64,000 nucleotides of DNA from Flavobacterium psychrophilum (GTDB taxonomy: Bacteria > Bacteroidota > Bacteroidia > Flavobacteriales > Flavobacteriaceae), in assembly GCA_003243255.1 (NCBI GenBank), contig QFQM01000004.1, forward strand, positions 26,743 to 90,742. The letters are read 5' to 3'. How positions within the stretch are numbered: the stretch's first letter is position 1; each line of letters starts with the position of its first letter. The notes below the pieces were generated by a model that saw only the letters and a list, made by a program, of their open reading frames with translations, was not told the origin of the DNA and made no database searches. Positions 1 to 64,000 of the stretch are shown here, piece by piece. Made by a program: the position numbers and the translations under genes.

Positions 1-771
1 TTCCACAACTGCTGCGTGCAGCTGGTTCTCATCACGCGATGGTGCAGTACATCCTTCAAGGTAGCTTACATAACTGCCTTCATCGGCAATTACTAGCGTA
101 CGCTCAAACTGTCCTGTACCTGCCTGGTTGATACGGAAATAGGTAGAAAGTTCCATTGGGCAACGTACTCCCTTAGGGATATAGCAAAAAGAACCATCTG
201 AGAATACAGCTGAGTTAAGCGCTGCATAAAAGTTGTCCTTTTGCGGCACTACCGATCCTATGTATTTCTTAACCAGTTCAGGATGTTCTTTTATAGCCTC
301 AGAAATCGGGCAAAAGATGATCCCTTTTTCAGCAAGCGTTTTCTTGAATGTTGTAGCTACAGAAACTGAGTCAACCACTATATCCATAGCAATATTATTC
401 ATTTTCTTCTGCTCATCAATAGAGATTCCAAGCTTTTTGTACATTGCCAAAAGCTCAGGATCTACATCATCAAGTGTTTTATTAGGATCAACCGTTTTTG
501 GTGCTGAATAATATGATATCGCCTGAAAATCAGGTTTTTCATAATGTACGTTAGCCCATTCCGGCTCAATCATTTCCTGCCAGGCACGAAAAGCCTCAAG
601 CCTCCACTCAGTCATCCATTCAGGCTCTTCTTTCTTTTTAGAAAGCGCCCTTACGACTTCTTCGTTAAGCCCTATAGGAAATGTTTCAGATTCAATTTCA
701 GTATAAAAACCGTACTCGTATTCTTTGTTCTCAAGTTCGATCTTTAATTCCTCTTCAGTGTACTTACTCAT
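1..771 (-). CDS. sufB: Fe-S cluster assembly scaffold SufB (partial, C-terminus outside window)
   Basis: SufB is the core of the SufBCD scaffold that builds Fe-S clusters in the cytoplasm. The frame is open from an ATG at 771 to the window edge, giving 257 codons of a family that usually has about 480. Typical SufB text is visible, for example [20 protein letters not shown] and, near the edge, [20 protein letters not shown]. It lies downstream of the SufA-like gene on the same strand, which is the usual flavobacterial suf order, and is separated from it by 165 nt carrying two short-period repeat arrays. It is probably transcribed from the promoter at 1301-1329. Identification is secure; only the N-terminal half is visible. 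Confidence 0.95.
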
Positions 772-780
772 TATCTTGTT

Positions 781-815
781 GTTTCAGGTTCAACGTTCAT
801 GGTTTAAGGTTGCTC
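781..815. repeat. Degenerate heptamer array (5 units)
   Basis: Five consecutive 7-mers, GTTTCAG, GTTCAAC, GTTCATG, GTTTAAG, GTTGCTC, lie 9 nt upstream of the sufB start. On the minus strand the units resemble the ACTGAAC unit of the perfect array at 6271-6326. The period is strict but the sequence is degenerate. Confidence 0.55.
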
Positions 816-896
816 ACTCAAACACAAAAACACTACTGAATACTTTTAATATTTAATAAAACTAAAGTTTTTAACTCAGGATGCTAAGCAACTTTT

Positions 897-936
897 AACC
901 CGAAATTTTAAACTTTTAAATTCTTCAATCTTTCAA
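897..936 (-). repeat. Degenerate octamer array after the sufA-like stop codon
   Basis: Read on the minus strand directly after the TAA of the SufA-like gene: TTGAAAGA, TTGAAGAA, TTTAAAAG, TTTAAAAT, TTCGGGTT. The period is 8 nt with a consensus near TTNAAAAN. It is A/T-rich, so part of the regularity could be chance. Confidence 0.35.
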
Positions 937-1266
937 TTAAAGAGAAAAACTTTCCCCACATCCGCAGGTTCTTTGGGCATTTGGATTGTTGAATACAAAA
1001 CCTTTACCGTTAAGTCCTCCTGAATATTCCAGGATTGTACCTGCCAAATACAGGAAACTCTTTTTATCTACGGCAATTTTTATATTGTTGTCTTCAAATA
1101 CCTTATCATTTTCGCCCAGTTCTTTGTCAAATTTAAGATCATAAGACAAACCTGAACATCCGCCGCTTTTTACACCTACTCTTACGTAGTCAGTAGCAGC
1201 ATCAAAACCATCATCCTCCATAAGTGAAATTACCCTCTTTCTTGCTGTGTCAGATACTTTTATCAT
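937..1266 (-). CDS. IscA/SufA/HesB-family iron-sulfur cluster carrier
   Basis: This 109-aa protein is an A-type Fe-S carrier that takes nascent clusters to target apoproteins. The three invariant cysteines are visible: GGCSGLSY around residue 36 and the C-terminal TCGCGESF. Length is typical for the family. It is the first gene of the suf operon, with sufB following on the same strand. A complete TTG/TAnnTTTG promoter lies 35 nt upstream. SufA is the most likely name because of the neighbour; ErpA or IscA cannot be told apart by sequence alone. Confidence 0.92.
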   Translation of the reverse strand: MIKVSDTARKRVISLMEDDGFDAATDYVRVGVKSGGCSGLSYDLKFDKELGENDKVFEDNNIKIAVDKKSFLYLAGTILEYSGGLNGKGFVFNNPNAQRTCGCGESFSL

Positions 1267-1300
1267 GATTTATAAACGTATAATTAGTCTAAATTTAGTG

Positions 1301-1329
1301 CAAAGATACCACATTTTTAGATAATGCAA
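1301..1329 (-). promoter_or_regulatory. Bacteroidota-type promoter of the suf operon
   Basis: On the minus strand there is TTG (1329-1327), an 18-nt spacer and TATCTTTG (1308-1301). This fits the known Bacteroidota -33/-7 consensus TTG / TAnnTTTG. The SufA-like start codon is 35 nt further on. Confidence 0.7.
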
Positions 1330-1426
1330 TAATAGGGCCCATTTTTATGCAAATAGTGCTATAAAGAAAGCTTATGCCCGATGTTTGCGGCAAAATTGTT
1401 AATTTGGCACCACTAAATTTACTCTG

Positions 1427-2284
1427 ATGAAATTATATCCGATTGAAAGCGGGAATTTTAAACTGGATGGGGGTGCCATGTTTGGCGTTGTACCAAAAAC
1501 CATCTGGAATAAAACCAATCCTGCTGATAATAATAACCTTATTGACCTTGCCGCACGCTGCCTTTTGATTGAAGATGGCAATAAACTGATACTGATAGAT
1601 ACCGGAATGGGTAACAAGCAAAGCGAAAAGTTCTTTGGCTTTTACTCCATGTGGGGCAATCATAGCCTTGACAAATCATTGGCAAAACATGGCTTTAGCC
1701 GTGATGATATTACCGATGTATTTATGACGCACCTGCATTTTGACCATTGCGGAGGTAGCGTACAATGGAATAAAGACCATACAGGTTATGAACCGGCATT
1801 TAAAAACGCACATTTCTGGACTAATGAGAACCATTGGGAATGGGCCACTAAACCAAATGCACGCGAAAAAGCTTCTTTTCTGAGTGAAAACATACTGCCT
1901 ATGCAGGAAAGCGGTCAGCTGAAATTCATTCAGAGGCCTGATGCCGGATTTTTGGAACAAAGCGAACTTGGGTTTGGGATTCTGTTTGCCGACGGACATA
2001 CCGAGAAACAAATGATACCACATATCAGTCACAACGGTAAGACGATTGTTTTTATGGCTGACCTATTGCCAACAGTAGGGCATATTCCGTTGCCATATGT
2101 TATGGGATACGATACCCGTCCGCTGCTGACCATTGATGAGAAAGCCAAATTCCTTAACGAGGCAGCAGAAAAAGGATATTATCTGTTCCTGGAGCATGAT
2201 GCCCACAATCAGATAATTACCGTTGAACAAACGGAAAAAGGTGTTCGTTTAAAAGAGCTTTTTTCTTTCGAAGACATTCTGTAA
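1427..2284 (+). CDS. Metallo-beta-lactamase-fold hydrolase
   Basis: This 285-aa protein has the MBL-fold zinc motif HLHFDHCGG at about residues 103-111 and later metal-ligand candidates DGHTE and the C-terminal EHDAH. Such proteins hydrolyse esters, lactones, thioesters or phosphodiesters; the substrate cannot be read from the sequence. The arrangement resembles AHL-lactonase/AttM-like MBL proteins, but that is only family resemblance. There is no signal peptide, so it is probably cytoplasmic. It stands alone, divergent from the suf operon. Start is the ATG at 1427; no upstream in-frame ATG fits better. Confidence 0.88.
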   Translation: MKLYPIESGNFKLDGGAMFGVVPKTIWNKTNPADNNNLIDLAARCLLIEDGNKLILIDTGMGNKQSEKFFGFYSMWGNHSLDKSLAKHGFSRDDITDVFMTHLHFDHCGGSVQWNKDHTGYEPAFKNAHFWTNENHWEWATKPNAREKASFLSENILPMQESGQLKFIQRPDAGFLEQSELGFGILFADGHTEKQMIPHISHNGKTIVFMADLLPTVGHIPLPYVMGYDTRPLLTIDEKAKFLNEAAEKGYYLFLEHDAHNQIITVEQTEKGVRLKELFSFEDIL

Positions 2285-2369
2285 TTATAGGAATAATTCG
2301 AAGAATGAATAATAATTTAAATTTTTAATAATTTCCTGTAACGTTTTCAGCTTTTGTGAGTCTATTAAT

Positions 2370-2443
2370 GACCCGCGGGAGCTATTGAAACAGATTGAGT
2401 TAGTAGACAATCTTCCAGATACTATACTGCGGGTTCCTTTTTT
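2370..2443 (+). ncRNA. Putative structured RNA ending in a U-tract
   Basis: In the 305-nt gap between the MBL gene and the S8 peptidase, GACCCGC (2370-2376) pairs with GCGGGTT (2429-2435). Inside it AGATTG (2392-2397) pairs with CAATCT (2408-2413). The outer stem is followed by CC and six T (2438-2443). This is a nested hairpin with an intrinsic-terminator tail, 147 nt before the peptidase start. It could be a small RNA, a 5' leader element, or a distant terminator of the MBL gene. The rest of the gap shows nothing else I can name. Confidence 0.35.
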
Positions 2444-2589
2444 CTCGTTGTCAGCTTTCTGAGAATAAAATCTTACATATTCACTACAGGATAAGTTTAA
2501 CCATCATAATTTAATGTTAAGGGTTACGATTTATGTAACAAAACGCGTTTAAATTAGACCTATATTAAAATATTGTAATTTTAGAACAT

Positions 2590-4203
2590 ATGAAATTCAA
2601 AGCAATTTACCTTTCGGTGGCACTGGCACTGGCCCTTGCAAGTTGTGGTACATCAAAAATCACCGCAGAACCAATTACCATAACTGCACCGATAACGGCT
2701 AAAAAAGCACCGCTTACTGAAGCTCAGGAAAAACGCTGGAGTGACCTCGATCTTATTAAAGACAGTATACCGGGAATGAGCGTAGACAGGGCTTACGAGC
2801 TTCTGAAAGGCAAAAAAAGCAACAAAGTAATTGTTGGCGTGGTAGATTCAGGTGTAGATATCAACCATCCTGATCTTGCTCCTGTTATCTGGACCAATAC
2901 GAAAGAAATTGCCAATAACGGAAAAGACGACGACAATAACGGATATATTGATGACGTACATGGCTGGAACTTTTTAGGAGATGCTGATAATGAAAACCTT
3001 GAGTTTGTTCGTATCCTTAAAAAAGGCGACGACGGTTCTGCAACATTCAAAAGAGCTAAAGCCGAATATGATAAAGAAACTACGGATGCCAAAACCGAGC
3101 TTCGTAAGATAGACTATATCATCAATGCTAATAACAAGATTAAGGCTGAACTGAAAAAAGACACCTATACTGCTCAGGATCTTCAGAACCTTAAATCATC
3201 AGATCCGCTTATCAATGAGCTTAAGCCTCAGTTGAGCTACATCCTTACCCAAATTCCAATTACAGAACTTGAAAAAGAACTTAAAGAGGGTAAAGACCAT
3301 TTTGAGGATCAGCTGGAGTACAATCTTAACCTCAAATTTGACGGGCGTAAGATCGTTGGCGACAACCCTAATGACATCAATGATAAAAAATACGGAAACA
3401 ACAATGTTATAGGCCCTAAAGCTGATGGTGCTAAACACGGTACTCACGTAGCGGGTATTATTGCGCAGACAAGAGGTAATAACCTTGGCGGTGACGGTGT
3501 AGCCAGCAATGTTGCCGAAATCATGGCTGTAAGAGCTGTACCTAATGGCGACGAATACGATAAAGACGTAGCTCTTGCTATTCGTTATGCTGTTGATAAC
3601 GGAGCCAAAGTAATCAACGGAAGTTTTGGTAAATATTTCTCTACACACAGCGACTGGGTGTATGATGCTATTAAATATGCTGCAGATAAAGATGTGCTAA
3701 TCGTATGTGCTGCAGGTAATGAAGGGATGAACCTTAATAAAAATGGAAAAACTGCCGAGCGTTATCCTAACGACTCAAGAATAGGCGGCCCTGAAATTGC
3801 AGACAACTTCCTTACAATCGGGGCACTTAACCCTGTATATGGCGAAAATATGGTTGCCGGTTTCTCTAACTACGGCCAAAAAGAAGTTGATATCTTCAGC
3901 CCTGGTGTTAGAATCTATGCTACAACACCAAACAACTCGTATGAGTTTCTTCAGGGTACATCTATGGCATCACCTAATGCTGCCGGTGTAGCGGCACTTA
4001 TCCGTGCTTACTATCCTAAGCTTACAGCTTCTCAGGTTAAAAGGATTATTATGGATTCGGGTATCGCCATCAACCTTAAAGTAAATGTTGGCGAAAACGA
4101 TGACGAGGCTACAATTCCTTTCAGCCAGGCATCTGTAACAGGTAAAATAGTTAATGCCTACAATGCTATCATTCTTGCCGATAAGGTATCCAGAGGTAAA
4201 TAA
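2590..4203 (+). CDS. S8 (subtilisin-family) serine peptidase lipoprotein
   Basis: A 537-aa secreted peptidase. The N-terminus is a lipoprotein signal with lipobox LASC (lipidated Cys19), so it is probably anchored in the periplasm or outer membrane. The catalytic triad is visible: Asp86 in VGVVDSGVD, His in KHGTHVAGI near residue 285, and Ser in GTSMASPNAAG near residue 459. A long charged insertion (about residues 130-270) separates Asp from His, as in many Bacteroidota S8 enzymes. A strong terminator follows. The substrate is unknown; general protein turnover in the envelope is likely. Confidence 0.93.
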   Translation: MKFKAIYLSVALALALASCGTSKITAEPITITAPITAKKAPLTEAQEKRWSDLDLIKDSIPGMSVDRAYELLKGKKSNKVIVGVVDSGVDINHPDLAPVIWTNTKEIANNGKDDDNNGYIDDVHGWNFLGDADNENLEFVRILKKGDDGSATFKRAKAEYDKETTDAKTELRKIDYIINANNKIKAELKKDTYTAQDLQNLKSSDPLINELKPQLSYILTQIPITELEKELKEGKDHFEDQLEYNLNLKFDGRKIVGDNPNDINDKKYGNNNVIGPKADGAKHGTHVAGIIAQTRGNNLGGDGVASNVAEIMAVRAVPNGDEYDKDVALAIRYAVDNGAKVINGSFGKYFSTHSDWVYDAIKYAADKDVLIVCAAGNEGMNLNKNGKTAERYPNDSRIGGPEIADNFLTIGALNPVYGENMVAGFSNYGQKEVDIFSPGVRIYATTPNNSYEFLQGTSMASPNAAGVAALIRAYYPKLTASQVKRIIMDSGIAINLKVNVGENDDEATIPFSQASVTGKIVNAYNAIILADKVSRGK

Positions 4204-4223
4204 GACAATTTAAATTTATAGAG

Positions 4224-4254
4224 ATGGAAGGGCGCAATCCCTTCCATTTTTTTT
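4224..4254 (+). terminator. Intrinsic terminator of the S8 peptidase gene
   Basis: A perfect 9-bp stem, ATGGAAGGG (4224-4232) with CCCTTCCAT (4239-4247), and a 6-nt loop, followed by a run of T. It ends 11 nt before the M1 peptidase start, so that gene needs its own promoter or readthrough. Confidence 0.85.
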
Positions 4255-4265
4255 ATTTTTAGCCC

Positions 4266-6164
4266 ATGAAAAAATTAGTAGTACTGGCATTAGTATCGGC
4301 TTCAGCCCTTTTTGCCCAAAATAATCCCAATCCGGGATACTGGCAGCAACACGTAGACTACAAAATGGATGTGTCTATGGATGTAAAGACGTATCGCTAT
4401 ACCGGTAAGCAGCAATTGGTTTACACCAACAATTCAAAAGATACGCTTAACCGTGTGTTTTACCATCTTTACAACAATGCTTTCCAGCCGGGCAGCGAAA
4501 TGGATGCCCGCCTTCAGGCCATTACAGATCCTGATAAAAGGATGGTAAAAACTTTTAAGACTCCCGAAAAAACAACTTACGAAAGCCGTATAAGCAAGCT
4601 AAAACCTGACGAGATTGGGTATTTAAAAATAAACAACCTAAAACAGGATGGTGTTGCTGCTAACAATGTGGTTAAAGGAACTGTACTTGAAGTTACATTG
4701 CCAAAAGCAATCCTTCCCGGGCAATCTACAACTTTTACCCTTGATTTTGAAGGGCAGGTACCTGTACAAATTCGCCGCAGCGGAAGGAACAATAACGAAG
4801 GCGTAGCCCTGTCTATGACGCAGTGGTATCCTAAAATGGCCGAATATGATTTTGAAGGCTGGCATGCAAACCCATATATTGCCCGTGAGTTTCACGGTGT
4901 GTGGGGTAATTTTGATGTAAATATCACTATTGACAAGGACTTTACCATTGGCGGTACAGGATACCTTCAAAACAAGAATGAAATTGGAAAAGGTTATCAG
5001 GATTCAGGCGTACAGGTAAAATATCCTAAAAAAGCCAAAACGCTTACCTGGCATTTTGTAGCGCCAAACGTGCATGATTTTGCCTGGGCTGCCGATCCTA
5101 ACTTTGCTCACGATATGATTATGGGTGAAAACAATACCGAGTTGCATTTCTTCTATAAAAATACTCCTGAAAATCAGGACGGTTGGAAAAGGCTTCAGCC
5201 TAAAACTGCCGAAATTCTTTCGTACTACAACAGTATCGTAGGTAAGTATCCGTACAAGCAATACTCTGTGATACAAGGCGGCGACGGCGGTATGGAATAT
5301 GCCATGTGTACGCTTATCACGGGGAATAAATATGAAGGTTTAGTTGGTGTTACCGCTCACGAATTTGGCCACTCGTGGTTCCAGCATATACTCGCATCAA
5401 ACGAGAGCGAGCACGGATGGATGGATGAAGGTTTTACAACCTATATCGAGGATCTTGCAATGCATACGCTAATGCCACCGAAAGACAAAAAAGAAGAACC
5501 TGTACATCCGTTTACAAGTTCTTATGGCAACTATTTTTACATGGTGAAATCAGGTAAAGAACAACCGTTAAGCACACAGGCAGATCGTTTTGACCTGAAT
5601 ATGCTATACAGTATTGCTTCATATAGCAAAGGGTCTCTTTTCCTGACACAACTGGGTTATTTGATCGGTGAAGAAAAACTGGCAGAAACACTTAAACGTT
5701 ATTATGAGGATTATAAGTTTACCCACCCTACGCCAAACGACATTACCCGTACGGCAGAAAAAGTGAGCGGTGCTGAGCTTGGCTGGTACTTAACCGACTG
5801 GACAATGACTACCAACACCATTGATTACAGCCTGAAAGTAGCTGAGGATGGCAACAACACTAAAGTTACGCTGGAGCGCATAGGCCGTATGCCAATGTCT
5901 ATCGATATCATTGCCGTGTATGAAGACGGTACGCAGGAAACATTTTACGTTCCGTTAAGGATGATGTATTACACTAAAGACAATCCGTATCCGAACCTGA
6001 AAAGAACAGTACTTCCGGAATGGGACTGGGCACATAAAACCTATGATTTTACTATCAGCAAACCTAAAAAAACCATTAAGGTGCTAATGATTGACCCTGC
6101 AGAGTTTATGGCAGATGTAAACAGGGATAATAACGTTTATACCGGCGAAGCTGTTAAACAGTAG
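4266..6164 (+). CDS. M1-family zinc aminopeptidase, secreted
   Basis: A 632-aa metallopeptidase. Residues 1-17 form a signal peptide (MKKLVVLALVSASALFAQ). The zinc site is complete: HEFGH at about residues 366-370 and, 19 residues on, the Glu of MDEGFTTY. The exopeptidase motif appears as GGMEYAM shortly before, at about residue 338. The N-terminal part is the beta-rich domain typical of M1 enzymes. It should cleave N-terminal residues from peptides in the periplasm. Its stop codon is followed without a gap by a heptamer array and then by a bidirectional terminator. Confidence 0.93.
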   Translation: MKKLVVLALVSASALFAQNNPNPGYWQQHVDYKMDVSMDVKTYRYTGKQQLVYTNNSKDTLNRVFYHLYNNAFQPGSEMDARLQAITDPDKRMVKTFKTPEKTTYESRISKLKPDEIGYLKINNLKQDGVAANNVVKGTVLEVTLPKAILPGQSTTFTLDFEGQVPVQIRRSGRNNNEGVALSMTQWYPKMAEYDFEGWHANPYIAREFHGVWGNFDVNITIDKDFTIGGTGYLQNKNEIGKGYQDSGVQVKYPKKAKTLTWHFVAPNVHDFAWAADPNFAHDMIMGENNTELHFFYKNTPENQDGWKRLQPKTAEILSYYNSIVGKYPYKQYSVIQGGDGGMEYAMCTLITGNKYEGLVGVTAHEFGHSWFQHILASNESEHGWMDEGFTTYIEDLAMHTLMPPKDKKEEPVHPFTSSYGNYFYMVKSGKEQPLSTQADRFDLNMLYSIASYSKGSLFLTQLGYLIGEEKLAETLKRYYEDYKFTHPTPNDITRTAEKVSGAELGWYLTDWTMTTNTIDYSLKVAEDGNNTKVTLERIGRMPMSIDIIAVYEDGTQETFYVPLRMMYYTKDNPYPNLKRTVLPEWDWAHKTYDFTISKPKKTIKVLMIDPAEFMADVNRDNNVYTGEAVKQ

Positions 6165-6192
6165 GCAGTATTCAGTATTCAGTTCGCAGTAT
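6165..6192 (+). repeat. Degenerate heptamer array after the M1 peptidase stop
   Basis: Immediately after the TAG at 6162-6164 come GCAGTAT, TCAGTAT, TCAGTTC, GCAGTAT. The unit is close to the TCAGTGT unit seen on the minus strand of the perfect array at 6271-6326. Confidence 0.65.
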
Positions 6193-6210
6193 CTGAGCCA
6201 TTAAAAGTAA

Positions 6211-6242
6211 AAAAGCAGTACCTAAACAGTGCTGCTTTTTTT
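6211..6242. terminator. Bidirectional terminator between the M1 peptidase and elaA
   Basis: AAAAGCAGTAC (6211-6221) pairs with GTGCTGCTTTT (6229-6239) with one G-T wobble. There are T-runs on both strands. It sits between two convergent genes. Confidence 0.75.
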
Positions 6243-6270
6243 ATTTCTAACTTTATGAATTCTCTTTTTT

Positions 6271-6326
6271 ACTGAACACTGAACACTGAACACTGAACAC
6301 TGAACACTGAACACTGAACACTGAAC
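6271..6326. repeat. Perfect tandem array, 8 copies of ACTGAAC
   Basis: Eight exact 7-bp copies end one base before the stop codon of elaA (6328-6330 on the plus strand). Read on the elaA coding strand, TAG is followed by T and then repeated GTTCAGT. Being perfect, it is likely to vary in copy number between strains. Confidence 0.95.
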
Positions 6327-6327
6327 A

Positions 6328-6774
6328 CTAAAAACGATGCATCCTGATATGCGGGATATCATCCTCAAGGTATTGCTCGCCATCCTGCACAAAACCGTGG
6401 CCTTCATAAAACTTTTTCAGGTACAGTTGCGCTGATATAGTAATTGCTGATGTATTATAATTTTCCTGAATCCCTGCTATTGAAGCGATCATAAGATCGT
6501 GGCCCCATTTGCGCTCGCGGAATTTAGGGTTTACCACTACCCTGCCTATCGAAGCATTATCAAAATAATCGCCGGGAGCAAAAAGTCGGCTGTAAGCGGC
6601 TATTTCACCCTCGAAAAGGCCAAATACATGTAATGCTTTCTCATCTTTTCCGTCTATATCCTGATAAACGCAGTTTTGTTCCACTACAAACACTTCAGAG
6701 CGCACTTGCAATAATTGGTATAGTTCGGAGAGAGAAAGTTCGTTAAATCGCTTTATTTTGAATTCCGGTTTCAT
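6328..6774 (-). CDS. elaA: ElaA-type GNAT acetyltransferase
   Basis: A 148-aa cytoplasmic GNAT. The N-terminal block with LRSEVF/FVVEQNCVYQDIDG closely follows E. coli ElaA. The acetyl-CoA loop is seen as VNPKFRERKWGHDLM around residues 87-101. The acetyl acceptor is not known for this family. The start overlaps the stop of the DUF4837 gene by 4 nt, so the two are translationally coupled. The stop codon abuts the heptamer array. Confidence 0.9.
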   Translation of the reverse strand: MKPEFKIKRFNELSLSELYQLLQVRSEVFVVEQNCVYQDIDGKDEKALHVFGLFEGEIAAYSRLFAPGDYFDNASIGRVVVNPKFRERKWGHDLMIASIAGIQENYNTSAITISAQLYLKKFYEGHGFVQDGEQYLEDDIPHIRMHRF

Positions 6775-7757
6775 ATAAATTTTACTGATTTGATGATCGA
6801 CTCGAGTTCTACAATCAAATCACGCTTTGGAGAAGAAGGGCTATAAATGAAGCCTTCAATCACCAGGTAACAATTATGCCTGTTGTCCCTTATTGCGTAG
6901 TTCAGAAAAGGGCCGTTCATGAAATCATTTTTCATTTCCCAGTTACCACGCGTTTCAAATGCGCTCTTATCGTTAAAGCTTGTCATAAAAAAAGAAGGAG
7001 CATAGGCCTCTTCCGTCACCATAAAGGTACCCTGTTCTTTACCATGTATGTACTGGCTTCCAACGGAGTCACGCAATTTAATGATATCAGCAGCTATGGT
7101 TTTGTTTCTCTCGATAGCTTCAAACGGAACTTTGTAAAGCAGTATGTTAGTATTTCCGCTGGTAATATCTTTTTTAAGCCATATAAAATCCTTATTCTTT
7201 ACAGCATAGCTAAAGGTAGACGGTACGTTGATATCTATATGGTACTGGCTTTTGATGAGTTTTTCATCTAAAAGTCCATTTTTTATATTACGCTGTTGGT
7301 TTTCGGCAATTTCAGTCTGCCTGATGGTTCGTATTATCTCATCTGAGTGCATGTCGATAAGCTCCAGAATCTCGTCTATCGACTTTGCTTTAATGGTGAA
7401 TACGTTTTGCGGAGCGCAGTAGTTATTTCGGACAAAACTGAAGCCTTTTTTGGCATCTTTATCCTTATCGATCACGATAATGTTGCGGCCCCTTTTTAAG
7501 GAGCCGTCAAACGATTTATCATGTAACTGATTTAGTGTAAAAAGAGGTTCTTCCTGTGTAAGCCCGTCTACAGGAGCGGCAAGTCTTTTACGCAGGCTGT
7601 CGCCTACCTCACCATTCCACAGTACATCGCTTATTACAATAGATATTTCATTGATATTGCCTTTTGAGGAATCAGCATCATCGTGCTTTTCCTTGTTGCA
7701 GGCAATACAGCAAAGAACAAAAACAAAAGCAAGGATTTGTTTCAGCCTTTTCATCAA
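6771..7757 (-). CDS. DUF4837-type lipoprotein
   Basis: A 328-aa protein with a short lipoprotein signal; the lipobox is CIAC, with the lipidated Cys near residue 20. The sequence matches what I know as DUF4837, a family seen in Bacteroidota next to LysM transglycosylase genes, as here. The function is unknown. It has no membrane segment beyond the signal, so it should be a periplasmic lipoprotein. It follows the transglycosylase gene by 21 nt and overlaps elaA by 4 nt, giving an operon of three. Confidence 0.75.
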   Translation of the reverse strand: MMKRLKQILAFVFVLCCIACNKEKHDDADSSKGNINEISIVISDVLWNGEVGDSLRKRLAAPVDGLTQEEPLFTLNQLHDKSFDGSLKRGRNIIVIDKDKDAKKGFSFVRNNYCAPQNVFTIKAKSIDEILELIDMHSDEIIRTIRQTEIAENQQRNIKNGLLDEKLIKSQYHIDINVPSTFSYAVKNKDFIWLKKDITSGNTNILLYKVPFEAIERNKTIAADIIKLRDSVGSQYIHGKEQGTFMVTEEAYAPSFFMTSFNDKSAFETRGNWEMKNDFMNGPFLNYAIRDNRHNCYLVIEGFIYSPSSPKRDLIVELESIIKSVKFI

Positions 7758-7778
7758 AATACTATTTATTTTCAGGGA

Positions 7779-9551
7779 TTAGTTCACCTGGCCTTCGCCA
7801 ACTTTAAGCTTCATACCCGGCTGAATGCTTTCGCCTTTAATCTTGTTCCAGTTCTTAAGGTTCTCCACCGTAACACCAGGGTGTTTTCTTGCTATGCTGA
7901 ATAATGAGTCACCTTTCTGAACGATATATTCACGTTGCTGCTCATAAGTATCTTTTGTTCTTTTTGCAGGTGCAGCAGCCACAGCAGTTTTAGTTTCAGG
8001 AACAACAACTTCAGGAGTTTCTTCGCCTTCTGCGTCCGGAGTTTCAGTAGCAGCAGCTACAGCCGTTTTAGCATTTGCAGCCGGTGCAGTTGTTTTGTTG
8101 TTTACAGTATCTTTAGTGTTCTTAGCAGCAATAGCCTCATCTTCTCTTACAGGCGTTTTAACCATAATGGTTTTCTGGATCTTTAAAGTTTGACCCGCCT
8201 GTATGTTATTGCCTTTTATCCTGTTCCATTTTCTAAGATCAGCTATGCTGACATCGTTCTTTGCAGCAATTTCGCCAAGATTATCACCTCGCTTAACTTT
8301 GTAAGTTTTGGTGCTGATTGTTTTCTCTTTTTTGAAAGAGCTGTTTGATGCCAATGCCTTTGACGAAGTGCTGTCTTTTCTTGCTGAAGCAACAGCCGTT
8401 TCTGTTTTGTCTAAGAAATATGGTTTTTCTCTTTTGCTATCTTCATGATCGATGTAAGCATAAATACCATTTTCGTTAGACGTGAACAAAGCTATCTTAT
8501 CCTTCGGAAGCCTCAGGTAATGAGCTTTTTCAGTTGTAAACGGAATGATGTCCAGTTTATAGATAGGGTTCAGCAATTCCAGTTGTGAAACCGGAACGTC
8601 AAGCAATTGTGCAATCTGTTTGAATGACATCTGGCGTTTAACCATTATAGTGTCAGTTTCAAAGTATGTAATCGGTGCTTTTTTCGCGTTTATTCCGTGC
8701 TCTTTAGCATGCTCATAAATGTACATTGTCGCTAAGAAAGTAGGTACATAGGCCTGTGTTTCTTTCGGCAGGTTCTTACGGATGTTCCAGTAATTGCTGT
8801 ATGATCCTGAACGGCGTATAGCTTTGGTTACATTACCCGGACCTGCGTTGTATGATGCAAGCACAAGATCCCAATCACCAAAAATATTGTAAAGGCTTGA
8901 AAGGTACTGGCATGCAGCTTCGGTAGCTTTTAAAGGATCGCTTCTTTCGTCTACATAACTGTTTACCTCAAGGTTGTATTGTTTTCCTGTTGGGTACATA
9001 AACTGCCAAAGCCCTTTAGCACCAACCCTTGACATTGCGCGTGGGTTAAGCGCCGACTCAATAACAGCCAGGTATTTTATTTCGATAGGTACGTTGTATT
9101 TGGCAAGGTACTCTTCGAACATCGGGAAATAGTATTCCGATATTGCCATTAGTCGCTCATACGACCTTGGCCTGTTTTTAAGGTACGATTTTATGATGTT
9201 CTCAAGGCCTTTGCTGTATTCGATGTTAAACGGAGATTTAGCATCCATTTTAGCAAGCCTTTCTTTAAGAACCTCAGTAGAAAGGTTGTAATCCACATCC
9301 ACATCAGGATTTATCCTCATAAGGTCTTCCTGCATGTTGTTAAACAGCTCCTGGTTGGTAAGCTCCTGAACCCAAAGGCTGTCTACACAAGCCATATCAC
9401 TATGACGGATGAAACTGGATTTAATAGAATCTAAGAACGAAATTTTTGTAATTGGGGCAACCGGTGTAATGTCGGCCTGGGCACTCTCCTGGGCAAAAGC
9501 CACGAAAGAGAAAAGTGCGAAGACTAATGACAATGTTTTCTTTTTACTCAT
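7779..9551 (-). CDS. LysM-containing lytic transglycosylase (MltD-like)
   Basis: A 590-aa secreted murein hydrolase. The signal peptide covers about residues 1-20 (FALFSFVAFAQ). The transglycosylase SLT domain spans about 140-290, with catalytic Glu165 in AVIESALNP followed by GAKGLWQFM and, later, ASYNAGPGNV. Two LysM peptidoglycan-binding domains follow: YKVKRGDNLGEIAAKNDVS near 415-460 and YIVQKGDSLFSIARK near 540-585, separated by an Ala/Thr-rich linker. The layout matches MltD. It cleaves glycan strands with formation of 1,6-anhydro-MurNAc. It heads an operon with the DUF4837 lipoprotein and elaA. Confidence 0.93.
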   Translation of the reverse strand: MSKKKTLSLVFALFSFVAFAQESAQADITPVAPITKISFLDSIKSSFIRHSDMACVDSLWVQELTNQELFNNMQEDLMRINPDVDVDYNLSTEVLKERLAKMDAKSPFNIEYSKGLENIIKSYLKNRPRSYERLMAISEYYFPMFEEYLAKYNVPIEIKYLAVIESALNPRAMSRVGAKGLWQFMYPTGKQYNLEVNSYVDERSDPLKATEAACQYLSSLYNIFGDWDLVLASYNAGPGNVTKAIRRSGSYSNYWNIRKNLPKETQAYVPTFLATMYIYEHAKEHGINAKKAPITYFETDTIMVKRQMSFKQIAQLLDVPVSQLELLNPIYKLDIIPFTTEKAHYLRLPKDKIALFTSNENGIYAYIDHEDSKREKPYFLDKTETAVASARKDSTSSKALASNSSFKKEKTISTKTYKVKRGDNLGEIAAKNDVSIADLRKWNRIKGNNIQAGQTLKIQKTIMVKTPVREDEAIAAKNTKDTVNNKTTAPAANAKTAVAAATETPDAEGEETPEVVVPETKTAVAAAPAKRTKDTYEQQREYIVQKGDSLFSIARKHPGVTVENLKNWNKIKGESIQPGMKLKVGEGQVN

Positions 9552-9646
9552 CTAATTTACTTTTATTAATCAGTTAAATTACAATGCATTACAAAGTAAC
9601 AAAGTATGATAACTTTAGAATTTGATTTCTATTGCAAACTTTAACA

Positions 9647-10837
9647 CTACTCCCCCTGTATCGCTGCGATACCCGGAAGTGTGCGTCCTTCAAGCATTTC
9701 AAGCATGGCACCGCCACCGGTAGACACATAGCTCATTTTTGGCTCAAGGCCAAACTGCTTAACGGCTGCTACTGAGTCACCTCCCCCTACAAGAGAGAAA
9801 GCGCCTTTGTTAGTAGCTTCAGCTATAAAATTACCAAGCTCGATAGTGCCCTTGGCAAAGTTTTCCATCTCAAATACGCCCAGCGGACCATTCCACAGAA
9901 TGGTTTTGGACTCAAGGATAACTTTCTTGAAGTTTTCCAACGATTTTGGCCCTGCGTCAAGCCCCTGCCAACCGTCAGGAATCGCAGTTACGTCAACAAC
10001 CTGTGTTTTGGCATCATTCTTAAAGCCATCGGCAGCAATAACATCTACCGGCAGGTGAATCTGTACGTTTTTCTCTTTGGCTTTGGCCAAAATATCAAGG
10101 GCAAGTTGTTGCTTGTCGTCCTCGCAAATCGAGTCGCCAATTTTTCCACCCTGTGCTTTGATAAATGTGAAGGTCATCCCTCCGCCTATTATCAGGTGGT
10201 CTACCTTGTCAAGTATGTTTTCAATAACCGTGATCTTAGACGAAACTTTAGATCCGCCCAATACAGCCGTTACCGGCTTTTCACTGTTTTTCAATACTTT
10301 GTCAAGGCTTTCGATCTCCTTAGCAAGAAGCTCGCCAAAAACTTTATTTTCAGGAAAATAGTTTGCAATTATTGTTGTTGAAGCGTGTGCACGGTGAGCC
10401 GTACCAAAGGCATCATTCACATAAACATCGCCAAGAGCGGCAAGTTTTTTTGCAAAGCCTTCATCGCCCGCTTCTTCTTCTTTGTAAAAACGAAGGTTTT
10501 CTAAAAGCAGCACTTCGCCCTGTTGTAAATCCTTTGCAGCCTGCTCTACTTCAGCACCTATGCTGTCGTTTACAAATTTTACTTTAACACCCAGTATTTC
10601 AGATGTTTTATCTACAATATGTTTTAGGGAATATTTTTCCTCAACGCCTTTCGGCCTGCCTAAATGCGACATAAGGATAACACTGCCACCGTCCTTAAGA
10701 ATCTTATCAATTGTTGGTTTCGCAGCTTCAATACGGGTAGTGTCTGTTACTTTAAAGTTCTCATCCAGAGGTACATTAAAGTCTACACGGATTACGGCTT
10801 TTTTATTCGCAAAATTGATATCAGCAAGAGTTTTCAT
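9647..10837 (-). CDS. pgk: Phosphoglycerate kinase
   Basis: A 396-aa cytoplasmic glycolytic enzyme that transfers phosphate from 1,3-bisphosphoglycerate to ADP. Family motifs are visible: RVDFNVPLD at residues 17-25, [11 protein letters not shown] near 54-64, and the nucleotide-binding GGGDSVAAV near 349-357. Length is normal. It stands alone between the transglycosylase operon and a long gap and has its own promoter. Confidence 0.97.
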
Positions 10838-10875
10838 TAATGGGCTTTTAGTTTTAATTAGATTATGTAGAAAGG

Positions 10876-10908
10876 CAAATATAGGCCTTTCTGTTAATAA
10901 ATTGCCAA
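10876..10908 (-). promoter_or_regulatory. Probable pgk promoter
   Basis: On the minus strand there is TTG (10908-10906), a 22-nt spacer and TATATTTG (10883-10876). The spacer is slightly longer than the usual 17-20. The start codon is 38 nt downstream. Confidence 0.5.
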
Positions 10909-11306
10909 TAAGTTGTTCAAAAAGATTTTTAATGATATTTTATAGTGTTGATTTTCAGTGATTTGTATGGATGTTAAAATTTGTTTAACGCCATGAAACG
11001 GAAGTATTCTGTAATGAAATTTTAAATTCACAACCCGCGAAAACGTATTCGAGTGTTTTTCGTAACAGGATTTATCTTATATTAGTAGTCATAAAATGCT
11101 TGCTATGAAAATAATAGTAGCATCAACCTTATCGAAGGGCTTCTTTTTATGCGATGCCCAAAGCGATATTTCTGCCAGATAAAATTATTATGTCTGCTAC
11201 ATCCCGGCAGATAACGTATAACCCTAAAACCAATATCCCACCATTCGAAGCCAATCTGTTTTTATTATGTAACTACTTAATTTTTTGTAACATAAAATCC
11301 CCCATT
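10909..11306. other. Intergenic stretch without a recognisable gene
   Basis: An A/T-rich gap between pgk and the first parvulin-like gene. The reading frame upstream of 11307 happens to be open back to 11154, but that extension lacks a signal peptide at its start and looks non-coding. A weak CTGCC/GGCAG inverted repeat lies around 11173-11210. I see no promoter that I would defend. Confidence 0.4.
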
Positions 11307-11873
11307 ATGAAAACAATTGCATTACTACTGGTTTTTATTTCCTGCACTGCCATGGCTCAGGAAACACCTACGCCCAAACAGGCCAAAGAATATATTGAAA
11401 ATCATATCAATATCACCATTGATATCAGCGAGCTGGATAAAAAATACGATTTGCTGAAAAATCATAAACCCGGAGATGTGATAGTCGACGGGAAGAACAT
11501 CTACAAATTTGTTGAGACCACCACTGCAATGGCCTATAATGCCGGATATATTTATCTCGATGCCAAAAAATTACCTGAAGAAGAACTAAAAAGGCTGACC
11601 GACGAAATATTAAATGAGTATAACAACGGTGCTTCCTTTGCCGACCTGATAAAAAAATACTCAATGGATAAAAATCCTAATGCTGCCGAAATGAAATTTA
11701 CTGATGGGCAGATGGTTAAAACATTCGAAAAAGCGGTAAAGGAACATACTGCCGGAGAAGTATTTACCGTTACTACTCCTGAAAAAGGCTGGTACCATAT
11801 CGTTAAGAAAAATACTGATAACCAGACTGTAAAAGCAATCCGGGCAGAATATGCCACATACAAAAGTTCGTAA
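11307..11873 (+). CDS. Secreted parvulin-like (PPIC-type) protein
   Basis: A 188-aa protein. The start is placed at ATG 11307 because it begins a clean signal peptide (MKTIALLLVFISCTAMAQ). An in-frame ATG at 11154 would bury this signal. Residues about 105-180 show the PpiC/parvulin pattern: NNGASFADLIKKYSMD, GEVFTVTTPEKGWYHIVKK. It would assist folding in the periplasm. The protein is shorter than typical SurA/PpiD, having only one rotamase-like unit. A diverged paralogue follows 17 nt downstream. Confidence 0.75.
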   Translation: MKTIALLLVFISCTAMAQETPTPKQAKEYIENHINITIDISELDKKYDLLKNHKPGDVIVDGKNIYKFVETTTAMAYNAGYIYLDAKKLPEEELKRLTDEILNEYNNGASFADLIKKYSMDKNPNAAEMKFTDGQMVKTFEKAVKEHTAGEVFTVTTPEKGWYHIVKKNTDNQTVKAIRAEYATYKSS

Positions 11874-11890
11874 CCAAACCCGTTAATTAA

Positions 11891-12463
11891 ATGAAATACA
11901 CTCTTTTGTTTCTGTCATTGCTGCTGCCTCTGGCAATAGTTGCTCAGGATTATACCCCTACAGAACAGCAGGCAAAAGAGTATTTTTATAAAAATCAGGA
12001 GATTATTTCTTCAAGTACTTATTTTGAAGAAGATGGACCTTTATTTGATTTTTACTCCAAAAAAAACACTGGTGATGTAGTAATAACCGGTACTGAAATA
12101 CACAAAGTTGTTGGCCCTAAGCTCATAACCCTATACAATTGCTCTATGATCTTTTTTGATAACCGCATTCAACCTGCAGCAGAAATTGAATCGGCACAAA
12201 AAACCATCATGTCAAATTATGAGTCGGGCTTTAGCTTTCAGGAACTTGCAGAACGATACTCCGATCCAATTCATCATTCGGAAGATTCTATGATAGATGC
12301 TGAAGATCTGCCGGATTGCCCTCTTAGATCGGGTTTAGAACAGCATAAACCGAAAGAAATGTTTTTTGTAGAGGCTTCAGAATATATAAGCTATCTGATT
12401 GTAATCAACGATTTTCCTGTAAAGCGAAAAGGTATTATCGTACAGCATGCCGTTTATGAATAA
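11891..12463 (+). CDS. Diverged parvulin-like paralogue, secreted
   Basis: A 190-aa protein with a signal peptide (MKYTLLFLSLLLPLAIVAQ). It aligns by eye with its upstream neighbour: PTEQQAKEYF against PTPKQAKEYI, GDVVITGTEIHKV against GDVIVDGKNIYKF, and ESGFSFQELAERYSD against NNGASFADLIKKYSMD. The C-terminal rotamase part has lost the GWYHIV-type ending, so activity is doubtful. It probably arose by tandem duplication. An octamer array starts directly after the stop. Confidence 0.65.
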   Translation: MKYTLLFLSLLLPLAIVAQDYTPTEQQAKEYFYKNQEIISSSTYFEEDGPLFDFYSKKNTGDVVITGTEIHKVVGPKLITLYNCSMIFFDNRIQPAAEIESAQKTIMSNYESGFSFQELAERYSDPIHHSEDSMIDAEDLPDCPLRSGLEQHKPKEMFFVEASEYISYLIVINDFPVKRKGIIVQHAVYE

Positions 12464-12503
12464 AACTCTGTAACTTCATAACTCAGCCACTTTGCAACTT
12501 TAT
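12464..12503 (+). repeat. Degenerate octamer array (5 units)
   Basis: Starting at the first base after TAA (12461-12463): AACTCTGT, AACTTCAT, AACTCAGC, CACTTTGC, AACTTTAT. The same unit type recurs at 31953-31984 and 32041-32080. Confidence 0.65.
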
Positions 12504-12505
12504 GC

Positions 12506-12513
12506 TATATTTG
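12506..12513 (+). promoter_or_regulatory. -7 element only 4 nt before the holB start
   Basis: TATATTTG fits TAnnTTTG. No well-spaced TTG lies upstream. If used, transcription would begin at or next to the holB ATG, giving a leaderless message. Confidence 0.35.
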
Positions 12514-12517
12514 CCCT

Positions 12518-13666
12518 ATGCTTTTCTCAGAAATTTTAGGACAGGAACACATCAAAAGCCACCTTACCACAAGTGCCTCTTCGGCGCATATTCCACACGC
12601 ACAACTTTTTATAGGCCCCGAAGGCTCAGGTACTTTACCCATGGCTATTGCTTATGCACAGTATATTCTCTGTGCCAATACCGGCAACGAAAACACCAAC
12701 GGCAATGAAGCCTGTAACCTGAAGTTCCGCAACCTGTCGCACCCCGATCTGCATTTTGTTTTTCCGGTGTCGACCAATAGCGATGTGAAGAGCCATCCTG
12801 TGAGTGCCAATTTTTTAAAGGCCTGGCGTGAATTTGTTGAGGAAACACCTTACGGCAGTCTTTTCGACTGGTATAAAAAGATTGATATAGCCAATAAACA
12901 GGGACAGATAGGTGTAGACGAAGCTACCGAGATCGTAAAATCACTTTCGCTAAAAGCCTATGAAGGTGGTTATAAAGTGATGATCATCTGGATGGCCGAC
13001 AAAATGAACACCGCCACAGCCAACAAACTCCTGAAACTGCTGGAAGAACCGCCTGAAAAAACGGTTTTCCTCCTGATTGCCGAAAGCCAGGACGATATAC
13101 TGCAAACCATACTATCACGTTGCCAGGTGCTTAACTTTGGCCCATTGGGTGAAAAAGCAATTGTTGATGCGCTTGTTTCACGTGAAAATATGGAACAGCG
13201 TGCTGCCTTAAAAATTGCGCACCAGGCTCAGGGCAATTATAACAAAGCCCTGCATTTGCTGCACAAAACCGATGACCACAATCCGTTTGAAGAATGGTTT
13301 GTTATGTGGGTGCGTGCTGCTTTCCGTGCTAAGGGTAATGCCGCTGCCATTCAGGATCTTATTGCCTGGAGCGAGGCTATTGCAGGCATTGGCCGTGAAG
13401 CCCAAAAACAGTTCCTTAATTTCTGCATTGATATGTTCCGCCAGGCATTATTGCTGAATTATAATGCTAAAGAACTGGTTTTCATGGAACCGACCGTTGA
13501 TAAATTCAAGCTCGAAAATTTTGCGCCTTTTGTAAACGGCAACAACATAAACGACATTTTTAAAGAACTTAGCGATGCATTGTATCACATTGAGCGCAAC
13601 GGTAATGCAAAAATTATTTTAACCGACTTATCCATAAAACTCACACGATTAATCCATAAAAAATAA
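12518..13666 (+). CDS. holB: DNA polymerase III subunit delta prime
   Basis: A 382-aa clamp-loader subunit. The N-terminus MLFSEILGQEHIKSHL and the block KVMIIWMADKMNTATANKLL followed by LLEEPPEKTVFLL are characteristic of the DnaX/HolB family. The Walker A position reads GPEGSGT, with Thr in place of the usual Lys, which suits delta prime, a subunit that does not hydrolyse ATP. The sensor-like ILSRCQVL is present. Only two cysteines remain in the zinc-ribbon region (CANTGNENTNGNEAC). It is followed by doxX-like after 4 nt. Confidence 0.9.
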   Translation: MLFSEILGQEHIKSHLTTSASSAHIPHAQLFIGPEGSGTLPMAIAYAQYILCANTGNENTNGNEACNLKFRNLSHPDLHFVFPVSTNSDVKSHPVSANFLKAWREFVEETPYGSLFDWYKKIDIANKQGQIGVDEATEIVKSLSLKAYEGGYKVMIIWMADKMNTATANKLLKLLEEPPEKTVFLLIAESQDDILQTILSRCQVLNFGPLGEKAIVDALVSRENMEQRAALKIAHQAQGNYNKALHLLHKTDDHNPFEEWFVMWVRAAFRAKGNAAAIQDLIAWSEAIAGIGREAQKQFLNFCIDMFRQALLLNYNAKELVFMEPTVDKFKLENFAPFVNGNNINDIFKELSDALYHIERNGNAKIILTDLSIKLTRLIHKK

Positions 13667-13670
13667 TACT

Positions 13671-14054
13671 ATGTACACGCACACCGCAACTATTATTACA
13701 CTGATTTTTTTGGGCATAACTTTCATACAATCAGGCTATGACAAGGTATCCGACTGGAAAGGAAACGTAGAATGGCTTAAAGGCCACTTTGCACAGACGC
13801 CTATCAAAAACATGGTGCCGCAATCATTGTTCCTGATCCTTGTGCTTGAAGTTTTTGCCGGTGCTTTTTCGGTTATCGGTGCTATACAGATGATCATGAA
13901 CGGCGAAACTGAATTCGCTTTCTGGGGAAGCCTTATTTCATGCGTAACATTGCTGTTCCTTCTTTTAGGTCAGCGTATGGCTAAAGAATACGACGGCGCA
14001 AGAACAATCGTTATCTATTTTATCCCGGCAGTTCTTGTTCTTACATGGCTGTAA
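13671..14054 (+). CDS. DoxX-family membrane protein
   Basis: A 127-aa inner-membrane protein with four predicted hydrophobic segments (about 8-25, 46-70, 78-100, 108-127). The early FIQSGYDKVSDWKGNVEWL motif is typical of DoxX-like proteins. The exact role is not known; some members are linked to quinone or thiosulfate metabolism. It lies 4 nt behind holB and is probably co-transcribed with it. Confidence 0.8.
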   Translation: MYTHTATIITLIFLGITFIQSGYDKVSDWKGNVEWLKGHFAQTPIKNMVPQSLFLILVLEVFAGAFSVIGAIQMIMNGETEFAFWGSLISCVTLLFLLLGQRMAKEYDGARTIVIYFIPAVLVLTWL

Positions 14055-14058
14055 TTCT

Positions 14059-14106
14059 GATATTTGGATAGTTAGATTATTTGACTTTTAGAATCAAAGA
14101 CAATAA
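14059..14106 (+). repeat. Degenerate octamer array after the doxX-like stop
   Basis: Beginning 5 nt after TAA: GATATTTG, GATAGTTA, GATTATTT, GACTTTTA, GAATCAAA, GACAATAA. The GA phase is kept at a period of 8. Confidence 0.5.
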
Positions 14107-14119
14107 AAAAGGACTGTCT

Positions 14120-14235
14120 CAAAAGTAATTTTCATTAGGTTTTGTCATTTCGACCGCAGCGTAGCAAAGTGGAGAAATCTCAACAACTTAATTTTAGAGA
14201 TTTCTCCACTTTGCTACGCTAAAATGACACTTTTG
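14120..14235. repeat. Long-hairpin repeat element
   Basis: A perfect 24-bp inverted repeat, 14158-14181 with 14197-14220, and a 15-nt loop. The stem continues outwards as GTCATTT (14144-14150) with AAATGAC (14222-14228) and CAAAAGT (14120-14126) with ACTTTTG (14229-14235). The left arm matches the single-armed element at 41705-41742. It resembles dispersed REP/MITE-like repeats that I know from flavobacterial genomes. It separates doxX-like from the hypothetical gene at 14272. Confidence 0.85.
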
Positions 14236-14275
14236 TAAACTGCACCAAAAAGTTAGACTATTGGGGACAGTTTAA
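14229..14275. mobile_element. Possible IS3-type terminal remnant
   Basis: The stretch containing TGCACCAAAAAGTTAGACTA (14241-14260) resembles the terminal inverted repeats of IS3-family elements. There is also partial symmetry between ACTGTCTCAAAAGT (14113-14126) and the sequence around GGGGACAGT. No transposase gene is present, so at most this is a solo end or a MITE. Confidence 0.3.
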
Positions 14276-14613
14276 TTGCTACCCTTTCTTTTTAAAATCA
14301 ATCCTAAATGGATGTCTATTGCAAGCTCATGATTCATAAAAGGTGCCGCATTGCTACCTCTTGACCATATTCGAGTTTCATAATTATCATAGAAGTAACT
14401 ATGCTCTTGCATAACTTTGTAAATTTCCGCTTTAAGTACATCTACCGCATCATCCCTAAGCTTTTCAGCACATGAATGTTCTACCTGACTTTCAAACCTG
14501 TGCCATGCACCTATACCAATCTCATCATTAACTTGGTGAGCTTTCACTTCCACAGGAAAATTGATTGTGTAATTAATGCCTCCAACAACTAACTCTTTAC
14601 TTAAATATTTCAT
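14272..14613 (-). CDS. Hypothetical protein
   Basis: A 113-aa protein I do not recognise. The ATG at 14613 (MKYLSKELVV) is preferred over a GTG seven codons upstream. It is soluble, without signal peptide or membrane segment, rich in His and Glu, with a middle part (SCAEKLRDDAVDVLKAEIYK) that looks helical. Its 3' end touches the repeat/IS-like relic at 14229-14275, which suggests local rearrangement. It may be a real accessory gene; there is no functional clue in the sequence or neighbours. Confidence 0.55.
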   Translation of the reverse strand: MKYLSKELVVGGINYTINFPVEVKAHQVNDEIGIGAWHRFESQVEHSCAEKLRDDAVDVLKAEIYKVMQEHSYFYDNYETRIWSRGSNAAPFMNHELAIDIHLGLILKRKGSN

Positions 14614-14904
14614 AATATTGGTTTTAAATATCACAAAGCAATTTAATAATAAGGTTGGGAGATATTAATACCTATTGCGAGGATTTATCAACAAAAATAC
14701 TGATTTACAGTAACTTGTAAAGAACGACATTTTAAAGTTGTAATATTTCAATAACAAAATTATTTGATGTTTAAATCTACCTTAAAATGTCTTATTTTAC
14801 ATATATTTAGATTTTATCCGAAAACAAAAATTTCAAATGTCATCAAGTTATTAACAGCTATAAATTTTTCTAAATTTTGGGTGCACTCTATTGAGATAGC
14901 TTTT
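14614..14904. other. A/T-rich intergenic stretch
   Basis: Between the hypothetical gene and the helicase stop. It contains single TTATCAACA (near 14686) and TTATTAACA (near 14847) words like those at 39.6-40.1 kb, but not a cluster. Nothing else is recognisable. Confidence 0.4.
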
Positions 14905-17190
14905 TTATTCATCTCTTAAACTTGCTTTGTAAAGCTTTAATTCACTCCAGGAGAACTCGTCCCCGAACTTTTCTTTGAGCGCTCCAAGGCCTTCTCCTTC
15001 AAATCCTTTAAAAGCAGCCGCGAGAGCGTTTATTTTATCTTCTGGAAGCATGTCCTCTACTTTTACCTTTCCACCCTGTATAAGGCCTGCAAAATGGCTT
15101 AAAATAGTTGTTTCGGTGAGTTTTCTTACTCGTGCTATATCCTGAACAGACATTTTTTGTAACCAAAGTTCATGCGTTTCCTCCAGCGTAGTCTTTTTAG
15201 GCTCTGTAGATTTTTTCTTTTTCGGGGCATAACGTTCTGCTGCGTAGTCCTCTTCTGGTTCTTCCAGCAGCGAAGCATCGTTATGCTTCATTGTTCCACG
15301 AATAACTTCGATTTTTTTGCTCTTGTAGGATTGTATTTCCGGCGAAACGAGATTTTCACGGCTTATCGGTTTACCTTCGTTCACGATTTCCATTAGGAGT
15401 TTTGATTTCATCAGCCGTATAACTGCTGCGGTCTGATTTTCTTCAAGTTCAGCCAGTTCCTCATAAAATCCTTTGGCTTTGCGGATGCGTTTTACCTCTT
15501 CCATCTTTTCAAAAAGTCCCGTCGCGATAGTATCCATAACGGGGAAAAAATAGTTTACGGCAGCCGTCACCCTTTCATTTACAAATTTCATATCTATTTC
15601 CGGCTGACGAAAAAGCCTGTCTAGCTGCAGCCTGAATTTTTGTGCCGCATCCAGCAATCCGTGAATATTGTTATCCTGGCGGTTAGCCCAGTCACGATAT
15701 CCGGCTTTAAGCGATTTTGGCCCTTCGCTCAGGTAGCTCATCTTGTGGCGTTGCCATTCAGTAGCGAGTTCAGACCAGTCAAAGCTGTTTTTCAGGAAGT
15801 TGGAAATAAAACGTTCGGTTTCCTGCTTGAGTGAATTTTCAAGTTCACCTTCCTCCGCCCTGCCCGCGGCATAATCAATCACATCGGCATCGCTGGAAAT
15901 ACCGTTCATTCGTATTGGAGAAAGCAAAATAAGCCCCTCTAACGAACGCAAACGCGAAAGAGCCACATAGGCCTGCCCAGGCATAAAAACCTGCGATACA
16001 TCCAGCACAGCTTTGTCAAACGTCAGTCCCTGACTCTTGTGAACCGTAATCGCCCATGCCAACTTTAGAGGATAATGCACAAAAGTGCCTAAAACGTCTT
16101 CTTTTATTTCTTTGGTAACCTCGTCAACATAGTAGCGCACGTTTTGCCATTCGTATTTTGTAGCTTCAATGGTTTCATCCTCTTCCGGAAAATGCACGAG
16201 TATCTCTTCATCTGATAACGATTTGATTACGCCTATTTTCCCATTAAAATATTTCTTTTCCGGCGACAGGTCGTTTTTAATGAACATAACCTGGGCGCCC
16301 ACTTTAAGCTTCAGCTCGCTTTCAACAGGATAGATCTTATCCGGAAAATCGCCAACAATTTCGGCATCAAAAGTGAATTGCTTCTCGTCGAGTTCCTCAA
16401 GAGAAGTGGCGTTCATCGCATCAGCCTTGGCGTTATGCGTAGTCAGGGTTATATAACCTGCGTGTTTGGTAGAATCAAAATCAGGCTGTACAAAAGTATT
16501 CAGTACTTTGAGGTCGTTTTGAGTTATAACGTTGTTTCTCAAATTGTTAAGTACATCTATAAAGGTGCTATCCGTTTGCCTATAGATCTTGTCAAGCTCA
16601 ATATACAGCGGAGGATCCTGCTGAACCACATGCGAATGGAAAAAGAATTTGCCCCTGTAATAGTTGCGGAGTACCTCCCACTCCTCATTTTTCACTACCG
16701 GTGGCAGCTGCAAAAGGTCGCCAATGTATAATACCTGAACACCTCCAAACGGAAGGTTTTTCTTACGTACAGAGCGCAGCATAAAATCCATTGCATCAAG
16801 CAAATCAGCACGAAGCATACTTACTTCATCAATAACCAATAACTCAAGATTATTGATAACCGACTGTTTATCAGCACGCATACGGAAATGTCGGCGAAGG
16901 GTATCCTTGTTTTCAAACCGAGCTGTATCAGAAACTTGCGGTGGCTGATTCATGTCCGGTATAAATCCGGCAAACGGAAGTTGGAACATTGAATGTATGG
17001 TTACGCCTCCTGCATTCAATGCTGCAATGCCCGTAGGTGCTACAACCACAACGTTTTTGTGGGTAGTACGGATGATTTCCCTAAGCAGCGTAGTCTTACC
17101 CGTACCTGCTTTTCCGGTAAGAAAAACAGACCTATTTGTCTGATTTATAAAGCGTAAGGCAAAGGAAGCGGCTGTAGAGATGTTTTCCAT
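14905..17190 (-). CDS. PIF1/RecD-like DNA helicase with C-terminal HTH domain
   Basis: A 761-aa superfamily 1 helicase. Walker A is FLTGKAGTGKTTLL at residues 23-36, motif II appears as LLVIDEVSMLRADLLD near 117-132, and the late SF1 motifs as VHKSQGLTFDKAVLD near 385-399 and YVALSRLRSL near 408-417. After about residue 440 comes a linker and then a charged segment with KKKK runs. Residues about 665-725 form a helix-turn-helix/RQC-like domain (ETHELWLQKMSVQDIARVRK). This architecture is common in Bacteroidota. It should unwind DNA 5' to 3'; the pathway is unknown. Confidence 0.88.
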   Translation of the reverse strand: MENISTAASFALRFINQTNRSVFLTGKAGTGKTTLLREIIRTTHKNVVVVAPTGIAALNAGGVTIHSMFQLPFAGFIPDMNQPPQVSDTARFENKDTLRRHFRMRADKQSVINNLELLVIDEVSMLRADLLDAMDFMLRSVRKKNLPFGGVQVLYIGDLLQLPPVVKNEEWEVLRNYYRGKFFFHSHVVQQDPPLYIELDKIYRQTDSTFIDVLNNLRNNVITQNDLKVLNTFVQPDFDSTKHAGYITLTTHNAKADAMNATSLEELDEKQFTFDAEIVGDFPDKIYPVESELKLKVGAQVMFIKNDLSPEKKYFNGKIGVIKSLSDEEILVHFPEEDETIEATKYEWQNVRYYVDEVTKEIKEDVLGTFVHYPLKLAWAITVHKSQGLTFDKAVLDVSQVFMPGQAYVALSRLRSLEGLILLSPIRMNGISSDADVIDYAAGRAEEGELENSLKQETERFISNFLKNSFDWSELATEWQRHKMSYLSEGPKSLKAGYRDWANRQDNNIHGLLDAAQKFRLQLDRLFRQPEIDMKFVNERVTAAVNYFFPVMDTIATGLFEKMEEVKRIRKAKGFYEELAELEENQTAAVIRLMKSKLLMEIVNEGKPISRENLVSPEIQSYKSKKIEVIRGTMKHNDASLLEEPEEDYAAERYAPKKKKSTEPKKTTLEETHELWLQKMSVQDIARVRKLTETTILSHFAGLIQGGKVKVEDMLPEDKINALAAAFKGFEGEGLGALKEKFGDEFSWSELKLYKASLRDE

Positions 17191-17242
17191 GGGGCGTATA
17201 AATTGAAGGTCGAAAATTACGGATTTTTGATCAGACTTTATT

Positions 17243-17276
17243 CCAAAAAAATACCCCCGAAAGATTCAGGGGTATT
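17243..17276 (-). terminator. Intrinsic terminator of the ompH gene
   Basis: AATACCCC (17250-17257) pairs with GGGGTATT (17269-17276). Read on the minus strand the stem is followed by a T-run. It lies just past the ompH stop, before the helicase start. Confidence 0.8.
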
Positions 17277-17295
17277 TATATATCGTTAGAAAAGA

Positions 17296-17883
17296 TTATT
17301 TTTTCTCTTCTTTCTTCTCTTCAGTTTTTGGAGTTTCTTCTTTTTTAGCAGAACCTTTAAACTTGTCGTTCAGCTCTTTAGTTATTTTATCAGTGATATC
17401 ATAACCTTCTTTTGCATACATAATGCTTACTACATCACCTGAACCGTAGATGTAATCATAACCGTTTTTCTTACCGTAATCAGCCACAAATTTCTTGATT
17501 TTGCTAACTAAAGTGTCATTTTTAGGGCCAAATTCATCCTGAAGTTGCTTAAGCATAGCCTCCTGAGAGATTTGAAGCTCCTGGCTTCTTTTCTGAAGTT
17601 CCTGTTGTTTTAGCTGTGCCCACTGCATACCCTTAGTTCTTGCTTCTTCGGCAAAACTGGCACGGTCAAGGTCAAACTGATGTGCTTTAGCCTGAAGTTC
17701 CTGTGCCATCACTTCTCTCTTCGTGTTGCTTTGCGATTCCAGCTCTTTAAATTCTTCAAGATCCTGAACAATTTTGTTGGTATCTACATAAGCCGTTTTT
17801 AAACCTGTACTTGCCGTACCTGCATCTTTGTTACATGAAATTACCGCAAGGGCAAAACCGAATATCAAAAGTGATTTTTTCAT
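17296..17883 (-). CDS. OmpH/Skp-family periplasmic chaperone lipoprotein
   Basis: A 195-aa protein. The lipoprotein signal has lipobox VISC (Cys17). After it, TAYVDTNKIVQDLEEFKELE is the typical Skp/OmpH start. Residues about 50-125 form the long Gln/Glu/Lys-rich coiled coil that makes the arms of the trimer. The C-terminal sheet region reads KNGYDYIYGSGDVVSIMYA. The tail is Lys/Glu-rich. Skp-type proteins hold outer-membrane proteins in the periplasm. Monocistronic, with its own terminator. Confidence 0.88.
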   Translation of the reverse strand: MKKSLLIFGFALAVISCNKDAGTASTGLKTAYVDTNKIVQDLEEFKELESQSNTKREVMAQELQAKAHQFDLDRASFAEEARTKGMQWAQLKQQELQKRSQELQISQEAMLKQLQDEFGPKNDTLVSKIKKFVADYGKKNGYDYIYGSGDVVSIMYAKEGYDITDKITKELNDKFKGSAKKEETPKTEEKKEEKK

Positions 17884-18122
17884 TTTATGATTTAAGTGTT
17901 ATGTTTAAAAATTTTCGTAAAAGTAATAATTAGTTCCCAAGTTCCAAAAAAAGCAGATTTTTAGCATTTTTTTAATGTATAAAGAGAATTTATTAAGCTA
18001 AACTTAACCTATAAGAATCCTCAATCAAAATCGGCTTCAAATAAAGCTCTCTGCTGAACGTTTAAAATTTCCGAACCCAAAGCCATGTCAGTGCTAAGAA
18101 TCGTTAAACACCGCGCTTTATT

Positions 18123-18977
18123 TTAATTTTTGAGCGTTTTTAGCACATAAATATGCGAAGAATACTCAAAATTTTGTTTTGCTTTTAAATTTGAGCGTAA
18201 TCCGATCCAAAATCCTTTGACAAAACTCATTTTCCCGGTTTTATATTTTTCTGATAAAAGGCTCACATAAAAACTGTCAAATTTCATCGGGAAAATTTTT
18301 ACCAGCTGCATATCCTGTTTTCCAAAAAGCAGTTCGATAGCTTTTTTTGAAAAATGCCAAAGGTGTCTCGGCACATCATAAGCCGCCCAAAATTTACCGT
18401 AGTACTTCGCGTCAAAAGATTTATAATTCGGAACAGCAACTATCAAAACACCATCCGGTTTAAGGATTCTTTTTAATTCCGTAATCTGAGCTTCTACATC
18501 GGGCACATGTTCTAATACATGCCACATGGTAATTGCATCAGCAGAATGGTTTGGCATGTCGGCCAGTACGTTAAGAAACTTTACTCCTTTTGACTCTGCA
18601 ATAGATTTTGCCTTTGTGTTTGGCTCAACTCCTACGATGTCCCAACCATTTTTTTGAGCCATAACCAAAAAATCACCGGTTCCGGCACCAATATCGAGCA
18701 ATTTGCCTTTTTTTGGCTGAAATTGCTGCACTAATTTGATTTTATCGCGTAATGCTTTCTGTTTAACGGTATGATACAGCTTTTCAAACAAAGAGCGCTT
18801 TCCATCGGTATGCGAAATATAGTCATCGCTTTCATAATAGCTGCCCAGGTTTTCAGGAGCAGGCTGCGGATATGTTTTTAGTAATTCTAATTCTTCGTCC
18901 AGCAAAAGTTCAAATTTTTCTCCTGAAACAGAATAATCCTGTACTGTCATGTAAACGTTATGTTTTGAAAAATCCAT
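18123..18977 (-). CDS. Class I SAM-dependent methyltransferase
   Basis: A 284-aa enzyme with motif I LLDIGAGTGDFLVMAQ near residues 92-107, the acidic end of strand 2 in VGVEPNT, and motif ADAITMWHVLEHVPD near 147-161. The substrate is unknown. The long C-terminal part after the Rossmann fold (VPRHLWHFSKKAIELLFGK) is seen in methyltransferases of the type found near polysaccharide or quinone pathways, but no such genes are adjacent. Its start overlaps the stop of the lipoprotein gene by one base, so they form an operon with mnmG. Confidence 0.85.
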   Translation of the reverse strand: MDFSKHNVYMTVQDYSVSGEKFELLLDEELELLKTYPQPAPENLGSYYESDDYISHTDGKRSLFEKLYHTVKQKALRDKIKLVQQFQPKKGKLLDIGAGTGDFLVMAQKNGWDIVGVEPNTKAKSIAESKGVKFLNVLADMPNHSADAITMWHVLEHVPDVEAQITELKRILKPDGVLIVAVPNYKSFDAKYYGKFWAAYDVPRHLWHFSKKAIELLFGKQDMQLVKIFPMKFDSFYVSLLSEKYKTGKMSFVKGFWIGLRSNLKAKQNFEYSSHIYVLKTLKN

Positions 18978-19459
18978 TAATAGTTGTTGTATTGGTATTT
19001 TAAATCTCTTAAGTATTTAATAACAATTTTCTGGTAGAGCGAATTATCCGCTAAACAATCCTCATTGTTTTGGTCTATAACCGACATTCCTAAAAAATTG
19101 GCCGACGAACCAATCCTGTTGGGTTCTGTTTCAACAGTACTTACCATAAATTGGGTAAGATCATAATATTTTACCAACTCATCATCGGTGTATAAAAAAA
19201 CTTTAAACCGTACACCTTCAATATCCACATTATACGAAATGTCTTCCGTATAGCCCAAGCCGTATTTTATTACTAAAAATTCTTTGAAAGGCATTTTTGT
19301 CTGATTGTTTTCAAAAAAGAAACAGGTTAAGCCTTTTTCTCTTCCAATAATTTGTTTTCCGTTTTCTAACAGCAGATAGTCGCCTACTTCAACGGTATGC
19401 CTTGGCGTGATGCAACCAGATGTAAGAGCAAAAACCAAAAACAAGAAAAACCCTTTCAT
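18977..19459 (-). CDS. Hypothetical lipoprotein downstream of mnmG
   Basis: 160 aa from the ATG at 19459 (MKGFFLFLVFALTSGC), chosen because it starts a lipoprotein signal with lipobox TSGC. A longer frame from 19501 would add 14 residues encoded partly by the parS-like site. I do not recognise the family. The ATG lies in the loop of a perfect 11-bp hairpin (see 19446-19473), so its translation or transcription may be controlled there. It overlaps the methyltransferase start by one base. Confidence 0.65.
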   Translation of the reverse strand: MKGFFLFLVFALTSGCITPRHTVEVGDYLLLENGKQIIGREKGLTCFFFENNQTKMPFKEFLVIKYGLGYTEDISYNVDIEGVRFKVFLYTDDELVKYYDLTQFMVSTVETEPNRIGSSANFLGMSVIDQNNEDCLADNSLYQKIVIKYLRDLKYQYNNY

Positions 19460-19473
19460 TAAAAAGGGTTTTT
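19446..19473 (-). promoter_or_regulatory. Terminator-like hairpin with a start codon in its loop
   Basis: Minus-strand AAAAACCCTTT (19473-19463), loop TTAATG (19462-19457), AAAGGGTTTTT (19456-19446). The stem is a perfect 11 bp and is followed by T-rich sequence. The ATG in the loop is the start of the lipoprotein gene. It lies 28 nt after the mnmG stop, so it may end mnmG transcripts or gate the next gene. Confidence 0.6.
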
Positions 19474-19478
19474 TATAT

Positions 19479-19494
19479 CGTTCCACGTGAAACA
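19479..19494. promoter_or_regulatory. parS-like site after mnmG
   Basis: CGTTCCACGTGAAACA differs from the B. subtilis parS form TGTTCCACGTGAAACA at one base. It lies 6 nt past the mnmG stop and about 1.9 kb from the cluster at 21.4 kb. Confidence 0.7.
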
Positions 19495-19500
19495 TACTCA

Positions 19501-21372
19501 TTATCGTCCCATATGTATTAAAAGCACCGAAATATCACTTGGCGAAACACCACTAATGCGTGATGCCTGCGAAATAGTAACGGGCCTGATTTTTTTCATT
19601 TTTTCTTTCGCTTCATACGAAAGCGATTTTATCTTATCGTAATCAAAATTATCCGGAATCCTTAAATCTTCAAGTCGGTTAAGCTTATCCGCATTATTTT
19701 TTTCCTTTTCGATGTATCCTGAATATTTTACCTGAATTTCCGCCTGTTCTACAACTTCCCTATCCAGATTGTTCTCTTTGATGTATTCTTGGACTTTTTC
19801 AAACTTAAGAATATCTTCAAGCTCTAATTGCGGACGCGAAAATACTTTAAACATCTTATCAGGTTGCACCATAGGAGAAGAACCTTTTTCTTCCAGTATA
19901 GGATTTGCTTCAGCAACAGAAACACTTGTTTCTTTAAAGAAATTCACAAACGCTTCCGATTCGTCGCGTTTTTTCTCCATTCTTCGCAAACGATCTTCTT
20001 TAGCTAAGCCAATTTCATACGACAAAGGCGTAAGCCTGAAATCAGCATTATCCTGACGAAGTAATGTTCTGTACTCTGCACGCGATGTAAACATACGATA
20101 CGGTTCTTCCGTTCCCTTAGTGATAAGGTCATCCACAAGCACCCCTATATAAGCTTCATTACGTTTTAATATGAAAGGATCTTTTTCCTGCACTTTAAGC
20201 GCAGCATTAATACCGGCCATCAATCCCTGGGCGGCTGCCTCTTCATAACCGGTAGTTCCGTTAATTTGTCCGGCAAAAAACAATCCTTCAACTAATTTAG
20301 TTTCCAGCGTATGCTTTAACTGTGTAGGCGGGAAATAATCATATTCGATAGCATACCCGGGACGGAAGAACTTGACATTCTCAAAACCGGCAACAGAACG
20401 CAATGCTTTAAACTGAACATCCTCCGGGAGGGAGGTTGAAAATCCGTTCACATATACTTCCACCGTGTCCCATCCTTCAGGCTCAACAAAAAGCTGGTGA
20501 CGGTCTTTATCTGCAAAACGGTTAATTTTATCTTCAATCGAAGGACAATATCTTGGCCCCAAACTTTGAATACGGCCATTGAACATCGGAGAACGGTCAA
20601 AACCTTCACGAAGCAAATCATGAACAAGTTCAGACGTGTACGTCATATGACAAGAACGCTGATGCACCAACGGCCTGGTTACATCAGAATAGGAAAACTT
20701 ATCCGGGTTTTCATCTCCGGGTTGCTCAATCATTTTTGAATAATCCAGCGAACGCCCATCCACTCGTGGCGGTGTTCCCGTCTTCATTCTTCCGGAGTCA
20801 AAACCGGCACGAACTAGATCCTCCGTAATACCGTAAGCAGCACTCTCGCCTGCCCTACCTCCGCCAAACTGTTTCTCTCCGATATGGATCAATCCGTTCA
20901 GGAAAGTTCCGTTGGTCAACACAACCGTTTTAGCTTTGATTTCGATTCCAAGCGATGTTCTGATTCCTTTTATCTTCCCATCCTCAATTACAACTCCGGA
21001 AACCATTTCCTGATAAAAATCGAGATTCGGGGTACGCTCCAGCATCAGTCTCCACTCTTCAGCAAAACGCATCCTGTCGCTTTGCACACGCGGACTCCAC
21101 ATTGCAGGACCCTTTGATTTGTTCAGCATTCTAAACTGAATTGCCGTCTTATCAGACACAATTCCTGAATACCCACCAAGGGCATCAATCTCACGCACAA
21201 TCTGTCCTTTTGCAATTCCGCCCATGGCAGGATTGCATGACATCTGCGCTATGTTTTGCAGACTCATTGTTACAAGCAGCGTTTTGCTGCCCATGTTTGC
21301 AGCAGCAGCAGCAGCCTCAGAACCGGCGTGCCCCGCACCCACAACAATTACATCATATACTTCGTTAAACAT
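19501..21372 (-). CDS. mnmG: tRNA uridine-5-carboxymethylaminomethyl modification enzyme MnmG
   Basis: A 623-aa FAD-dependent enzyme that with MnmE modifies U34 of tRNAs. The start is ATG 21372 (MFNEVYDVIVVGAGHAGSEA); a longer frame would begin with GTG inside a parS-like palindrome. The FAD-binding VVGAGHAGSEAA is at residues 10-21. Other family signatures are MSCNPAMGGIAKGQIVREID near 47-66, FRPGYAIEYDYF and EEAAAQGLMAGINAA. Length is normal. mnmG (gidA) sits near the replication origin and parS in many bacteria, which agrees with the surrounding palindromes. Confidence 0.97.
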   Translation of the reverse strand: MFNEVYDVIVVGAGHAGSEAAAAAANMGSKTLLVTMSLQNIAQMSCNPAMGGIAKGQIVREIDALGGYSGIVSDKTAIQFRMLNKSKGPAMWSPRVQSDRMRFAEEWRLMLERTPNLDFYQEMVSGVVIEDGKIKGIRTSLGIEIKAKTVVLTNGTFLNGLIHIGEKQFGGGRAGESAAYGITEDLVRAGFDSGRMKTGTPPRVDGRSLDYSKMIEQPGDENPDKFSYSDVTRPLVHQRSCHMTYTSELVHDLLREGFDRSPMFNGRIQSLGPRYCPSIEDKINRFADKDRHQLFVEPEGWDTVEVYVNGFSTSLPEDVQFKALRSVAGFENVKFFRPGYAIEYDYFPPTQLKHTLETKLVEGLFFAGQINGTTGYEEAAAQGLMAGINAALKVQEKDPFILKRNEAYIGVLVDDLITKGTEEPYRMFTSRAEYRTLLRQDNADFRLTPLSYEIGLAKEDRLRRMEKKRDESEAFVNFFKETSVSVAEANPILEEKGSSPMVQPDKMFKVFSRPQLELEDILKFEKVQEYIKENNLDREVVEQAEIQVKYSGYIEKEKNNADKLNRLEDLRIPDNFDYDKIKSLSYEAKEKMKKIRPVTISQASRISGVSPSDISVLLIHMGR

Positions 21373-21385
21373 TTTTATTCTCCTT

Positions 21386-21401
21386 TGTTCCACGTGGAAC
21401 G
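21386..21401. promoter_or_regulatory. parS-like palindrome 1 of 4
   Basis: TGTTCCACGTGGAACG; the inner 14 bp (21387-21400) are a perfect palindrome. It lies 14 nt upstream of the mnmG ATG. The form TGTTCCACGTGGAACA is a known chromosomal parS sequence in Pseudomonas. Confidence 0.75.
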
Positions 21402-21434
21402 CTAAAAATTGCTAAAAAAATTTCGCCAAGCAGT

Positions 21435-21452
21435 ACGTTCCACGTGGAACGT
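21435..21452. promoter_or_regulatory. parS-like palindrome 2 of 4
   Basis: ACGTTCCACGTGGAACGT, an 18-bp perfect palindrome. Its centre lies 50 bp from site 1. Confidence 0.75.
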
Positions 21453-21479
21453 TCAAGACTTTCGGCTTTAAAATCGAAA

Positions 21480-21495
21480 CGTTCCACGTGGAACA
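21480..21495. promoter_or_regulatory. parS-like palindrome 3 of 4
   Basis: CGTTCCACGTGGAACA with a perfect 14-bp core. Its centre lies 44 bp from site 2. Confidence 0.75.
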
Positions 21496-21521
21496 TAACG
21501 AAATTTTATGAGCGGTTTAAT

Positions 21522-21941
21522 CTACTGTTCCACGTGGAACAGCTTCATTTTCTCTTCTTCCTTAGAACGCATAACTGTAGAATCCTCTTCCGACTTGTCT
21601 TTGTAACCACAGTAATGAAGAACACCATGAGCCATAACCCTGCGCAATTCATCAGCAAAAGAAACGCCATAATCAGCGGCATTATCCTTAACGCGCTCTA
21701 CAGAAATGAATATATCACCGCTTATAAGATTACCCATTGTATAGTCAAAACTGATAATATCAGTAAGCGTATCGTGATCTAAGAACTCTATGTTTTTTTG
21801 TAAAAGGTATTCATCATCACAGAATATGTAATTGATTTCACCTTCGGTTTTATCTTCTGATTCTATAACCTCAGAAATCCACTCTTCATATCTGGCTTCA
21901 TCCTGAAGCTCAAAATCGGTCTCGTAATTAAAACTAATCAT
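21522..21941 (-). CDS. ybeY: Endoribonuclease YbeY (16S rRNA maturation)
   Basis: A 139-aa metal-dependent RNase that matures 16S rRNA and acts in ribosome quality control. The metal motif AHGVLHYCGYKDKSEED lies near residues 108-124; the two His of HGVLH are present and the third ligand position reads K rather than H, as I believe is usual in Bacteroidota. The last six codons coincide with a parS-like palindrome, so the C-terminal LFHVEQ may be shaped by DNA function. The start overlaps the DUF4175 stop by 8 nt. Confidence 0.92.
   Translation of the reverse strand: MISFNYETDFELQDEARYEEWISEVIESEDKTEGEINYIFCDDEYLLQKNIEFLDHDTLTDIISFDYTMGNLISGDIFISVERVKDNAADYGVSFADELRRVMAHGVLHYCGYKDKSEEDSTVMRSKEEEKMKLFHVEQ
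21525..21542. promoter_or_regulatory. parS-like palindrome 4 of 4, inside ybeY
   Basis: CTGTTCCACGTGGAACAG, an 18-bp perfect palindrome whose centre lies 46 bp from site 3. It encodes the last six residues of YbeY (LFHVEQ) and is followed directly by its TAG stop. Confidence 0.75.
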
Positions 21942-24900
21942 CTTTTCTAAAATAGGTTTGAACCCTTTGATTAAAATTTGGGCGCAAAGGTAAGCTTTGT
22001 CTGTTTAATATCTCTACACTATTCAGATAATCTTTTAGAGCAGCCGGAATAGCAGTAGCATTATTGTTAAACTCTTTTTTATTGGTTTGCGACTGGCGTT
22101 TGTTTTCTTCGCCCTGTTGCTGAACAGCCTTATCAAGTTTTAAAAGTTCATGTTTTAAACGTTGCATTCTTTCGGCAGCATCACCTTTAAAGCCTTTGCT
22201 CAACAATTGCTTTTCTATCTCTTTCATCTCACGAAGAGCATTCTGCCCATTGCCCCCCATGCCCTGTTTATCTAAAGCTTTTTGTAATGACTCTCGCAAC
22301 TGCTGCTGTTCTTTATAAATCTCTAAAAGCTTTTCAGCATCACCTTCTTTGTCACCATCTTCACCTTCTCCCTCTCCCTGGCCTTGTCCTTTTTTCTGAC
22401 CTCCGGGCTGAGGCTTTCCTTGATCACCTTCACCTTTTTTACCGTCTTTACCCTGCTTGCCATCTTTCATTTTCTTGGAAAGGCTTTCCTGTTTCTGAAT
22501 GATATCGGGAAGCTGCATATCTCCTTTACCGGATTTACCCGGTTTAGATTTACCCATCCCTGAACCCTGCATTTCCATCTGCATGTTGTTAAGTGCGTCA
22601 CTTAAAAAATCAGCTAGTTTGTTGGCAGAAGTTACAGCATATTGCTGGTTAGATACACCACGCGGAACCATATTATCGGCAAGGTCGGTAATCGCCTTGT
22701 CAATGTAATAATGAACATTCCCTACTTCCTCAGTAATCTTTTCGGTAATCTTAGGATTGCGTAATGACATCGCAAAGATACTATCATCAACATGCCTGAA
22801 CTGTTGCTTAAGATCCTGTTGTTTCTTTAGGTTTTTACTGAAGGATGATGAATGCGTGGTACTACCTTTGAACTTGCCCATAACATCTTCCTGAGAGAAT
22901 GAATAGGCCAATAGATTATCAAGGATCTGACGTAACATTTTTACATCTTCTTCAAGTTGTTCCTGTTCTCCGCCGCCCATCATTTCCATCATCTTACCTC
23001 CCATTTGTTTCATCTTTTGGGCAGCAGATTTTTGCTTAGGCTTGGCTTTTTGTTTGCTGTCTTTCTGATCTTTTTTTAATTCATCAGATGCCTTTTGCAT
23101 ATCCTCTTCAACATTCTTTTCCTCATTTTTATCACTCGGGATATCCATAGGTTTTTTAAGTTCTTCGTTCTGTTTTTCAAGTTCACGAAGCTCTTCCTGA
23201 ATCTGGTCAAATTCCTTGTTTATCTCTTCCTGTTTTTCGGCTGAGTTCTTATCACTCTCAGAAAGTTTCTCCTGTTTGTCACCAAGCTCTTTTAATTTAT
23301 CAGCAATCTGTTCTGCCTTTTTCTCCACATAAAAACGCTTGGTAAGTTCTACCAATTGCTCTAGATTCTTAGTCTGACTTTTGCTGTTTTTCTTAAGCTG
23401 GTCTACTTTATCAAACAGTTCTTCCTTCTGTAATTTATTGGTAAGATCTTTTAGTTGCTCTAAAAGCTTCTGATTCTTTTCTGCTTCTTTTTCGTTTTTC
23501 TCAAGACGTTTCATGAGCTCTTCTTTGAACTCATCCTTCTTTTCAGGATTGAATTTCTCAAGATTCTGCTCAAGCTTTTTAGAGAATTCTTTCATCATTT
23601 CGTCCTGCTGCTGCTGACGGTTAATGAAGTCCTGGATCTTCTTCTGGTCTTTGAAATCCATATTGTCTTTCTCCTTACCCATCTTCTGAAGCTTGTCCAG
23701 TTCACTTAATTGTTTGTCCTGATTTTTGATTGATTTTTCAAGACTGTTGATGTTGCTGTTTTGCTCCTGAAGTGCTTCTTCACGTTTTTCTTCCTGCGTA
23801 AGTTCTTTGTGAGAGAAAACTGAAGACTTAGCCGACTTGTAATTGTGCACGGCATCATTATCAAAAATCTCAAAGTAGTACTCATAACGCACACCCTCTT
23901 TAAGCGAAAGTCCGTTAGGGAAGGTATATACAAAACGATCATATACATCTTTCTTAACCGGCAATGTTCCACGTTTGGCAGCATCGGGATTATCCTGCGG
24001 GTAGTAAACAATCTGAAGTCGCGTCAATCCATAATCATCAGATACCTGACCTAAAACTACTTCTCTGTCCAGCTTTAAACTATCCGGTGCCGCACCAACA
24101 TTGATCGTTGGATACTGATCTTTGATGGTTGTGATCTGATATTGAAGTTTTTCGTGGTTTTTTACCTTAATATTAGAAGTAAGTATCTGATAATCTGTAT
24201 TATGCATGATACTTTTAGATAATGTGAACGTATTATCATTATTTATAAACGCAGAAGACTGCCCCTGGCTCTGCCATTCGATACCGTTAGTGGCCAAAGC
24301 CTGTACTTTCCATGTAACTTTAGTTCCTTCCGGCACTACAGCGTTACCGGTACCACGAACAACTTCAGATTTTTTACCAAGGTATGAAGGGAAGTTCAGT
24401 ACCATCTCAAAATTAGCAATGGTAGGAACGGCAACTACATTCAGTTCATACGGCTGAGAAGTAACTTCGTTAGCCTTAAGTTCGAATGCAATATTTTTAG
24501 AAGGTTTCTCGAAGCGGTATTGAAATACTCCGGGCTTAACATTCTCAAGGTAATAATTTTCTTCACCAATAGTTATCATCGCATTTTCAGGAACAACATT
24601 TCCCTGAGTTTTTACCTGTAGCAAAAAATCTGTATCCTGTTGCGCAGTCAGTGAATTATTAACGATCACAAATTCGAATGGTGCAGGCGGTGCAAAATGT
24701 TTACCATAGTGCACTACCCTGTCAAAACTTTGAGTGATCACTTTTGAATTTCCACTGACCATGAAAAACAAGATCAGCAACAATGGAATCACAGCATACG
24801 GAATGTACTTTACATTCTTTCTGAAATTGATAGCATTTCCAAAAGGAACCGGCTGCAGGTTATTCGCTTTTTGCTCTATAGAAGCGACCAACAATTCAGA

Positions 24901-25260
24901 CTGTTCCTCCTGAGAAGAAAGCTGAAGGAAATTGGTAAGCTTGTCATTTATTTCAGAAAAATGTTTTCCGATAATATCCGATGCCTGACGATAGTCGATA
25001 CCCTTCTGTAATTTGAAAAGTTTGAATATTGGAAAAAGGATAAACCTGAACAACAGGAAAACCTCTACCACTACAAACAGCCAAAACAAAACAGTACGCC
25101 CACCCTGCGGCAGCCATAAAAAATATTCTACCAGCAACGTGAAAATAAAATACAGCAGGCCAAGTCCTATAAAAAGTATTGTTCCACGTAAAAGTTCGTT
25201 GGTATAATACTTCCTGATGAAGGCTTCAAGCTTGGAATAAATAACATTTTTTGCTTCCAA
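21934..25260 (-). CDS. DUF4175-type large membrane protein
   Basis: About 1108 aa. There is no ATG near the N-terminus; TTG at 25260 (start MEAKNVIYSKLEAF) fits best, with another TTG at 25296 possible. Two hydrophobic segments lie at about 27-48 and 54-74 and one near 155-173. Then comes a beta-rich periplasmic part (to about residue 490), then a very long Gln/Glu/Lys-rich coiled coil with KPGKSGKG- and GQGEGEGE-like low-complexity stretches. This matches the family I know as DUF4175. The function is unknown; the shape suggests an envelope-spanning structural or sensory protein. Coupled to ybeY. Confidence 0.8.
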   Translation of the reverse strand: MEAKNVIYSKLEAFIRKYYTNELLRGTILFIGLGLLYFIFTLLVEYFLWLPQGGRTVLFWLFVVVEVFLLFRFILFPIFKLFKLQKGIDYRQASDIIGKHFSEINDKLTNFLQLSSQEEQSELLVASIEQKANNLQPVPFGNAINFRKNVKYIPYAVIPLLLILFFMVSGNSKVITQSFDRVVHYGKHFAPPAPFEFVIVNNSLTAQQDTDFLLQVKTQGNVVPENAMITIGEENYYLENVKPGVFQYRFEKPSKNIAFELKANEVTSQPYELNVVAVPTIANFEMVLNFPSYLGKKSEVVRGTGNAVVPEGTKVTWKVQALATNGIEWQSQGQSSAFINNDNTFTLSKSIMHNTDYQILTSNIKVKNHEKLQYQITTIKDQYPTINVGAAPDSLKLDREVVLGQVSDDYGLTRLQIVYYPQDNPDAAKRGTLPVKKDVYDRFVYTFPNGLSLKEGVRYEYYFEIFDNDAVHNYKSAKSSVFSHKELTQEEKREEALQEQNSNINSLEKSIKNQDKQLSELDKLQKMGKEKDNMDFKDQKKIQDFINRQQQQDEMMKEFSKKLEQNLEKFNPEKKDEFKEELMKRLEKNEKEAEKNQKLLEQLKDLTNKLQKEELFDKVDQLKKNSKSQTKNLEQLVELTKRFYVEKKAEQIADKLKELGDKQEKLSESDKNSAEKQEEINKEFDQIQEELRELEKQNEELKKPMDIPSDKNEEKNVEEDMQKASDELKKDQKDSKQKAKPKQKSAAQKMKQMGGKMMEMMGGGEQEQLEEDVKMLRQILDNLLAYSFSQEDVMGKFKGSTTHSSSFSKNLKKQQDLKQQFRHVDDSIFAMSLRNPKITEKITEEVGNVHYYIDKAITDLADNMVPRGVSNQQYAVTSANKLADFLSDALNNMQMEMQGSGMGKSKPGKSGKGDMQLPDIIQKQESLSKKMKDGKQGKDGKKGEGDQGKPQPGGQKKGQGQGEGEGEDGDKEGDAEKLLEIYKEQQQLRESLQKALDKQGMGGNGQNALREMKEIEKQLLSKGFKGDAAERMQRLKHELLKLDKAVQQQGEENKRQSQTNKKEFNNNATAIPAALKDYLNSVEILNRQSLPLRPNFNQRVQTYFRKDD

Positions 25261-25264
25261 AATA

Positions 25265-25377
25265 CAGTCGATTGTTAATAACTGATAAAAATACAAATTC
25301 CGCGGAACTATTAAACGTAAAAAATGCTATAATCTGATGGGTTATCAGCATTAGTATAGCAGTCGTTGTTAATAACT
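25265..25377. repeat. Direct repeat pair and hairpin in the DUF4175-gltX divergent region
   Basis: CAGTCG(A)TTGTTAATAACT occurs at 25265-25283 and, without the A, at 25360-25377. Just before the second copy is an imperfect hairpin: GCTATA (25325-25330) with TATAGC (25355-25360) and CTGAT with ATCAG inside. TGTTAATAA is the complement of the TTATTAACA word found at 39.8 kb. Confidence 0.6.
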
Positions 25378-25422
25378 TCAAATTCGATGTTCAAATTAGT
25401 TATTACGGAAATTTGATAATCG

Positions 25423-25430
25423 TATCTTTG
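25423..25430 (+). promoter_or_regulatory. -7 element of gltX
   Basis: TATCTTTG fits TAnnTTTG and lies 21 nt before the gltX ATG. A clear TTG at the right distance is missing. Confidence 0.55.
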
Positions 25431-25451
25431 CACCACTAAATTTAAGTAACA

Positions 25452-26960
25452 ATGTCTAAGCAAGTTCGCGTGCGTTTTGCACCAAGCCCAACAGGACCTT
25501 TACACATTGGAGGTGTAAGGACAGCCCTTTTTAATTATTTATTTGCCAAAAAACATGGCGGTGTATTCTACCTTAGGATAGAAGATACCGATCAAAACCG
25601 TTATGTTGAAGGTGCAGAAGAATACATTATCGAAGCGCTGAACTGGTGCGGAATCCCATTTGACGAAGGTATTGGGAAAGAAGGAAAATTTGGCCCATAC
25701 CGCCAAAGCGAAAGAAAAGAAATATACAAGCAATATGCACTTAACCTTATTGAAAACGGTTGGGCATACTATGCTTTTGATACTCAGGAAGCGCTTGATG
25801 CACTTAGAGCAACAGCCGAAGCTGAAGGAAAAACATTCATCTACAATCACGCCATTCGTGAAACAATGGAGACTTCTCTAAAGCTTAGTGCAGAAGAAAT
25901 TCAAAAAAGAATTGAGAATGGAGAGCATTATGTTATCCGATTTAAGACTCCTGTAAATGAGACATTACACCTGAAAGACATAATTCGTGGTGATATTAAG
26001 TTTGAAACTAATCTGCTTGACGACAAAGTATTGTTCAAAAGCGATGGTATGCCTACCTATCACCTGGCTAATATTGTTGATGACCACCTAATGGAAACCA
26101 GCCATGTTATCCGTGGTGAAGAGTGGTTGCCTTCCCTACCTCTGCACGAACTTTTATACAGGGCATTTGGTTGGGATGCGCCTCAGTTTGCTCACCTGCC
26201 GCTTATCCTTAAGCCGGTTGGCAATGGTAAACTTTCTAAAAGGGATGGTGATAAATTAGGTTTCCCGGTATTCCCGTTAGAATGGAAAAACCCGGACGGA
26301 ACTGTTTCTTCAGGTTACAGAGAAAAAGGTTTCCTTCCGGAAGCTGTTATCAACTTCCTGGCATTGTTAGGTTGGAATCCGGGTACAGACCAAGAACTTT
26401 TCACACTTGATGAACTTGTACAACTATTCGATTTGGAGAGAGTACATAAGGCAGGTGCCAAATTCGATCCTGAAAAAAACAAATGGTTCAACCACCAGTA
26501 TTTTGGAAGACAAAATAACGAGGTTATCGCCAAACAGTTAAACCATACGCTTGTAGAAAAAGGTATTAACAAACCTATAGATTATGTTACCGATGCAGTA
26601 GCTCTTGTAAAAGAACGTGCAACCTTCGCTTCTGAGTTATGGGATCTGACAGACTTTTTCTTTGTAGCACCAACGGCTTATGATGAAAAGGCAGCCAAGA
26701 ACTGGAAACCGGAAACGGCAGAGGTTATGAGCAGATTGATTGGCGTGTTAGAAAACATAGCTGATTTCTCATCACAGAATGTAGAAAGCATTGTAAAAGC
26801 CTGGATGGAAGAAAATGAGATAGGAATGGGCAAAGTGATGCAACCGCTACGTTTAAGCCTTGTAGGGGCTGTAAAAGGGCCTCATTTGTTTGATATCATT
26901 GCATTGATAGGTAAAGCTGAAACAATCAGCAGGATACAAAAAGCAATAGCAACTTTATAA
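25452..26960 (+). CDS. gltX: Glutamyl-tRNA synthetase
   Basis: A 502-aa class I aminoacyl-tRNA synthetase that charges tRNA-Glu. It has the HIGH-type motif APSPTGPLHIGG (residues 11-22) and the KMSKS-type motif KLSKRDGDK near residue 260. LRIEDTDQNR near 46-55 is typical of GluRS. It is closer to the discriminating bacterial enzyme than to GlnRS; a separate glnS is present at 30.2 kb, so this genome need not rely on the amidotransferase route for Gln. Followed by a terminator. Confidence 0.97.
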   Translation: MSKQVRVRFAPSPTGPLHIGGVRTALFNYLFAKKHGGVFYLRIEDTDQNRYVEGAEEYIIEALNWCGIPFDEGIGKEGKFGPYRQSERKEIYKQYALNLIENGWAYYAFDTQEALDALRATAEAEGKTFIYNHAIRETMETSLKLSAEEIQKRIENGEHYVIRFKTPVNETLHLKDIIRGDIKFETNLLDDKVLFKSDGMPTYHLANIVDDHLMETSHVIRGEEWLPSLPLHELLYRAFGWDAPQFAHLPLILKPVGNGKLSKRDGDKLGFPVFPLEWKNPDGTVSSGYREKGFLPEAVINFLALLGWNPGTDQELFTLDELVQLFDLERVHKAGAKFDPEKNKWFNHQYFGRQNNEVIAKQLNHTLVEKGINKPIDYVTDAVALVKERATFASELWDLTDFFFVAPTAYDEKAAKNWKPETAEVMSRLIGVLENIADFSSQNVESIVKAWMEENEIGMGKVMQPLRLSLVGAVKGPHLFDIIALIGKAETISRIQKAIATL

Positions 26961-26966
26961 TAACCA

Positions 26967-26995
26967 AACCTTCCCTAACCGGAAGGTTTTTTATT
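26967..26995 (+). terminator. Intrinsic terminator of gltX
   Basis: AAACCTTCC (26967-26975) pairs perfectly with GGAAGGTTT (26982-26990), 6-nt loop, then T-rich sequence. Confidence 0.85.
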
Positions 26996-27039
26996 TTACA
27001 AAAAAACGTATCTTAACAGCAATCAACAAAACCTTTATT

Positions 27040-28029
27040 ATGGGAACTACTTTTTTAGGCGTAATCGTCTTCTTCGGATTAATTATTCTTTTTTCGTCAT
27101 TCTTTACCGTTAAGCAGCAAACGGCTGTAATCGTGGAACGTTTCGGTAAATTCCTAAGCATTCGTCATGCAGGTCTGCAACTTAAAATTCCAATCATCGA
27201 TAAGATAGCGGGAAGGATAAACCTTAAGATACAGCAGCTGGATGTTATCATCGAAACCAAAACCAAAGAGAATGTATTTGTGAAAATGAAAGTTTCGGTT
27301 CAGTTTGTGGTAATACAGGAAAAGGTATATGAAGCCTTTTATAAACTGCAATATCCACACGACCAGATCACTTCATATGTATTTGACGTTGTACGTGCAG
27401 AGGTACCAAAACTGAAACTGGATGATGTTTTTGAACGTAAAGATGATATCGCTGTAGCCGTAAAAAGAGAGCTTAATGAAGCAATGACCACATATGGATA
27501 TGACATTATCAATACACTTATTACCGATATCGATCCGGATATTCAGGTCAAAAATGCAATGAACCGAATCAATGCTGCGGACAGGGAAAAATCAGCTGCA
27601 GAATATGAAGCTGAAGCACAAAGGATCCGTATCGTTGCTAAAGCAAAAGCAGAAGCAGAAAGCAAAAGATTACAGGGTCAGGGTATTGCCGATCAGCGTC
27701 GTGAGATCGCAAGAGGATTGGTAGAAAGTGTTAACGTACTGAATGAAGTAGGCATCAACTCTCAGGAAGCATCGGCACTGATTGTTGTAACACAGCACTA
27801 TGATACACTACAGGCAATAGGTGCAGATACCAATTCTAACCTTATCCTGCTACCAAACTCACCACAGGCCGGCAGCGATATGCTGAACAATATGGTGGCT
27901 TCCTTTACGGCTTCAAACCAGGTTGGCGAAGCGATTAAAAAAGGTAATCTGAAAAAAGAAACAAGAAAGAAAAACGATGATTTTCCTACTCATGAAAGCC
28001 ATGAACACGAAAATCCGGAAACAGAATAA
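27040..28029 (+). CDS. SPFH/Band 7 (stomatin-like) membrane protein
   Basis: A 329-aa protein. One N-terminal membrane segment (about 4-25) is followed by the SPFH domain (VKQQTAVIVERFGKFLS to about residue 190), a helical part with AEAQRIRIVAKAKAEAESKR and a charged tail ending in a His/Glu-rich stretch. Such proteins form oligomeric rings at the inner membrane and modulate proteases or membrane domains (QmcA/HflK-like). No NfeD partner lies beside it. Flanked by terminators on both sides, so it is monocistronic. Confidence 0.88.
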   Translation: MGTTFLGVIVFFGLIILFSSFFTVKQQTAVIVERFGKFLSIRHAGLQLKIPIIDKIAGRINLKIQQLDVIIETKTKENVFVKMKVSVQFVVIQEKVYEAFYKLQYPHDQITSYVFDVVRAEVPKLKLDDVFERKDDIAVAVKRELNEAMTTYGYDIINTLITDIDPDIQVKNAMNRINAADREKSAAEYEAEAQRIRIVAKAKAEAESKRLQGQGIADQRREIARGLVESVNVLNEVGINSQEASALIVVTQHYDTLQAIGADTNSNLILLPNSPQAGSDMLNNMVASFTASNQVGEAIKKGNLKKETRKKNDDFPTHESHEHENPETE

Positions 28030-28032
28030 AAT

Positions 28033-28061
28033 AAAAGTCCCGCCATTGAGCGGGACTTTTT
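28033..28061 (+). terminator. Intrinsic terminator of the SPFH gene
   Basis: AAAAGTCCCGC (28033-28043) pairs perfectly with GCGGGACTTTT (28050-28060), 6-nt loop. Confidence 0.88.
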
Positions 28062-28086
28062 ATATTTGCTGCAAACTAAAATTACA

Positions 28087-28452
28087 ATGAAAAATATATA
28101 CTATATCACCTTTATAATTTTGCTTTTTATTGGATTTACTTTTTATATAAACTGGAACAGTCGTTTAGAAAATGTCTACAAAAGAATGCTTGAGGATATA
28201 AAAGACGAAAATTACAGTGGAATAATCGTGAAAAAATATACCAAAGTTGATGGTAAATATCCGGTTCACGTACTTCAGTTAAGTAATAAACAGGAAGCAG
28301 AACCCGGCAGAAGATTTTGGGAAAAAACAGCGGTAGGTGACTCAGTCGTAAAGATTAAAGGATCCGATTATTCAACAGTATATAAAAAAGACGGAACTAC
28401 TGACAGTTTTGATTATGGAAAATGGATTGAGGAAATAAGCAAAGAAGAATAA
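28087..28452 (+). CDS. Hypothetical membrane-anchored protein
   Basis: 121 aa from ATG 28087; an upstream in-frame TTG at 28066 lies in the terminator tail of the previous gene and is less likely. Residues about 3-20 are one membrane segment (YYITFIILLFIGFTFYI). The remainder is a small, charged extracytoplasmic domain with DSVVKIKGSDYSTVYKKDG near residues 82-100. I know similar small flavobacterial proteins but no function. Convergent with the stress-type operon and ended by a shared terminator. Confidence 0.6.
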   Translation: MKNIYYITFIILLFIGFTFYINWNSRLENVYKRMLEDIKDENYSGIIVKKYTKVDGKYPVHVLQLSNKQEAEPGRRFWEKTAVGDSVVKIKGSDYSTVYKKDGTTDSFDYGKWIEEISKEE

Positions 28453-28488
28453 AAAAAGCTACCAAAAAGGTAGCTTTCATTTTTTAAA
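28451..28488. terminator. Bidirectional terminator
   Basis: AAAGCTACC (28455-28463) pairs with GGTAGCTTT (28469-28477). There are T-runs on both strands. It serves the hypothetical gene (+) and the three-gene operon (-). Confidence 0.8.
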
Positions 28489-28720
28489 ATATCTTCTTAA
28501 AGAGCCAGCTTAATGCTACACTCTTAATGGGTCCGGAAAATTTACCTAAAATACCCAAAATCTTTTTAGGGGTCTCCCCTATCATATTCATAGGCTTCAG
28601 GCTGTCCTGGGTTTCTTCAAAGCTCTTTTTAAACTTAGCATAAGCCAGATCTTTCTCAAGCTTAAATATCTCAAGATCAGTGTTTATTTCGTCAAAATTC
28701 CTATATATCTTAGTGTTCAT
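28484..28720 (-). CDS. Small DUF6327-like protein
   Basis: A 78-aa protein, third gene of the YtxH/holin-like operon. There is no signal peptide; a mildly hydrophobic C-terminus (ILGILGKFSGPIKSVALSWL) may bind the membrane. In flavobacteria this position is usually taken by a family I recall as DUF6327; the assignment is tentative. It follows the holin-like gene by 2 nt. Confidence 0.6.
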   Translation of the reverse strand: MNTKIYRNFDEINTDLEIFKLEKDLAYAKFKKSFEETQDSLKPMNMIGETPKKILGILGKFSGPIKSVALSWLFKKIF

Positions 28721-28722
28721 AG

Positions 28723-29079
28723 CTATTCATATTTCTTAAAAAAAATCCTTGAAAATGTAGAAAGCATAGGGCCTTCAACAATCTTATCCTGTCCATAATA
28801 AACAACTATTGCCAATACAAGATATATAAGTCCGACAATAAGGAATCCATACGCAAAGTTATCAAGCCAATACCCAATACCCAGTGCCGCGGCAATTGAA
28901 AAAAATACAGTAACTATAATCAACATAACGCCTAAAAGAAAAACTTTCAGCATTGCCGATGTTGACTTCATTAATATCTTAAACCCCCAAAGTTTATAGT
29001 ATTTCAGATTTGCATCTAAAAGATTTTTTACTTCGTGTTTAAGTTCTTCTGCGTTTTCTTTTATTTCTTCAAATGCCAT
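28723..29079 (-). CDS. Phage-holin-like (Holin-X type) membrane protein
   Basis: A 118-aa protein. A charged amphipathic N-terminus (EEIKENAEELKHEVKNLLD) is followed by two membrane segments (about 44-68 and 72-92). This is the layout of the phage holin family III/Holin-X domain proteins found in bacterial stress operons beside YtxH. Despite the name there is no phage context here. A role in envelope stress is inferred from the neighbours. Confidence 0.7.
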   Translation of the reverse strand: MAFEEIKENAEELKHEVKNLLDANLKYYKLWGFKILMKSTSAMLKVFLLGVMLIIVTVFFSIAAALGIGYWLDNFAYGFLIVGLIYLVLAIVVYYGQDKIVEGPMLSTFSRIFFKKYE

Positions 29080-29087
29080 ATAACTAA

Positions 29088-29423
29088 TTATTTAGCCGCC
29101 GATGCCTTAGCTTTAGCGTCTTTTTTAAGTTCTTCCAGTTTTTTCTCAAGCATAGAGATCACGTCTTCAGTCTTATGCTCTACATCCGAAACAAGGTGAT
29201 CAATAGTACCTTCAAGATCGTGTTTCGCTGCACCAAACTTACTTTTTACAGTTTCGGTAAGGTCGCTCAGTTTATTTGCAAGCTCATCTTTTTTTGCAAG
29301 AGCACCATCTTTTATCTTTTTTCTTGTTTTAGATCCTTCATCCGGAGCAAATAAAATTCCTAATGCTGCTCCTACTGCTGCACCTGCAAGCACAGCTACA
29401 ATTGTTCCTGTTTTACCAGCCAT
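29088..29423 (-). CDS. YtxH-domain protein
   Basis: A 111-aa protein with an N-terminal Gly/Ala-rich segment (VAVLAGAAVGAALGILFAPD, residues 9-28) and the signature GSKTRKKIKDG, followed by a helical Lys/Glu-rich part. YtxH proteins are small general-stress proteins of unknown mechanism. First gene of a three-gene operon. Upstream lies the extremely A/T-rich gap, from which its promoter must come. Confidence 0.8.
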   Translation of the reverse strand: MAGKTGTIVAVLAGAAVGAALGILFAPDEGSKTRKKIKDGALAKKDELANKLSDLTETVKSKFGAAKHDLEGTIDHLVSDVEHKTEDVISMLEKKLEELKKDAKAKASAAK

Positions 29424-30167
29424 GATTTCGTTTTTTTGAATTAATAATTATAAAGTTACCCTATTTAACATTTGTAGGATGTTAATAGGGCGTTAATTGA
29501 AAGCCAAAGTATGCAAAAATCAAAATAAGCCCGTATAATAAGGTTTCTCTATAATAAATGTACAAATACCTTCTTACAAAATTATAATTGAACCGTAGGA
29601 ATTTATGAAGGTCACTTTTTAATAAGTCATCTATTAAAAAATATTTTACTATAGATTATATTAATAATAGTCGTTTATAGATATTTATAAATGATATAAT
29701 AGTAACACTCTATAAATAGAATAATTGATTAAAAATTAAAACATAATAGATTTACACAATAATAAATAAAAACATTAAATTACCTAAAAATGATTAATAT
29801 AATAAATAAAAATTAAAATCAATATTAATTGTAAATATAATAGAAAATGTAAATAATAATTAATTATAAAAATTTTTGAAATTTTCATCAATATAATTTA
29901 TTAAATATAAAATTGATTAAGATTAAATATATAATAGTATTTATTAATAATATATAAAATTTAAAAATAAATTTAATTTAATAGTTTTTAATTATATAAA
30001 AGTCATCAACTAGGTAAAAATTAAAATAAAGCGTTTTAAGAATACTTTACCGACAAAACGTCCAAACACATTACTTGTTTTTTAAAATCGATTAAATTAA
30101 ATCCTGTGAGGTCACTTTTTTAAGTATTTATCTATATTAAATCTAAAATCAATCAATTTTATATATA
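29424..30167. other. Extremely A/T-rich gene-free stretch flanked by direct repeats
   Basis: Roughly 29,640-30,010 is almost only A and T. No frame carries a credible protein. AGGTCACTTTTTAA at 29609-29622 recurs as AGGTCACTTTTTTAA at 30109-30123, and the following 15-20 nt are also similar, so the core is bounded by an imperfect direct repeat of about 30 nt. No RNA gene is recognisable. Confidence 0.6.
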
Positions 30168-30197
30168 ATAAAAAAGCTCCTGAAAATTCAGGAGCTT
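30168..30197 (-). terminator. Intrinsic terminator of glnS
   Basis: AAGCTCCTGAA (30174-30184) pairs with TTCAGGAGCTT (30187-30197); on the minus strand it is followed by a T-run. Confidence 0.85.
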
Positions 30198-30216
30198 CGA
30201 TAAGTAAAATTTATTT

Positions 30217-31905
30217 TTACTGTTCTTTGCTTTCTACTTTTGCCCAAGTGTCACGAAGACCAACAGTTTTGTTGAAAACAATCCTTTCGGCATTCGTATC
30301 CGGGTCAACACAGAAATATCCTAATCGCTGGAACTGGTAACGCTCCCCTGCTTCGGCACTTTTCAGGCTAGGCTCAAGGTAACCTTTAATAACTTCCAGT
30401 GAATTTGGGTTGATATATTCTTTAAAATCTACATCTTTATCAGCATCCGGAGCTTCATGTGTAAACAAACGGTCATAAATCCTAACTTCAGCTTCTACAG
30501 CATGTTGAATAGAAACCCAGTGGATAGTACCTTTAATTTTTCGTAAGCTGGCTTCAGTTCCGCTACCGCTACGACTGTCCGTATCATATGTACAGTGAAT
30601 TTCAGTAATGTTGCCATCCGCATCTTTTACAACGCTCTCACCCTTAATGATATAAGCATTTTTTAAACGCACTTCTTTACCAAGAGTCAGGCGGAAATAT
30701 TTGCTGTTAGCATTTTCCATAAAGTCTTCTCTTTCGATGTAAAGCTCTCTTGAAAAAGGTACTTCCCTAAATCCTGCAGACTCATCTTCAGGATTATTTT
30801 CAGCTTCTAACCACTCCTCTTTTCCTTCAGGATAGTTAGTAATTACAAGCTTAACCGGATCAAGTACAGCCATTACACGTGGAGCGATCTTATTAAGATC
30901 TTCTCTTACGCAAAACTCTAACAATGAAACATCTATAAGGTTTGTACGCTTCGCAATACCAATAGTATCAGCAAAATTACGGATAGAAGCAGGCGTATAT
31001 CCTCTTCTTCTCATTCCAGAAATTGTTGACATCCTTGGGTCGTCCCAACCGTTAACATGTCCCTCCTGTACCAATTGTAAAAGCTTTCTTTTACTCACTA
31101 CAGTATGGCTCAGGTTACGTCGTGCAAACTCACGTTGTTTTGGCCTTACTTTACCTTCAGTGTAGATCTGATCAAGGAACCAATCGTATAATTCCCTGTG
31201 CATCAGAAACTCAAGTGTACAAAGTGAATGCGAAATTTCTTCTACATAATCACTTTCACCATGAGCCCAGTCATACATCGGATATATCTTCCACGCATCA
31301 CCGGTACGGTGATGATGTTTATGCAATATACGGTACATAATAGGGTCACGCATCAGCATATTGCTTGATGTCATGTCTATTTTTGCCCTTAAAACGTGAG
31401 TTCCCTCAGGAAATTCACCGTTTTTCATTCTTTCAAAAAGGTCAAGGTTCTCCTCTACCGAACGGTTCCTGAAAGGACTTTCAGTACCCGGTTGTGATGG
31501 AGTTCCTTTTTGTTTTGCCATGTCTTCACTGCTCTGGCTGTCTATATAGGCTTTTCCGTTCTTAATGAACTGAACTGCCCAGTCATACAGTTCCTGGAAG
31601 TAATCTGAAGCATAACGCTCTTCTGCCCATTGGTAACCTAACCACTCAACGTCTTTCTTAATGGCATCTACATACTCCTGCTCTTCTTTTGCAGGGTTAG
31701 TATCATCAAAACGCAGGTTTACAGGTGCATTATACCTTAGTCCAAGCCCAAAATTAAGGCATATAGAACTGGCATGGCCTACGTGCAGGTAACCGTTAGG
31801 TTCAGGTGGGAAACGGAAACGTAATTTGTCTTTAGCAAATCCGTTTGCCATATCCTCTTCAATAATCTGCTCAATAAAATTAAGTGATCTTTCTTCAGTC
31901 GACAT
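30217..31905 (-). CDS. glnS: Glutaminyl-tRNA synthetase
   Basis: A 562-aa class I synthetase that charges tRNA-Gln directly. The HIGH motif is PPEPNGYLHVGHASS near residues 32-46 and the KMSKS motif VVSKRKL near residue 269. RFDDTNPAKE near 64-73 is diagnostic of GlnRS/GluRS. Length and C-terminal anticodon-binding domain are normal. Divergent from folB, with facing octamer arrays in the shared region. Confidence 0.97.
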   Translation of the reverse strand: MSTEERSLNFIEQIIEEDMANGFAKDKLRFRFPPEPNGYLHVGHASSICLNFGLGLRYNAPVNLRFDDTNPAKEEQEYVDAIKKDVEWLGYQWAEERYASDYFQELYDWAVQFIKNGKAYIDSQSSEDMAKQKGTPSQPGTESPFRNRSVEENLDLFERMKNGEFPEGTHVLRAKIDMTSSNMLMRDPIMYRILHKHHHRTGDAWKIYPMYDWAHGESDYVEEISHSLCTLEFLMHRELYDWFLDQIYTEGKVRPKQREFARRNLSHTVVSKRKLLQLVQEGHVNGWDDPRMSTISGMRRRGYTPASIRNFADTIGIAKRTNLIDVSLLEFCVREDLNKIAPRVMAVLDPVKLVITNYPEGKEEWLEAENNPEDESAGFREVPFSRELYIEREDFMENANSKYFRLTLGKEVRLKNAYIIKGESVVKDADGNITEIHCTYDTDSRSGSGTEASLRKIKGTIHWVSIQHAVEAEVRIYDRLFTHEAPDADKDVDFKEYINPNSLEVIKGYLEPSLKSAEAGERYQFQRLGYFCVDPDTNAERIVFNKTVGLRDTWAKVESKEQ

Positions 31906-31925
31906 AGCTTTAAATAATAAGAATG

Positions 31926-31933
31926 CAAATGTA
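31926..31933 (-). promoter_or_regulatory. -7 element of glnS
   Basis: Minus strand TACATTTG fits TAnnTTTG; it lies 20 nt before the glnS start. No clear TTG at the proper distance. Confidence 0.5.
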
Positions 31934-31952
31934 GTTAATTTTTTCGTTAGAG

Positions 31953-31984
31953 CCTGAGTTACTGAGGCACTTAGTAGCTGAGTT
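31953..31984 (-). repeat. Octamer array (minus orientation)
   Basis: Read on the minus strand: AACTCAGC, TACTAAGT, GCCTCAGT, AACTCAGG. Together with 32041-32080 it forms an imperfect inverted pair around the glnS-folB promoters. Confidence 0.65.
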
Positions 31985-32027
31985 TTTAAGCAAAAAAGTA
32001 TATAAAATTCAGAGTTAAAAAACTTTG

Positions 32028-32035
32028 TACCTTTG
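32028..32035 (+). promoter_or_regulatory. -7 element of folB
   Basis: TACCTTTG fits TAnnTTTG and lies 50 nt before the folB start, so the octamer array would be in the 5' untranslated region. Confidence 0.45.
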
Positions 32036-32040
32036 TCCGG

Positions 32041-32080
32041 AACTAAGGCACTAAGTACCTCAGTAACTAAGCAACTTTAT
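32041..32080 (+). repeat. Octamer array (plus orientation)
   Basis: AACTAAGG, CACTAAGT, ACCTCAGT, AACTAAGC, AACTTTAT, ending 5 nt before the folB start. It is the inverted partner of 31953-31984 and shares its last unit with the array at 12464. Confidence 0.65.
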
Positions 32081-32085
32081 AAAAA

Positions 32086-32445
32086 ATGGATACCATAAAA
32101 CTTAAAAACATACGTACATTCTCATATCATGGCTGTCTTGTTGAAGAAAGCAAAATAGGCTCTGATTACTCGGTTGACCTTGAAATAAAAGCCGACCTTG
32201 AAAAGTCAATGCAGAGTGATGAACTTGCTGATACTGTTGATTATGTACATCTGAATAAGATAGTTACCGAAGAAATGGCAATACGCTCTAAACTGTTGGA
32301 ACATGTAGCTAAACGTATTGTTGACAGGGTTTTTAAAGAAATTCCAATGGTAATGAAAGTAATTGTTGGAGTATCAAAAATCAACCCTCCAATAGGTGGC
32401 GATGTACAGGCCGTAACCATTGAAATTGAAGAAAACAGGAAATAA
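32086..32445 (+). CDS. folB: Dihydroneopterin aldolase
   Basis: A 119-aa folate-pathway enzyme that converts dihydroneopterin to 6-hydroxymethyl-dihydropterin. Family marks: LKNIRTFSYHGCLVEESKIG near residues 5-24, the conserved DTVDYVHL near 47-54, LLEHVAKRI near 68-76, and the C-terminal PPIGGDVQAVTIEI. Length is typical. No other fol genes are nearby. Ends in a terminator shared with the convergent gene. Confidence 0.93.
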   Translation: MDTIKLKNIRTFSYHGCLVEESKIGSDYSVDLEIKADLEKSMQSDELADTVDYVHLNKIVTEEMAIRSKLLEHVAKRIVDRVFKEIPMVMKVIVGVSKINPPIGGDVQAVTIEIEENRK

Positions 32446-32453
32446 AAGACATA

Positions 32454-32482
32454 AAAAAACCGGGCTAATTCCCGGTTTTTTT
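32454..32482. terminator. Bidirectional terminator between folB and the LTA-synthase-like gene
   Basis: AAAAAACCGGG (32454-32464) pairs with CCCGGTTTTTT (32471-32481). The stem overlaps the last codons of the minus-strand gene ending at 32465. Confidence 0.85.
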
Positions 32483-34414
32483 ATGCTTTGTAGTATACTT
32501 TCGTTCTTTATATAAATCAGATGCAGTAATAACATGTGCAAGTGCATCTTTTGCCAGTTCCTTATCCAGAGGTACAGCTTCGAGCACCGTATCATTCTTT
32601 ATCTTAAACTGCAATGGCTCTTTTTTAGGCTGCATGATCACTACCTGATCCCCCACTCTAAAGGCATTAATATCATGGAATTGCATAATAGAACGCCCAA
32701 TAACATCATCCTTAAGTTTCTTAAGATTACGACCCGGCATAGGAATTTCAACCTTCATTCCTATCATATCCAGAATAGTTGGAGCAAGATCGATCTGGCT
32801 GCAAAGCTTATCATATTTTGATCCTTTTTCCACACCCGGAGCTATAATAAGTGCGGGAATATGAAACTTATGGATTGGCACTAAATGTTTACCATAAGTA
32901 CGGGTATTATGATCGGCAACAACTATGAAAAGAGTGTTTTTAAAATACTCTTCTTTTTTAGCCAGTTCAAAGAATTTACCAATAGCAAAATCGGCATATT
33001 TCATGGCGTTGTTAACGGTATTCTTTTGTTTGTCGAAAAGTTCAATCCTTCCGTCAGGAAATTCAAAAGGCTCATGGTTAGAAGTAGAGAACATCAGTGA
33101 AAAGAAAGGTTTTCCTTTCTGACTTTTAAAGTATTCATTGGCTTTTACAACAAGATCTTCATCGCTGTAACCCCATGTACCTTTAAGCGCATATTTTTTA
33201 CCATCTTTATCAAAATCTTCTTCATCAACAATGTTGTCAAAACCATTACCATTAAAGAATGAAGCCATATTATCAAAGTTAGCCATACCCCCATAGATAA
33301 AACTCGTATCATAACCTTTCTCTTTGAAAAGGTCAGCAAGCGTAAAAAATCCTGATTGAGAGTTACTTAATTTTACAACACTTTCAGATGGCGAAGGAAG
33401 GAATCCGGTAACAACAGCTTCAATTCCCCTAACGCTTCGCGTACCCGTACAATACAGGTTTGTAAACAATAAACCTTCTTTTGTAAGAGCATCAAAATTA
33501 GGGGTTAATGGTTTTCCACCAAGGCTTCCTACATATTCTGCACCAAGGCTTTCCTGAAGAAAAATAACAACATTCATAGGTTGCGGATTTAGTGAATCCG
33601 GTGTTTGTGTATGAAGTAAAGGCAGTTCTGCATCTGTAAAATCTCCCGGTTGTGCAGTCATGTATTTTTTAGCTCTTGAATAAGCCTCATTAGCCTCCAT
33701 CTTACCATACATTTTGGCAGGATTATCTTCATTCTTAAGAGAATAAGCTGCAAAAGCTACTGTATAAAGTGAATTCAGTCCCATACAATTGGTAAGCTGA
33801 TCAAAAGAGAAAACTGCATTACTTCCATTTATAGGTCTTTTAGATGTTAAACTACCCCTAGCACCAAAAAACAATAAAAAAGCCACAGGAACGAATAAAA
33901 TCAGCTTCATTTTGTATTCTGCATCAGGCGTAGCAAATAATCTTTTTCTTTTTTCAGCCAAAAGGAAAATAAAAGTTCCCATTACTACAAACGTAAGGAT
34001 GATAGAACCCAGGTAGCTTTGAAACAAAGTACCCATTACTTCTTTCGGATAAATAAGATAATCCAGGAAAAGTCTGTTTGGCCTTGTGTCGTATTGCTTG
34101 ATGAAATCAGAGCTTGACAGTTCCATGATCAGCAACAGGCACAAAAAAAGGATATAATAAATATTCAGGAATCTGTTGATGTAATGAAGATGTTTTGACG
34201 GTATAACGGTTATTAATACTATCGGCAGGAACGATAAATAACATAAAAGTATCAGGTCAAAACGCAAACCTATCGGAAAAATATACCAGTAATCCGGAGT
34301 ATCATCTATCCTGTCTTTAAAGATGAAAAAGAGGATAATCCTGCTTAAGGTTGTTATTGTCAATCCTATAAGCATAAAATTGACGATGGATTTCAGGTAG
34401 GTTAGTTTCTTCAT
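32465..34414 (-). CDS. LTA-synthase-family (sulfatase-fold) phosphoglycerol transferase
   Basis: A 649-aa inner-membrane enzyme. Five membrane segments lie in the first about 190 residues. The extracytoplasmic sulfatase-fold domain follows, with metal-ligand motifs VVIFLQESLGAEYVG near 280, the nucleophile Thr in CTGTRSVRGIEA near 320, and VVADHNTRTYG near 505. Members transfer phosphoglycerol or phosphoethanolamine to envelope glycans (LtaS, MdoB). The substrate in a Gram-negative flavobacterium is uncertain; OPG-like glycans or lipids are possible. Monocistronic. Confidence 0.88.
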   Translation of the reverse strand: MKKLTYLKSIVNFMLIGLTITTLSRIILFFIFKDRIDDTPDYWYIFPIGLRFDLILLCYLSFLPIVLITVIPSKHLHYINRFLNIYYILFLCLLLIMELSSSDFIKQYDTRPNRLFLDYLIYPKEVMGTLFQSYLGSIILTFVVMGTFIFLLAEKRKRLFATPDAEYKMKLILFVPVAFLLFFGARGSLTSKRPINGSNAVFSFDQLTNCMGLNSLYTVAFAAYSLKNEDNPAKMYGKMEANEAYSRAKKYMTAQPGDFTDAELPLLHTQTPDSLNPQPMNVVIFLQESLGAEYVGSLGGKPLTPNFDALTKEGLLFTNLYCTGTRSVRGIEAVVTGFLPSPSESVVKLSNSQSGFFTLADLFKEKGYDTSFIYGGMANFDNMASFFNGNGFDNIVDEEDFDKDGKKYALKGTWGYSDEDLVVKANEYFKSQKGKPFFSLMFSTSNHEPFEFPDGRIELFDKQKNTVNNAMKYADFAIGKFFELAKKEEYFKNTLFIVVADHNTRTYGKHLVPIHKFHIPALIIAPGVEKGSKYDKLCSQIDLAPTILDMIGMKVEIPMPGRNLKKLKDDVIGRSIMQFHDINAFRVGDQVVIMQPKKEPLQFKIKNDTVLEAVPLDKELAKDALAHVITASDLYKERKYTTKHKKTGN

Positions 34415-34524
34415 AAAATAATGTTAAAAAATTTTTACGAAATTATTAACTAATTATGAATCAATCCTGAATTATTTAAAAATTAAACGATTAGTGCTTA
34501 AAATAAAAATTGGTGTAATTTTTC

Positions 34525-34554
34525 TTGCGTTAGAGTAAAATATATGTAAATTTG
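34525..34554 (+). promoter_or_regulatory. Promoter of tRNA-Cys
   Basis: TTG (34525-34527), a 19-nt spacer and TAAATTTG (34547-34554): a near-ideal Bacteroidota promoter ending 17 nt before the tRNA. Confidence 0.8.
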
Positions 34555-34571
34555 CCAACCATATAAGTAAT

Positions 34572-34642
34572 GGCATCTTGGCCGAGTGGCTAGGCTCAGG
34601 TCTGCAAAACCTGCTACAGCGGTTCGAATCCGCTAGATGCCT
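34572..34642 (+). tRNA. tRNA-Cys (anticodon GCA)
   Basis: The acceptor stem GGCATCT/AGATGCC closes. The D arm is GCCGAGTGGCTAGGC, the anticodon loop CTGCAAA with anticodon GCA, and the T arm GCGGTTCGAATCCGC. The discriminator base is T, as expected for tRNA-Cys. It is 71 nt long; CCA is not encoded. A single isolated gene with its own promoter and terminator. Confidence 0.96.
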
Positions 34643-34646
34643 CAAC

Positions 34647-34679
34647 AAAAAAGCTTCAGTTTTCACTGAAGCTTTTTTT
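34647..34679. terminator. Bidirectional terminator after tRNA-Cys
   Basis: AAAAAAGCTTCAGT (34647-34660) pairs perfectly with ACTGAAGCTTTTTT (34665-34678), 4-nt loop. It also ends the convergent LysE-type gene. Confidence 0.9.
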
Positions 34680-34690
34680 ATGTTTTGCAT

Positions 34691-35377
34691 TTATTTGCTT
34701 TTTACCCTTTGCTCTTCCTTTTCTATTATTTGTTTCATTTCTCCCGGAAAAGAACCCTGAACTACTAACGCAAGGCCAAATACAACAAGGATAATGCTTA
34801 TGGATTGCTTTATTTTTTTGATGTTTTTTACCGTAAGCCTGCTTCTAAGCTGCTTTGCTAACGATATTTTCCCAAGGTCTATAGCCAGGTAAGTAGCTAT
34901 AATCGAAAGGAAAAATACAAACATTCTTGAAGGAACCAGATCTAACTTTGGCCCCCATGAAATAATGATTGCCAGCCAGAATCCTAATACACCAATATTG
35001 ATGAAGTTCAATAAAAAACCTTTTATATAAAGGCTCAGATAGTTTTTCTTGATGATTTCCTTCTCATCTTCACCTAACAGTTCTTCCTGAGATGTCTTGC
35101 TTACTTTAAAGAATGAGATGATACCATAAGTAAGCATCACGATACCACCAAAAATGAATAATGCCGGCTCATCCTTGATTTTTTCAAGTAGTTTATAACT
35201 ACTGAAATAAGCAATCAGAATAAAAATAATATCAGAAGTAATAGCACCAAGATCAAAAGCAAGAGCTGCTTTAAATCCTTTTAAAACACTGGTTTCCAGC
35301 AACACAAAAAAAACTGCACCGGGCATTATGCTTAATACGAAACCTACGGGTATAGCGCTTAAGATATCCTGTAACAT
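34691..35377 (-). CDS. LysE-family transporter
   Basis: A 228-aa inner-membrane protein with about six hydrophobic segments. The N-terminus AIPVGFVLSIMPGAVFFVLL matches the LysE/RhtB exporter signature, and a second hydrophobic half begins near residue 115 after a charged loop (SKTSQEELLGEDEKEIIKKN). The family exports amino acids or small cations; the substrate cannot be inferred. Monocistronic. Confidence 0.85.
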   Translation of the reverse strand: MLQDILSAIPVGFVLSIMPGAVFFVLLETSVLKGFKAALAFDLGAITSDIIFILIAYFSSYKLLEKIKDEPALFIFGGIVMLTYGIISFFKVSKTSQEELLGEDEKEIIKKNYLSLYIKGFLLNFINIGVLGFWLAIIISWGPKLDLVPSRMFVFFLSIIATYLAIDLGKISLAKQLRSRLTVKNIKKIKQSISIILVVFGLALVVQGSFPGEMKQIIEKEEQRVKSK

Positions 35378-35443
35378 GTATATAGATTAGGTCCTGCAAG
35401 TTACTATTTTAATTTTTAAAAGAAACACATATAATCCCGTCTA

Positions 35444-35482
35444 AAAAATAAAAATCCCCAACAGAATGCTTATCTGTTGGGG
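35444..35482 (-). terminator. Intrinsic terminator of the DUF2807 gene at 35.5 kb
   Basis: CCCCAACAGA (35456-35465) pairs with TCTGTTGGGG (35473-35482); T-rich on the minus strand. Confidence 0.85.
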
Positions 35483-35509
35483 AAATTATATGATTTATAT
35501 AACCCGAAA

Positions 35510-36151
35510 TTACTTTACAACTACAATTTGCGCATCCAGGCTTTTTACTTCATTTACCTTTTTAGGATTACCATAAATCGTTAGCATTCCGTCTGAAGCT
35601 ACAGTAGCATCTACTGTTCCTTTAGCTGTTATGCTTGCCTGTGCATCAGAAGCTAAAACAATCTGTACGTTATTAGCATTCAGCCCTTTTACATCATATT
35701 GGGCATCCGAAGCTACAGCTGCTACCATAACATCTGCCTTACCATCAATTTTTACCTGAGAATCAGCTGCTGCGGCAACGTTAAGGGTTTTTACATTCAG
35801 GTTCAGTTTTACTTTACTGTCAGCTGCTGCTGCAAGGTTAAATTCTTTAGCATTTATTGCATCATTACTGGTCACTACTGTATCGGCACCTGCCGAAATA
35901 TTTTCAATAGCTGCGGTATAATATACTACTACTGTGCCATCACCCTGAATAGCCAATGCACCACCTTCATTCTGTATTTCAAGTTCATCCTCATCGCTTT
36001 TGATTACGGCTTTATTTTCAGATGATTTGATAAGTGATAGTTCAACATCACCGGAAACAGCAATCGATTTGAATTCTTTAAGCTCTACTGTTTTTTGAGC
36101 GCCTACCAGGTTAAAAGCTGCAATAGCTGCAAGTGTAAAAAGTGTTTTCAT
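35510..36151 (-). CDS. Secreted DUF2807 (GIN domain) protein
   Basis: A 213-aa protein with a signal peptide (MKTLFTLAAIAAFNLVGAQ). A repetitive beta-helix-like body follows, rich in Ala, Asp and Val with recurring NAKEFNLAAAADSKVKLNL and TLNVAAAADSQVKI units. It fits the head GIN domain/DUF2807 family of putative adhesin-like proteins. It ends in YGNPKKVNEV, matching YGNPPQVKKN in its neighbour. Cell-surface or periplasmic; the function is unknown. Paralogue of the gene at 36.3 kb. Confidence 0.82.
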   Translation of the reverse strand: MKTLFTLAAIAAFNLVGAQKTVELKEFKSIAVSGDVELSLIKSSENKAVIKSDEDELEIQNEGGALAIQGDGTVVVYYTAAIENISAGADTVVTSNDAINAKEFNLAAAADSKVKLNLNVKTLNVAAAADSQVKIDGKADVMVAAVASDAQYDVKGLNANNVQIVLASDAQASITAKGTVDATVASDGMLTIYGNPKKVNEVKSLDAQIVVVK

Positions 36152-36228
36152 GGTTTTTTATTTTTAATTGGTTGATTAACTTCTTTTATACAAAGACTTA
36201 CACATTTTTATATTGTTACAGTTTATTG

Positions 36229-36270
36229 CAAAAAAATAACCCTGAAAAGAAAATTCCTTTCAGGGTTATT
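36229..36270 (-). terminator. Intrinsic terminator of the DUF2807 gene at 36.3 kb
   Basis: AATAACCCTGAAA (36235-36247) pairs with TTTCAGGGTTATT (36258-36270); T-run on the minus strand. Confidence 0.85.
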
Positions 36271-36288
36271 AAATATTATTTTTAAAAC

Positions 36289-36969
36289 TTATCCTTTTGT
36301 TTCTATCCTGCCACCGGCAAAAGTGTTCTTTTTAACCTGAGGAGGGTTACCGTAAATGTTGATATCCCCACCCGCTTTAGTCTTGGCGTCAACCAGCTCG
36401 CTGGCATAAACATCAGCTTCTCCACCTGCATTAATGCTTACCGCAGTCTGCTCGGTAATAAGCTCTCTTCCATTAAAAATACCACCGGAAGTGATAAAAA
36501 TATCATGGCTGTTAGCTTTACCGGTGATATTCAGTATACCGCCTGAATTCGCTTTTGAACTAAGTTTCTTTACATCAAGATTAAGTTTTATCTCAGCACC
36601 TTCTTTAGCATTAAGCGTAAATGCAGTAGCTTTAAAAATATCCTGAGAAGCTACTCTCGATCCTTCACTGGCTTCTACCCTGTCTATCGTGCCTTTGTAA
36701 TAAAGCGTAACACTCACGTCATCCCCTTTAAGGAATTTAGTGGTTTTCATCCTGATTTTTAGCTCATTATTTTTATTAACCACTTCAATATCATCTTTAC
36801 CCTGGCCTTTTATAACTATCTTATTTTCATTGGCTTTTACCATCAAAATATCTATTTTGTCAAAGGCTCTTATTGCGGTAAAATCACCAAGGTTTTGAGT
36901 AACATCCTGTGCTGATACTAACTGAAACAGCATAATAGCTGCTAATGCAATCGCTTTTTTCATTTTCAT
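36289..36969 (-). CDS. Secreted DUF2807 (GIN domain) protein, paralogue
   Basis: A 226-aa protein with a signal peptide ending in LVSAQ. The repetitive beta-rich domain follows (FTLNAKEGAEIKLNLDVKKL, SINAGGEADVYASEL). It shares order and C-terminal INIYGNPPQV with the gene at 35.5 kb, so the two are tandem duplicates, each with its own terminator. An in-frame ATG two codons in (MKKAIAL) is an equally good start. Confidence 0.82.
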   Translation of the reverse strand: MKMKKAIALAAIMLFQLVSAQDVTQNLGDFTAIRAFDKIDILMVKANENKIVIKGQGKDDIEVVNKNNELKIRMKTTKFLKGDDVSVTLYYKGTIDRVEASEGSRVASQDIFKATAFTLNAKEGAEIKLNLDVKKLSSKANSGGILNITGKANSHDIFITSGGIFNGRELITEQTAVSINAGGEADVYASELVDAKTKAGGDINIYGNPPQVKKNTFAGGRIETKG

Positions 36970-37015
36970 TTTATTTATTGGTTCTTCATTAAAGACTGTA
37001 TAATTACCCGATTTG

Positions 37016-39202
37016 TTACACTTGTGCTTTCTTTCCTAAAAACTGGAAATCAAGCTGTTTCTTAACAAGATCGGCATTTTTAACCTTTACATATACTTCG
37101 TCACCCAGCTGCAGTAGGTTATGGCTTACTTCACCAACTAATGCATATTGCTTTTCGTCGAAAGTATAGTAATCATCCTTTATTTCACGTATGCGGCACA
37201 TACCCTCACATTTGTTCGATACGATCTCTACATATATCCCCCACTCTGTAACACCGGAAATAACGCCTAAGAACTCTTCATCCTTATGGTCGAGCATATA
37301 CTTCACCTGCATGTATTTAATGCTGTCACGCTCTGCATTTGCAGCCAGGTTCTCCATGTTGGATGAATGCACACATTGTTCTTCTAACGTATCTTCTTCA
37401 GCTGATTTTCCGCCATCCAGGTAATATTGCAGCAATCGGTGTGCCATAACATCGGGATATCTTCGGATAGGCGATGTAAAATGCGAGTAATAATCAAACG
37501 CAAGTCCGTAGTGGCCTATATTATGCGTAGAATATTTCGCTTTGCTCATCGACCTGATAGCCAGTGTATCAACAAGGTTTTGTTCTTTTCTTCCCTGTAC
37601 TTCTTCCAAAAGGTTATTAAGCGATTTCGATACCGAAGCCTTACTTTTAAAATTGATGCTATAACCAAATTTAGCGATTACAGTCTGCAGGTTGATCAGT
37701 TTATCCTCATCCGGTTCATCGTGAATACGATACACAAAAGTCTTGTTTTGCTTACCAATAAATTCAGCTACTTTTCTATTTGCCAACAGCATGAATTCTT
37801 CAATAAGATGGTTGGCATCTTTGGCAACTTTAAAGTAAACACCGGTAGGTTCTGCATTTTCATTCAGGTGGAATTTCACTTCTACCTTATCAAAAGAAAT
37901 AGCACCATTAGCCATTCTTTTCCTTCTCAATATCTTGGCAAGTTCATCCATTTTAAGGGTAGCCTGTTGTATTTCAGGGCTAATAGTATATTCCTCCCCT
38001 GTTAGTGATATCTCTGCCGGAATAGTATTTCCTTTGGTTTCTATAATATGCTGTGCTTCCTCATAAGCAAAACGCTGATCGGAATAAATAACAGTACGTC
38101 CAAACCATTGATTAACAACCTCTCCTTTATCCGTTAGTTCAAAAATGGCTGAGAACGTATATTTCTCTTCATGCGGACGTAACGAACACGCAAAGTTTGA
38201 TAATACTTCAGGAAGCATAGGTACTACCCTGTCTACCAGATACACCGATGTTGCTCTCTGATAGGCTTCATCATCCAGTATGGTTCCGGGTTGCAGGTAA
38301 TGCGATACATCGGCAATATGGATACCTATCTCATAATTACCATTATCCAGTTTTTCAAACGATAAGGCATCATCAAAGTCTTTAGCATCACGAGGATCAA
38401 TAGTAAAAGTCAGTATATTACGCATATCCCTTCTTCTGGCAATCTCTTCCGGATGGATTTCAGTATCGATCTTTTGTGCATAAGCCTCAACATCAATAGG
38501 GAAATCATAAGGCAATCCGTATTCTGCAAGAATAGCATGAATTTCTGTATTATGTTCACCAGGCCTTCCAAGTACTCTTGTTACTTCACCAAAAGGGCTA
38601 TCAGCTTTAGCCGGCCAGTCATCCAGTTTTACAAGTACGACATCACCGTTCTGGGCATTTCCTTCTTTCCCTTTGGGGATAAAGATATCGGTATACATCT
38701 TAGGGTTTGCAGTAGATACAAAGGAGAAATTCTTTTGTATATCAATTACACCAACAAACTCTGTTTTGGCTCTTTCTAATATTTCAACTACTTCACCTTC
38801 AGGTTTTCTTCCTCTTCTCCTGTTGTATATATATACCTTAACCTTGTCTTTATCAAGGGCTTTATTCAGGTTATTGGTAGGGATAAAAACATCTTCTTCC
38901 AACTCCGGAGAAATAAAATAGGCAGTTTTCCTGCTCGTCATATCAATAGTACCTTCAATGTAATCAGCTTTACTGATAACCCTGTACTTACCTCTCTCTA
39001 TTTCTTCTATCTTTTCCTGTGAAGCTAAAATCTTAAGTTCCTTAATAATCTCATTCCTGCTCTTGGTATCGTTTAGTTCCAGTACTGCCGATATCTGCTT
39101 ATAGTTGAATGATTTATTAGGGTCTTTGGCGAGTATTTTATAGATTTTCCTTGAAAAATCTTTCTCTTTCTTTGGGGACGGTCGTCCGTTCTTCTTACTC
39201 AT
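37016..39202 (-). CDS. rnr: Ribonuclease R
   Basis: A 728-aa 3'-5' exoribonuclease of the RNB family that degrades structured RNA. The N-terminal winged helix is at about 10-65 (RKIYKILAKDPNKSFNYKQI), cold-shock domains at about 70-240, and the catalytic RNB signature with the metal-binding Asp cluster TIDPRDAKDFDDALS near residues 271-285. The S1 domain is at about 640-715. The Lys-rich tail of E. coli RNase R is shortened. It is the last minus-strand gene before the candidate origin. Confidence 0.95.
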   Translation of the reverse strand: MSKKNGRPSPKKEKDFSRKIYKILAKDPNKSFNYKQISAVLELNDTKSRNEIIKELKILASQEKIEEIERGKYRVISKADYIEGTIDMTSRKTAYFISPELEEDVFIPTNNLNKALDKDKVKVYIYNRRRGRKPEGEVVEILERAKTEFVGVIDIQKNFSFVSTANPKMYTDIFIPKGKEGNAQNGDVVLVKLDDWPAKADSPFGEVTRVLGRPGEHNTEIHAILAEYGLPYDFPIDVEAYAQKIDTEIHPEEIARRRDMRNILTFTIDPRDAKDFDDALSFEKLDNGNYEIGIHIADVSHYLQPGTILDDEAYQRATSVYLVDRVVPMLPEVLSNFACSLRPHEEKYTFSAIFELTDKGEVVNQWFGRTVIYSDQRFAYEEAQHIIETKGNTIPAEISLTGEEYTISPEIQQATLKMDELAKILRRKRMANGAISFDKVEVKFHLNENAEPTGVYFKVAKDANHLIEEFMLLANRKVAEFIGKQNKTFVYRIHDEPDEDKLINLQTVIAKFGYSINFKSKASVSKSLNNLLEEVQGRKEQNLVDTLAIRSMSKAKYSTHNIGHYGLAFDYYSHFTSPIRRYPDVMAHRLLQYYLDGGKSAEEDTLEEQCVHSSNMENLAANAERDSIKYMQVKYMLDHKDEEFLGVISGVTEWGIYVEIVSNKCEGMCRIREIKDDYYTFDEKQYALVGEVSHNLLQLGDEVYVKVKNADLVKKQLDFQFLGKKAQV

Positions 39203-39318
39203 ATATCATAAAATAATGCTGAAAATTACAAATAACTGACAGAATTATAAGGCTTTTAATGAAATAATAACTTTTAACTCTTTAATTTTATATACAAATA
39301 CTACCCAAACTATCTTAT

Positions 39319-39558
39319 ATGAAAGACTTTATAACGGCCGCAGTATTCAACTACCCTCACGAAATAACCATACTAAAACATCTGTTACAGGATGAAGAGA
39401 TACAGCATTACTTCGAAAATGAAACCATTGCCGATCTCATGCCAATGTACTCTTACGCTACGGGAGGCATCAAACTCAAAGTACATCCCAACGATCTCGA
39501 TACCGTAAAGGAAATAATCAGCAGACTAAATACAGGAACAAATTTAAAAATCGTCTGA
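39319..39558 (+). CDS. DUF2007-type small protein
   Basis: A 79-aa protein: FNYPHEITILKHLLQDEEIQ and GGIKLKVHPNDLDTVKEII are typical of the DUF2007 (putative signal-transducing) fold, a PII-like small domain. The function is unknown. First plus-strand gene in the polarity switch; the candidate origin starts right after its stop. Confidence 0.75.
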   Translation: MKDFITAAVFNYPHEITILKHLLQDEEIQHYFENETIADLMPMYSYATGGIKLKVHPNDLDTVKEIISRLNTGTNLKIV

Positions 39559-40257
39559 ATCAACAAAAAGGTTTTCAACAGTTATTAAATAAAAGAAAAA
39601 AAGAAGATTTTAAATTTTAAGATTTTTGATTGTTATTATTGCTTGTTGATATGTGGAATAACTTTTTTGAAGGAAGTGTACTTTTGTAGTTATACAATTT
39701 TATACAAAGCTATCAACAATGTTAAGAGAATGTAAAATTTTAAAAATCAGTATAATTATAAATTTTTGGTAAAGGTTATTAACAATGGTTGATACCAATT
39801 TTTGAGGGTATTTTATTAATAAGTTTCATTGTTAATAGCTGTTAATAACCCTTGTTAATGTTTTGATAACATTCGGTAAAAAAGTAAAAAATAAATTTGG
39901 TCATTTCGATCCTATTTTTGATTAGTAAAAATTTCTTTCACTTCTAAAAAATCTTCTCTTTTTTCATTTTTAGTTATCAACAAATACTGTTAAAATTCAA
40001 CATCCTTTAAATACAGTACTTTACGAAAATTATCAACATTGTTGCATTTTAACATTTTAATCGATATATTATCTGTGCGAAGAATTGCTAAATGTTTGAT
40101 TTTTAAGTAGAAATAGTAATTTGACTTAAAAAATTTTTCGCGGTGCTGACGCACCCTATTTTATTCACTGCGCCGGGCAAAAGTAAGCCCTAGTTTTATG
40201 TAAATGTTATTTTAAGTAAAACTGCCTGTTTTTAATACCATGCACCACAATTATTTA
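39559..40257. other. oriC: Candidate replication origin (oriC) region
   Basis: About 700 nt without a gene, A/T-rich and dense in DnaA-box-like 9-mers (consensus TTATCCACA, variants at one or two positions). On plus: TTTTCAACA 39572, CTATCAACA 39710, TTATTAACA 39776, TTATCAACA 39974 and 40030. On minus: ATATCAACA at 39644-39652, CTATTAACA 39830-39838, TTATTAACA 39840-39848, TTATCAAAA 39861-39869. T-rich stretches near 39,880-39,960 could unwind. A small GGTGC-TGAC-GCACC hairpin lies at 40142-40155. Gene polarity flips exactly here. The dnaA gene itself is not in the window. Confidence 0.55.
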
Positions 40258-40265
40258 TAATTTTG
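40258..40265 (+). promoter_or_regulatory. -7 element of rpiB
   Basis: TAATTTTG fits TAnnTTTG and lies 14 nt before the rpiB ATG. Confidence 0.5.
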
Positions 40266-40279
40266 CAGTCTAAACTAAT

Positions 40280-40717
40280 ATGTACATGAAAATATCTATC
40301 GGCAACGACCATGCAGGGCCTGATTATAAACTAGCTATTGTAAAACACCTTGAGAGTAAAGGTATAGAAGTGATCAACCACGGAACAGACACTTTTGACA
40401 GTGTTGACTATCCTGATTTTGTTCACCCGGTAGCGAATGACGTAGAGAACGGTGTGGTAGATTTTGGTATCATCATCTGCGGAAGCGGAAATGGTGTGGC
40501 TATGTCTGTTAACAAACATCAAAAGGTAAGGGGAGCACTTTGCTGGATAAAAGAGATCGCGGTACTGGCACGCCAGCACAACGACGCTAACATCATCAGT
40601 CTTCCTGCACGTTATACATCAATACAACAGTGCGTAGAAATGGTTGACGCTTTCCTTAACACAGCTTTTGAAGGCGGACGTCACCAGAACAGAGTTGATA
40701 AAATAGCTTGTAAATAG
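40280..40717 (+). CDS. rpiB: Ribose-5-phosphate isomerase B
   Basis: A 145-aa enzyme that interconverts ribose-5-phosphate and ribulose-5-phosphate. RpiB motifs: SIGNDHAGPDYK near residues 5-16, YPDFVHPVA near 43-51, and IICGSGNGVAMSVNK near 64-78 with the catalytic Cys. NDANIISLPAR near 97-107 is conserved. The start may be the second Met (40286). The CDF transporter follows after 14 nt. Confidence 0.94.
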   Translation: MYMKISIGNDHAGPDYKLAIVKHLESKGIEVINHGTDTFDSVDYPDFVHPVANDVENGVVDFGIIICGSGNGVAMSVNKHQKVRGALCWIKEIAVLARQHNDANIISLPARYTSIQQCVEMVDAFLNTAFEGGRHQNRVDKIACK

Positions 40718-40731
40718 TATCCTAAAGAAAT

Positions 40732-41637
40732 ATGAGCGGCCATTCCCATTCACACAAACACACTGTAGAGGGGAAGAACCTGCTCTTCTCTATATTTCTT
40801 AACATTATCATAACAACAGCGCAGGTTGTCGGCGGGATTATCTCCGGCAGCCTATCGCTTTTGTATGACGCATTGCATAACTTCAGCGATGTACTTTCTT
40901 TGGTCATTAGCTATGTAGCACACAAACTTTCACACAGGCAGGCCACTCTCAAACAAACTTTCGGACTCAAAAGGGCTGAGCTTATCGCGGCTTTTGTCAA
41001 TGCGCTTACGCTTATCGTAGTTGCTATCATACTGATGTATGAGGCCACCTTGCGTTTTTTCAATCCGGTAACTATCGCACCGTCACTCGTTATATGGATG
41101 TCGGCACTGGGAATAGTTGCCAACGGACTTAGCGTTGCCCTGCTGAAAAAGGATGCTGACCGTAACCTGAATATGAAATCGGCTTACCTGCACCTCCTTA
41201 CCGATATGCTGGCCTCAATAGCTGTATTGATAGGAGGGGTGCTGATGAAGTATTTCCAGATCTATTGGGTGGATAATATAATGACAGTTGCCATTGCGGT
41301 ATACCTGGTTGTTGTAGGTTTCGACCTGTTGAAGAAAGCTACCTTTATGCTGATGCTTTTTACCCCTGAAGAGATAGATATTGAGCAAATCATTGATGAG
41401 GTCCACAAAATTTCGGGCTGCGCCCATTTGCATCATATTCACGTCTGGCACCTGAATGAAGACGAACTTCACCTCGAAGCCCACCTGGATTGCAGTGAAG
41501 ACATTACGCTGTCGCAATTCAATACGCTGTCGCACCAAATAGAGCTGGTATTGTATAATAAATTCGGCATCAATCACGTAAACATCCAGCCGGAATACAA
41601 AAAAGAAGACCCTAAGGATTTTATTGTACAGGATTAA
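40732..41637 (+). CDS. Cation diffusion facilitator (zinc-type efflux)
   Basis: A 301-aa inner-membrane antiporter for Zn and related divalent ions. It has a His-rich N-terminus (SGHSHSHKH) and six hydrophobic segments. The two metal-site motifs are HNFSD near residues 50-54 and HLLTD near 153-157. A cytoplasmic C-terminal domain (about 215-300) carries HLHHIHVWHLNEDELHLEAH, typical of CzcD/ZitB-type members. Probably co-transcribed with rpiB. A heptamer array begins 5 nt after its stop. Confidence 0.92.
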   Translation: MSGHSHSHKHTVEGKNLLFSIFLNIIITTAQVVGGIISGSLSLLYDALHNFSDVLSLVISYVAHKLSHRQATLKQTFGLKRAELIAAFVNALTLIVVAIILMYEATLRFFNPVTIAPSLVIWMSALGIVANGLSVALLKKDADRNLNMKSAYLHLLTDMLASIAVLIGGVLMKYFQIYWVDNIMTVAIAVYLVVVGFDLLKKATFMLMLFTPEEIDIEQIIDEVHKISGCAHLHHIHVWHLNEDELHLEAHLDCSEDITLSQFNTLSHQIELVLYNKFGINHVNIQPEYKKEDPKDFIVQD

Positions 41638-41642
41638 GCTTT

Positions 41643-41677
41643 AGTTTGCAGTTATAAGTTAACGGTTTACAGTTGCG
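41643..41677 (+). repeat. Degenerate heptamer array (5 units)
   Basis: AGTTTGC, AGTTATA, AGTTAAC, GGTTTAC, AGTTGCG, starting 5 nt after the CDF stop codon. Confidence 0.6.
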
Positions 41678-41704
41678 TCACCCATGCTTTAGCCGTCGTG
41701 TTCT

Positions 41705-41742
41705 GTCATTTCGAGCGCAACGAAGTGGAGTCGAGAAATCTC
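41705..41742. repeat. Dispersed repeat, second copy
   Basis: It begins GTCATTTCGAGCGCAACGAA and ends GAGAAATCTC, matching the left arm of the element at 14144-14181 with a few changes and a 4-nt length difference. Here the long inverted partner is absent. Confidence 0.75.
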
Positions 41743-41813
41743 TTATTAAACATTAACTTCTCTTTACTTGCACGGATTGCAAATCCGCGTTATCGGGCAA
41801 TCGGTTAGCATTT

Positions 41814-42914
41814 TTATTGTTTAACCTCTGACAATGCTTTAAGTATTGATATGCCTATGTTATCCGGTCCGCCTTCAGAGAAAGAATTGGCTAACACTAC
41901 GACACCACATTTTTTATCTTTCAGATAACCTATAAAGCTTGAAAAGCCGTAGGTTCCGCCATTGTGCCACACCAGTTTGTCGCCGGTTTTTAAAGTATCA
42001 ATAAACCAGTTGTAAGCAGTAGCACGCTGGCCCTGTTCAAAAGTAACTGTATGTGAGTTTTTAATGTACGGCAGTGATTCGTCTATGTTCGCTTTCAGGT
42101 AAAGAGAAAGGTCTGTAGCGGTCGATTTTAAAGCTCCTGCTGCAGGAAGGTCGGAAAAGTCCCAATACGGATTCACATTGCCCTGATAATAACCTTTCGC
42201 CATCAGGGAAACCTTATCATGAGAGGCGTTTATAAAAGTTGAATTCATTTTTAGAGGCCCGGTAATAAACTCTTTTACCAGTTGATCATAAGTCTTACCG
42301 TAAGCTTTTTCTATGATCATTCCCAATAGTGCCGTTCCGGTATTGGAATATTCCTGAAATGTTCCGGGCCTGTTGATGATTTTTACTGTAGAAAGGTAGG
42401 CGATAAGCAGGTTCTTATCATAATTCTTATACGGGTTAAGCTCGTTAAAATTGGGTTGTTCGCTTAGATTGCTGGCGAGCCTTGGCAGGCCTGAGGTGTG
42501 GTTGGTAAGCTGGCTTACGAGTATTGGCAATCCGTTATAAGAAAGTCCGGCACACGATTGCGGCAGATAGTTTCGTATATCTTCATCCAGTGCTATTTTT
42601 TTGTCTTCAACAGCCTTAGACAATAATATTCCCGTGAAAGTCTTTGATATCGAGCCTATTTCGTAAATAGTAGCCTGACCGGGCAGTTTTCCGGATTTTT
42701 TTTCGGCTTCGCCGTAATTATAAAAATTCACCCGGCCGTCACTGATTACAGCTATACTTACTCCCGCATTGTTTTTATCGGCCAGGAATTTTGTTACGGC
42801 CTTGTCTACCGTTTGGTCTAATTCGGATATTTTTTTGTTATCCGTGGCAATATTCTGGCTTATAGAAGTACCCGTTATAAACAATCCGGCCAAAAGGGAT
42901 AATATCTTTTTCAT
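41814..42914 (-). CDS. Serine hydrolase, class C beta-lactamase/PBP fold
   Basis: A 366-aa secreted protein with a signal peptide of about 20 residues (LLAGLFITGTSIS). The active-site SxxK is S88-I-S-K91 in EIGSISKTFTG, the second motif YSN is in FQEYSNTGTALLG near 190, and the third, HNG, is in VWHNGGTYGF near 318. Class C-like folds of this type include beta-lactamases, esterases and D-aminopeptidases, and sequence alone does not decide. Divergent from the XRE regulator, which might control it. Confidence 0.88.
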   Translation of the reverse strand: MKKILSLLAGLFITGTSISQNIATDNKKISELDQTVDKAVTKFLADKNNAGVSIAVISDGRVNFYNYGEAEKKSGKLPGQATIYEIGSISKTFTGILLSKAVEDKKIALDEDIRNYLPQSCAGLSYNGLPILVSQLTNHTSGLPRLASNLSEQPNFNELNPYKNYDKNLLIAYLSTVKIINRPGTFQEYSNTGTALLGMIIEKAYGKTYDQLVKEFITGPLKMNSTFINASHDKVSLMAKGYYQGNVNPYWDFSDLPAAGALKSTATDLSLYLKANIDESLPYIKNSHTVTFEQGQRATAYNWFIDTLKTGDKLVWHNGGTYGFSSFIGYLKDKKCGVVVLANSFSEGGPDNIGISILKALSEVKQ

Positions 42915-43108
42915 TTACTTGATTGATGGTTTGTACTATTAGACAGGAAAATGGGAGGAATGTTACAAATGAAGTTATAAACAGACAGTTTGAACGTGTA
43001 AAAATATAAATTGCATCAGTCAACAGAAGAGAATAATGTTTTTTGAAAACAATCTTAACTATTCTCGAGAATGTTCCTTAATACTCACTATTTACAGTGA
43101 TTAGGCAC

Positions 43109-43129
43109 AAATGCCGTATAAATGCCGTA
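43109..43129. promoter_or_regulatory. Two direct repeats spaced one helical turn, possible operator
   Basis: AAATGCCGTA at 43109-43118 and again at 43120-43129, an 11-bp phase, in the divergent region between the serine hydrolase and the XRE regulator. It lies 33 nt upstream of the -7 element of the regulator. Confidence 0.45.
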
Positions 43130-43162
43130 GTAAAACCGCTATCAATAACCTATCTTGCGGAC

Positions 43163-43170
43163 TAATTTTG
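43163..43170 (+). promoter_or_regulatory. -7 element of the XRE-regulator gene
   Basis: TAATTTTG fits TAnnTTTG, 23 nt before the ATG. Confidence 0.45.
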
Positions 43171-43193
43171 ACCCATAAATCAAAATAAAAATT

Positions 43194-43757
43194 ATGGAAA
43201 CTATTGGTAAAAAAATTGCGGACATCAGGAAACAAAAAGGACTTACGCAAGAAGAAGTTTCAGAAAGAGCTATGATAAACCTGCGCACATTACAACGCAT
43301 TGAAAAAGGGGAAACCGATCCCAGAGGGAATAGCCTTAAAGGAATATGTGAAGCATTAGGCATTAATATTGAAGATATTGTAGACTATGGTAAAATGGAG
43401 GACAGAAATTATCTTATGTTTTTGCATTTGTCGGTTATGTCGTTTGTTATTATTCCTTTTGGAAATATAATATTACCGTTGATATTATGGCTTAATAAAA
43501 GAGACAAAGTAAAGAATGTCAACAAGCAGGGAACAAACATTTTGAATTATCAGTTACTTTGGACAGTAGTTAGTAATGCTTTGCTAATTACAGGTGCTTA
43601 TATAAAAATAAACCATTTCCCAAATGCAGGCAATTTTATAATTGCATTCTTCATTTTGTGTGGGCTTAACTTTATATATCCGATATATGCGGCAATTCGT
43701 ATTAGTAAAGGAAAAGTGAGAAGCTATTATCCTGCTATATTGAAGATCATTAAATAA
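43194..43757 (+). CDS. XRE-type HTH regulator fused to a DUF4870-like membrane domain
   Basis: A 187-aa protein. Residues 1-65 are a classical HTH (IGKKIADIRKQKGLTQEEVS, then MINLRTLQRIEKGETDPRGN). Residues about 75-185 hold three to four membrane segments (FLHLSVMSFVIIPFGNIILP, LLWTVVSNALLITGAYI, FIIAFFILCGLNFIYPIYAA) as in DUF4870. It is a membrane-tethered DNA-binding protein; its signal is unknown. Divergent from the serine hydrolase, with direct repeats between them. Confidence 0.82.
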   Translation: METIGKKIADIRKQKGLTQEEVSERAMINLRTLQRIEKGETDPRGNSLKGICEALGINIEDIVDYGKMEDRNYLMFLHLSVMSFVIIPFGNIILPLILWLNKRDKVKNVNKQGTNILNYQLLWTVVSNALLITGAYIKINHFPNAGNFIIAFFILCGLNFIYPIYAAIRISKGKVRSYYPAILKIIK

Positions 43758-43871
43758 AAATATGTCGGAATTGTTGTTTGGTTGTTATAAAGAGTGCAGA
43801 TTGCATCAATACTTTGACACAATTAATGTTTTGTATATACCTATATCTAGTAAATCCGCGCTATTGAGGTT

Positions 43872-44771
43872 TTAGAAGTGAATTACACAATTAGGGAGTA
43901 ACTTTTTTATTCTACTCTTTTCCTTATCACTAAGTTTATTGCCATCAATATGCAATTCCTGAAGTTGGGTCAAATATTTTATTTCTTCCGGGAGAGTTGT
44001 CAATTTATTATTTCCAATCTCCAGATAAAGTAAATTTGTAAGGCTACCTATCTCTTTAGGAAGTTCGTTTAAACCGTTGAAATTCATAATCAAAATACGT
44101 AAGTTTTTTAAATTACCTATTTCGGGTCCAACAGATTTTAATCTGTTGGAACTTAAAGAAATTTCATCCAGGGTTGTGAGTTTTGACAAAACAGAAGGGA
44201 ATGTTTCAAAATGATTTCCAAGGAGATTAATTGAAACTATTTTATCAAGTTGGGAGAGTTTTTCAGGTAGCTTTTCAAGGCTCTGGTGAGAAACATCTAT
44301 ACTCTGAACTTTACTTTTATTCCTAATCGCTTTTTTTAAATCTTTATATTCATATAAAGCACGATTTTTTCTTATATAATCCCAATACGATTTTGATTCA
44401 CTGATAGAAAGAGAAAAATCCAATTGTTTTTCTTTTTTACTATCAGTCCATTTGCCTGAAGCAGATTTAAAATCTTTACTAAGTTTTCCTTCAAAAAAAC
44501 CTGTAATTACATCGGATGAATCCCTTTCAACCAAACCAAATGTAAAATCTGAATTAAAATGGCCTGCTATTTTTAATGATCCAAAAGATGGATTATAATA
44601 GTAGGAACCTACCATGGTTGAATCTAAAAGGATTAAAAAGTTTAGTTTAATATTTAAATTTTTACCATCACTTGTTGTGATGTGTCCATCATATACATGC
44701 GTTGGGCGAAAATTATTCTGACCATAAAAAAGACATGTAAAAAACAATAGAAGTAAAAATTTAGATTTCAT
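43872..44771 (-). CDS. Secreted leucine-rich-repeat protein
   Basis: A 299-aa protein with a signal peptide (FLLLLFFTCLFYGQ). A beta-rich N-terminal domain extends to about 130. From about 150 to the end there are six LRR units with period 23 (for example LDEISLSSNRLKSVGPEIGN, LRILIMNFNGLNELPKEIGS, LLYLEIGNNKLTTLPEEIKY). LRRs bind proteins or glycans. Secreted or surface-exposed; the partner is unknown. Monocistronic. Confidence 0.85.
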   Translation of the reverse strand: MKSKFLLLLFFTCLFYGQNNFRPTHVYDGHITTSDGKNLNIKLNFLILLDSTMVGSYYYNPSFGSLKIAGHFNSDFTFGLVERDSSDVITGFFEGKLSKDFKSASGKWTDSKKEKQLDFSLSISESKSYWDYIRKNRALYEYKDLKKAIRNKSKVQSIDVSHQSLEKLPEKLSQLDKIVSINLLGNHFETFPSVLSKLTTLDEISLSSNRLKSVGPEIGNLKNLRILIMNFNGLNELPKEIGSLTNLLYLEIGNNKLTTLPEEIKYLTQLQELHIDGNKLSDKEKSRIKKLLPNCVIHF

Positions 44772-44883
44772 AAAGCGTAATTTTTTGAATAAACCTACAA
44801 AATAATTTTAGACAAAAACTTTTATTCAGTTTCTGTACCTCAAAAAATATTTCTCCATATTTGTATCCCTATTACAATTCCAA

Positions 44884-47007
44884 ATGACAAACCTAGAATA
44901 CATTGCCGGACAGGTAACTGCCCCAAAAAAAGGCATTGAAGCCACGCTGAAACTATTAGCCGAAGATTGTACCATTCCGTTTATTGCCCGTTACCGTAAG
45001 GATGCCACCGGCAACCTTGATGAGGTGGTTATTGAGCAGATCGCGAAACTGAACCAGAACTTCGAGGCTATCGTAAAGCGTAAGGAAGCCATCATAAAAA
45101 GCATCACCGAGCAAAACGCCCTCACGGGCGAATTATCGGCTAAAATAAACGGCAGTTTCGACCTAACGGAGCTGGAAGATCTTTACCTGCCCTACAAAAA
45201 GAAAAAGAAAACCCGTGCCGATGTTGCCCGTGAAAACGGACTGGAGCCGTTGGCTAAAATCATCATGGCGCAAAACAGCGACGATGTCGACTTTATTGCG
45301 TCAAAATACCTGAACGATAAGGTAGCCAATGAAGACGACGCGCTGCAGGGTGCCCGTGACATCATTGCCGAGTGGATCAACGAAAATGTATATATCCGTA
45401 AATCGCTGCGCCGGATTTTCGGCCGCAAAGCGGCAATTACGACCAAGATAACCAAGGCCGGGAAGGAAGACGAAAAAGCCAAGAAATTCGAGCAGTATTT
45501 CGACTGGTCCGAAAACCTGACCAAAGCACCGTCGCACCGACTTCTTGCCATGCTGCGTGCCGAAAACGAAGGTTTTATCAAATTTAAAGTAGAGATAGAA
45601 AACGACGAGGCTCTGGATCTGATGGAGCAGTCGGTCATAAAAAATAATCGCGATACTGCGGGCCAGCTACAACTGGCTATTGAAGACAGCTATAAACGAC
45701 TGCTGGCTCCGGCAATCAGCAACGAGGTGTTGCAGGAAGCTAAAGCCAAGGCCGATGCCGTGGCCATACAGGTTTTTGCCGGAAACTTAGGGCAGTTGTT
45801 GCTTGCGCCGCCATTAGGGGAGAAGCGCATTCTTGCCATAGACCCTGGCTTCCGCACCGGTTGCAAAGTGGTATGCCTTGACGAAAAGGGCGACCTGCTG
45901 TACAATGAAACAATCTTTCCGCATGCGCCGCAAAACGAAACGGCAATTGCCATGAAAAAGATACGTTCTATGGTCAATGCCTATAAGGTTGATGCCATTT
46001 CCATCGGAAACGGAACGGCATCCCGTGAAACGGAGTATTTTATTAAAAAGATAGCGTTTGATAAGCCGGTTCAGGTATTCGTGGTAAGCGAAGCAGGAGC
46101 ATCGGTATATTCGGCATCCAAGATTGCAAGGGATGAGTTTCCAAGCTACGACGTTACGGTTAGGGGAGCAGTGTCTATCGGACGAAGATTAAGCGACCCG
46201 TTGGCGGAACTTGTAAAAATCGAACCTAAAGCCATAGGCGTAGGGCAGTACCAGCATGATGTTGACCAAAGTGCCCTTAAAGGCGAACTGGACACTGTAG
46301 TAATGCGTTGCGTGAACTCGGTAGGGGTCAACATCAACACGGCGAGTAAATCGCTCCTGGGCTATGTTTCGGGCATTGGCGAGAAGCTGGCAGAGAACAT
46401 TGTGACTTACCGTAGCGAAAACGGCCCGTTTGAAGACCGTAAGCAACTGAAGAAAGTACCAAGGCTGGGGGAGAAGGCCTACCAGCAGGCAGCGGCATTC
46501 GTAAGGATACCAAATGCACAGAATCCGTTGGATAACTCAGCGGTACATCCAGAGGCTTATTCCATCGTGGAGAAAATGGCAAAGGACATGAAGCTTAAAA
46601 CTGCCGACCTGGTATCGAATAAAGATGCTATCGGCAAAATAAATATAGATACTTACGTTACGCCCGAAATCGGGAAGCTTACGCTTCAGGATATTTTAAA
46701 AGAGCTTGAAAAACCGGGCCTTGACCCGCGAAAAGCCGCTAAGGTATTTGAGTTCGACCCGAACATCCGTACCATTGGCGACTTGCGTATCGGTATGGTA
46801 TTGCCGGGCATCGTGAATAACATTACCAACTTTGGCTGTTTTGTTGATTTGGGTATCAAAGAAAGCGGATTGGTTCACATCTCCCAGCTTAAAGAGGGTT
46901 TTGTGAGCGATGTAAATGAGGTGGTAAAATTACACCAGCATGTAACCGTAAAAGTGGTTGAGGTTGATGAAGCAAGAAAACGTGTGGCGTTGACGATGAT
47001 ATTGTAA
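44884..47007 (+). CDS. tex: Tex-family RNA-binding protein with S1 domain
   Basis: A 707-aa cytoplasmic protein. Tex N-terminal helical part (EDCTIPFIARYRKDATGNLD, residues 28-47), YqgF-like RNase fold near 325-450 (ILAIDPGFRTGCKVVCLD), HhH motifs near 490-560 (VNINTASKSLLGYVSGIGEK) and the S1 RNA-binding domain near 635-705 (GMVLPGIVNNITNFGCFVDL). The domain order is that of full-length Tex, linked to transcription and RNA metabolism. Codon use is clearly richer in G and C than in the polysaccharide genes. Confidence 0.95.
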   Translation: MTNLEYIAGQVTAPKKGIEATLKLLAEDCTIPFIARYRKDATGNLDEVVIEQIAKLNQNFEAIVKRKEAIIKSITEQNALTGELSAKINGSFDLTELEDLYLPYKKKKKTRADVARENGLEPLAKIIMAQNSDDVDFIASKYLNDKVANEDDALQGARDIIAEWINENVYIRKSLRRIFGRKAAITTKITKAGKEDEKAKKFEQYFDWSENLTKAPSHRLLAMLRAENEGFIKFKVEIENDEALDLMEQSVIKNNRDTAGQLQLAIEDSYKRLLAPAISNEVLQEAKAKADAVAIQVFAGNLGQLLLAPPLGEKRILAIDPGFRTGCKVVCLDEKGDLLYNETIFPHAPQNETAIAMKKIRSMVNAYKVDAISIGNGTASRETEYFIKKIAFDKPVQVFVVSEAGASVYSASKIARDEFPSYDVTVRGAVSIGRRLSDPLAELVKIEPKAIGVGQYQHDVDQSALKGELDTVVMRCVNSVGVNINTASKSLLGYVSGIGEKLAENIVTYRSENGPFEDRKQLKKVPRLGEKAYQQAAAFVRIPNAQNPLDNSAVHPEAYSIVEKMAKDMKLKTADLVSNKDAIGKINIDTYVTPEIGKLTLQDILKELEKPGLDPRKAAKVFEFDPNIRTIGDLRIGMVLPGIVNNITNFGCFVDLGIKESGLVHISQLKEGFVSDVNEVVKLHQHVTVKVVEVDEARKRVALTMIL

Positions 47008-47097
47008 TTGATTATAAAATAACATGATACATTGATTCAATGTAAGAAAAAAGAAATATCTTAGCATCATAACCATTAACAAAACCAATTATTAATT

Positions 47098-47496
47098 ATG
47101 GGAAAATTTGGAATTTTTGAGATGCTGGGAGTATTTATGATCCCTGTACTTATTGTAAGCCTTATTGTGCTTGTAAGCTATTGGATTCTTTTTGAAAAAG
47201 CCGGAAAACCGGGATGGGCTGTTTTGATTCCCATCTACAGTACGCTGGTATTGCTTGAAATTATCAGGAAGCCATGGTGGTGGCTGTTATTGCTGCTTAT
47301 CCCTGTGTTGAATGTTATCTGGGCTATCTGGGCAGTAAACCTTTTTGTAAAGAGCTTCGGAAAAAGCGAAGGCTTTACCATTGGGTGCCTGTTACTGCCG
47401 TATGTGTTTTTCCCTATCCTGGCGTTCAGTAAGGATACAAAATACATTTACAGCACTACCAATGAGTTTAATACCATAGGCACTAGCGAGGCATAA
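47098..47496 (+). CDS. DUF5684-type small membrane protein
   Basis: A 132-aa protein with three to four membrane segments (about 10-32, 42-58, 60-82, 95-110). KAGKPGWAVLIPIYSTLVLL and KPWWWLLLLLIPVLNVIWAI are typical of the DUF5684 family, which also occurs fused to signal peptidase I in Bacteroidota. The function is unknown. Followed by a strong bidirectional terminator. Confidence 0.75.
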   Translation: MGKFGIFEMLGVFMIPVLIVSLIVLVSYWILFEKAGKPGWAVLIPIYSTLVLLEIIRKPWWWLLLLLIPVLNVIWAIWAVNLFVKSFGKSEGFTIGCLLLPYVFFPILAFSKDTKYIYSTTNEFNTIGTSEA

Positions 47497-47517
47497 TCTC
47501 ATGATATTATAAAAAAC

Positions 47518-47549
47518 AAAACCCCGATAAGATTTCTTATCGGGGTTTT
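47518..47549. terminator. Bidirectional terminator
   Basis: AAAACCCCGATAAG (47518-47531) pairs perfectly with CTTATCGGGGTTTT (47536-47549), 4-nt loop. It lies between convergent genes. The stem is nearly the same as at 48059-48088. Confidence 0.9.
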
Positions 47550-48033
47550 ATATTTTCATGGTGATCTGGTTCGACCAGATCATGCTTCCTTTTGATTTTT
47601 CGGGAATTCTACTGTCATAAAATTGCTCCAGCTGTTTCTCAGTATTCACAGGAATCAGATTTAGGCCAATTTTAAAAGTTTCCGATTTCTTTGCTGAGGG
47701 ATTCTTTACGTGTAATCGTAGTAGCACTGTCTTGCTTTCCGACGGTGCCACTTCTACTGCAATTGGAACGTTTTTATCGCAGTCGGTTCCTTCAATCAAA
47801 AGATCTTTATTGACATGGTGATAAAAATTCTGCCAGGAGCAGCTCATGCTTCCGTAACTTAACTTCTCTTTGGTTTTGTTGGTCAGGGTAACGGGAATCT
47901 CAAGAATCGTAATACCATCGTCTTTAATCACTTTGCCGGGTTTTATCGTTAATGGATAATCATTCCCCGATAATTTCTCATTGGAAACAGGAATAAATAA
48001 AAATGGAATAAGCAGTAACAGAAATTTATTCAT
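47548..48033 (-). CDS. Hypothetical secreted protein
   Basis: 161 aa from ATG 48033 (MNKFLLLLIPFLFIPVS, a signal peptide); a TTG three codons upstream is less likely. The body is beta-rich, resembling an immunoglobulin-like or DUF-type periplasmic fold (GITILEIPVTLTNKTKEKLS, TVLLRLHVKNPSAKKSET), with two Cys that may form a disulfide (SCSW and TDCD). I do not recognise the family. It sits behind the terminator of tatA. Confidence 0.6.
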   Translation of the reverse strand: MNKFLLLLIPFLFIPVSNEKLSGNDYPLTIKPGKVIKDDGITILEIPVTLTNKTKEKLSYGSMSCSWQNFYHHVNKDLLIEGTDCDKNVPIAVEVAPSESKTVLLRLHVKNPSAKKSETFKIGLNLIPVNTEKQLEQFYDSRIPEKSKGSMIWSNQITMKI

Positions 48034-48058
48034 AGAGGCCAAAGTTTTAAATAAACAA

Positions 48059-48088
48059 AACCCCGATAAGAATTGTCCTATCGGGGTT
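48059..48088 (-). terminator. Intrinsic terminator of tatA
   Basis: AACCCCGATA (48059-48068) pairs with TATCGGGGTT (48079-48088); T-rich on the minus strand. Confidence 0.82.
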
Positions 48089-48111
48089 GTTTTATGCTTG
48101 CTATACTAATC

Positions 48112-48306
48112 TTATAGTTTGTTCTCGTCTTGCGAAGCCTGTTTTTTAGGCGCAGATGTCTCATCACCACCATCTTTAGCTGCATTTTTGAACTCTTTTA
48201 TACCGGTTCCAAGCCCTTTCATAAGCTCAGGAATTTTTTTACCGCCAAAAAGAAGTACAATTACTGCAATTACTAATATCCATTCAGTTATACCAAATTT
48301 ACCCAT
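48112..48306 (-). CDS. tatA: Twin-arginine translocase subunit TatA
   Basis: 64 aa from ATG 48306; an upstream start at 48333 adds nine residues not seen in Tat[21 protein letters not shown] is the single membrane helix, then the hinge [20 protein letters not shown] and the amphipathic helix, then a charged tail. TatA forms the channel for folded proteins. tatC is not next to it. Could also be called TatA/E-type. Confidence 0.92.
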
Positions 48307-48475
48307 GACAACAAGTATTAAATTATGCGACAAAGTTAATTATAAAATGATTTACAACAAGTATTTACGCTAAATATTTGAAAACGGTTTGCGTTAAATA
48401 AAATAAATGCGTTAAACCGTTGTTTGTTTATGGTAATGTTTATTGCAGATAATTAATAAAATAAGGTAGTATTAC

Positions 48476-48483
48476 TATATTTG
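48476..48483 (+). promoter_or_regulatory. -7 element of the M23 peptidase operon
   Basis: TATATTTG fits TAnnTTTG, 17 nt before the start of the M23 gene. Confidence 0.45.
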
Positions 48484-48500
48484 TGAATTAAAGAGTACGT

Positions 48501-49370
48501 ATGAACGCAAAGAGGCTTAAAAGGCAGATAATCAAAAAAAAGCTGTTCACCAAAAACCGTTTGGTGATATTGAATGAAGATACTTTTGAAGAGCTTTTTT
48601 CGCTTAAGCTAAACCTTATGAACGTGTTTGTGGCGGTAACTTCCATAAGCATCGTTATGATTGCGCTTACTACTTATATCATTGCATTTACCCCGCTTCG
48701 CGAATATATTCCGGGTTATGCCTCGACAAAACTGAAACGTGAAGCCACCGAAAATGCCATAAAAAGCGATTCTCTGCAGAAGGTAATCGAAGAGAACAAG
48801 ACCTACCTTGCCTCAATTAAAAAAGTACTTACCGGAGATCTTGATCATACCAAACTGAGCCGTGATTCTATTCAGCCGGCTGAGCAAAAAGATCTGAGCA
48901 ATGTAGACCCCGGACCATCTGAAGCGGATAAGAAACTTCGCAATCAGGTGGCTCTTGAAGATAAATATAACCTGTTTGAACAGGCAAAGCCAAAGGTTAG
49001 CCTCGTGCTTTTTCCGCCTGTTAAAGGCCACATTACCGACCCATACAGTTCTAAAAACAAGCATTTTGCTGTTGATATAGCATTGGCAAAAGATACGCCT
49101 ATCAAATCGGTAGCTGCAGGAACCGTTATTCTGGCCGACTGGACGCCAACTAATGGGAACGTAATTGTAGTGCGCCATAACGATGGTATCATCTCGGTAT
49201 ACAAACACGCTGCATTGCTTACCAAAGAGCAGGGAGATATCGTAAAATCAGGCGAAGTGATAGCTATGGCAGGCTCTACAGGCAGCCAGTCTACAGGGGT
49301 TCACCTGCATTTCGAGCTTTGGAAAGACGGTTACCCTATTAACCCAACACAATTTATAGATTTTGAATAA
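48501..49370 (+). CDS. M23-family murein endopeptidase, membrane-anchored
   Basis: A 289-aa protein. A basic cytoplasmic N-terminus is followed by one membrane segment at about 36-58 (LMNVFVAVTSISIVMIALTT). There is a short coiled region, then the LytM/M23 domain from about 165. Zinc-ligand motifs: HFAVD near 190 and HLHFEL near 272. It cleaves peptide crosslinks of peptidoglycan or activates amidases. First gene of an operon with sdpI-like and GH3-like genes; the stop overlaps the next start. Confidence 0.92.
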   Translation: MNAKRLKRQIIKKKLFTKNRLVILNEDTFEELFSLKLNLMNVFVAVTSISIVMIALTTYIIAFTPLREYIPGYASTKLKREATENAIKSDSLQKVIEENKTYLASIKKVLTGDLDHTKLSRDSIQPAEQKDLSNVDPGPSEADKKLRNQVALEDKYNLFEQAKPKVSLVLFPPVKGHITDPYSSKNKHFAVDIALAKDTPIKSVAAGTVILADWTPTNGNVIVVRHNDGIISVYKHAALLTKEQGDIVKSGEVIAMAGSTGSQSTGVHLHFELWKDGYPINPTQFIDFE

Positions 49371-49729
49371 TGGACAATTTTATAGCTAACATATTCCAGA
49401 TTTCTTTTTTATGCGGTATCTGCTTTATACTGGCAGCGGCAATTATGTACATTTTTCCGCCAAAGAAGATCAACTGGCTTTATGGCTACCGCACGGTGGC
49501 CTCGATGAAATCGCAGGAGCATTGGGAATTTGCTCAACGATATTCGACGATACAGATGTTCAGGGCTTCGCTTTTCATGATACTGTTCTCATTTACAGGT
49601 TTCCTGTTTCCTGAATCGGTGCCGGGGCGTTTGTTTGGCTCATTTATTATTGCTATCGGAGCAGTTTGCTATATGTTTATCACTACAGAAAGGGAACTGA
49701 AAAAAAGATTTCCGGAACCAAAAAAATAA
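49370..49729 (+). CDS. SdpI-family membrane protein
   Basis: A 119-aa protein with three membrane segments (about 8-30, 60-80, 85-103). The motif KINWLYGYRTVASMKSQEHW near residues 33-52 is the SdpI signature (YGYRT). In Bacillus SdpI gives immunity to a toxic peptide; here no sdpC-like gene is nearby, so the role is open. TAATG overlap with the M23 gene. Confidence 0.8.
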   Translation: MDNFIANIFQISFLCGICFILAAAIMYIFPPKKINWLYGYRTVASMKSQEHWEFAQRYSTIQMFRASLFMILFSFTGFLFPESVPGRLFGSFIIAIGAVCYMFITTERELKKRFPEPKK

Positions 49730-49732
49730 GAG

Positions 49733-51214
49733 ATGTCCTTAAAATCATTAGGAGCAAAAATATTCGCGAATATTATCCATAACCGAAACCAAAAGTGGAT
49801 AAACAACCCTGTGGAGACACAACAGAAAGTGTTTGAATCGCTTTTGGCAGCTGCCAAAGCAACTCAATTTGGCAAAGATCATAATTTTGACGCCATTACC
49901 TCTTATGCTGATTTTACCAAAAATGTTCCCGTTCGTGACTATGAAGGCCTGAAAGACTATATTGAAAGGGTAGTGCATGGCGAGGAGGATATTTTATGGC
50001 CGGGCAAACCACTCTATTTTGCTAAAACATCGGGCACGACATCGGGGGCGAAATACATACCGCTTACAAAAGAGTCTATGCCATTTCATATTCAGGCGGC
50101 ACGTAACGCTATACTGGCCTACATTCACGAAACAGGCAAAGCTGATTTTGTAGACGGTAAAATGATTTTCCTGCAGGGCAGTCCTGAACTGGACGAAAAG
50201 CACGGTATAAAATTCGGACGTCTTAGCGGCATTGTTGCCCATTTTGTTCCAGCCTACCTGCAAAAGAACCGTATGCCAAGCTGGGAAACCAATACCATAG
50301 ACGATTGGGAAACCAAAGTGGATGCCATAGTGGCGGAAACCTATAGCGAAGATATGGCTGTAATATCGGGCATACCGTCGTGGGTACAGATGTATTTTGA
50401 AAAACTTCAGCAAAAAGAAGGCAAAAAGGTGGGAGACATCTTTAAAAACTTCAACCTGTTTATATACGGAGGGGTAAACTACGAACCCTATCGTGCCAAA
50501 TTTGAGAACCTTATAGGACGAAAAGTAGACAGCATTGAACTGTTTCCTGCATCGGAAGGTTTTTTTGCGTATCAGGACAGCCAGACCGAAAAAGGGATGC
50601 TGCTCCTATTGAATTCAGGCATATTCTATGAATTTATAAAAGCGGAAGAGTTCTTTACCGAAAATCCGCGTCGCTATACCATTGGCGAAGTGGAACTGGA
50701 TGTGAATTATGTATTGATCATATCCACCAATGCCGGATTATGGGCCTATAACATAGGCGATACCATAGCATTTACATCGCTTAGTCCGTACAGGGTAATA
50801 GTTACCGGAAGGATAAAACATTATATCTCTGCCTTTGGGGAACATGTTATAGGCAAAGAGGTAGAAACAGCCTTAAAACAGGCTATGGAAGGAACAGCTG
50901 TTAGCGTGAACGAATTTACCGTTGCACCACAGATAAATCCTGCCGGCGGCTTGCCTTATCACGAATGGCTTATTGAGTTTGAAAATGAGCCTCAGGATAT
51001 GGACACCTTCGCCCTGAAAATTGATGAGGCAATGCGTAAGCAGAATGTATATTACGACGATTTAATAGTGGGCAACGTGCTGCGCACGGTTGTTATTACC
51101 AAAGTGCAGAAGAATGGTTTTCAGGAATATATGAAATCAATCGGCAAGCTGGGCGGGCAAAACAAACTGCCGAGACTGGCCAATGACCGGAAAATTGCCG
51201 ATTTTTTTAAGTAA
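49733..51214 (+). CDS. GH3-family acyl-adenylating enzyme
   Basis: A 493-aa protein of the GH3 auxin-responsive-promoter family. The ATP-binding motif is FAKTSGTTSGAKYIPLTKES near residues 97-116, with FPASEGFFAYQ near 271. GH3 enzymes in plants conjugate amino acids to jasmonate or auxin by way of an acyl-adenylate; bacterial homologues have unknown substrates. The start is 4 nt after the sdpI-like stop. Cytoplasmic. Confidence 0.88.
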   Translation: MSLKSLGAKIFANIIHNRNQKWINNPVETQQKVFESLLAAAKATQFGKDHNFDAITSYADFTKNVPVRDYEGLKDYIERVVHGEEDILWPGKPLYFAKTSGTTSGAKYIPLTKESMPFHIQAARNAILAYIHETGKADFVDGKMIFLQGSPELDEKHGIKFGRLSGIVAHFVPAYLQKNRMPSWETNTIDDWETKVDAIVAETYSEDMAVISGIPSWVQMYFEKLQQKEGKKVGDIFKNFNLFIYGGVNYEPYRAKFENLIGRKVDSIELFPASEGFFAYQDSQTEKGMLLLLNSGIFYEFIKAEEFFTENPRRYTIGEVELDVNYVLIISTNAGLWAYNIGDTIAFTSLSPYRVIVTGRIKHYISAFGEHVIGKEVETALKQAMEGTAVSVNEFTVAPQINPAGGLPYHEWLIEFENEPQDMDTFALKIDEAMRKQNVYYDDLIVGNVLRTVVITKVQKNGFQEYMKSIGKLGGQNKLPRLANDRKIADFFK

Positions 51215-51293
51215 GGAAAAGCAACGTTTTGCTTATGTCTACATCATAAAGATGAGGTAACGGTGATAAAATAACCAACAAAAAATAAAATCC

Positions 51294-51301
51294 TACATTT
51301 G
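51294..51301 (+). promoter_or_regulatory. -7 element of the DUF6909-like gene
   Basis: TACATTTG fits TAnnTTTG, 18 nt before the start. Confidence 0.45.
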
Positions 51302-51319
51302 CCGTAGGCACTAAACGTT

Positions 51320-53005
51320 ATGCAGGGCATTAAAAACATATCACGATCAAGGGCACAGGAGTCTTCTGCAGCTATAGAAAAGCTGTATATAACTATGAGG
51401 CATCTGTTTAACAGGGGCTTTTATAAGCCTATGGGAGTATCGGGCGATACGCTTCGCGAAGCATTACTTTCGCTTCGCCCTGAGATTTATGGGTCGATTG
51501 CCGAAGAAAAAGCCGAGCTTAACGGATTACTGTATGTTATTGAACGCCTGCCTGTTGGAATTGAAGAATGTCGATTTGTAAACCTTACTTCGGATGAAGG
51601 ATATTCTAAATCGCATTTTAAAGCGATAGTTCCTCCTAAACGTAAGCGCAACTGTTATCGTATAGACGACGAGCAGATGAATGTAGAGATTACCCGTGGG
51701 CGATCTGACATTTATGATATCCTTACGCACCTTACCTTTATTTATGTTGAATCGCACAAGATTAAGAATCGTGTAATTATAGACGATAATGGCGAGATTG
51801 CCCGCGACTGGCTTAAGCTGGAACAGGTAATTCAGGCGAATGCCAAACTAAACCTTGTGGAAAGGGAACAGGCGGTATCGCATGTGTCGAATATACTGGG
51901 GCGTACTTTTGCCGAAATTACCGATATATATGATGCTTTTGGGAGTGCGACGCAACCTGACAGATTTCTGCATGTAATATACTGGCTGGGTAAACTGGCT
52001 ATTGAAGAAGCCCTTGGCGGACCAAAGCGAACCATAACCTTTAGCCCCATACTACGCGAAAGGCTGGGACACCATATACATGGCGAAATTTGGGCTGATA
52101 ATATTAAAATGGTTCTCAAACAAAACGGCTTGCTGGAAAGGCCGATTCATATCATTAGTGCCAACATGCACAGCGTAATGAACTCGGTTTATGCACCTTT
52201 TGTGCTTAAGACAAAATTTAAGGATAAGACTGATTTTTCGGGTTTTGAAGAATTAAGCAAGGCCAACAATGGTACGCTGAGAGATAAAGTTGAAGAGGAA
52301 GCGCTCAAAAACGGGATGATTGCCATGCCGGACACATCAGGGACTAATATTGATGTTCAGATATTTGATTCGGCTAAAATAGATTTTTCTAAAACGGCAT
52401 TTCCAAACGCAAAAACCGATGCCAAACAGCCTGTTGTAATTGTAATGGACTATGCTTTTGGAGAACAGGCCTATGAAACCATAGACGAACTGCTTAAACC
52501 ATTTAAGGAAGGTAAGCTGAAAACGTACCTTAATGTAGAATCGGTTTCGATAATGGGTAAAGCAGGTATACTTGAAGGCGGTAAAGGCGATATCATGATA
52601 CCGTCGGCACATATAAATGAAGGCACAGGGGATAATTATCCGTTTGACAATGAGCTAACAGCCGATATGTTTGCCGGACAGGGCATACCGGTATATAGTG
52701 GCCCTATGGTGACGGTACTTGGTACTTCACTGCAAAATAAAGACCTGTTGAGGTTTTTTAACGAATCGAGCTGGGGTGTGATAGGCCTTGAGATGGAGGG
52801 CTCGCATTACCAGAAAGCAGTACAGTCGGCCTCAAAGATAAGGAAGAGCATTAATCCTGATGTAAAGGTAAGATATGCTTACTATGCATCGGATAACCCT
52901 TTGGAAACAGGCAGTACGCTGGCGTCCGGTGGGCTTGGAACAACAGGAGTTAAACCAACCTATATGATTACGATCAAAATTTTAGAACAAATATTCAATC
53001 TATAA
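51320..53005 (+). CDS. DUF6909-like protein with a nucleoside-phosphorylase-like C-terminus
   Basis: A 561-aa protein of a Bacteroidota family I recall as DUF6909. It has no signal peptide or membrane segment. The N-terminal half is helical. Near residue 490, VIGLEMEGSHYQKAV resembles the nucleoside phosphorylase / MTA-nucleosidase signature (xEMExxA), followed by YYASDNPLETGSTLASGG. Earlier, IMGKAGILEGGKGDIMIPSA and GQGIPVYSGPMVTVLGTSL also fit that fold. It may act on nucleosides, AMP-like substrates or sugars; this is inference. It is followed by the polysaccharide genes after 9 nt. Confidence 0.65.
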   Translation: MQGIKNISRSRAQESSAAIEKLYITMRHLFNRGFYKPMGVSGDTLREALLSLRPEIYGSIAEEKAELNGLLYVIERLPVGIEECRFVNLTSDEGYSKSHFKAIVPPKRKRNCYRIDDEQMNVEITRGRSDIYDILTHLTFIYVESHKIKNRVIIDDNGEIARDWLKLEQVIQANAKLNLVEREQAVSHVSNILGRTFAEITDIYDAFGSATQPDRFLHVIYWLGKLAIEEALGGPKRTITFSPILRERLGHHIHGEIWADNIKMVLKQNGLLERPIHIISANMHSVMNSVYAPFVLKTKFKDKTDFSGFEELSKANNGTLRDKVEEEALKNGMIAMPDTSGTNIDVQIFDSAKIDFSKTAFPNAKTDAKQPVVIVMDYAFGEQAYETIDELLKPFKEGKLKTYLNVESVSIMGKAGILEGGKGDIMIPSAHINEGTGDNYPFDNELTADMFAGQGIPVYSGPMVTVLGTSLQNKDLLRFFNESSWGVIGLEMEGSHYQKAVQSASKIRKSINPDVKVRYAYYASDNPLETGSTLASGGLGTTGVKPTYMITIKILEQIFNL

Positions 53006-53014
53006 ACTAAACTA

Positions 53015-54004
53015 ATGGCAAATTCTCACAGCAGTCCTGATAATCAGGATTTCGATTTAGGACAATTATCACAAAGGGTCAGGAATTATTTTTCGAGGCT
53101 TGGCGATTCAATTTTTGATGGCATTCTTTTTATTAAAAGAAATATTATCATACTAATAATCCTTGTTTTGTTAGGCGGAGGCTTAGGATATTATATGGAT
53201 ACAAAATCTACTGTTTTTGAGCAAAAAGTATTTGTTATTCCCAATTTTGGAAGCGTAGATTATTTGTATGAAGAAGTTGAGAACATAACATATAAAATTA
53301 GAAAAGAAGATCCTCAATTTATTAAGCTTTCGGGAATAGAAGACCCTGAAAAATTTGTTGATATAGAAATAGAGCCCATTGTTGAGATTTATGATTTTAT
53401 CGAACCGGTTGATGCCAAGGAGCTAAATACTAAATTTGAAGTTTTTAGACTTATTTCTGAAAACAGCGATATGAAAAAAGTGCTGGAAGACAAACCTACA
53501 GCAAGGAATTATAAAAACCACCTTATTACAATTCGTACTGCAGGAAGGGTAAGCAGGTCTGAAATTGTTGATCCTCTCCTTAAGTATTTTAACAGCAATG
53601 CTTATTTTCTGAAGATGAAGGGGGAATATACCGAAAACCTTAAACGTAAGATTGCGGCTAATGATACTATAATCAAACAGATTGATGCTTTACTAAACGA
53701 TGCCAGCACTAATAAAAACAGTAATGCGGTATATTATAAAGACAACACAGAGCTTAATGAAGTTATAAGGTATAAAAACAAGCTTACAAAAGAACAAGGA
53801 CAAAACAGGATAGATCTGGCTAATTACAGCAACATAGTTGAAGAAGCGGGGCTTATTGATAATGTTAAAGCTAAATTGATTTTTGGAGGTAGGATGAAAA
53901 TTTTTATACCATTCATTTTTATTCTGGTCTTTGTTGGGGTAGTAAGGTTTAAAAACTATTATAACAGACAAGTAGAAAAAAGGAAAATAGCGGCAAAAGT
54001 ATAA
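53015..54004 (+). CDS. Wzz-like polysaccharide chain-length/co-polymerase protein
   Basis: A 329-aa inner-membrane protein with two membrane helices at about 44-62 (NIIILIILVLLGGGLGYY) and about 292-312 (KIFIPFIFILVFVGVVRF), enclosing a largely helical periplasmic domain with coiled-coil stretches. This is the topology of Wzz/polysaccharide co-polymerases. First gene of the polysaccharide cluster. Sequence similarity to known Wzz is weak by eye, so the call rests on topology and context. Confidence 0.65.
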   Translation: MANSHSSPDNQDFDLGQLSQRVRNYFSRLGDSIFDGILFIKRNIIILIILVLLGGGLGYYMDTKSTVFEQKVFVIPNFGSVDYLYEEVENITYKIRKEDPQFIKLSGIEDPEKFVDIEIEPIVEIYDFIEPVDAKELNTKFEVFRLISENSDMKKVLEDKPTARNYKNHLITIRTAGRVSRSEIVDPLLKYFNSNAYFLKMKGEYTENLKRKIAANDTIIKQIDALLNDASTNKNSNAVYYKDNTELNEVIRYKNKLTKEQGQNRIDLANYSNIVEEAGLIDNVKAKLIFGGRMKIFIPFIFILVFVGVVRFKNYYNRQVEKRKIAAKV

Positions 54005-54046
54005 TTTTTTATATTGGCTGTTAAGAAGCTGCTTATTTGGCAAACG

Positions 54047-55342
54047 ATGATTGAGAAGATAAAAAATTTTTTCCGCTCACCTGATAAGAAAGTAGTTCTG
54101 AAGAATTTTTTTTCACTATCTATTTTACAGGGGCTGAATTATGTTTTACCATTAGTTACATATCCCTATCTGGCAAGAACATTGGGGGCAGATGGTATTG
54201 GGATGATTTTTTTTGCTGCTGCTTTTATTAATTATTTCCAGGTACTTACGGAGTATAGCTTTAATATGTCGGCAACTAAAGAAATAGCTTTAAATACCGA
54301 CGATAAAGACAAGGTACATGAAATTTTTAATGATGTGCTTTCAACTAAGGTATTTCTTTTATTTATCAGTTTATTGATAATGCTTCCCATAGTTTTATTT
54401 ATTCCTTATTTTGGAGAAAATAAATGGGTATATATATTAACATTTGGCAATGTAATTGGGTTTTGCATTTTTCCGTCGTGGTTTTTTCAGGGGATTCAGA
54501 AAATGAAGTATATAACTTACATAAACTTCTTTTCAAAGATTTTATTTACGGGAGCTATTTTTGTTTTTGTGAAGAGCAAAGAAGATATTTTGCTTGTACC
54601 ATTGCTTAATGCCTGTGGTTATATTACCGCAGGGATAATATCATTATTTTATGTAGGTTTTTATCTAAAAGTTCCAATAAAAAGACAGCCATTTGCAAAA
54701 ATTAAGGAACAGATAAAAGTTGGAAAATATTTCTTCCTGTCTGAATTTAAAATCACACTTTTTACAAATACTAATGTATTATTACTTGGTTTTTTGGCGG
54801 GAGAGGCAGCGGTAGGATATTTTGCTTCGGCTGAGAAGCTTGTAAGGGCAATAGGAAGCCTTTATGCACCATTTAACCTGGCTCTTTTTCCATACATGTC
54901 TAAAGAGATGGATAAAGATGCGGTAAGCGCTTACAAGGCCGTTATAAGGATTGTAAAGAATGGATCATTGCTTTTTGTGATATTCCTTATACCGATATTT
55001 ATATTTTCAGAAGAGACTGTAACGATTATTTATGGTCAAAAGATGTTTAACAGTGTTTTGGTATTTAAGATACTCTTATTTATTCCAATAGGAACTTTTC
55101 TTGAGAATATGTTTGGAAAACAGATTTTGCTCAACATATATAAAGATAAGCTTTATTTTAGGGTGTTTCTCATTGCCACTTTGTGTAATATTGGTTTAAA
55201 CCTCTATTTAACATCTCATTTTAGCTACATAGGAACAGCAATTGCTTTAGTGGCAACACAGATAATTATTAATGGAGGATTATTTTATTATGCTCAAAGA
55301 GAAATACAAAGAATGTCCGGTTTTGGACAGGTAAAAGTTTAA
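54047..55342 (+). CDS. Polysaccharide flippase (Wzx-like, MATE/MOP fold)
   Basis: 431 aa from ATG 54047 (MIEKIKNFF); an in-frame TTG at 54014 is possible. About twelve to fourteen hydrophobic segments. LQGLNYVLPLVTYPYLARTL and GADGIGMIFFAAAFINYFQ at the N-terminus are typical of O-antigen flippases of the RfbX type. It moves undecaprenyl-linked repeat units across the inner membrane. Confidence 0.88.
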   Translation: MIEKIKNFFRSPDKKVVLKNFFSLSILQGLNYVLPLVTYPYLARTLGADGIGMIFFAAAFINYFQVLTEYSFNMSATKEIALNTDDKDKVHEIFNDVLSTKVFLLFISLLIMLPIVLFIPYFGENKWVYILTFGNVIGFCIFPSWFFQGIQKMKYITYINFFSKILFTGAIFVFVKSKEDILLVPLLNACGYITAGIISLFYVGFYLKVPIKRQPFAKIKEQIKVGKYFFLSEFKITLFTNTNVLLLGFLAGEAAVGYFASAEKLVRAIGSLYAPFNLALFPYMSKEMDKDAVSAYKAVIRIVKNGSLLFVIFLIPIFIFSEETVTIIYGQKMFNSVLVFKILLFIPIGTFLENMFGKQILLNIYKDKLYFRVFLIATLCNIGLNLYLTSHFSYIGTAIALVATQIIINGGLFYYAQREIQRMSGFGQVKV

Positions 55343-55373
55343 ATCAAGTAGGGACGGAGATAAAAAAGCTAAG

Positions 55374-56741
55374 ATGCTAAAAAAACTATATACAATATTA
55401 TTTTTCCTGGGGCTTTTCTTTATAGGATTCAACGAATTTGAAGGATTATCTTTTTTGGGAGAATTTCAAAGTGAAGCGGGAGCATTTTTTTTCCTGGCTG
55501 GTTTTTTTGTGCTTGTATTGCACGGAAAAATAGGTGTCCCTATTAAAAGCTCTTATTATCAGTTGGTTCTGTATTTTGTAATATGGTGCGTAGTTTGTAC
55601 ACTGATAAATCTTCCGGTAGTGATAGAAAGTTACTTTAAGCAAACATATGGTTTAAATCGTTTCTTAAGACAGTACATTTCGTTGTTAATTTCGACAATA
55701 GTTTTTTTCCTGCTATACTGGAATGTAATTAAAGATATGTCGATCAGGGATATTTTGCTTAAGGTCAGAAGAGTTTTCTTTTGGTCGTTAGTTGTGGCAT
55801 CTGTTTATGGTTTTTTAGAAACATTATTTACTGTATTTCATATTGCGGCAGTATATCCATTGTTAAATATGTTGAGTTATCTTCCTTTTATGGAAGTAAG
55901 GGTGCATCCGGAAAGGATATCATCTTTTGCGCATGAAGCACCATTTTTAGCGATCTACCTTATTACTATTGCAGGATGGATGTTCAGTTATATACTTACT
56001 GAGAAGGGATGGTTTAAGTTTATACCGGGTTTGGCAGTTTTAGTGCTTACCTATTTTTCAGGATCCAGAACGGGATTGCTTGTAATATTTATACAACTAT
56101 TGGTTTTTCTTACTGTTCTGTATAAAATAGAAAATTACAGAAAGTATATACTTTACGCAGGGGTATTTATGATGGCAGGAACAATTGGACTTTTGGCTTA
56201 TAATGCTGAAAAAGTAATAAAATCGGTAGAGACAAAACTTGAATCATTAGATTTTAGCGGAAACCTTACTAATAATATATCTAACCAGTCCCGTTTTGGG
56301 ATGCAGTATGCTTCCATACAGGTTTTTAAAGAGCATCCTGTTGTAGGTGTGGGTTACGGGCAGCAAAGCTATCACAACAGGTTTCATTATCCGAAATGGG
56401 CAACAAAGAAAAATTGGGAATTTGTCTATCTCTATAAAAACCCTAAAGAACCATCCTTTCCTCCGGGATACAATATATATACACGATTACTTGCTGAGAC
56501 CGGTATAATTGGTTTTGGGCTTTGGGTATGGATTGTATACCTCGTTATTGCAGCATCGCGCAGGATGCTTAAAAACCGTGAAGGAGACGAAAAAATCATG
56601 GCACTTATACTGTTTATATCATTTATAGGCCTTGCAATAAACTGGCTCCAGATAGATGCTTTCAGGATGTATGGTTTTTGGTTGTGTTTAGCGATACTCA
56701 TAAAACTGGTAAATTATAAATCAACCGTTGTAAATGAATAA
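55374..56741 (+). CDS. O-antigen polymerase/ligase-like membrane protein (1 of 3)
   Basis: A 455-aa protein with about ten to twelve membrane segments. The large periplasmic loop contains HPVVGVGYGQQSYHNRFHYP near residues 322-341 and LLAETGIIGFGLWVWIVYLV near 373-392, matching Wzy_C/WaaL patterns. It polymerises repeat units or ligates glycans. Overlaps the next gene by 8 nt. Confidence 0.8.
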   Translation: MLKKLYTILFFLGLFFIGFNEFEGLSFLGEFQSEAGAFFFLAGFFVLVLHGKIGVPIKSSYYQLVLYFVIWCVVCTLINLPVVIESYFKQTYGLNRFLRQYISLLISTIVFFLLYWNVIKDMSIRDILLKVRRVFFWSLVVASVYGFLETLFTVFHIAAVYPLLNMLSYLPFMEVRVHPERISSFAHEAPFLAIYLITIAGWMFSYILTEKGWFKFIPGLAVLVLTYFSGSRTGLLVIFIQLLVFLTVLYKIENYRKYILYAGVFMMAGTIGLLAYNAEKVIKSVETKLESLDFSGNLTNNISNQSRFGMQYASIQVFKEHPVVGVGYGQQSYHNRFHYPKWATKKNWEFVYLYKNPKEPSFPPGYNIYTRLLAETGIIGFGLWVWIVYLVIAASRRMLKNREGDEKIMALILFISFIGLAINWLQIDAFRMYGFWLCLAILIKLVNYKSTVVNE

Positions 56742-57549
56742 GACAGCGCTTCTAATACCTCATTATAATAATCCTGAAGGGTTAATGTTGTCAGTTGCCT
56801 CTATAGGGGCTGATGAAAAAATCGACATTTTTATTGTAGATGATGGCAGTACTGTAAAAACAATTAAAGAAAATGATGTTAGTGCTGTTTTTAAAGCTCA
56901 GGGATTAGTAAAGTTTATTTACCTTAAAAAAAATAAAGGTATTGAACATGCGCTGAATGCCGGCTTGATGGACATTCAAAAAACCGAAAATTACAAATAT
57001 GTAGCCCGCTTAGATTGCGGAGATATTTGTGCCGAAAACCGATTTTCTACACAGGAAAAATTTTTGGACAGCAATCAAAATATAATGATTGTGGGTAGTA
57101 ATGCTATTGCTGTTGACACCAATGGAAAATTTTTGTTTGAGATAATAGAGCCTGAACAAAGTGCAGAGATTAGAAAAAAAATGTTTCTTAATTGCATGTT
57201 TGTGCATCCTACGGTTATGTTCAGGATAGATATTGTAAAATTATTTGGCGGATATCCTGTAAACAGGAAATCGGCAGAGGATTACGCATTTTTTTCTAAG
57301 GTTACTAAAAAATATGATACAGCAAACATTCAGGAAAGCCTGGTAACAATCGAGATTAATCCTGATGGAATTTCTATCTCGAAGCGAAGAGAGCAACTTA
57401 CCAGCCGTCTTAAGGTAATTTTGGATAATTTTTATTTTGGGTTTTATCCCATTTATGGATTAATCAGAAATTTGATTATATACCTGATACCTAATAGATT
57501 AATTATGTTGATTAAAAAAGTAAGAGATGCAGATAAGAGACATAAATAA
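56734..57549 (+). CDS. Glycosyltransferase family 2
   Basis: A 271-aa enzyme with a GT-A fold. TALLIPHYNNPEGL near residues 3-16, FIVDDGSTVKT near 32-42 and the DxD-like RLDCGD near 91-96 are visible. A hydrophobic C-terminal stretch near 230-260 may dock on the membrane. It adds one sugar of the repeat unit. Overlaps the next gene by 23 nt. Confidence 0.88.
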   Translation: MNKTALLIPHYNNPEGLMLSVASIGADEKIDIFIVDDGSTVKTIKENDVSAVFKAQGLVKFIYLKKNKGIEHALNAGLMDIQKTENYKYVARLDCGDICAENRFSTQEKFLDSNQNIMIVGSNAIAVDTNGKFLFEIIEPEQSAEIRKKMFLNCMFVHPTVMFRIDIVKLFGGYPVNRKSAEDYAFFSKVTKKYDTANIQESLVTIEINPDGISISKRREQLTSRLKVILDNFYFGFYPIYGLIRNLIIYLIPNRLIMLIKKVRDADKRHK

Positions 57550-58741
57550 AATATACGATTATGTATTTGCCTTGCCTCTTTTAGTGCTGCCGTTTGGAAA
57601 AGCATTACCCAATATTGCTTTGGCATTGGTAGTAATTTGTTTTTTGGCAGATTGTAGAAAGCTTGAATATAAAAGGCTTTTGAGTTTTCCAATAGTTGTT
57701 ATTTATGTGTTTTTGATATATATATATGCAAAGGGAGCTTTAACAGGGAGCCTGTTTTCGGAATGGAGTGTTTACAAAAAGCTGATAGTGCTGTTTATTA
57801 TTCCGATACTTTTTTTAAAAGTAAAAAATTTAAATATTTTGAAAGCCGGGGTTGTGGCAGGGGCAGTTACAATGGCATTTTATACTTTTATAATGGCATC
57901 TGTTTATTATTATTACAATGGCAATTTGCCATTTAACACGGGCGATGTTGTAAATAAGCTGATGCTTTTGGAGCGTCCATATGCAGGGTTTTATGCCTTA
58001 ATAGGCAGTATATTTTCATTTGTTCTTATCAGGCATTATACTAAGTATAAAGTGAAATTCATAATTTGTGCAATAGTATGCATGTTTTTTATTGTTTTAA
58101 TTTCAGCGAGAATATCTTTTTTGACTTTACTGGTAACATGTTTTATCTACCTGCTTTTTTATACTGCCATACCAACATATAAAAAAGTCTTGTTTTTTTT
58201 AGGAAGTTTGTTCATGCTAACTATAATTTTGGTATTTAATAGAAATATTTCGGATAGATTTTTCATAACCGGAGATATTGAAAAGTCGTTAGAACTCGCT
58301 TCTAATTTTGAGCCAAGGGTAATTATATGGCCTTGTTGTTATGAAATGACTGCTAAAAAAGATTTTAATCCTGTTTTTGGATTTTCGTCATATAGCATAA
58401 TTGAAAATTATCTTGTAAGTTGTTATGACAGTAAGATAAGCAGGCCGGATAAAAAAGTATATTACATGGAGTCTAAATTTAACTCTCATAATCAGTTTAT
58501 AGATATTTATCTTAATTATGGGCTAACTGGGCTCTTAATTTTTTTAACGTTTCTGGCAGGAATTTTTTATTACATAAAAGACAATTTCATCTTCTTAGCT
58601 GTCTTTATCGGGGTGGTTTTCTTTATGATGGTCGAAAATATATTGCAACGACAAATGGGCTGTTACATTTTTGGTACTTTTACCGGATTATTGTCACTGG
58701 GTAAATTATACGATTTACGAAATTATAAGTTTACAGATTAA
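57527..58741 (+). CDS. O-antigen polymerase/ligase-like membrane protein (2 of 3)
   Basis: A 404-aa protein with about ten membrane segments. The C-terminal loop has SKFNSHNQFIDIYLNYGLTG near residue 315, the SHNxFI pattern of WaaL/Wzy proteins. The first 8 codons overlap the glycosyltransferase; the next in-frame ATG is too far inside the protein to be the start. Confidence 0.78.
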   Translation: MQIRDINKIYDYVFALPLLVLPFGKALPNIALALVVICFLADCRKLEYKRLLSFPIVVIYVFLIYIYAKGALTGSLFSEWSVYKKLIVLFIIPILFLKVKNLNILKAGVVAGAVTMAFYTFIMASVYYYYNGNLPFNTGDVVNKLMLLERPYAGFYALIGSIFSFVLIRHYTKYKVKFIICAIVCMFFIVLISARISFLTLLVTCFIYLLFYTAIPTYKKVLFFLGSLFMLTIILVFNRNISDRFFITGDIEKSLELASNFEPRVIIWPCCYEMTAKKDFNPVFGFSSYSIIENYLVSCYDSKISRPDKKVYYMESKFNSHNQFIDIYLNYGLTGLLIFLTFLAGIFYYIKDNFIFLAVFIGVVFFMMVENILQRQMGCYIFGTFTGLLSLGKLYDLRNYKFTD

Positions 58742-58752
58742 ATAGAAAACAA

Positions 58753-59883
58753 TTGAAAAAAGCACTAATAAACGATTGGTATTATGTAAATGGGGGCGCT
58801 GAAAAGGTTATTCATTCGTTAAACAATGTATGGGATGATTTTGACCATTATGCGCTTATAGACTTTCTTAATGACAAAGACCGTGAATTTATCTTAAAAG
58901 GAAAAAAAGTAAACACCAGTTTTATACAAAAGCTTTTTGGAGCGAAACGCAATCACAGAAAGTTTTTACAATTGTTTCCTTATGCAGTAGAACAGTTTGA
59001 CCTGAGTAGTTATGATCTCATAATAAGTTCATCGTCATCAGTTGCTAAAGGAGTATTAACAAACCACAATCAGCTTCATATTTGCTACTGCCATACGCCG
59101 GTACGTTATGCATGGGATTTGTATCACAGATATCTTGAAGACTCCGGACTTACCTCGGGACTAAAGAGTATGTATGCAAAATACGTATTGCATAAAATCA
59201 GGATATGGGATTTGTGTAACAGTAACAGGGTAGATTATTTTATAGCCAATTCTCAATACATAAAAAAAAGGATAAAAAAAATCTACAATCGCGAGGCAGA
59301 AGTGATATACCCACCTGTAGACACTGATTTCTTTGAGCTTAACGAAAACAAAGAAGGCTACTACTTTACTGCCTCCAGAATGATATCTAATAAAAAGATT
59401 GATCTTATTGTCGAGGCTTTTAGTAATATGCCCGATAAAAAACTTATAGTTGCCGGAGATGGTCCTGAATTTAAAAAAATTAAAAAATTAGCCAAAGCCA
59501 ATATAGAATTTATAGGTTTTGTTAACAGGGATGCATTAAAGCAGTATATGCAAAATGCAAGAGCATTTGTTTTTGCTGCAGAAGAAGATTTTGGTATTGT
59601 GCCTGTTGAAGCACAAGCGTGTGGAACCCCGGTTGTAGCTTTTGCTAAAGGAGGAGTTCTTGAAACCGTAATAGATAATAAGACAGGTGTATTCTTTCAT
59701 GAACAGACTGCAGACGCAATAGCAAAAGCAGTACAACATTTTGAAGGAATAACGTTTGACTATAAATACATAAGAAGCCATTCGCTAAAATTTTCTCAGC
59801 AAAGATTTGAAACAGAAATAAAAGACTATGTTGAGCGCAAATGGCGGAACCATCTAAAAGAGCTCAATACAATTGAACAATAA
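58753..59883 (+). CDS. Glycosyltransferase family 4
   Basis: A 376-aa GT-B enzyme. It starts with TTG at 58753: the resulting MKKALINDWYYVNGGAEKVI is the conserved N-terminus of this family and no nearby ATG exists. The C-terminal E-x7-E motif is seen in EEDFGIVPVEAQACGTPVVA near residues 277-296. CYCHTPVRYAWDLYHRYL near 110-127 is typical of bacterial members using GDP- or UDP-sugars. It acts on the cytoplasmic face. Confidence 0.9.
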   Translation: MKKALINDWYYVNGGAEKVIHSLNNVWDDFDHYALIDFLNDKDREFILKGKKVNTSFIQKLFGAKRNHRKFLQLFPYAVEQFDLSSYDLIISSSSSVAKGVLTNHNQLHICYCHTPVRYAWDLYHRYLEDSGLTSGLKSMYAKYVLHKIRIWDLCNSNRVDYFIANSQYIKKRIKKIYNREAEVIYPPVDTDFFELNENKEGYYFTASRMISNKKIDLIVEAFSNMPDKKLIVAGDGPEFKKIKKLAKANIEFIGFVNRDALKQYMQNARAFVFAAEEDFGIVPVEAQACGTPVVAFAKGGVLETVIDNKTGVFFHEQTADAIAKAVQHFEGITFDYKYIRSHSLKFSQQRFETEIKDYVERKWRNHLKELNTIEQ

Positions 59884-59895
59884 CGGTCAAGCAGC

Positions 59896-61224
59896 ATGAC
59901 GGGTAATTACAAATCGAACAATGTTTTTTTGCTAAGAAGAATAGGTCTTGCGCCTAGTAAAAGACTGTTGACATTCTTAATTTCGGCTATTTTTATAACA
60001 CTTCCTTTTGGGTATGCGTATAATAGCGTAGCCATAGTTCTTTTTGTGTTGTATTCTTTTCTTTCATATAAAAAACAAAATGTATCTGTAACTTATATTT
60101 TACTGTTGCCTATAGCCTTATACCTGCTCATGATGGCTTCAATGGCGTGGTCTATAGATTTAAAGTTTACCATTAGGGCACTAAGTAAAGAGGCGGCATT
60201 ATTTTTTATACCGCTTGCTTTCTTTTTTAACAAGAAGGTGATAAATATAAGCAGGCGCGGAATATTGAAAGGCTTTAGTATATCAATGTGTTTTTTTGCG
60301 TTCTTTTACCTTATAAGAGCTTTGTTGCGATATTTTAAAGACGGCGATATAAACGTGTTTTTTTATAACGAACTGGCTACTCCTGTAGTTTCTGCAGTTT
60401 ATCTGTCGGTTATTTTTGCTATTGCTTACTTTTATTTTCTTTCGGTAAAAAACAAGCGTTTTTTCGACTATCTGGCATTAGTGCTTATAGCCTTGTTAAT
60501 ATGTCTTCTGATGGCCAAAGTAACCATTGCAGCAATGGTAATATTAACAGCAGCTTACCTGGCTTTTTATGCAAATGTTACCAGAAAAGTAAGGATAGCC
60601 GGGGCTATAGTTTTTGTGGCATTAGGAATACTGTTAGTGTATATATCTAAAACAACATCATTGTTTCCTGCAGAGTATACAACCAACATCCCGGAGATGG
60701 AAAAGCTGGCTCAGGAAAAACTGGAACCTAATAAGGTTAGCCCGCAGGAAGCCTGGAACAAGCAAACATTTAATGAGAATGATTACTTTAACGGAACCGC
60801 CTTCAGGATATATCAGGCAAGAATATTTGGCGAACTCCTAAAAGAAGAGAAACAAATAGTAACAGGTTACGGGCTTAATGCATCGATTAAGAAAATCGAG
60901 GAAAAATCCATAGAACATAATGTTTTTGAAGGTGGTGTACTAAACCAAAGGTACGCAAGGCAAAACTATCATAATCAGTATATTGAAGCTTTTTCCGATT
61001 TGGGGATATTGGGCTTGTTTTTAGTATTGGCAATGGTATTTATAAATCTTAAAAATTCGTTTGGCACTAAAGATTTTGTACATATGTCTTTTGCATGTCT
61101 GATGATAGCCTTATTTTTGACCGAATCATTTTTATGGAGGCAAAGAGGGGTGGTTTTGTTCACACTCTTATACTGCCTGTTTAATATAAAATTGCCTGAA
61201 AAATCAGGAAAAACAATATCATGA
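59896..61224 (+). CDS. O-antigen polymerase/ligase-like membrane protein (3 of 3)
   Basis: A 442-aa protein with about ten membrane segments and a long periplasmic loop (about 255-360) containing [20 protein letters not shown] near residue 353, the Wzy_C/WaaL signature. Third such protein in the cluster. Overlaps the UDP-glucuronate decarboxylase gene by 4 nt (ATGA). Confidence 0.8.
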
Positions 61225-62204
61225 AAAGAATACTCATAACCGGAGCTGCTGGATTTTTAGGTTCACACCTTTGCGACAGGTTCGTAAAAGAAGGCTACAA
61301 TGTTATAGGAATGGATAACCTTATTACAGGAGATCTTAAAAATATTGAGCATCTTTTTAAACTTGAGAATTTTGAGTTCTATCATCACGATGTTACTAAG
61401 TTTGTAAACATACCCGGAGAACTTGATTATATATTACATTTTGCTTCGCCGGCAAGCCCTATAGATTATTTAAAGATTCCTATTCAAACGCTTAAAGTAG
61501 GTTCATTGGGTACACATAACCTTTTAGGCGTTGCGCGTGTAAAAAAAGCACGCATACTCATTGCTTCAACCTCTGAGGTTTACGGCGATCCCCTGGTGCA
61601 CCCGCAAAACGAAGATTATTATGGTAATGTAAATACCATTGGCCCGAGGGGAGTTTATGATGAGGCAAAACGTTTTCAGGAGTCTATAACTATGGCCTAT
61701 CATACCTTTCATGGGGTTGAGACCAGGATTGTAAGGATATTTAATACCTACGGACCTAGGATGAGGTTAAATGACGGACGTGTAATCCCTGCATTTATTG
61801 GCCAGGCACTAAGAGGTGAAGACCTTACAATATTTGGTGACGGTATGCAAACACGTTCGTTTTGTTATATAGACGATCAGGTTGAAGGAATCTTCAGACT
61901 GTTGCATTCTGACTATGTAAATCCGGTAAACATTGGTAACCCGGATGAGATTACAATTAAAGATTTTGCCGAAGAAATAATAAAACTTACCGGAACTACC
62001 CAAAAAGTAGTTTATAAGCCTTTACCCGTAAACGATCCGCTGCAGCGCCAGCCTGACATTACAAGGGCTAAGGAGCTTTTAGGCTGGGAGCCAAAGGTAG
62101 GCCGTGCTGAGGGCATGAAAATCACTTACGACTATTTCAGGTCATTGCCTAAAGAAGAGCTTCTTAGAGAGGAACACAAGAATTTTTCAGATTATATCCG
62201 ATAG
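61221..62204 (+). CDS. UDP-glucuronic acid decarboxylase (UXS-like, extended SDR)
   Basis: A 327-aa enzyme that makes UDP-xylose from UDP-glucuronate. NAD-binding [16 protein letters not shown] at residues 5-20, [10 protein letters not shown] near 113-122, catalytic Tyr145 and Lys149 in YDEAK, and [10 protein letters not shown] near 173-182. [11 protein letters not shown] near 72-82 is diagnostic for UXS over other SDR epimerases. It suggests a pentose such as xylose in the polysaccharide. Cytoplasmic. Confidence 0.9.
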
Positions 62205-62206
62205 TA

Positions 62207-63571
62207 ATGAGCTTATCCGGCAGAGGAAGATATTCTAAATATTTAAGGCCTATTAGCATAACTTTTGATTTGCTGACGGTATTGCTGTTGCCGTTTTTGT
62301 TTTTTTGCAGCCTTAATGTCAATTTTCTGCATTTTGCAGCCTATGCTACAGTTTCGTGGTGTGTGGTGGCTTATTTTTCGGGGTTTTATGAAACCTATCG
62401 CTATACGGCAGCCACAAAAATATTTTCGAGGCTAATCAGGCAATCGGTACTATACCTGCTAACGGTTATAGCTTTTTTTCCTTTTGCAAAATATGCTGTT
62501 TTTGAAAGCAGGCAGATACTTCTTTACGGTATCAGCGTATTTTTAATCGTAACAATTTTTAAATTTGCACTTTATTTATATCTAAAACGCTACAGGCTTG
62601 GCGGAAGTAATATTCGTAAAACGATTATTATTGGCTATACGCCGGAAGCAGTAAGGCTTAAGGATTTTTTTGAAGGCAATCCGGATTATGGATATAAGTT
62701 TATGGGTTTCTTTTCTGACAGGAAGCACGAAAATATGCCTATAGAAGGAAAATTGTCCGGCATTGAGCATTTTATTATTGAAAATAGTATTGACGATATA
62801 TATTGTTCACTAAACGAGATAAGCAATATAAGGCTTAGGGAGCTGGTTGCTTTTTGCGAAAGCAATAGTAAGGTAATTAAGTTTATACCCGATACAAAGC
62901 AAATTTTTTCACGCAACCTGGTTATCGATTATTATGAATCGTTCCCGGTGCTGTCATTACGAAAAACACCGCTTCATGAGCCTATAGCCGTTGTTGTAAA
63001 AAGAGTATTTGACATAATTTTTTCATTGTTGGTTACCTTTTTTGTTTTGTCATGGCTTACGCCAATAATGGCACTGCTTATAAGGCTGGAATCTAAAGGG
63101 CCTGTTTTTTATAAGCAAATAAGGGCGGGTATCAATGAACAGGAGTTTTCGTGCTTTAAATTCAGGTCAATGCGCATAAACGACCAGATGGATAAACTGG
63201 CAGTAAAAAATGATCCCAGGGTAACCAGGGTAGGTAAGTTTATCCGTAAAACAAGCATAGACGAGCTGCCGCAGTTTCTCAATGTACTTTTGGGTGATAT
63301 GTCAGTTGTAGGGCCAAGGCCTCACATCTATTCGATTAATCATCGTTACAGCGAGAAAATCAAAAAATACGGAGCCAGGCACACAGTAAAACCGGGCATT
63401 ACCGGGCTGGCGCAGGTTAAGGGTTTCCGTGGTGAGATCACAGGCGACGAAGATATGATAAACCGTATAAGGTACGACGTTTTTTATATAGAAAACTGGT
63501 CGATACTGTTAGATATAAAGATAATTTTACAAACCGTTGTGGGCATGTTTGGCGACGAAAAGGCCTATTAG
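62207..63571 (+). CDS. Polyprenyl-phosphate sugar-1-phosphate transferase (WcaJ/WbaP-like)
   Basis: A 454-aa membrane enzyme that starts the repeat unit on undecaprenyl phosphate. Four N-terminal membrane segments, a CoA-binding-like middle domain (GGSNIRKTIIIGYTPEAVRL near 125-144), one more membrane segment near 275, and the catalytic bacterial sugar transferase domain with CFKFRSMRIN near 314-323 and TSIDELPQFLNVLLGDMSVV near 348-367. It starts 2 nt after the UXS stop. Confidence 0.92.
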   Translation: MSLSGRGRYSKYLRPISITFDLLTVLLLPFLFFCSLNVNFLHFAAYATVSWCVVAYFSGFYETYRYTAATKIFSRLIRQSVLYLLTVIAFFPFAKYAVFESRQILLYGISVFLIVTIFKFALYLYLKRYRLGGSNIRKTIIIGYTPEAVRLKDFFEGNPDYGYKFMGFFSDRKHENMPIEGKLSGIEHFIIENSIDDIYCSLNEISNIRLRELVAFCESNSKVIKFIPDTKQIFSRNLVIDYYESFPVLSLRKTPLHEPIAVVVKRVFDIIFSLLVTFFVLSWLTPIMALLIRLESKGPVFYKQIRAGINEQEFSCFKFRSMRINDQMDKLAVKNDPRVTRVGKFIRKTSIDELPQFLNVLLGDMSVVGPRPHIYSINHRYSEKIKKYGARHTVKPGITGLAQVKGFRGEITGDEDMINRIRYDVFYIENWSILLDIKIILQTVVGMFGDEKAY

Positions 63572-63591
63572 CAACAAATTAATTTAAGCAT

Positions 63592-64000
63592 ATGAAAATT
63601 TTATTATTAGGATCAGGAGGAAGAGAACATGCACTGGCATGGAAAATGCTGCAAAGCCCGCTTTGCGATAAATTATTTGTTGCTCCGGGAAATGCCGGTA
63701 CTGCCGGGATTGCAGTTAATGTAGATATGAATCCGCTGGATTTTGAATCGATAAAAAGTTTCGTGCTTCAGGAAGAAGTGAACATGGTGGTTGTAGGCCC
63801 TGAAGATCCGTTGGTAAAAGGTATTTACGACTACTTTAAAAAAGATGCGCAGCTTAGCCATATCCCGGTTATTGGTCCTTCTAAAGTGGGTGCACAACTG
63901 GAAGGCAGTAAAGAATTTGCAAAACAGTTCCTTGTAAAAAACAATATCCCTACTGCAGCTTACGACAGCTTTACAAAAGAAACAGTAGAGAAAGGATGTG
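63592..64000 (+). CDS. purD: Phosphoribosylamine-glycine ligase PurD (partial, N-terminal)
   Basis: 136 codons are visible, starting with MKILLLGSGGREHALAWKML, the PurD N-terminus. FVAPGNAGTAG and VVGPEDPLVKG are further signatures. The enzyme joins glycine to phosphoribosylamine in purine synthesis. The ATP-grasp part lies beyond the edge. It starts 20 nt after the sugar transferase stop and may be in the same transcript. Confidence 0.96.
   Translation, partial: MKILLLGSGGREHALAWKMLQSPLCDKLFVAPGNAGTAGIAVNVDMNPLDFESIKSFVLQEEVNMVVVGPEDPLVKGIYDYFKKDAQLSHIPVIGPSKVGAQLEGSKEFAKQFLVKNNIPTAAYDSFTKETVEKGC

Follow-up and report, generated by a model that had tools for sequence, protein, structure and literature searches.

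A cluster of parS palindromes beside mnmG as the probable chromosomal centromere of a Flavobacterium

In Pseudomonas aeruginosa the sites parS1 to parS4, which share one palindromic core, form the cluster nearest to oriC, while additional sites are spread along the chromosome, and binding of ParB to this sequence has been demonstrated (excerpts of PMC4368675). For Myxococcus xanthus 22 sites are listed, with the consensus TGTTCCACGTGGAACG (excerpts of PMC7022226). Hi-C analysis of 12 strains from the gut, including two Bacteroidetes, placed parS clusters at the replication origins, which did not always coincide with dnaA, and detected none of the known condensins in this pair; these two, Bacteroides caecimuris and Muribaculum intestinale, carry parS clusters at the origin and share the phylum of the DNA analysed here, but belong to other families, and neither a ybeY-mnmG anatomy, nor a site within ybeY, nor the spacing of the sites is described in the available excerpts (PMC10197239). 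The general idea of parS at the origin, and of an origin apart from dnaA, is already known. A search of the literature found no paper on parS in Flavobacterium and no description of the Flavobacterium anatomy, of a lower limit of spacing or of a site inside ybeY; an earlier prediction in the 2007 cross-bacteria survey of parS is possible.

The window, i.e. the whole stretch of 64,000 nucleotides under analysis, contains four exact copies of the palindrome GTTCCACGTGGAAC, all located between ybeY and mnmG and spanning 154 bp: site 1 at 21387..21400, site 2 at 21437..21450, site 3 at 21481..21494 and site 4 at 21527..21540. Their centres are 50, 44 and 46 bp apart, as reported in an earlier note made from the sequence alone, and the Pseudomonas parS core recognized there in the palindrome is indeed identical to that of sites 1-4. 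When flanking bases are included, site 1 reads TGTTCCACGTGGAACG, the consensus listed for M. xanthus, and site 4 reads TGTTCCACGTGGAACA, the sequence of P. aeruginosa parS2 and parS3. Two further elements are absent from the earlier note: site 5, GTTCCACGTGAAAC (19480..19493), which fits the family consensus GTTYCACGTGRAAC and lies directly beyond the mnmG stop codon, 1.9 kb from the cluster, and a one-mismatch copy, GTTTCACGTGAAAA (13175..13188), possibly a weak site; in relatives, one-mismatch matches are found at control level. About 0.0007 exact sites are expected in the window from base composition, against five exact family members, and seven matches with up to two mismatches to GTTYCACGTGRAAC were counted, against a mean of 0.35 and a maximum of 2 in 100 dinucleotide shuffles.

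The gene mnmG (gidA; 19501..21372, minus strand; TIGR00136, 843.8 bits) has sites on both sides and none inside. Its open reading frame, as listed from the GTG at 21393, would overlap site 1; the likelier start is the ATG at 21372, with a ribosome-binding-like motif, AAAGGAG, between this codon and site 1, which is located immediately upstream of both. Site 4 is contained within the final codons of ybeY (21522..21941, minus strand; TIGR00043, 102.1 bits), where it codes for FHVE. The same tetrapeptide is coded by site 5, near the start of the open reading frame 18977-19501. This frame has 174 residues, with a start region MSMFHVER, and matched no family in NCBIfam or Pfam.

MnmG and RNase R of the window are 99% identical to those of the closest genome, G029 (genus of F. 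subsaxonicum), and the window was therefore assigned to a Flavobacterium close to it. A scan of a species collection for clustered sites (three sites) returned at least 116 stretches; of the 116 listed, 72 also encode MnmG and 78 either MnmG or YbeY in the surrounding DNA covered, and the best full-length MnmG among the matches listed, from Flavobacterium sp. Sd200, is 92% identical over 626 residues. All 61 Flavobacterium genomes contain exact parS sites, from 2 to 10 each, fewer than the 22 of M. xanthus, while the reversed control gave one match in one genome. The location of the sites was evaluated in the 11 genomes whose contig C1 carries dnaA, mnmG, rnr, parB and every site, six of these genomes being assumed complete from their coordinates. 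In this set each of the 48 exact sites is found no more than 0.8 kb from an end of mnmG, at a single locus, unlike the sites spread along the P. aeruginosa chromosome. The even dispersal over the genome that the earlier note had named as evidence against a centromere is thus absent from these genomes, a result which speaks against a dispersed transcription-factor operator. Similarly, every exact site of four near relatives falls at the mnmG locus; each of these genomes has one extra one-mismatch match, not above the level of the reversed control, found about 0.6 kb past the last exact site in G002 and on another contig in the other three.

The anatomy of the locus was compared between the window and 30 relatives, the best 30 of the 61 genomes by MnmG score; as these genomes are related, the counts are not independent observations. 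The cluster recurs near mnmG in all 30, the outcome for which the earlier note had proposed to look. Of the 165 parS sites in the 31 sequences, 29 are in the end of ybeY, 95 between the two genes (gap sites), 39 downstream of mnmG and two upstream, where the available stretch does not show ybeY; mnmG itself contains none. One or two downstream sites are present in each of the 31 sequences. The site internal to ybeY is found in 29 of the 30 sequences with ybeY in view, being missing in L130, and the tail that it codes is FHVE in 28 cases and FHVK in one. The number and position of the gap sites differ between species.

A spacing by helical turns, suggested earlier for the four sites of the window, found no support: for 86 spacings below 100 bp in the 31 sequences, resultant lengths were 0.06-0.11 at periods of 10, 10.5 and 11. 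The spacings do show a lower limit. None of 80 spacings, from 18 clusters of at least three sites in the 30 relatives, is shorter than 38 bp; with the outermost sites of each cluster kept fixed, placing the others at random gave a mean of 25 such spacings and never zero in 2000 runs. Spacings of 35 and 37 occur in G002, outside those 30 relatives, and a minimum of 35-38 bp between neighbouring sites is therefore supported.

A ParB protein scoring above the TIGR00180 cut-off is encoded in all 61 Flavobacterium genomes, with one clear ParB in nearly all of them. The ParB of G029 is made up of ParB_N, HTH_ParB and ParB_C domains, and matches Caulobacter ParB (6t1f) with an E value of 2.1e-47; its recognition region contains GKKR and MGH. 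In the same genome, the one checked for a parA-parB pair, a ParA-like ATPase frame (PF13614, 234 bits) directly precedes parB; its score falls short of the cut-offs set for the ParA models listed from NCBIfam. Genome G055 also contains a second match to the ParB domain (C5:248606-249121, E 9e-44), within an open frame of 804 residues, the usual ParB having about 300.

The position of the origin in the relatives was evaluated from the direction of rRNA operons, assumed to run away from the origin, and from GC skew at four-fold sites, and both put it at mnmG and not at dnaA. Operons on both strands make 9 of the 11 genomes informative, and mnmG is within the rRNA-defined origin interval in all nine. 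The gene dnaA, located 0.89-1.29 Mb from mnmG in all 11, is excluded as the origin by rRNA strands in six of the nine (G022, G012, G036, G035, G045 and G046) and not in the other three. The contigs of 7 of the 11 start with dnaA, found in the first 130 bases, a point some 1 Mb distant from the mapped origin. Since plain GC skew (20 kb samples, one genome) was too noisy, a two-arm model was fitted to the skew of four-fold sites with gene strand considered, using 20 samples of 20 kb in each of five genomes. The fitted origin coincides with mnmG and rnr or adjoins them in four of these genomes: at 0.74-0.88 Mb in G030 (residual sums of 223, 342 and 359 for the best fit, for dnaA and for no arms), 1.42-1.46 Mb in G046 (131, 368, 370), 0.86-0.90 Mb in G036 (135, 251, 260) and 1.10-1.12 Mb in G035 (85, 166, 194). 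The fit at dnaA is poor in four of the five. The G030 fit is rough, because its terminus, 1.62 Mb, conflicts with the rRNA operons of the same genome. G022 has nearly no skew, and its best fit, 1.38-1.50 Mb, does not favour mnmG, the residual at mnmG being 74.9 against 74.7. In this genome (2.96 Mb, one contig) rnr is inverted and lies about 70 kb from mnmG, which together with the near absence of skew suggests a recent rearrangement, although its three parS sites still flank mnmG. For a dif-like terminus pattern nothing credible was found in the 11 genomes: five matched, all with two mismatches, and controls were higher.

The earlier description of mnmG as a gene often close to parAB and oriC is borne out for the origin, which maps to this locus in relatives, and fails for parAB: parB is 0.81-1.26 Mb from the mnmG sites in all 11 genomes. 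The distance of about 1 Mb to both parAB and dnaA distinguishes Flavobacterium from P. aeruginosa. In some other genomes parB is near dnaA, e.g. at 5-7 kb in G027 and G044.

Within the window, the sign of the GC skew reverses near 39-40 kb, some 18 kb away from the parS cluster. This point falls in an AT-rich gap (39203..40279) between the divergent genes rnr (RNase R; 37016..39202, minus strand; TIGR02063, 743.4 bits), its left border, and an rpiB-like isomerase gene (40280..40717, plus strand; NF004051, 170.3 bits), its right border. The gap contains four boxes of the form TTAT[CT]AACA and, by inference, is the probable oriC. The rpiB gene neighbours rnr in 28 of the 30 relatives that provided an rnr locus, the gap being short (376-664 bp) in four of the 28. 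TTAT[CT]AACA occurs 79 times in the gaps of these 28 relatives and of the window, against 3.8 expected under a first-order Markov model, and is present in 26 of the 29; that it acts here as the DnaA box is a guess. The same 29 gaps contain no TTATCCACA box, and the window has no excess of this motif (25 one-mismatch matches against 19.4 expected, with no exact one). The gap of the window is also rich in TTTTCAACA.

The exact core, the confinement of the sites at mnmG, a ParB with parS-reading residues, the parA-parB pair and the origin at mnmG together lead us to read the cluster as the chromosomal parS centromere of a Flavobacterium, a known kind of element, with a probability of about 0.93. 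Counting against this reading are the distance of the sites from parAB, the skew fit of G022, the higher bit score of the G029 ParB with the Noc model than with TIGR00180 and the absence of co-variation of sites and ParB across the phylum. The centromere proposed in the earlier note is thus supported by confinement, by ParB residues and by the position of the origin in relatives, which the window's own genome presumably resembles in behaviour. ParB dimers would bind each palindrome, and the bound protein would close into CTP-dependent clamps, sliding onto adjacent DNA including mnmG; ParA would move the ParB-loaded origin regions apart after replication. The loading of clamps is part of the general knowledge of ParB.

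The sites might alternatively be bound by ParB but be kept at mnmG mainly for the regulation of mnmG or ybeY, segregation being secondary. Site 1 abuts the start signals of mnmG, and in P. aeruginosa promoters beside parS3 and parS4 are repressed, according to the title of PMC5521831. The sites are nevertheless at the replication origin in relatives, as expected of a centromere, and gap sites differ from species to species in both number and position, unlike the sites of a tuned operator, so that regulation as the main role is very unlikely. Still less probable is an operator of some other transcription factor reading a CACGTG-centred palindrome. Palindromic repeats upstream of a gene would suit such an operator, but the 11 genomes have no exact site elsewhere, sites occur downstream of mnmG in every sequence compared and inside ybeY in all but one of those showing this gene, and the sequence is that of parS sites with demonstrated binding of ParB (excerpts of PMC4368675).

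The remaining alternative, that the sites serve a Noc-like protein rather than ParB, can be given hardly any credit. It draws on the 239.2 bits scored by the ParB of G029 against the Noc model TIGR04285, a value below the model cut-off of 315; the same protein reaches 176.1 bits with TIGR00180, whose cut-off is 58.45. R173 and G201 are described as absolutely conserved in ParB, switched to Q173 and R201 in Noc, and tied to the reading of parS (excerpts of PMC7383237). Their equivalents, and not the Noc residues, are kept in 12 of 12 aligned Flavobacterium proteins; over 42 ParB rows, made up of these 12 and the best-scoring 30 of 296 phylum genomes, R173 is found in 41 and G201 in 42. The single clear ParB in nearly all 61 genomes likewise argues against Noc.

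In the 296 genomes from the phylum, exact sites were detected in 274, ParB in 294 and a control match in 14. ParB is present in every one of the 22 genomes that lack exact sites, and each of the two genomes with no ParB match has two sites; as there is no co-variation, presence in the phylum is uninformative on the dependence of sites on ParB. Positions were listed for the sites of 30 of the 296 genomes and, in 29 of these, for mnmG as well: 23 have a site beside mnmG, two have sites 26 kb and 118 kb away on the mnmG contig, and the other four have them on different contigs.

A wider reading of the centromere is offered tentatively, as possible rather than probable. In Flavobacterium, and perhaps in much of the Bacteroidota, the centromere would stay with mnmG and the origin instead of parAB and dnaA, about 1 Mb off; the floor of 35-38 bp without phasing would look like a limit imposed by the footprint of a single ParB clamp during loading; one site would be written into the end of ybeY; and mnmG, enclosed between loading sites, may be covered by sliding ParB. 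Where dnaA fails to mark the replication origin, as in this group, the parS cluster provides a marker of it in the sequence. The Flavobacterium locus also offers a natural test of whether parS must be near parAB, which here it is not, and its clusters offer another of how tightly ParB loading sites pack.

A very AT-rich intergenic stretch of the window, at 29500-29999 (GC 0.136), is located between small membrane-type open reading frames and a glnS-like gene.
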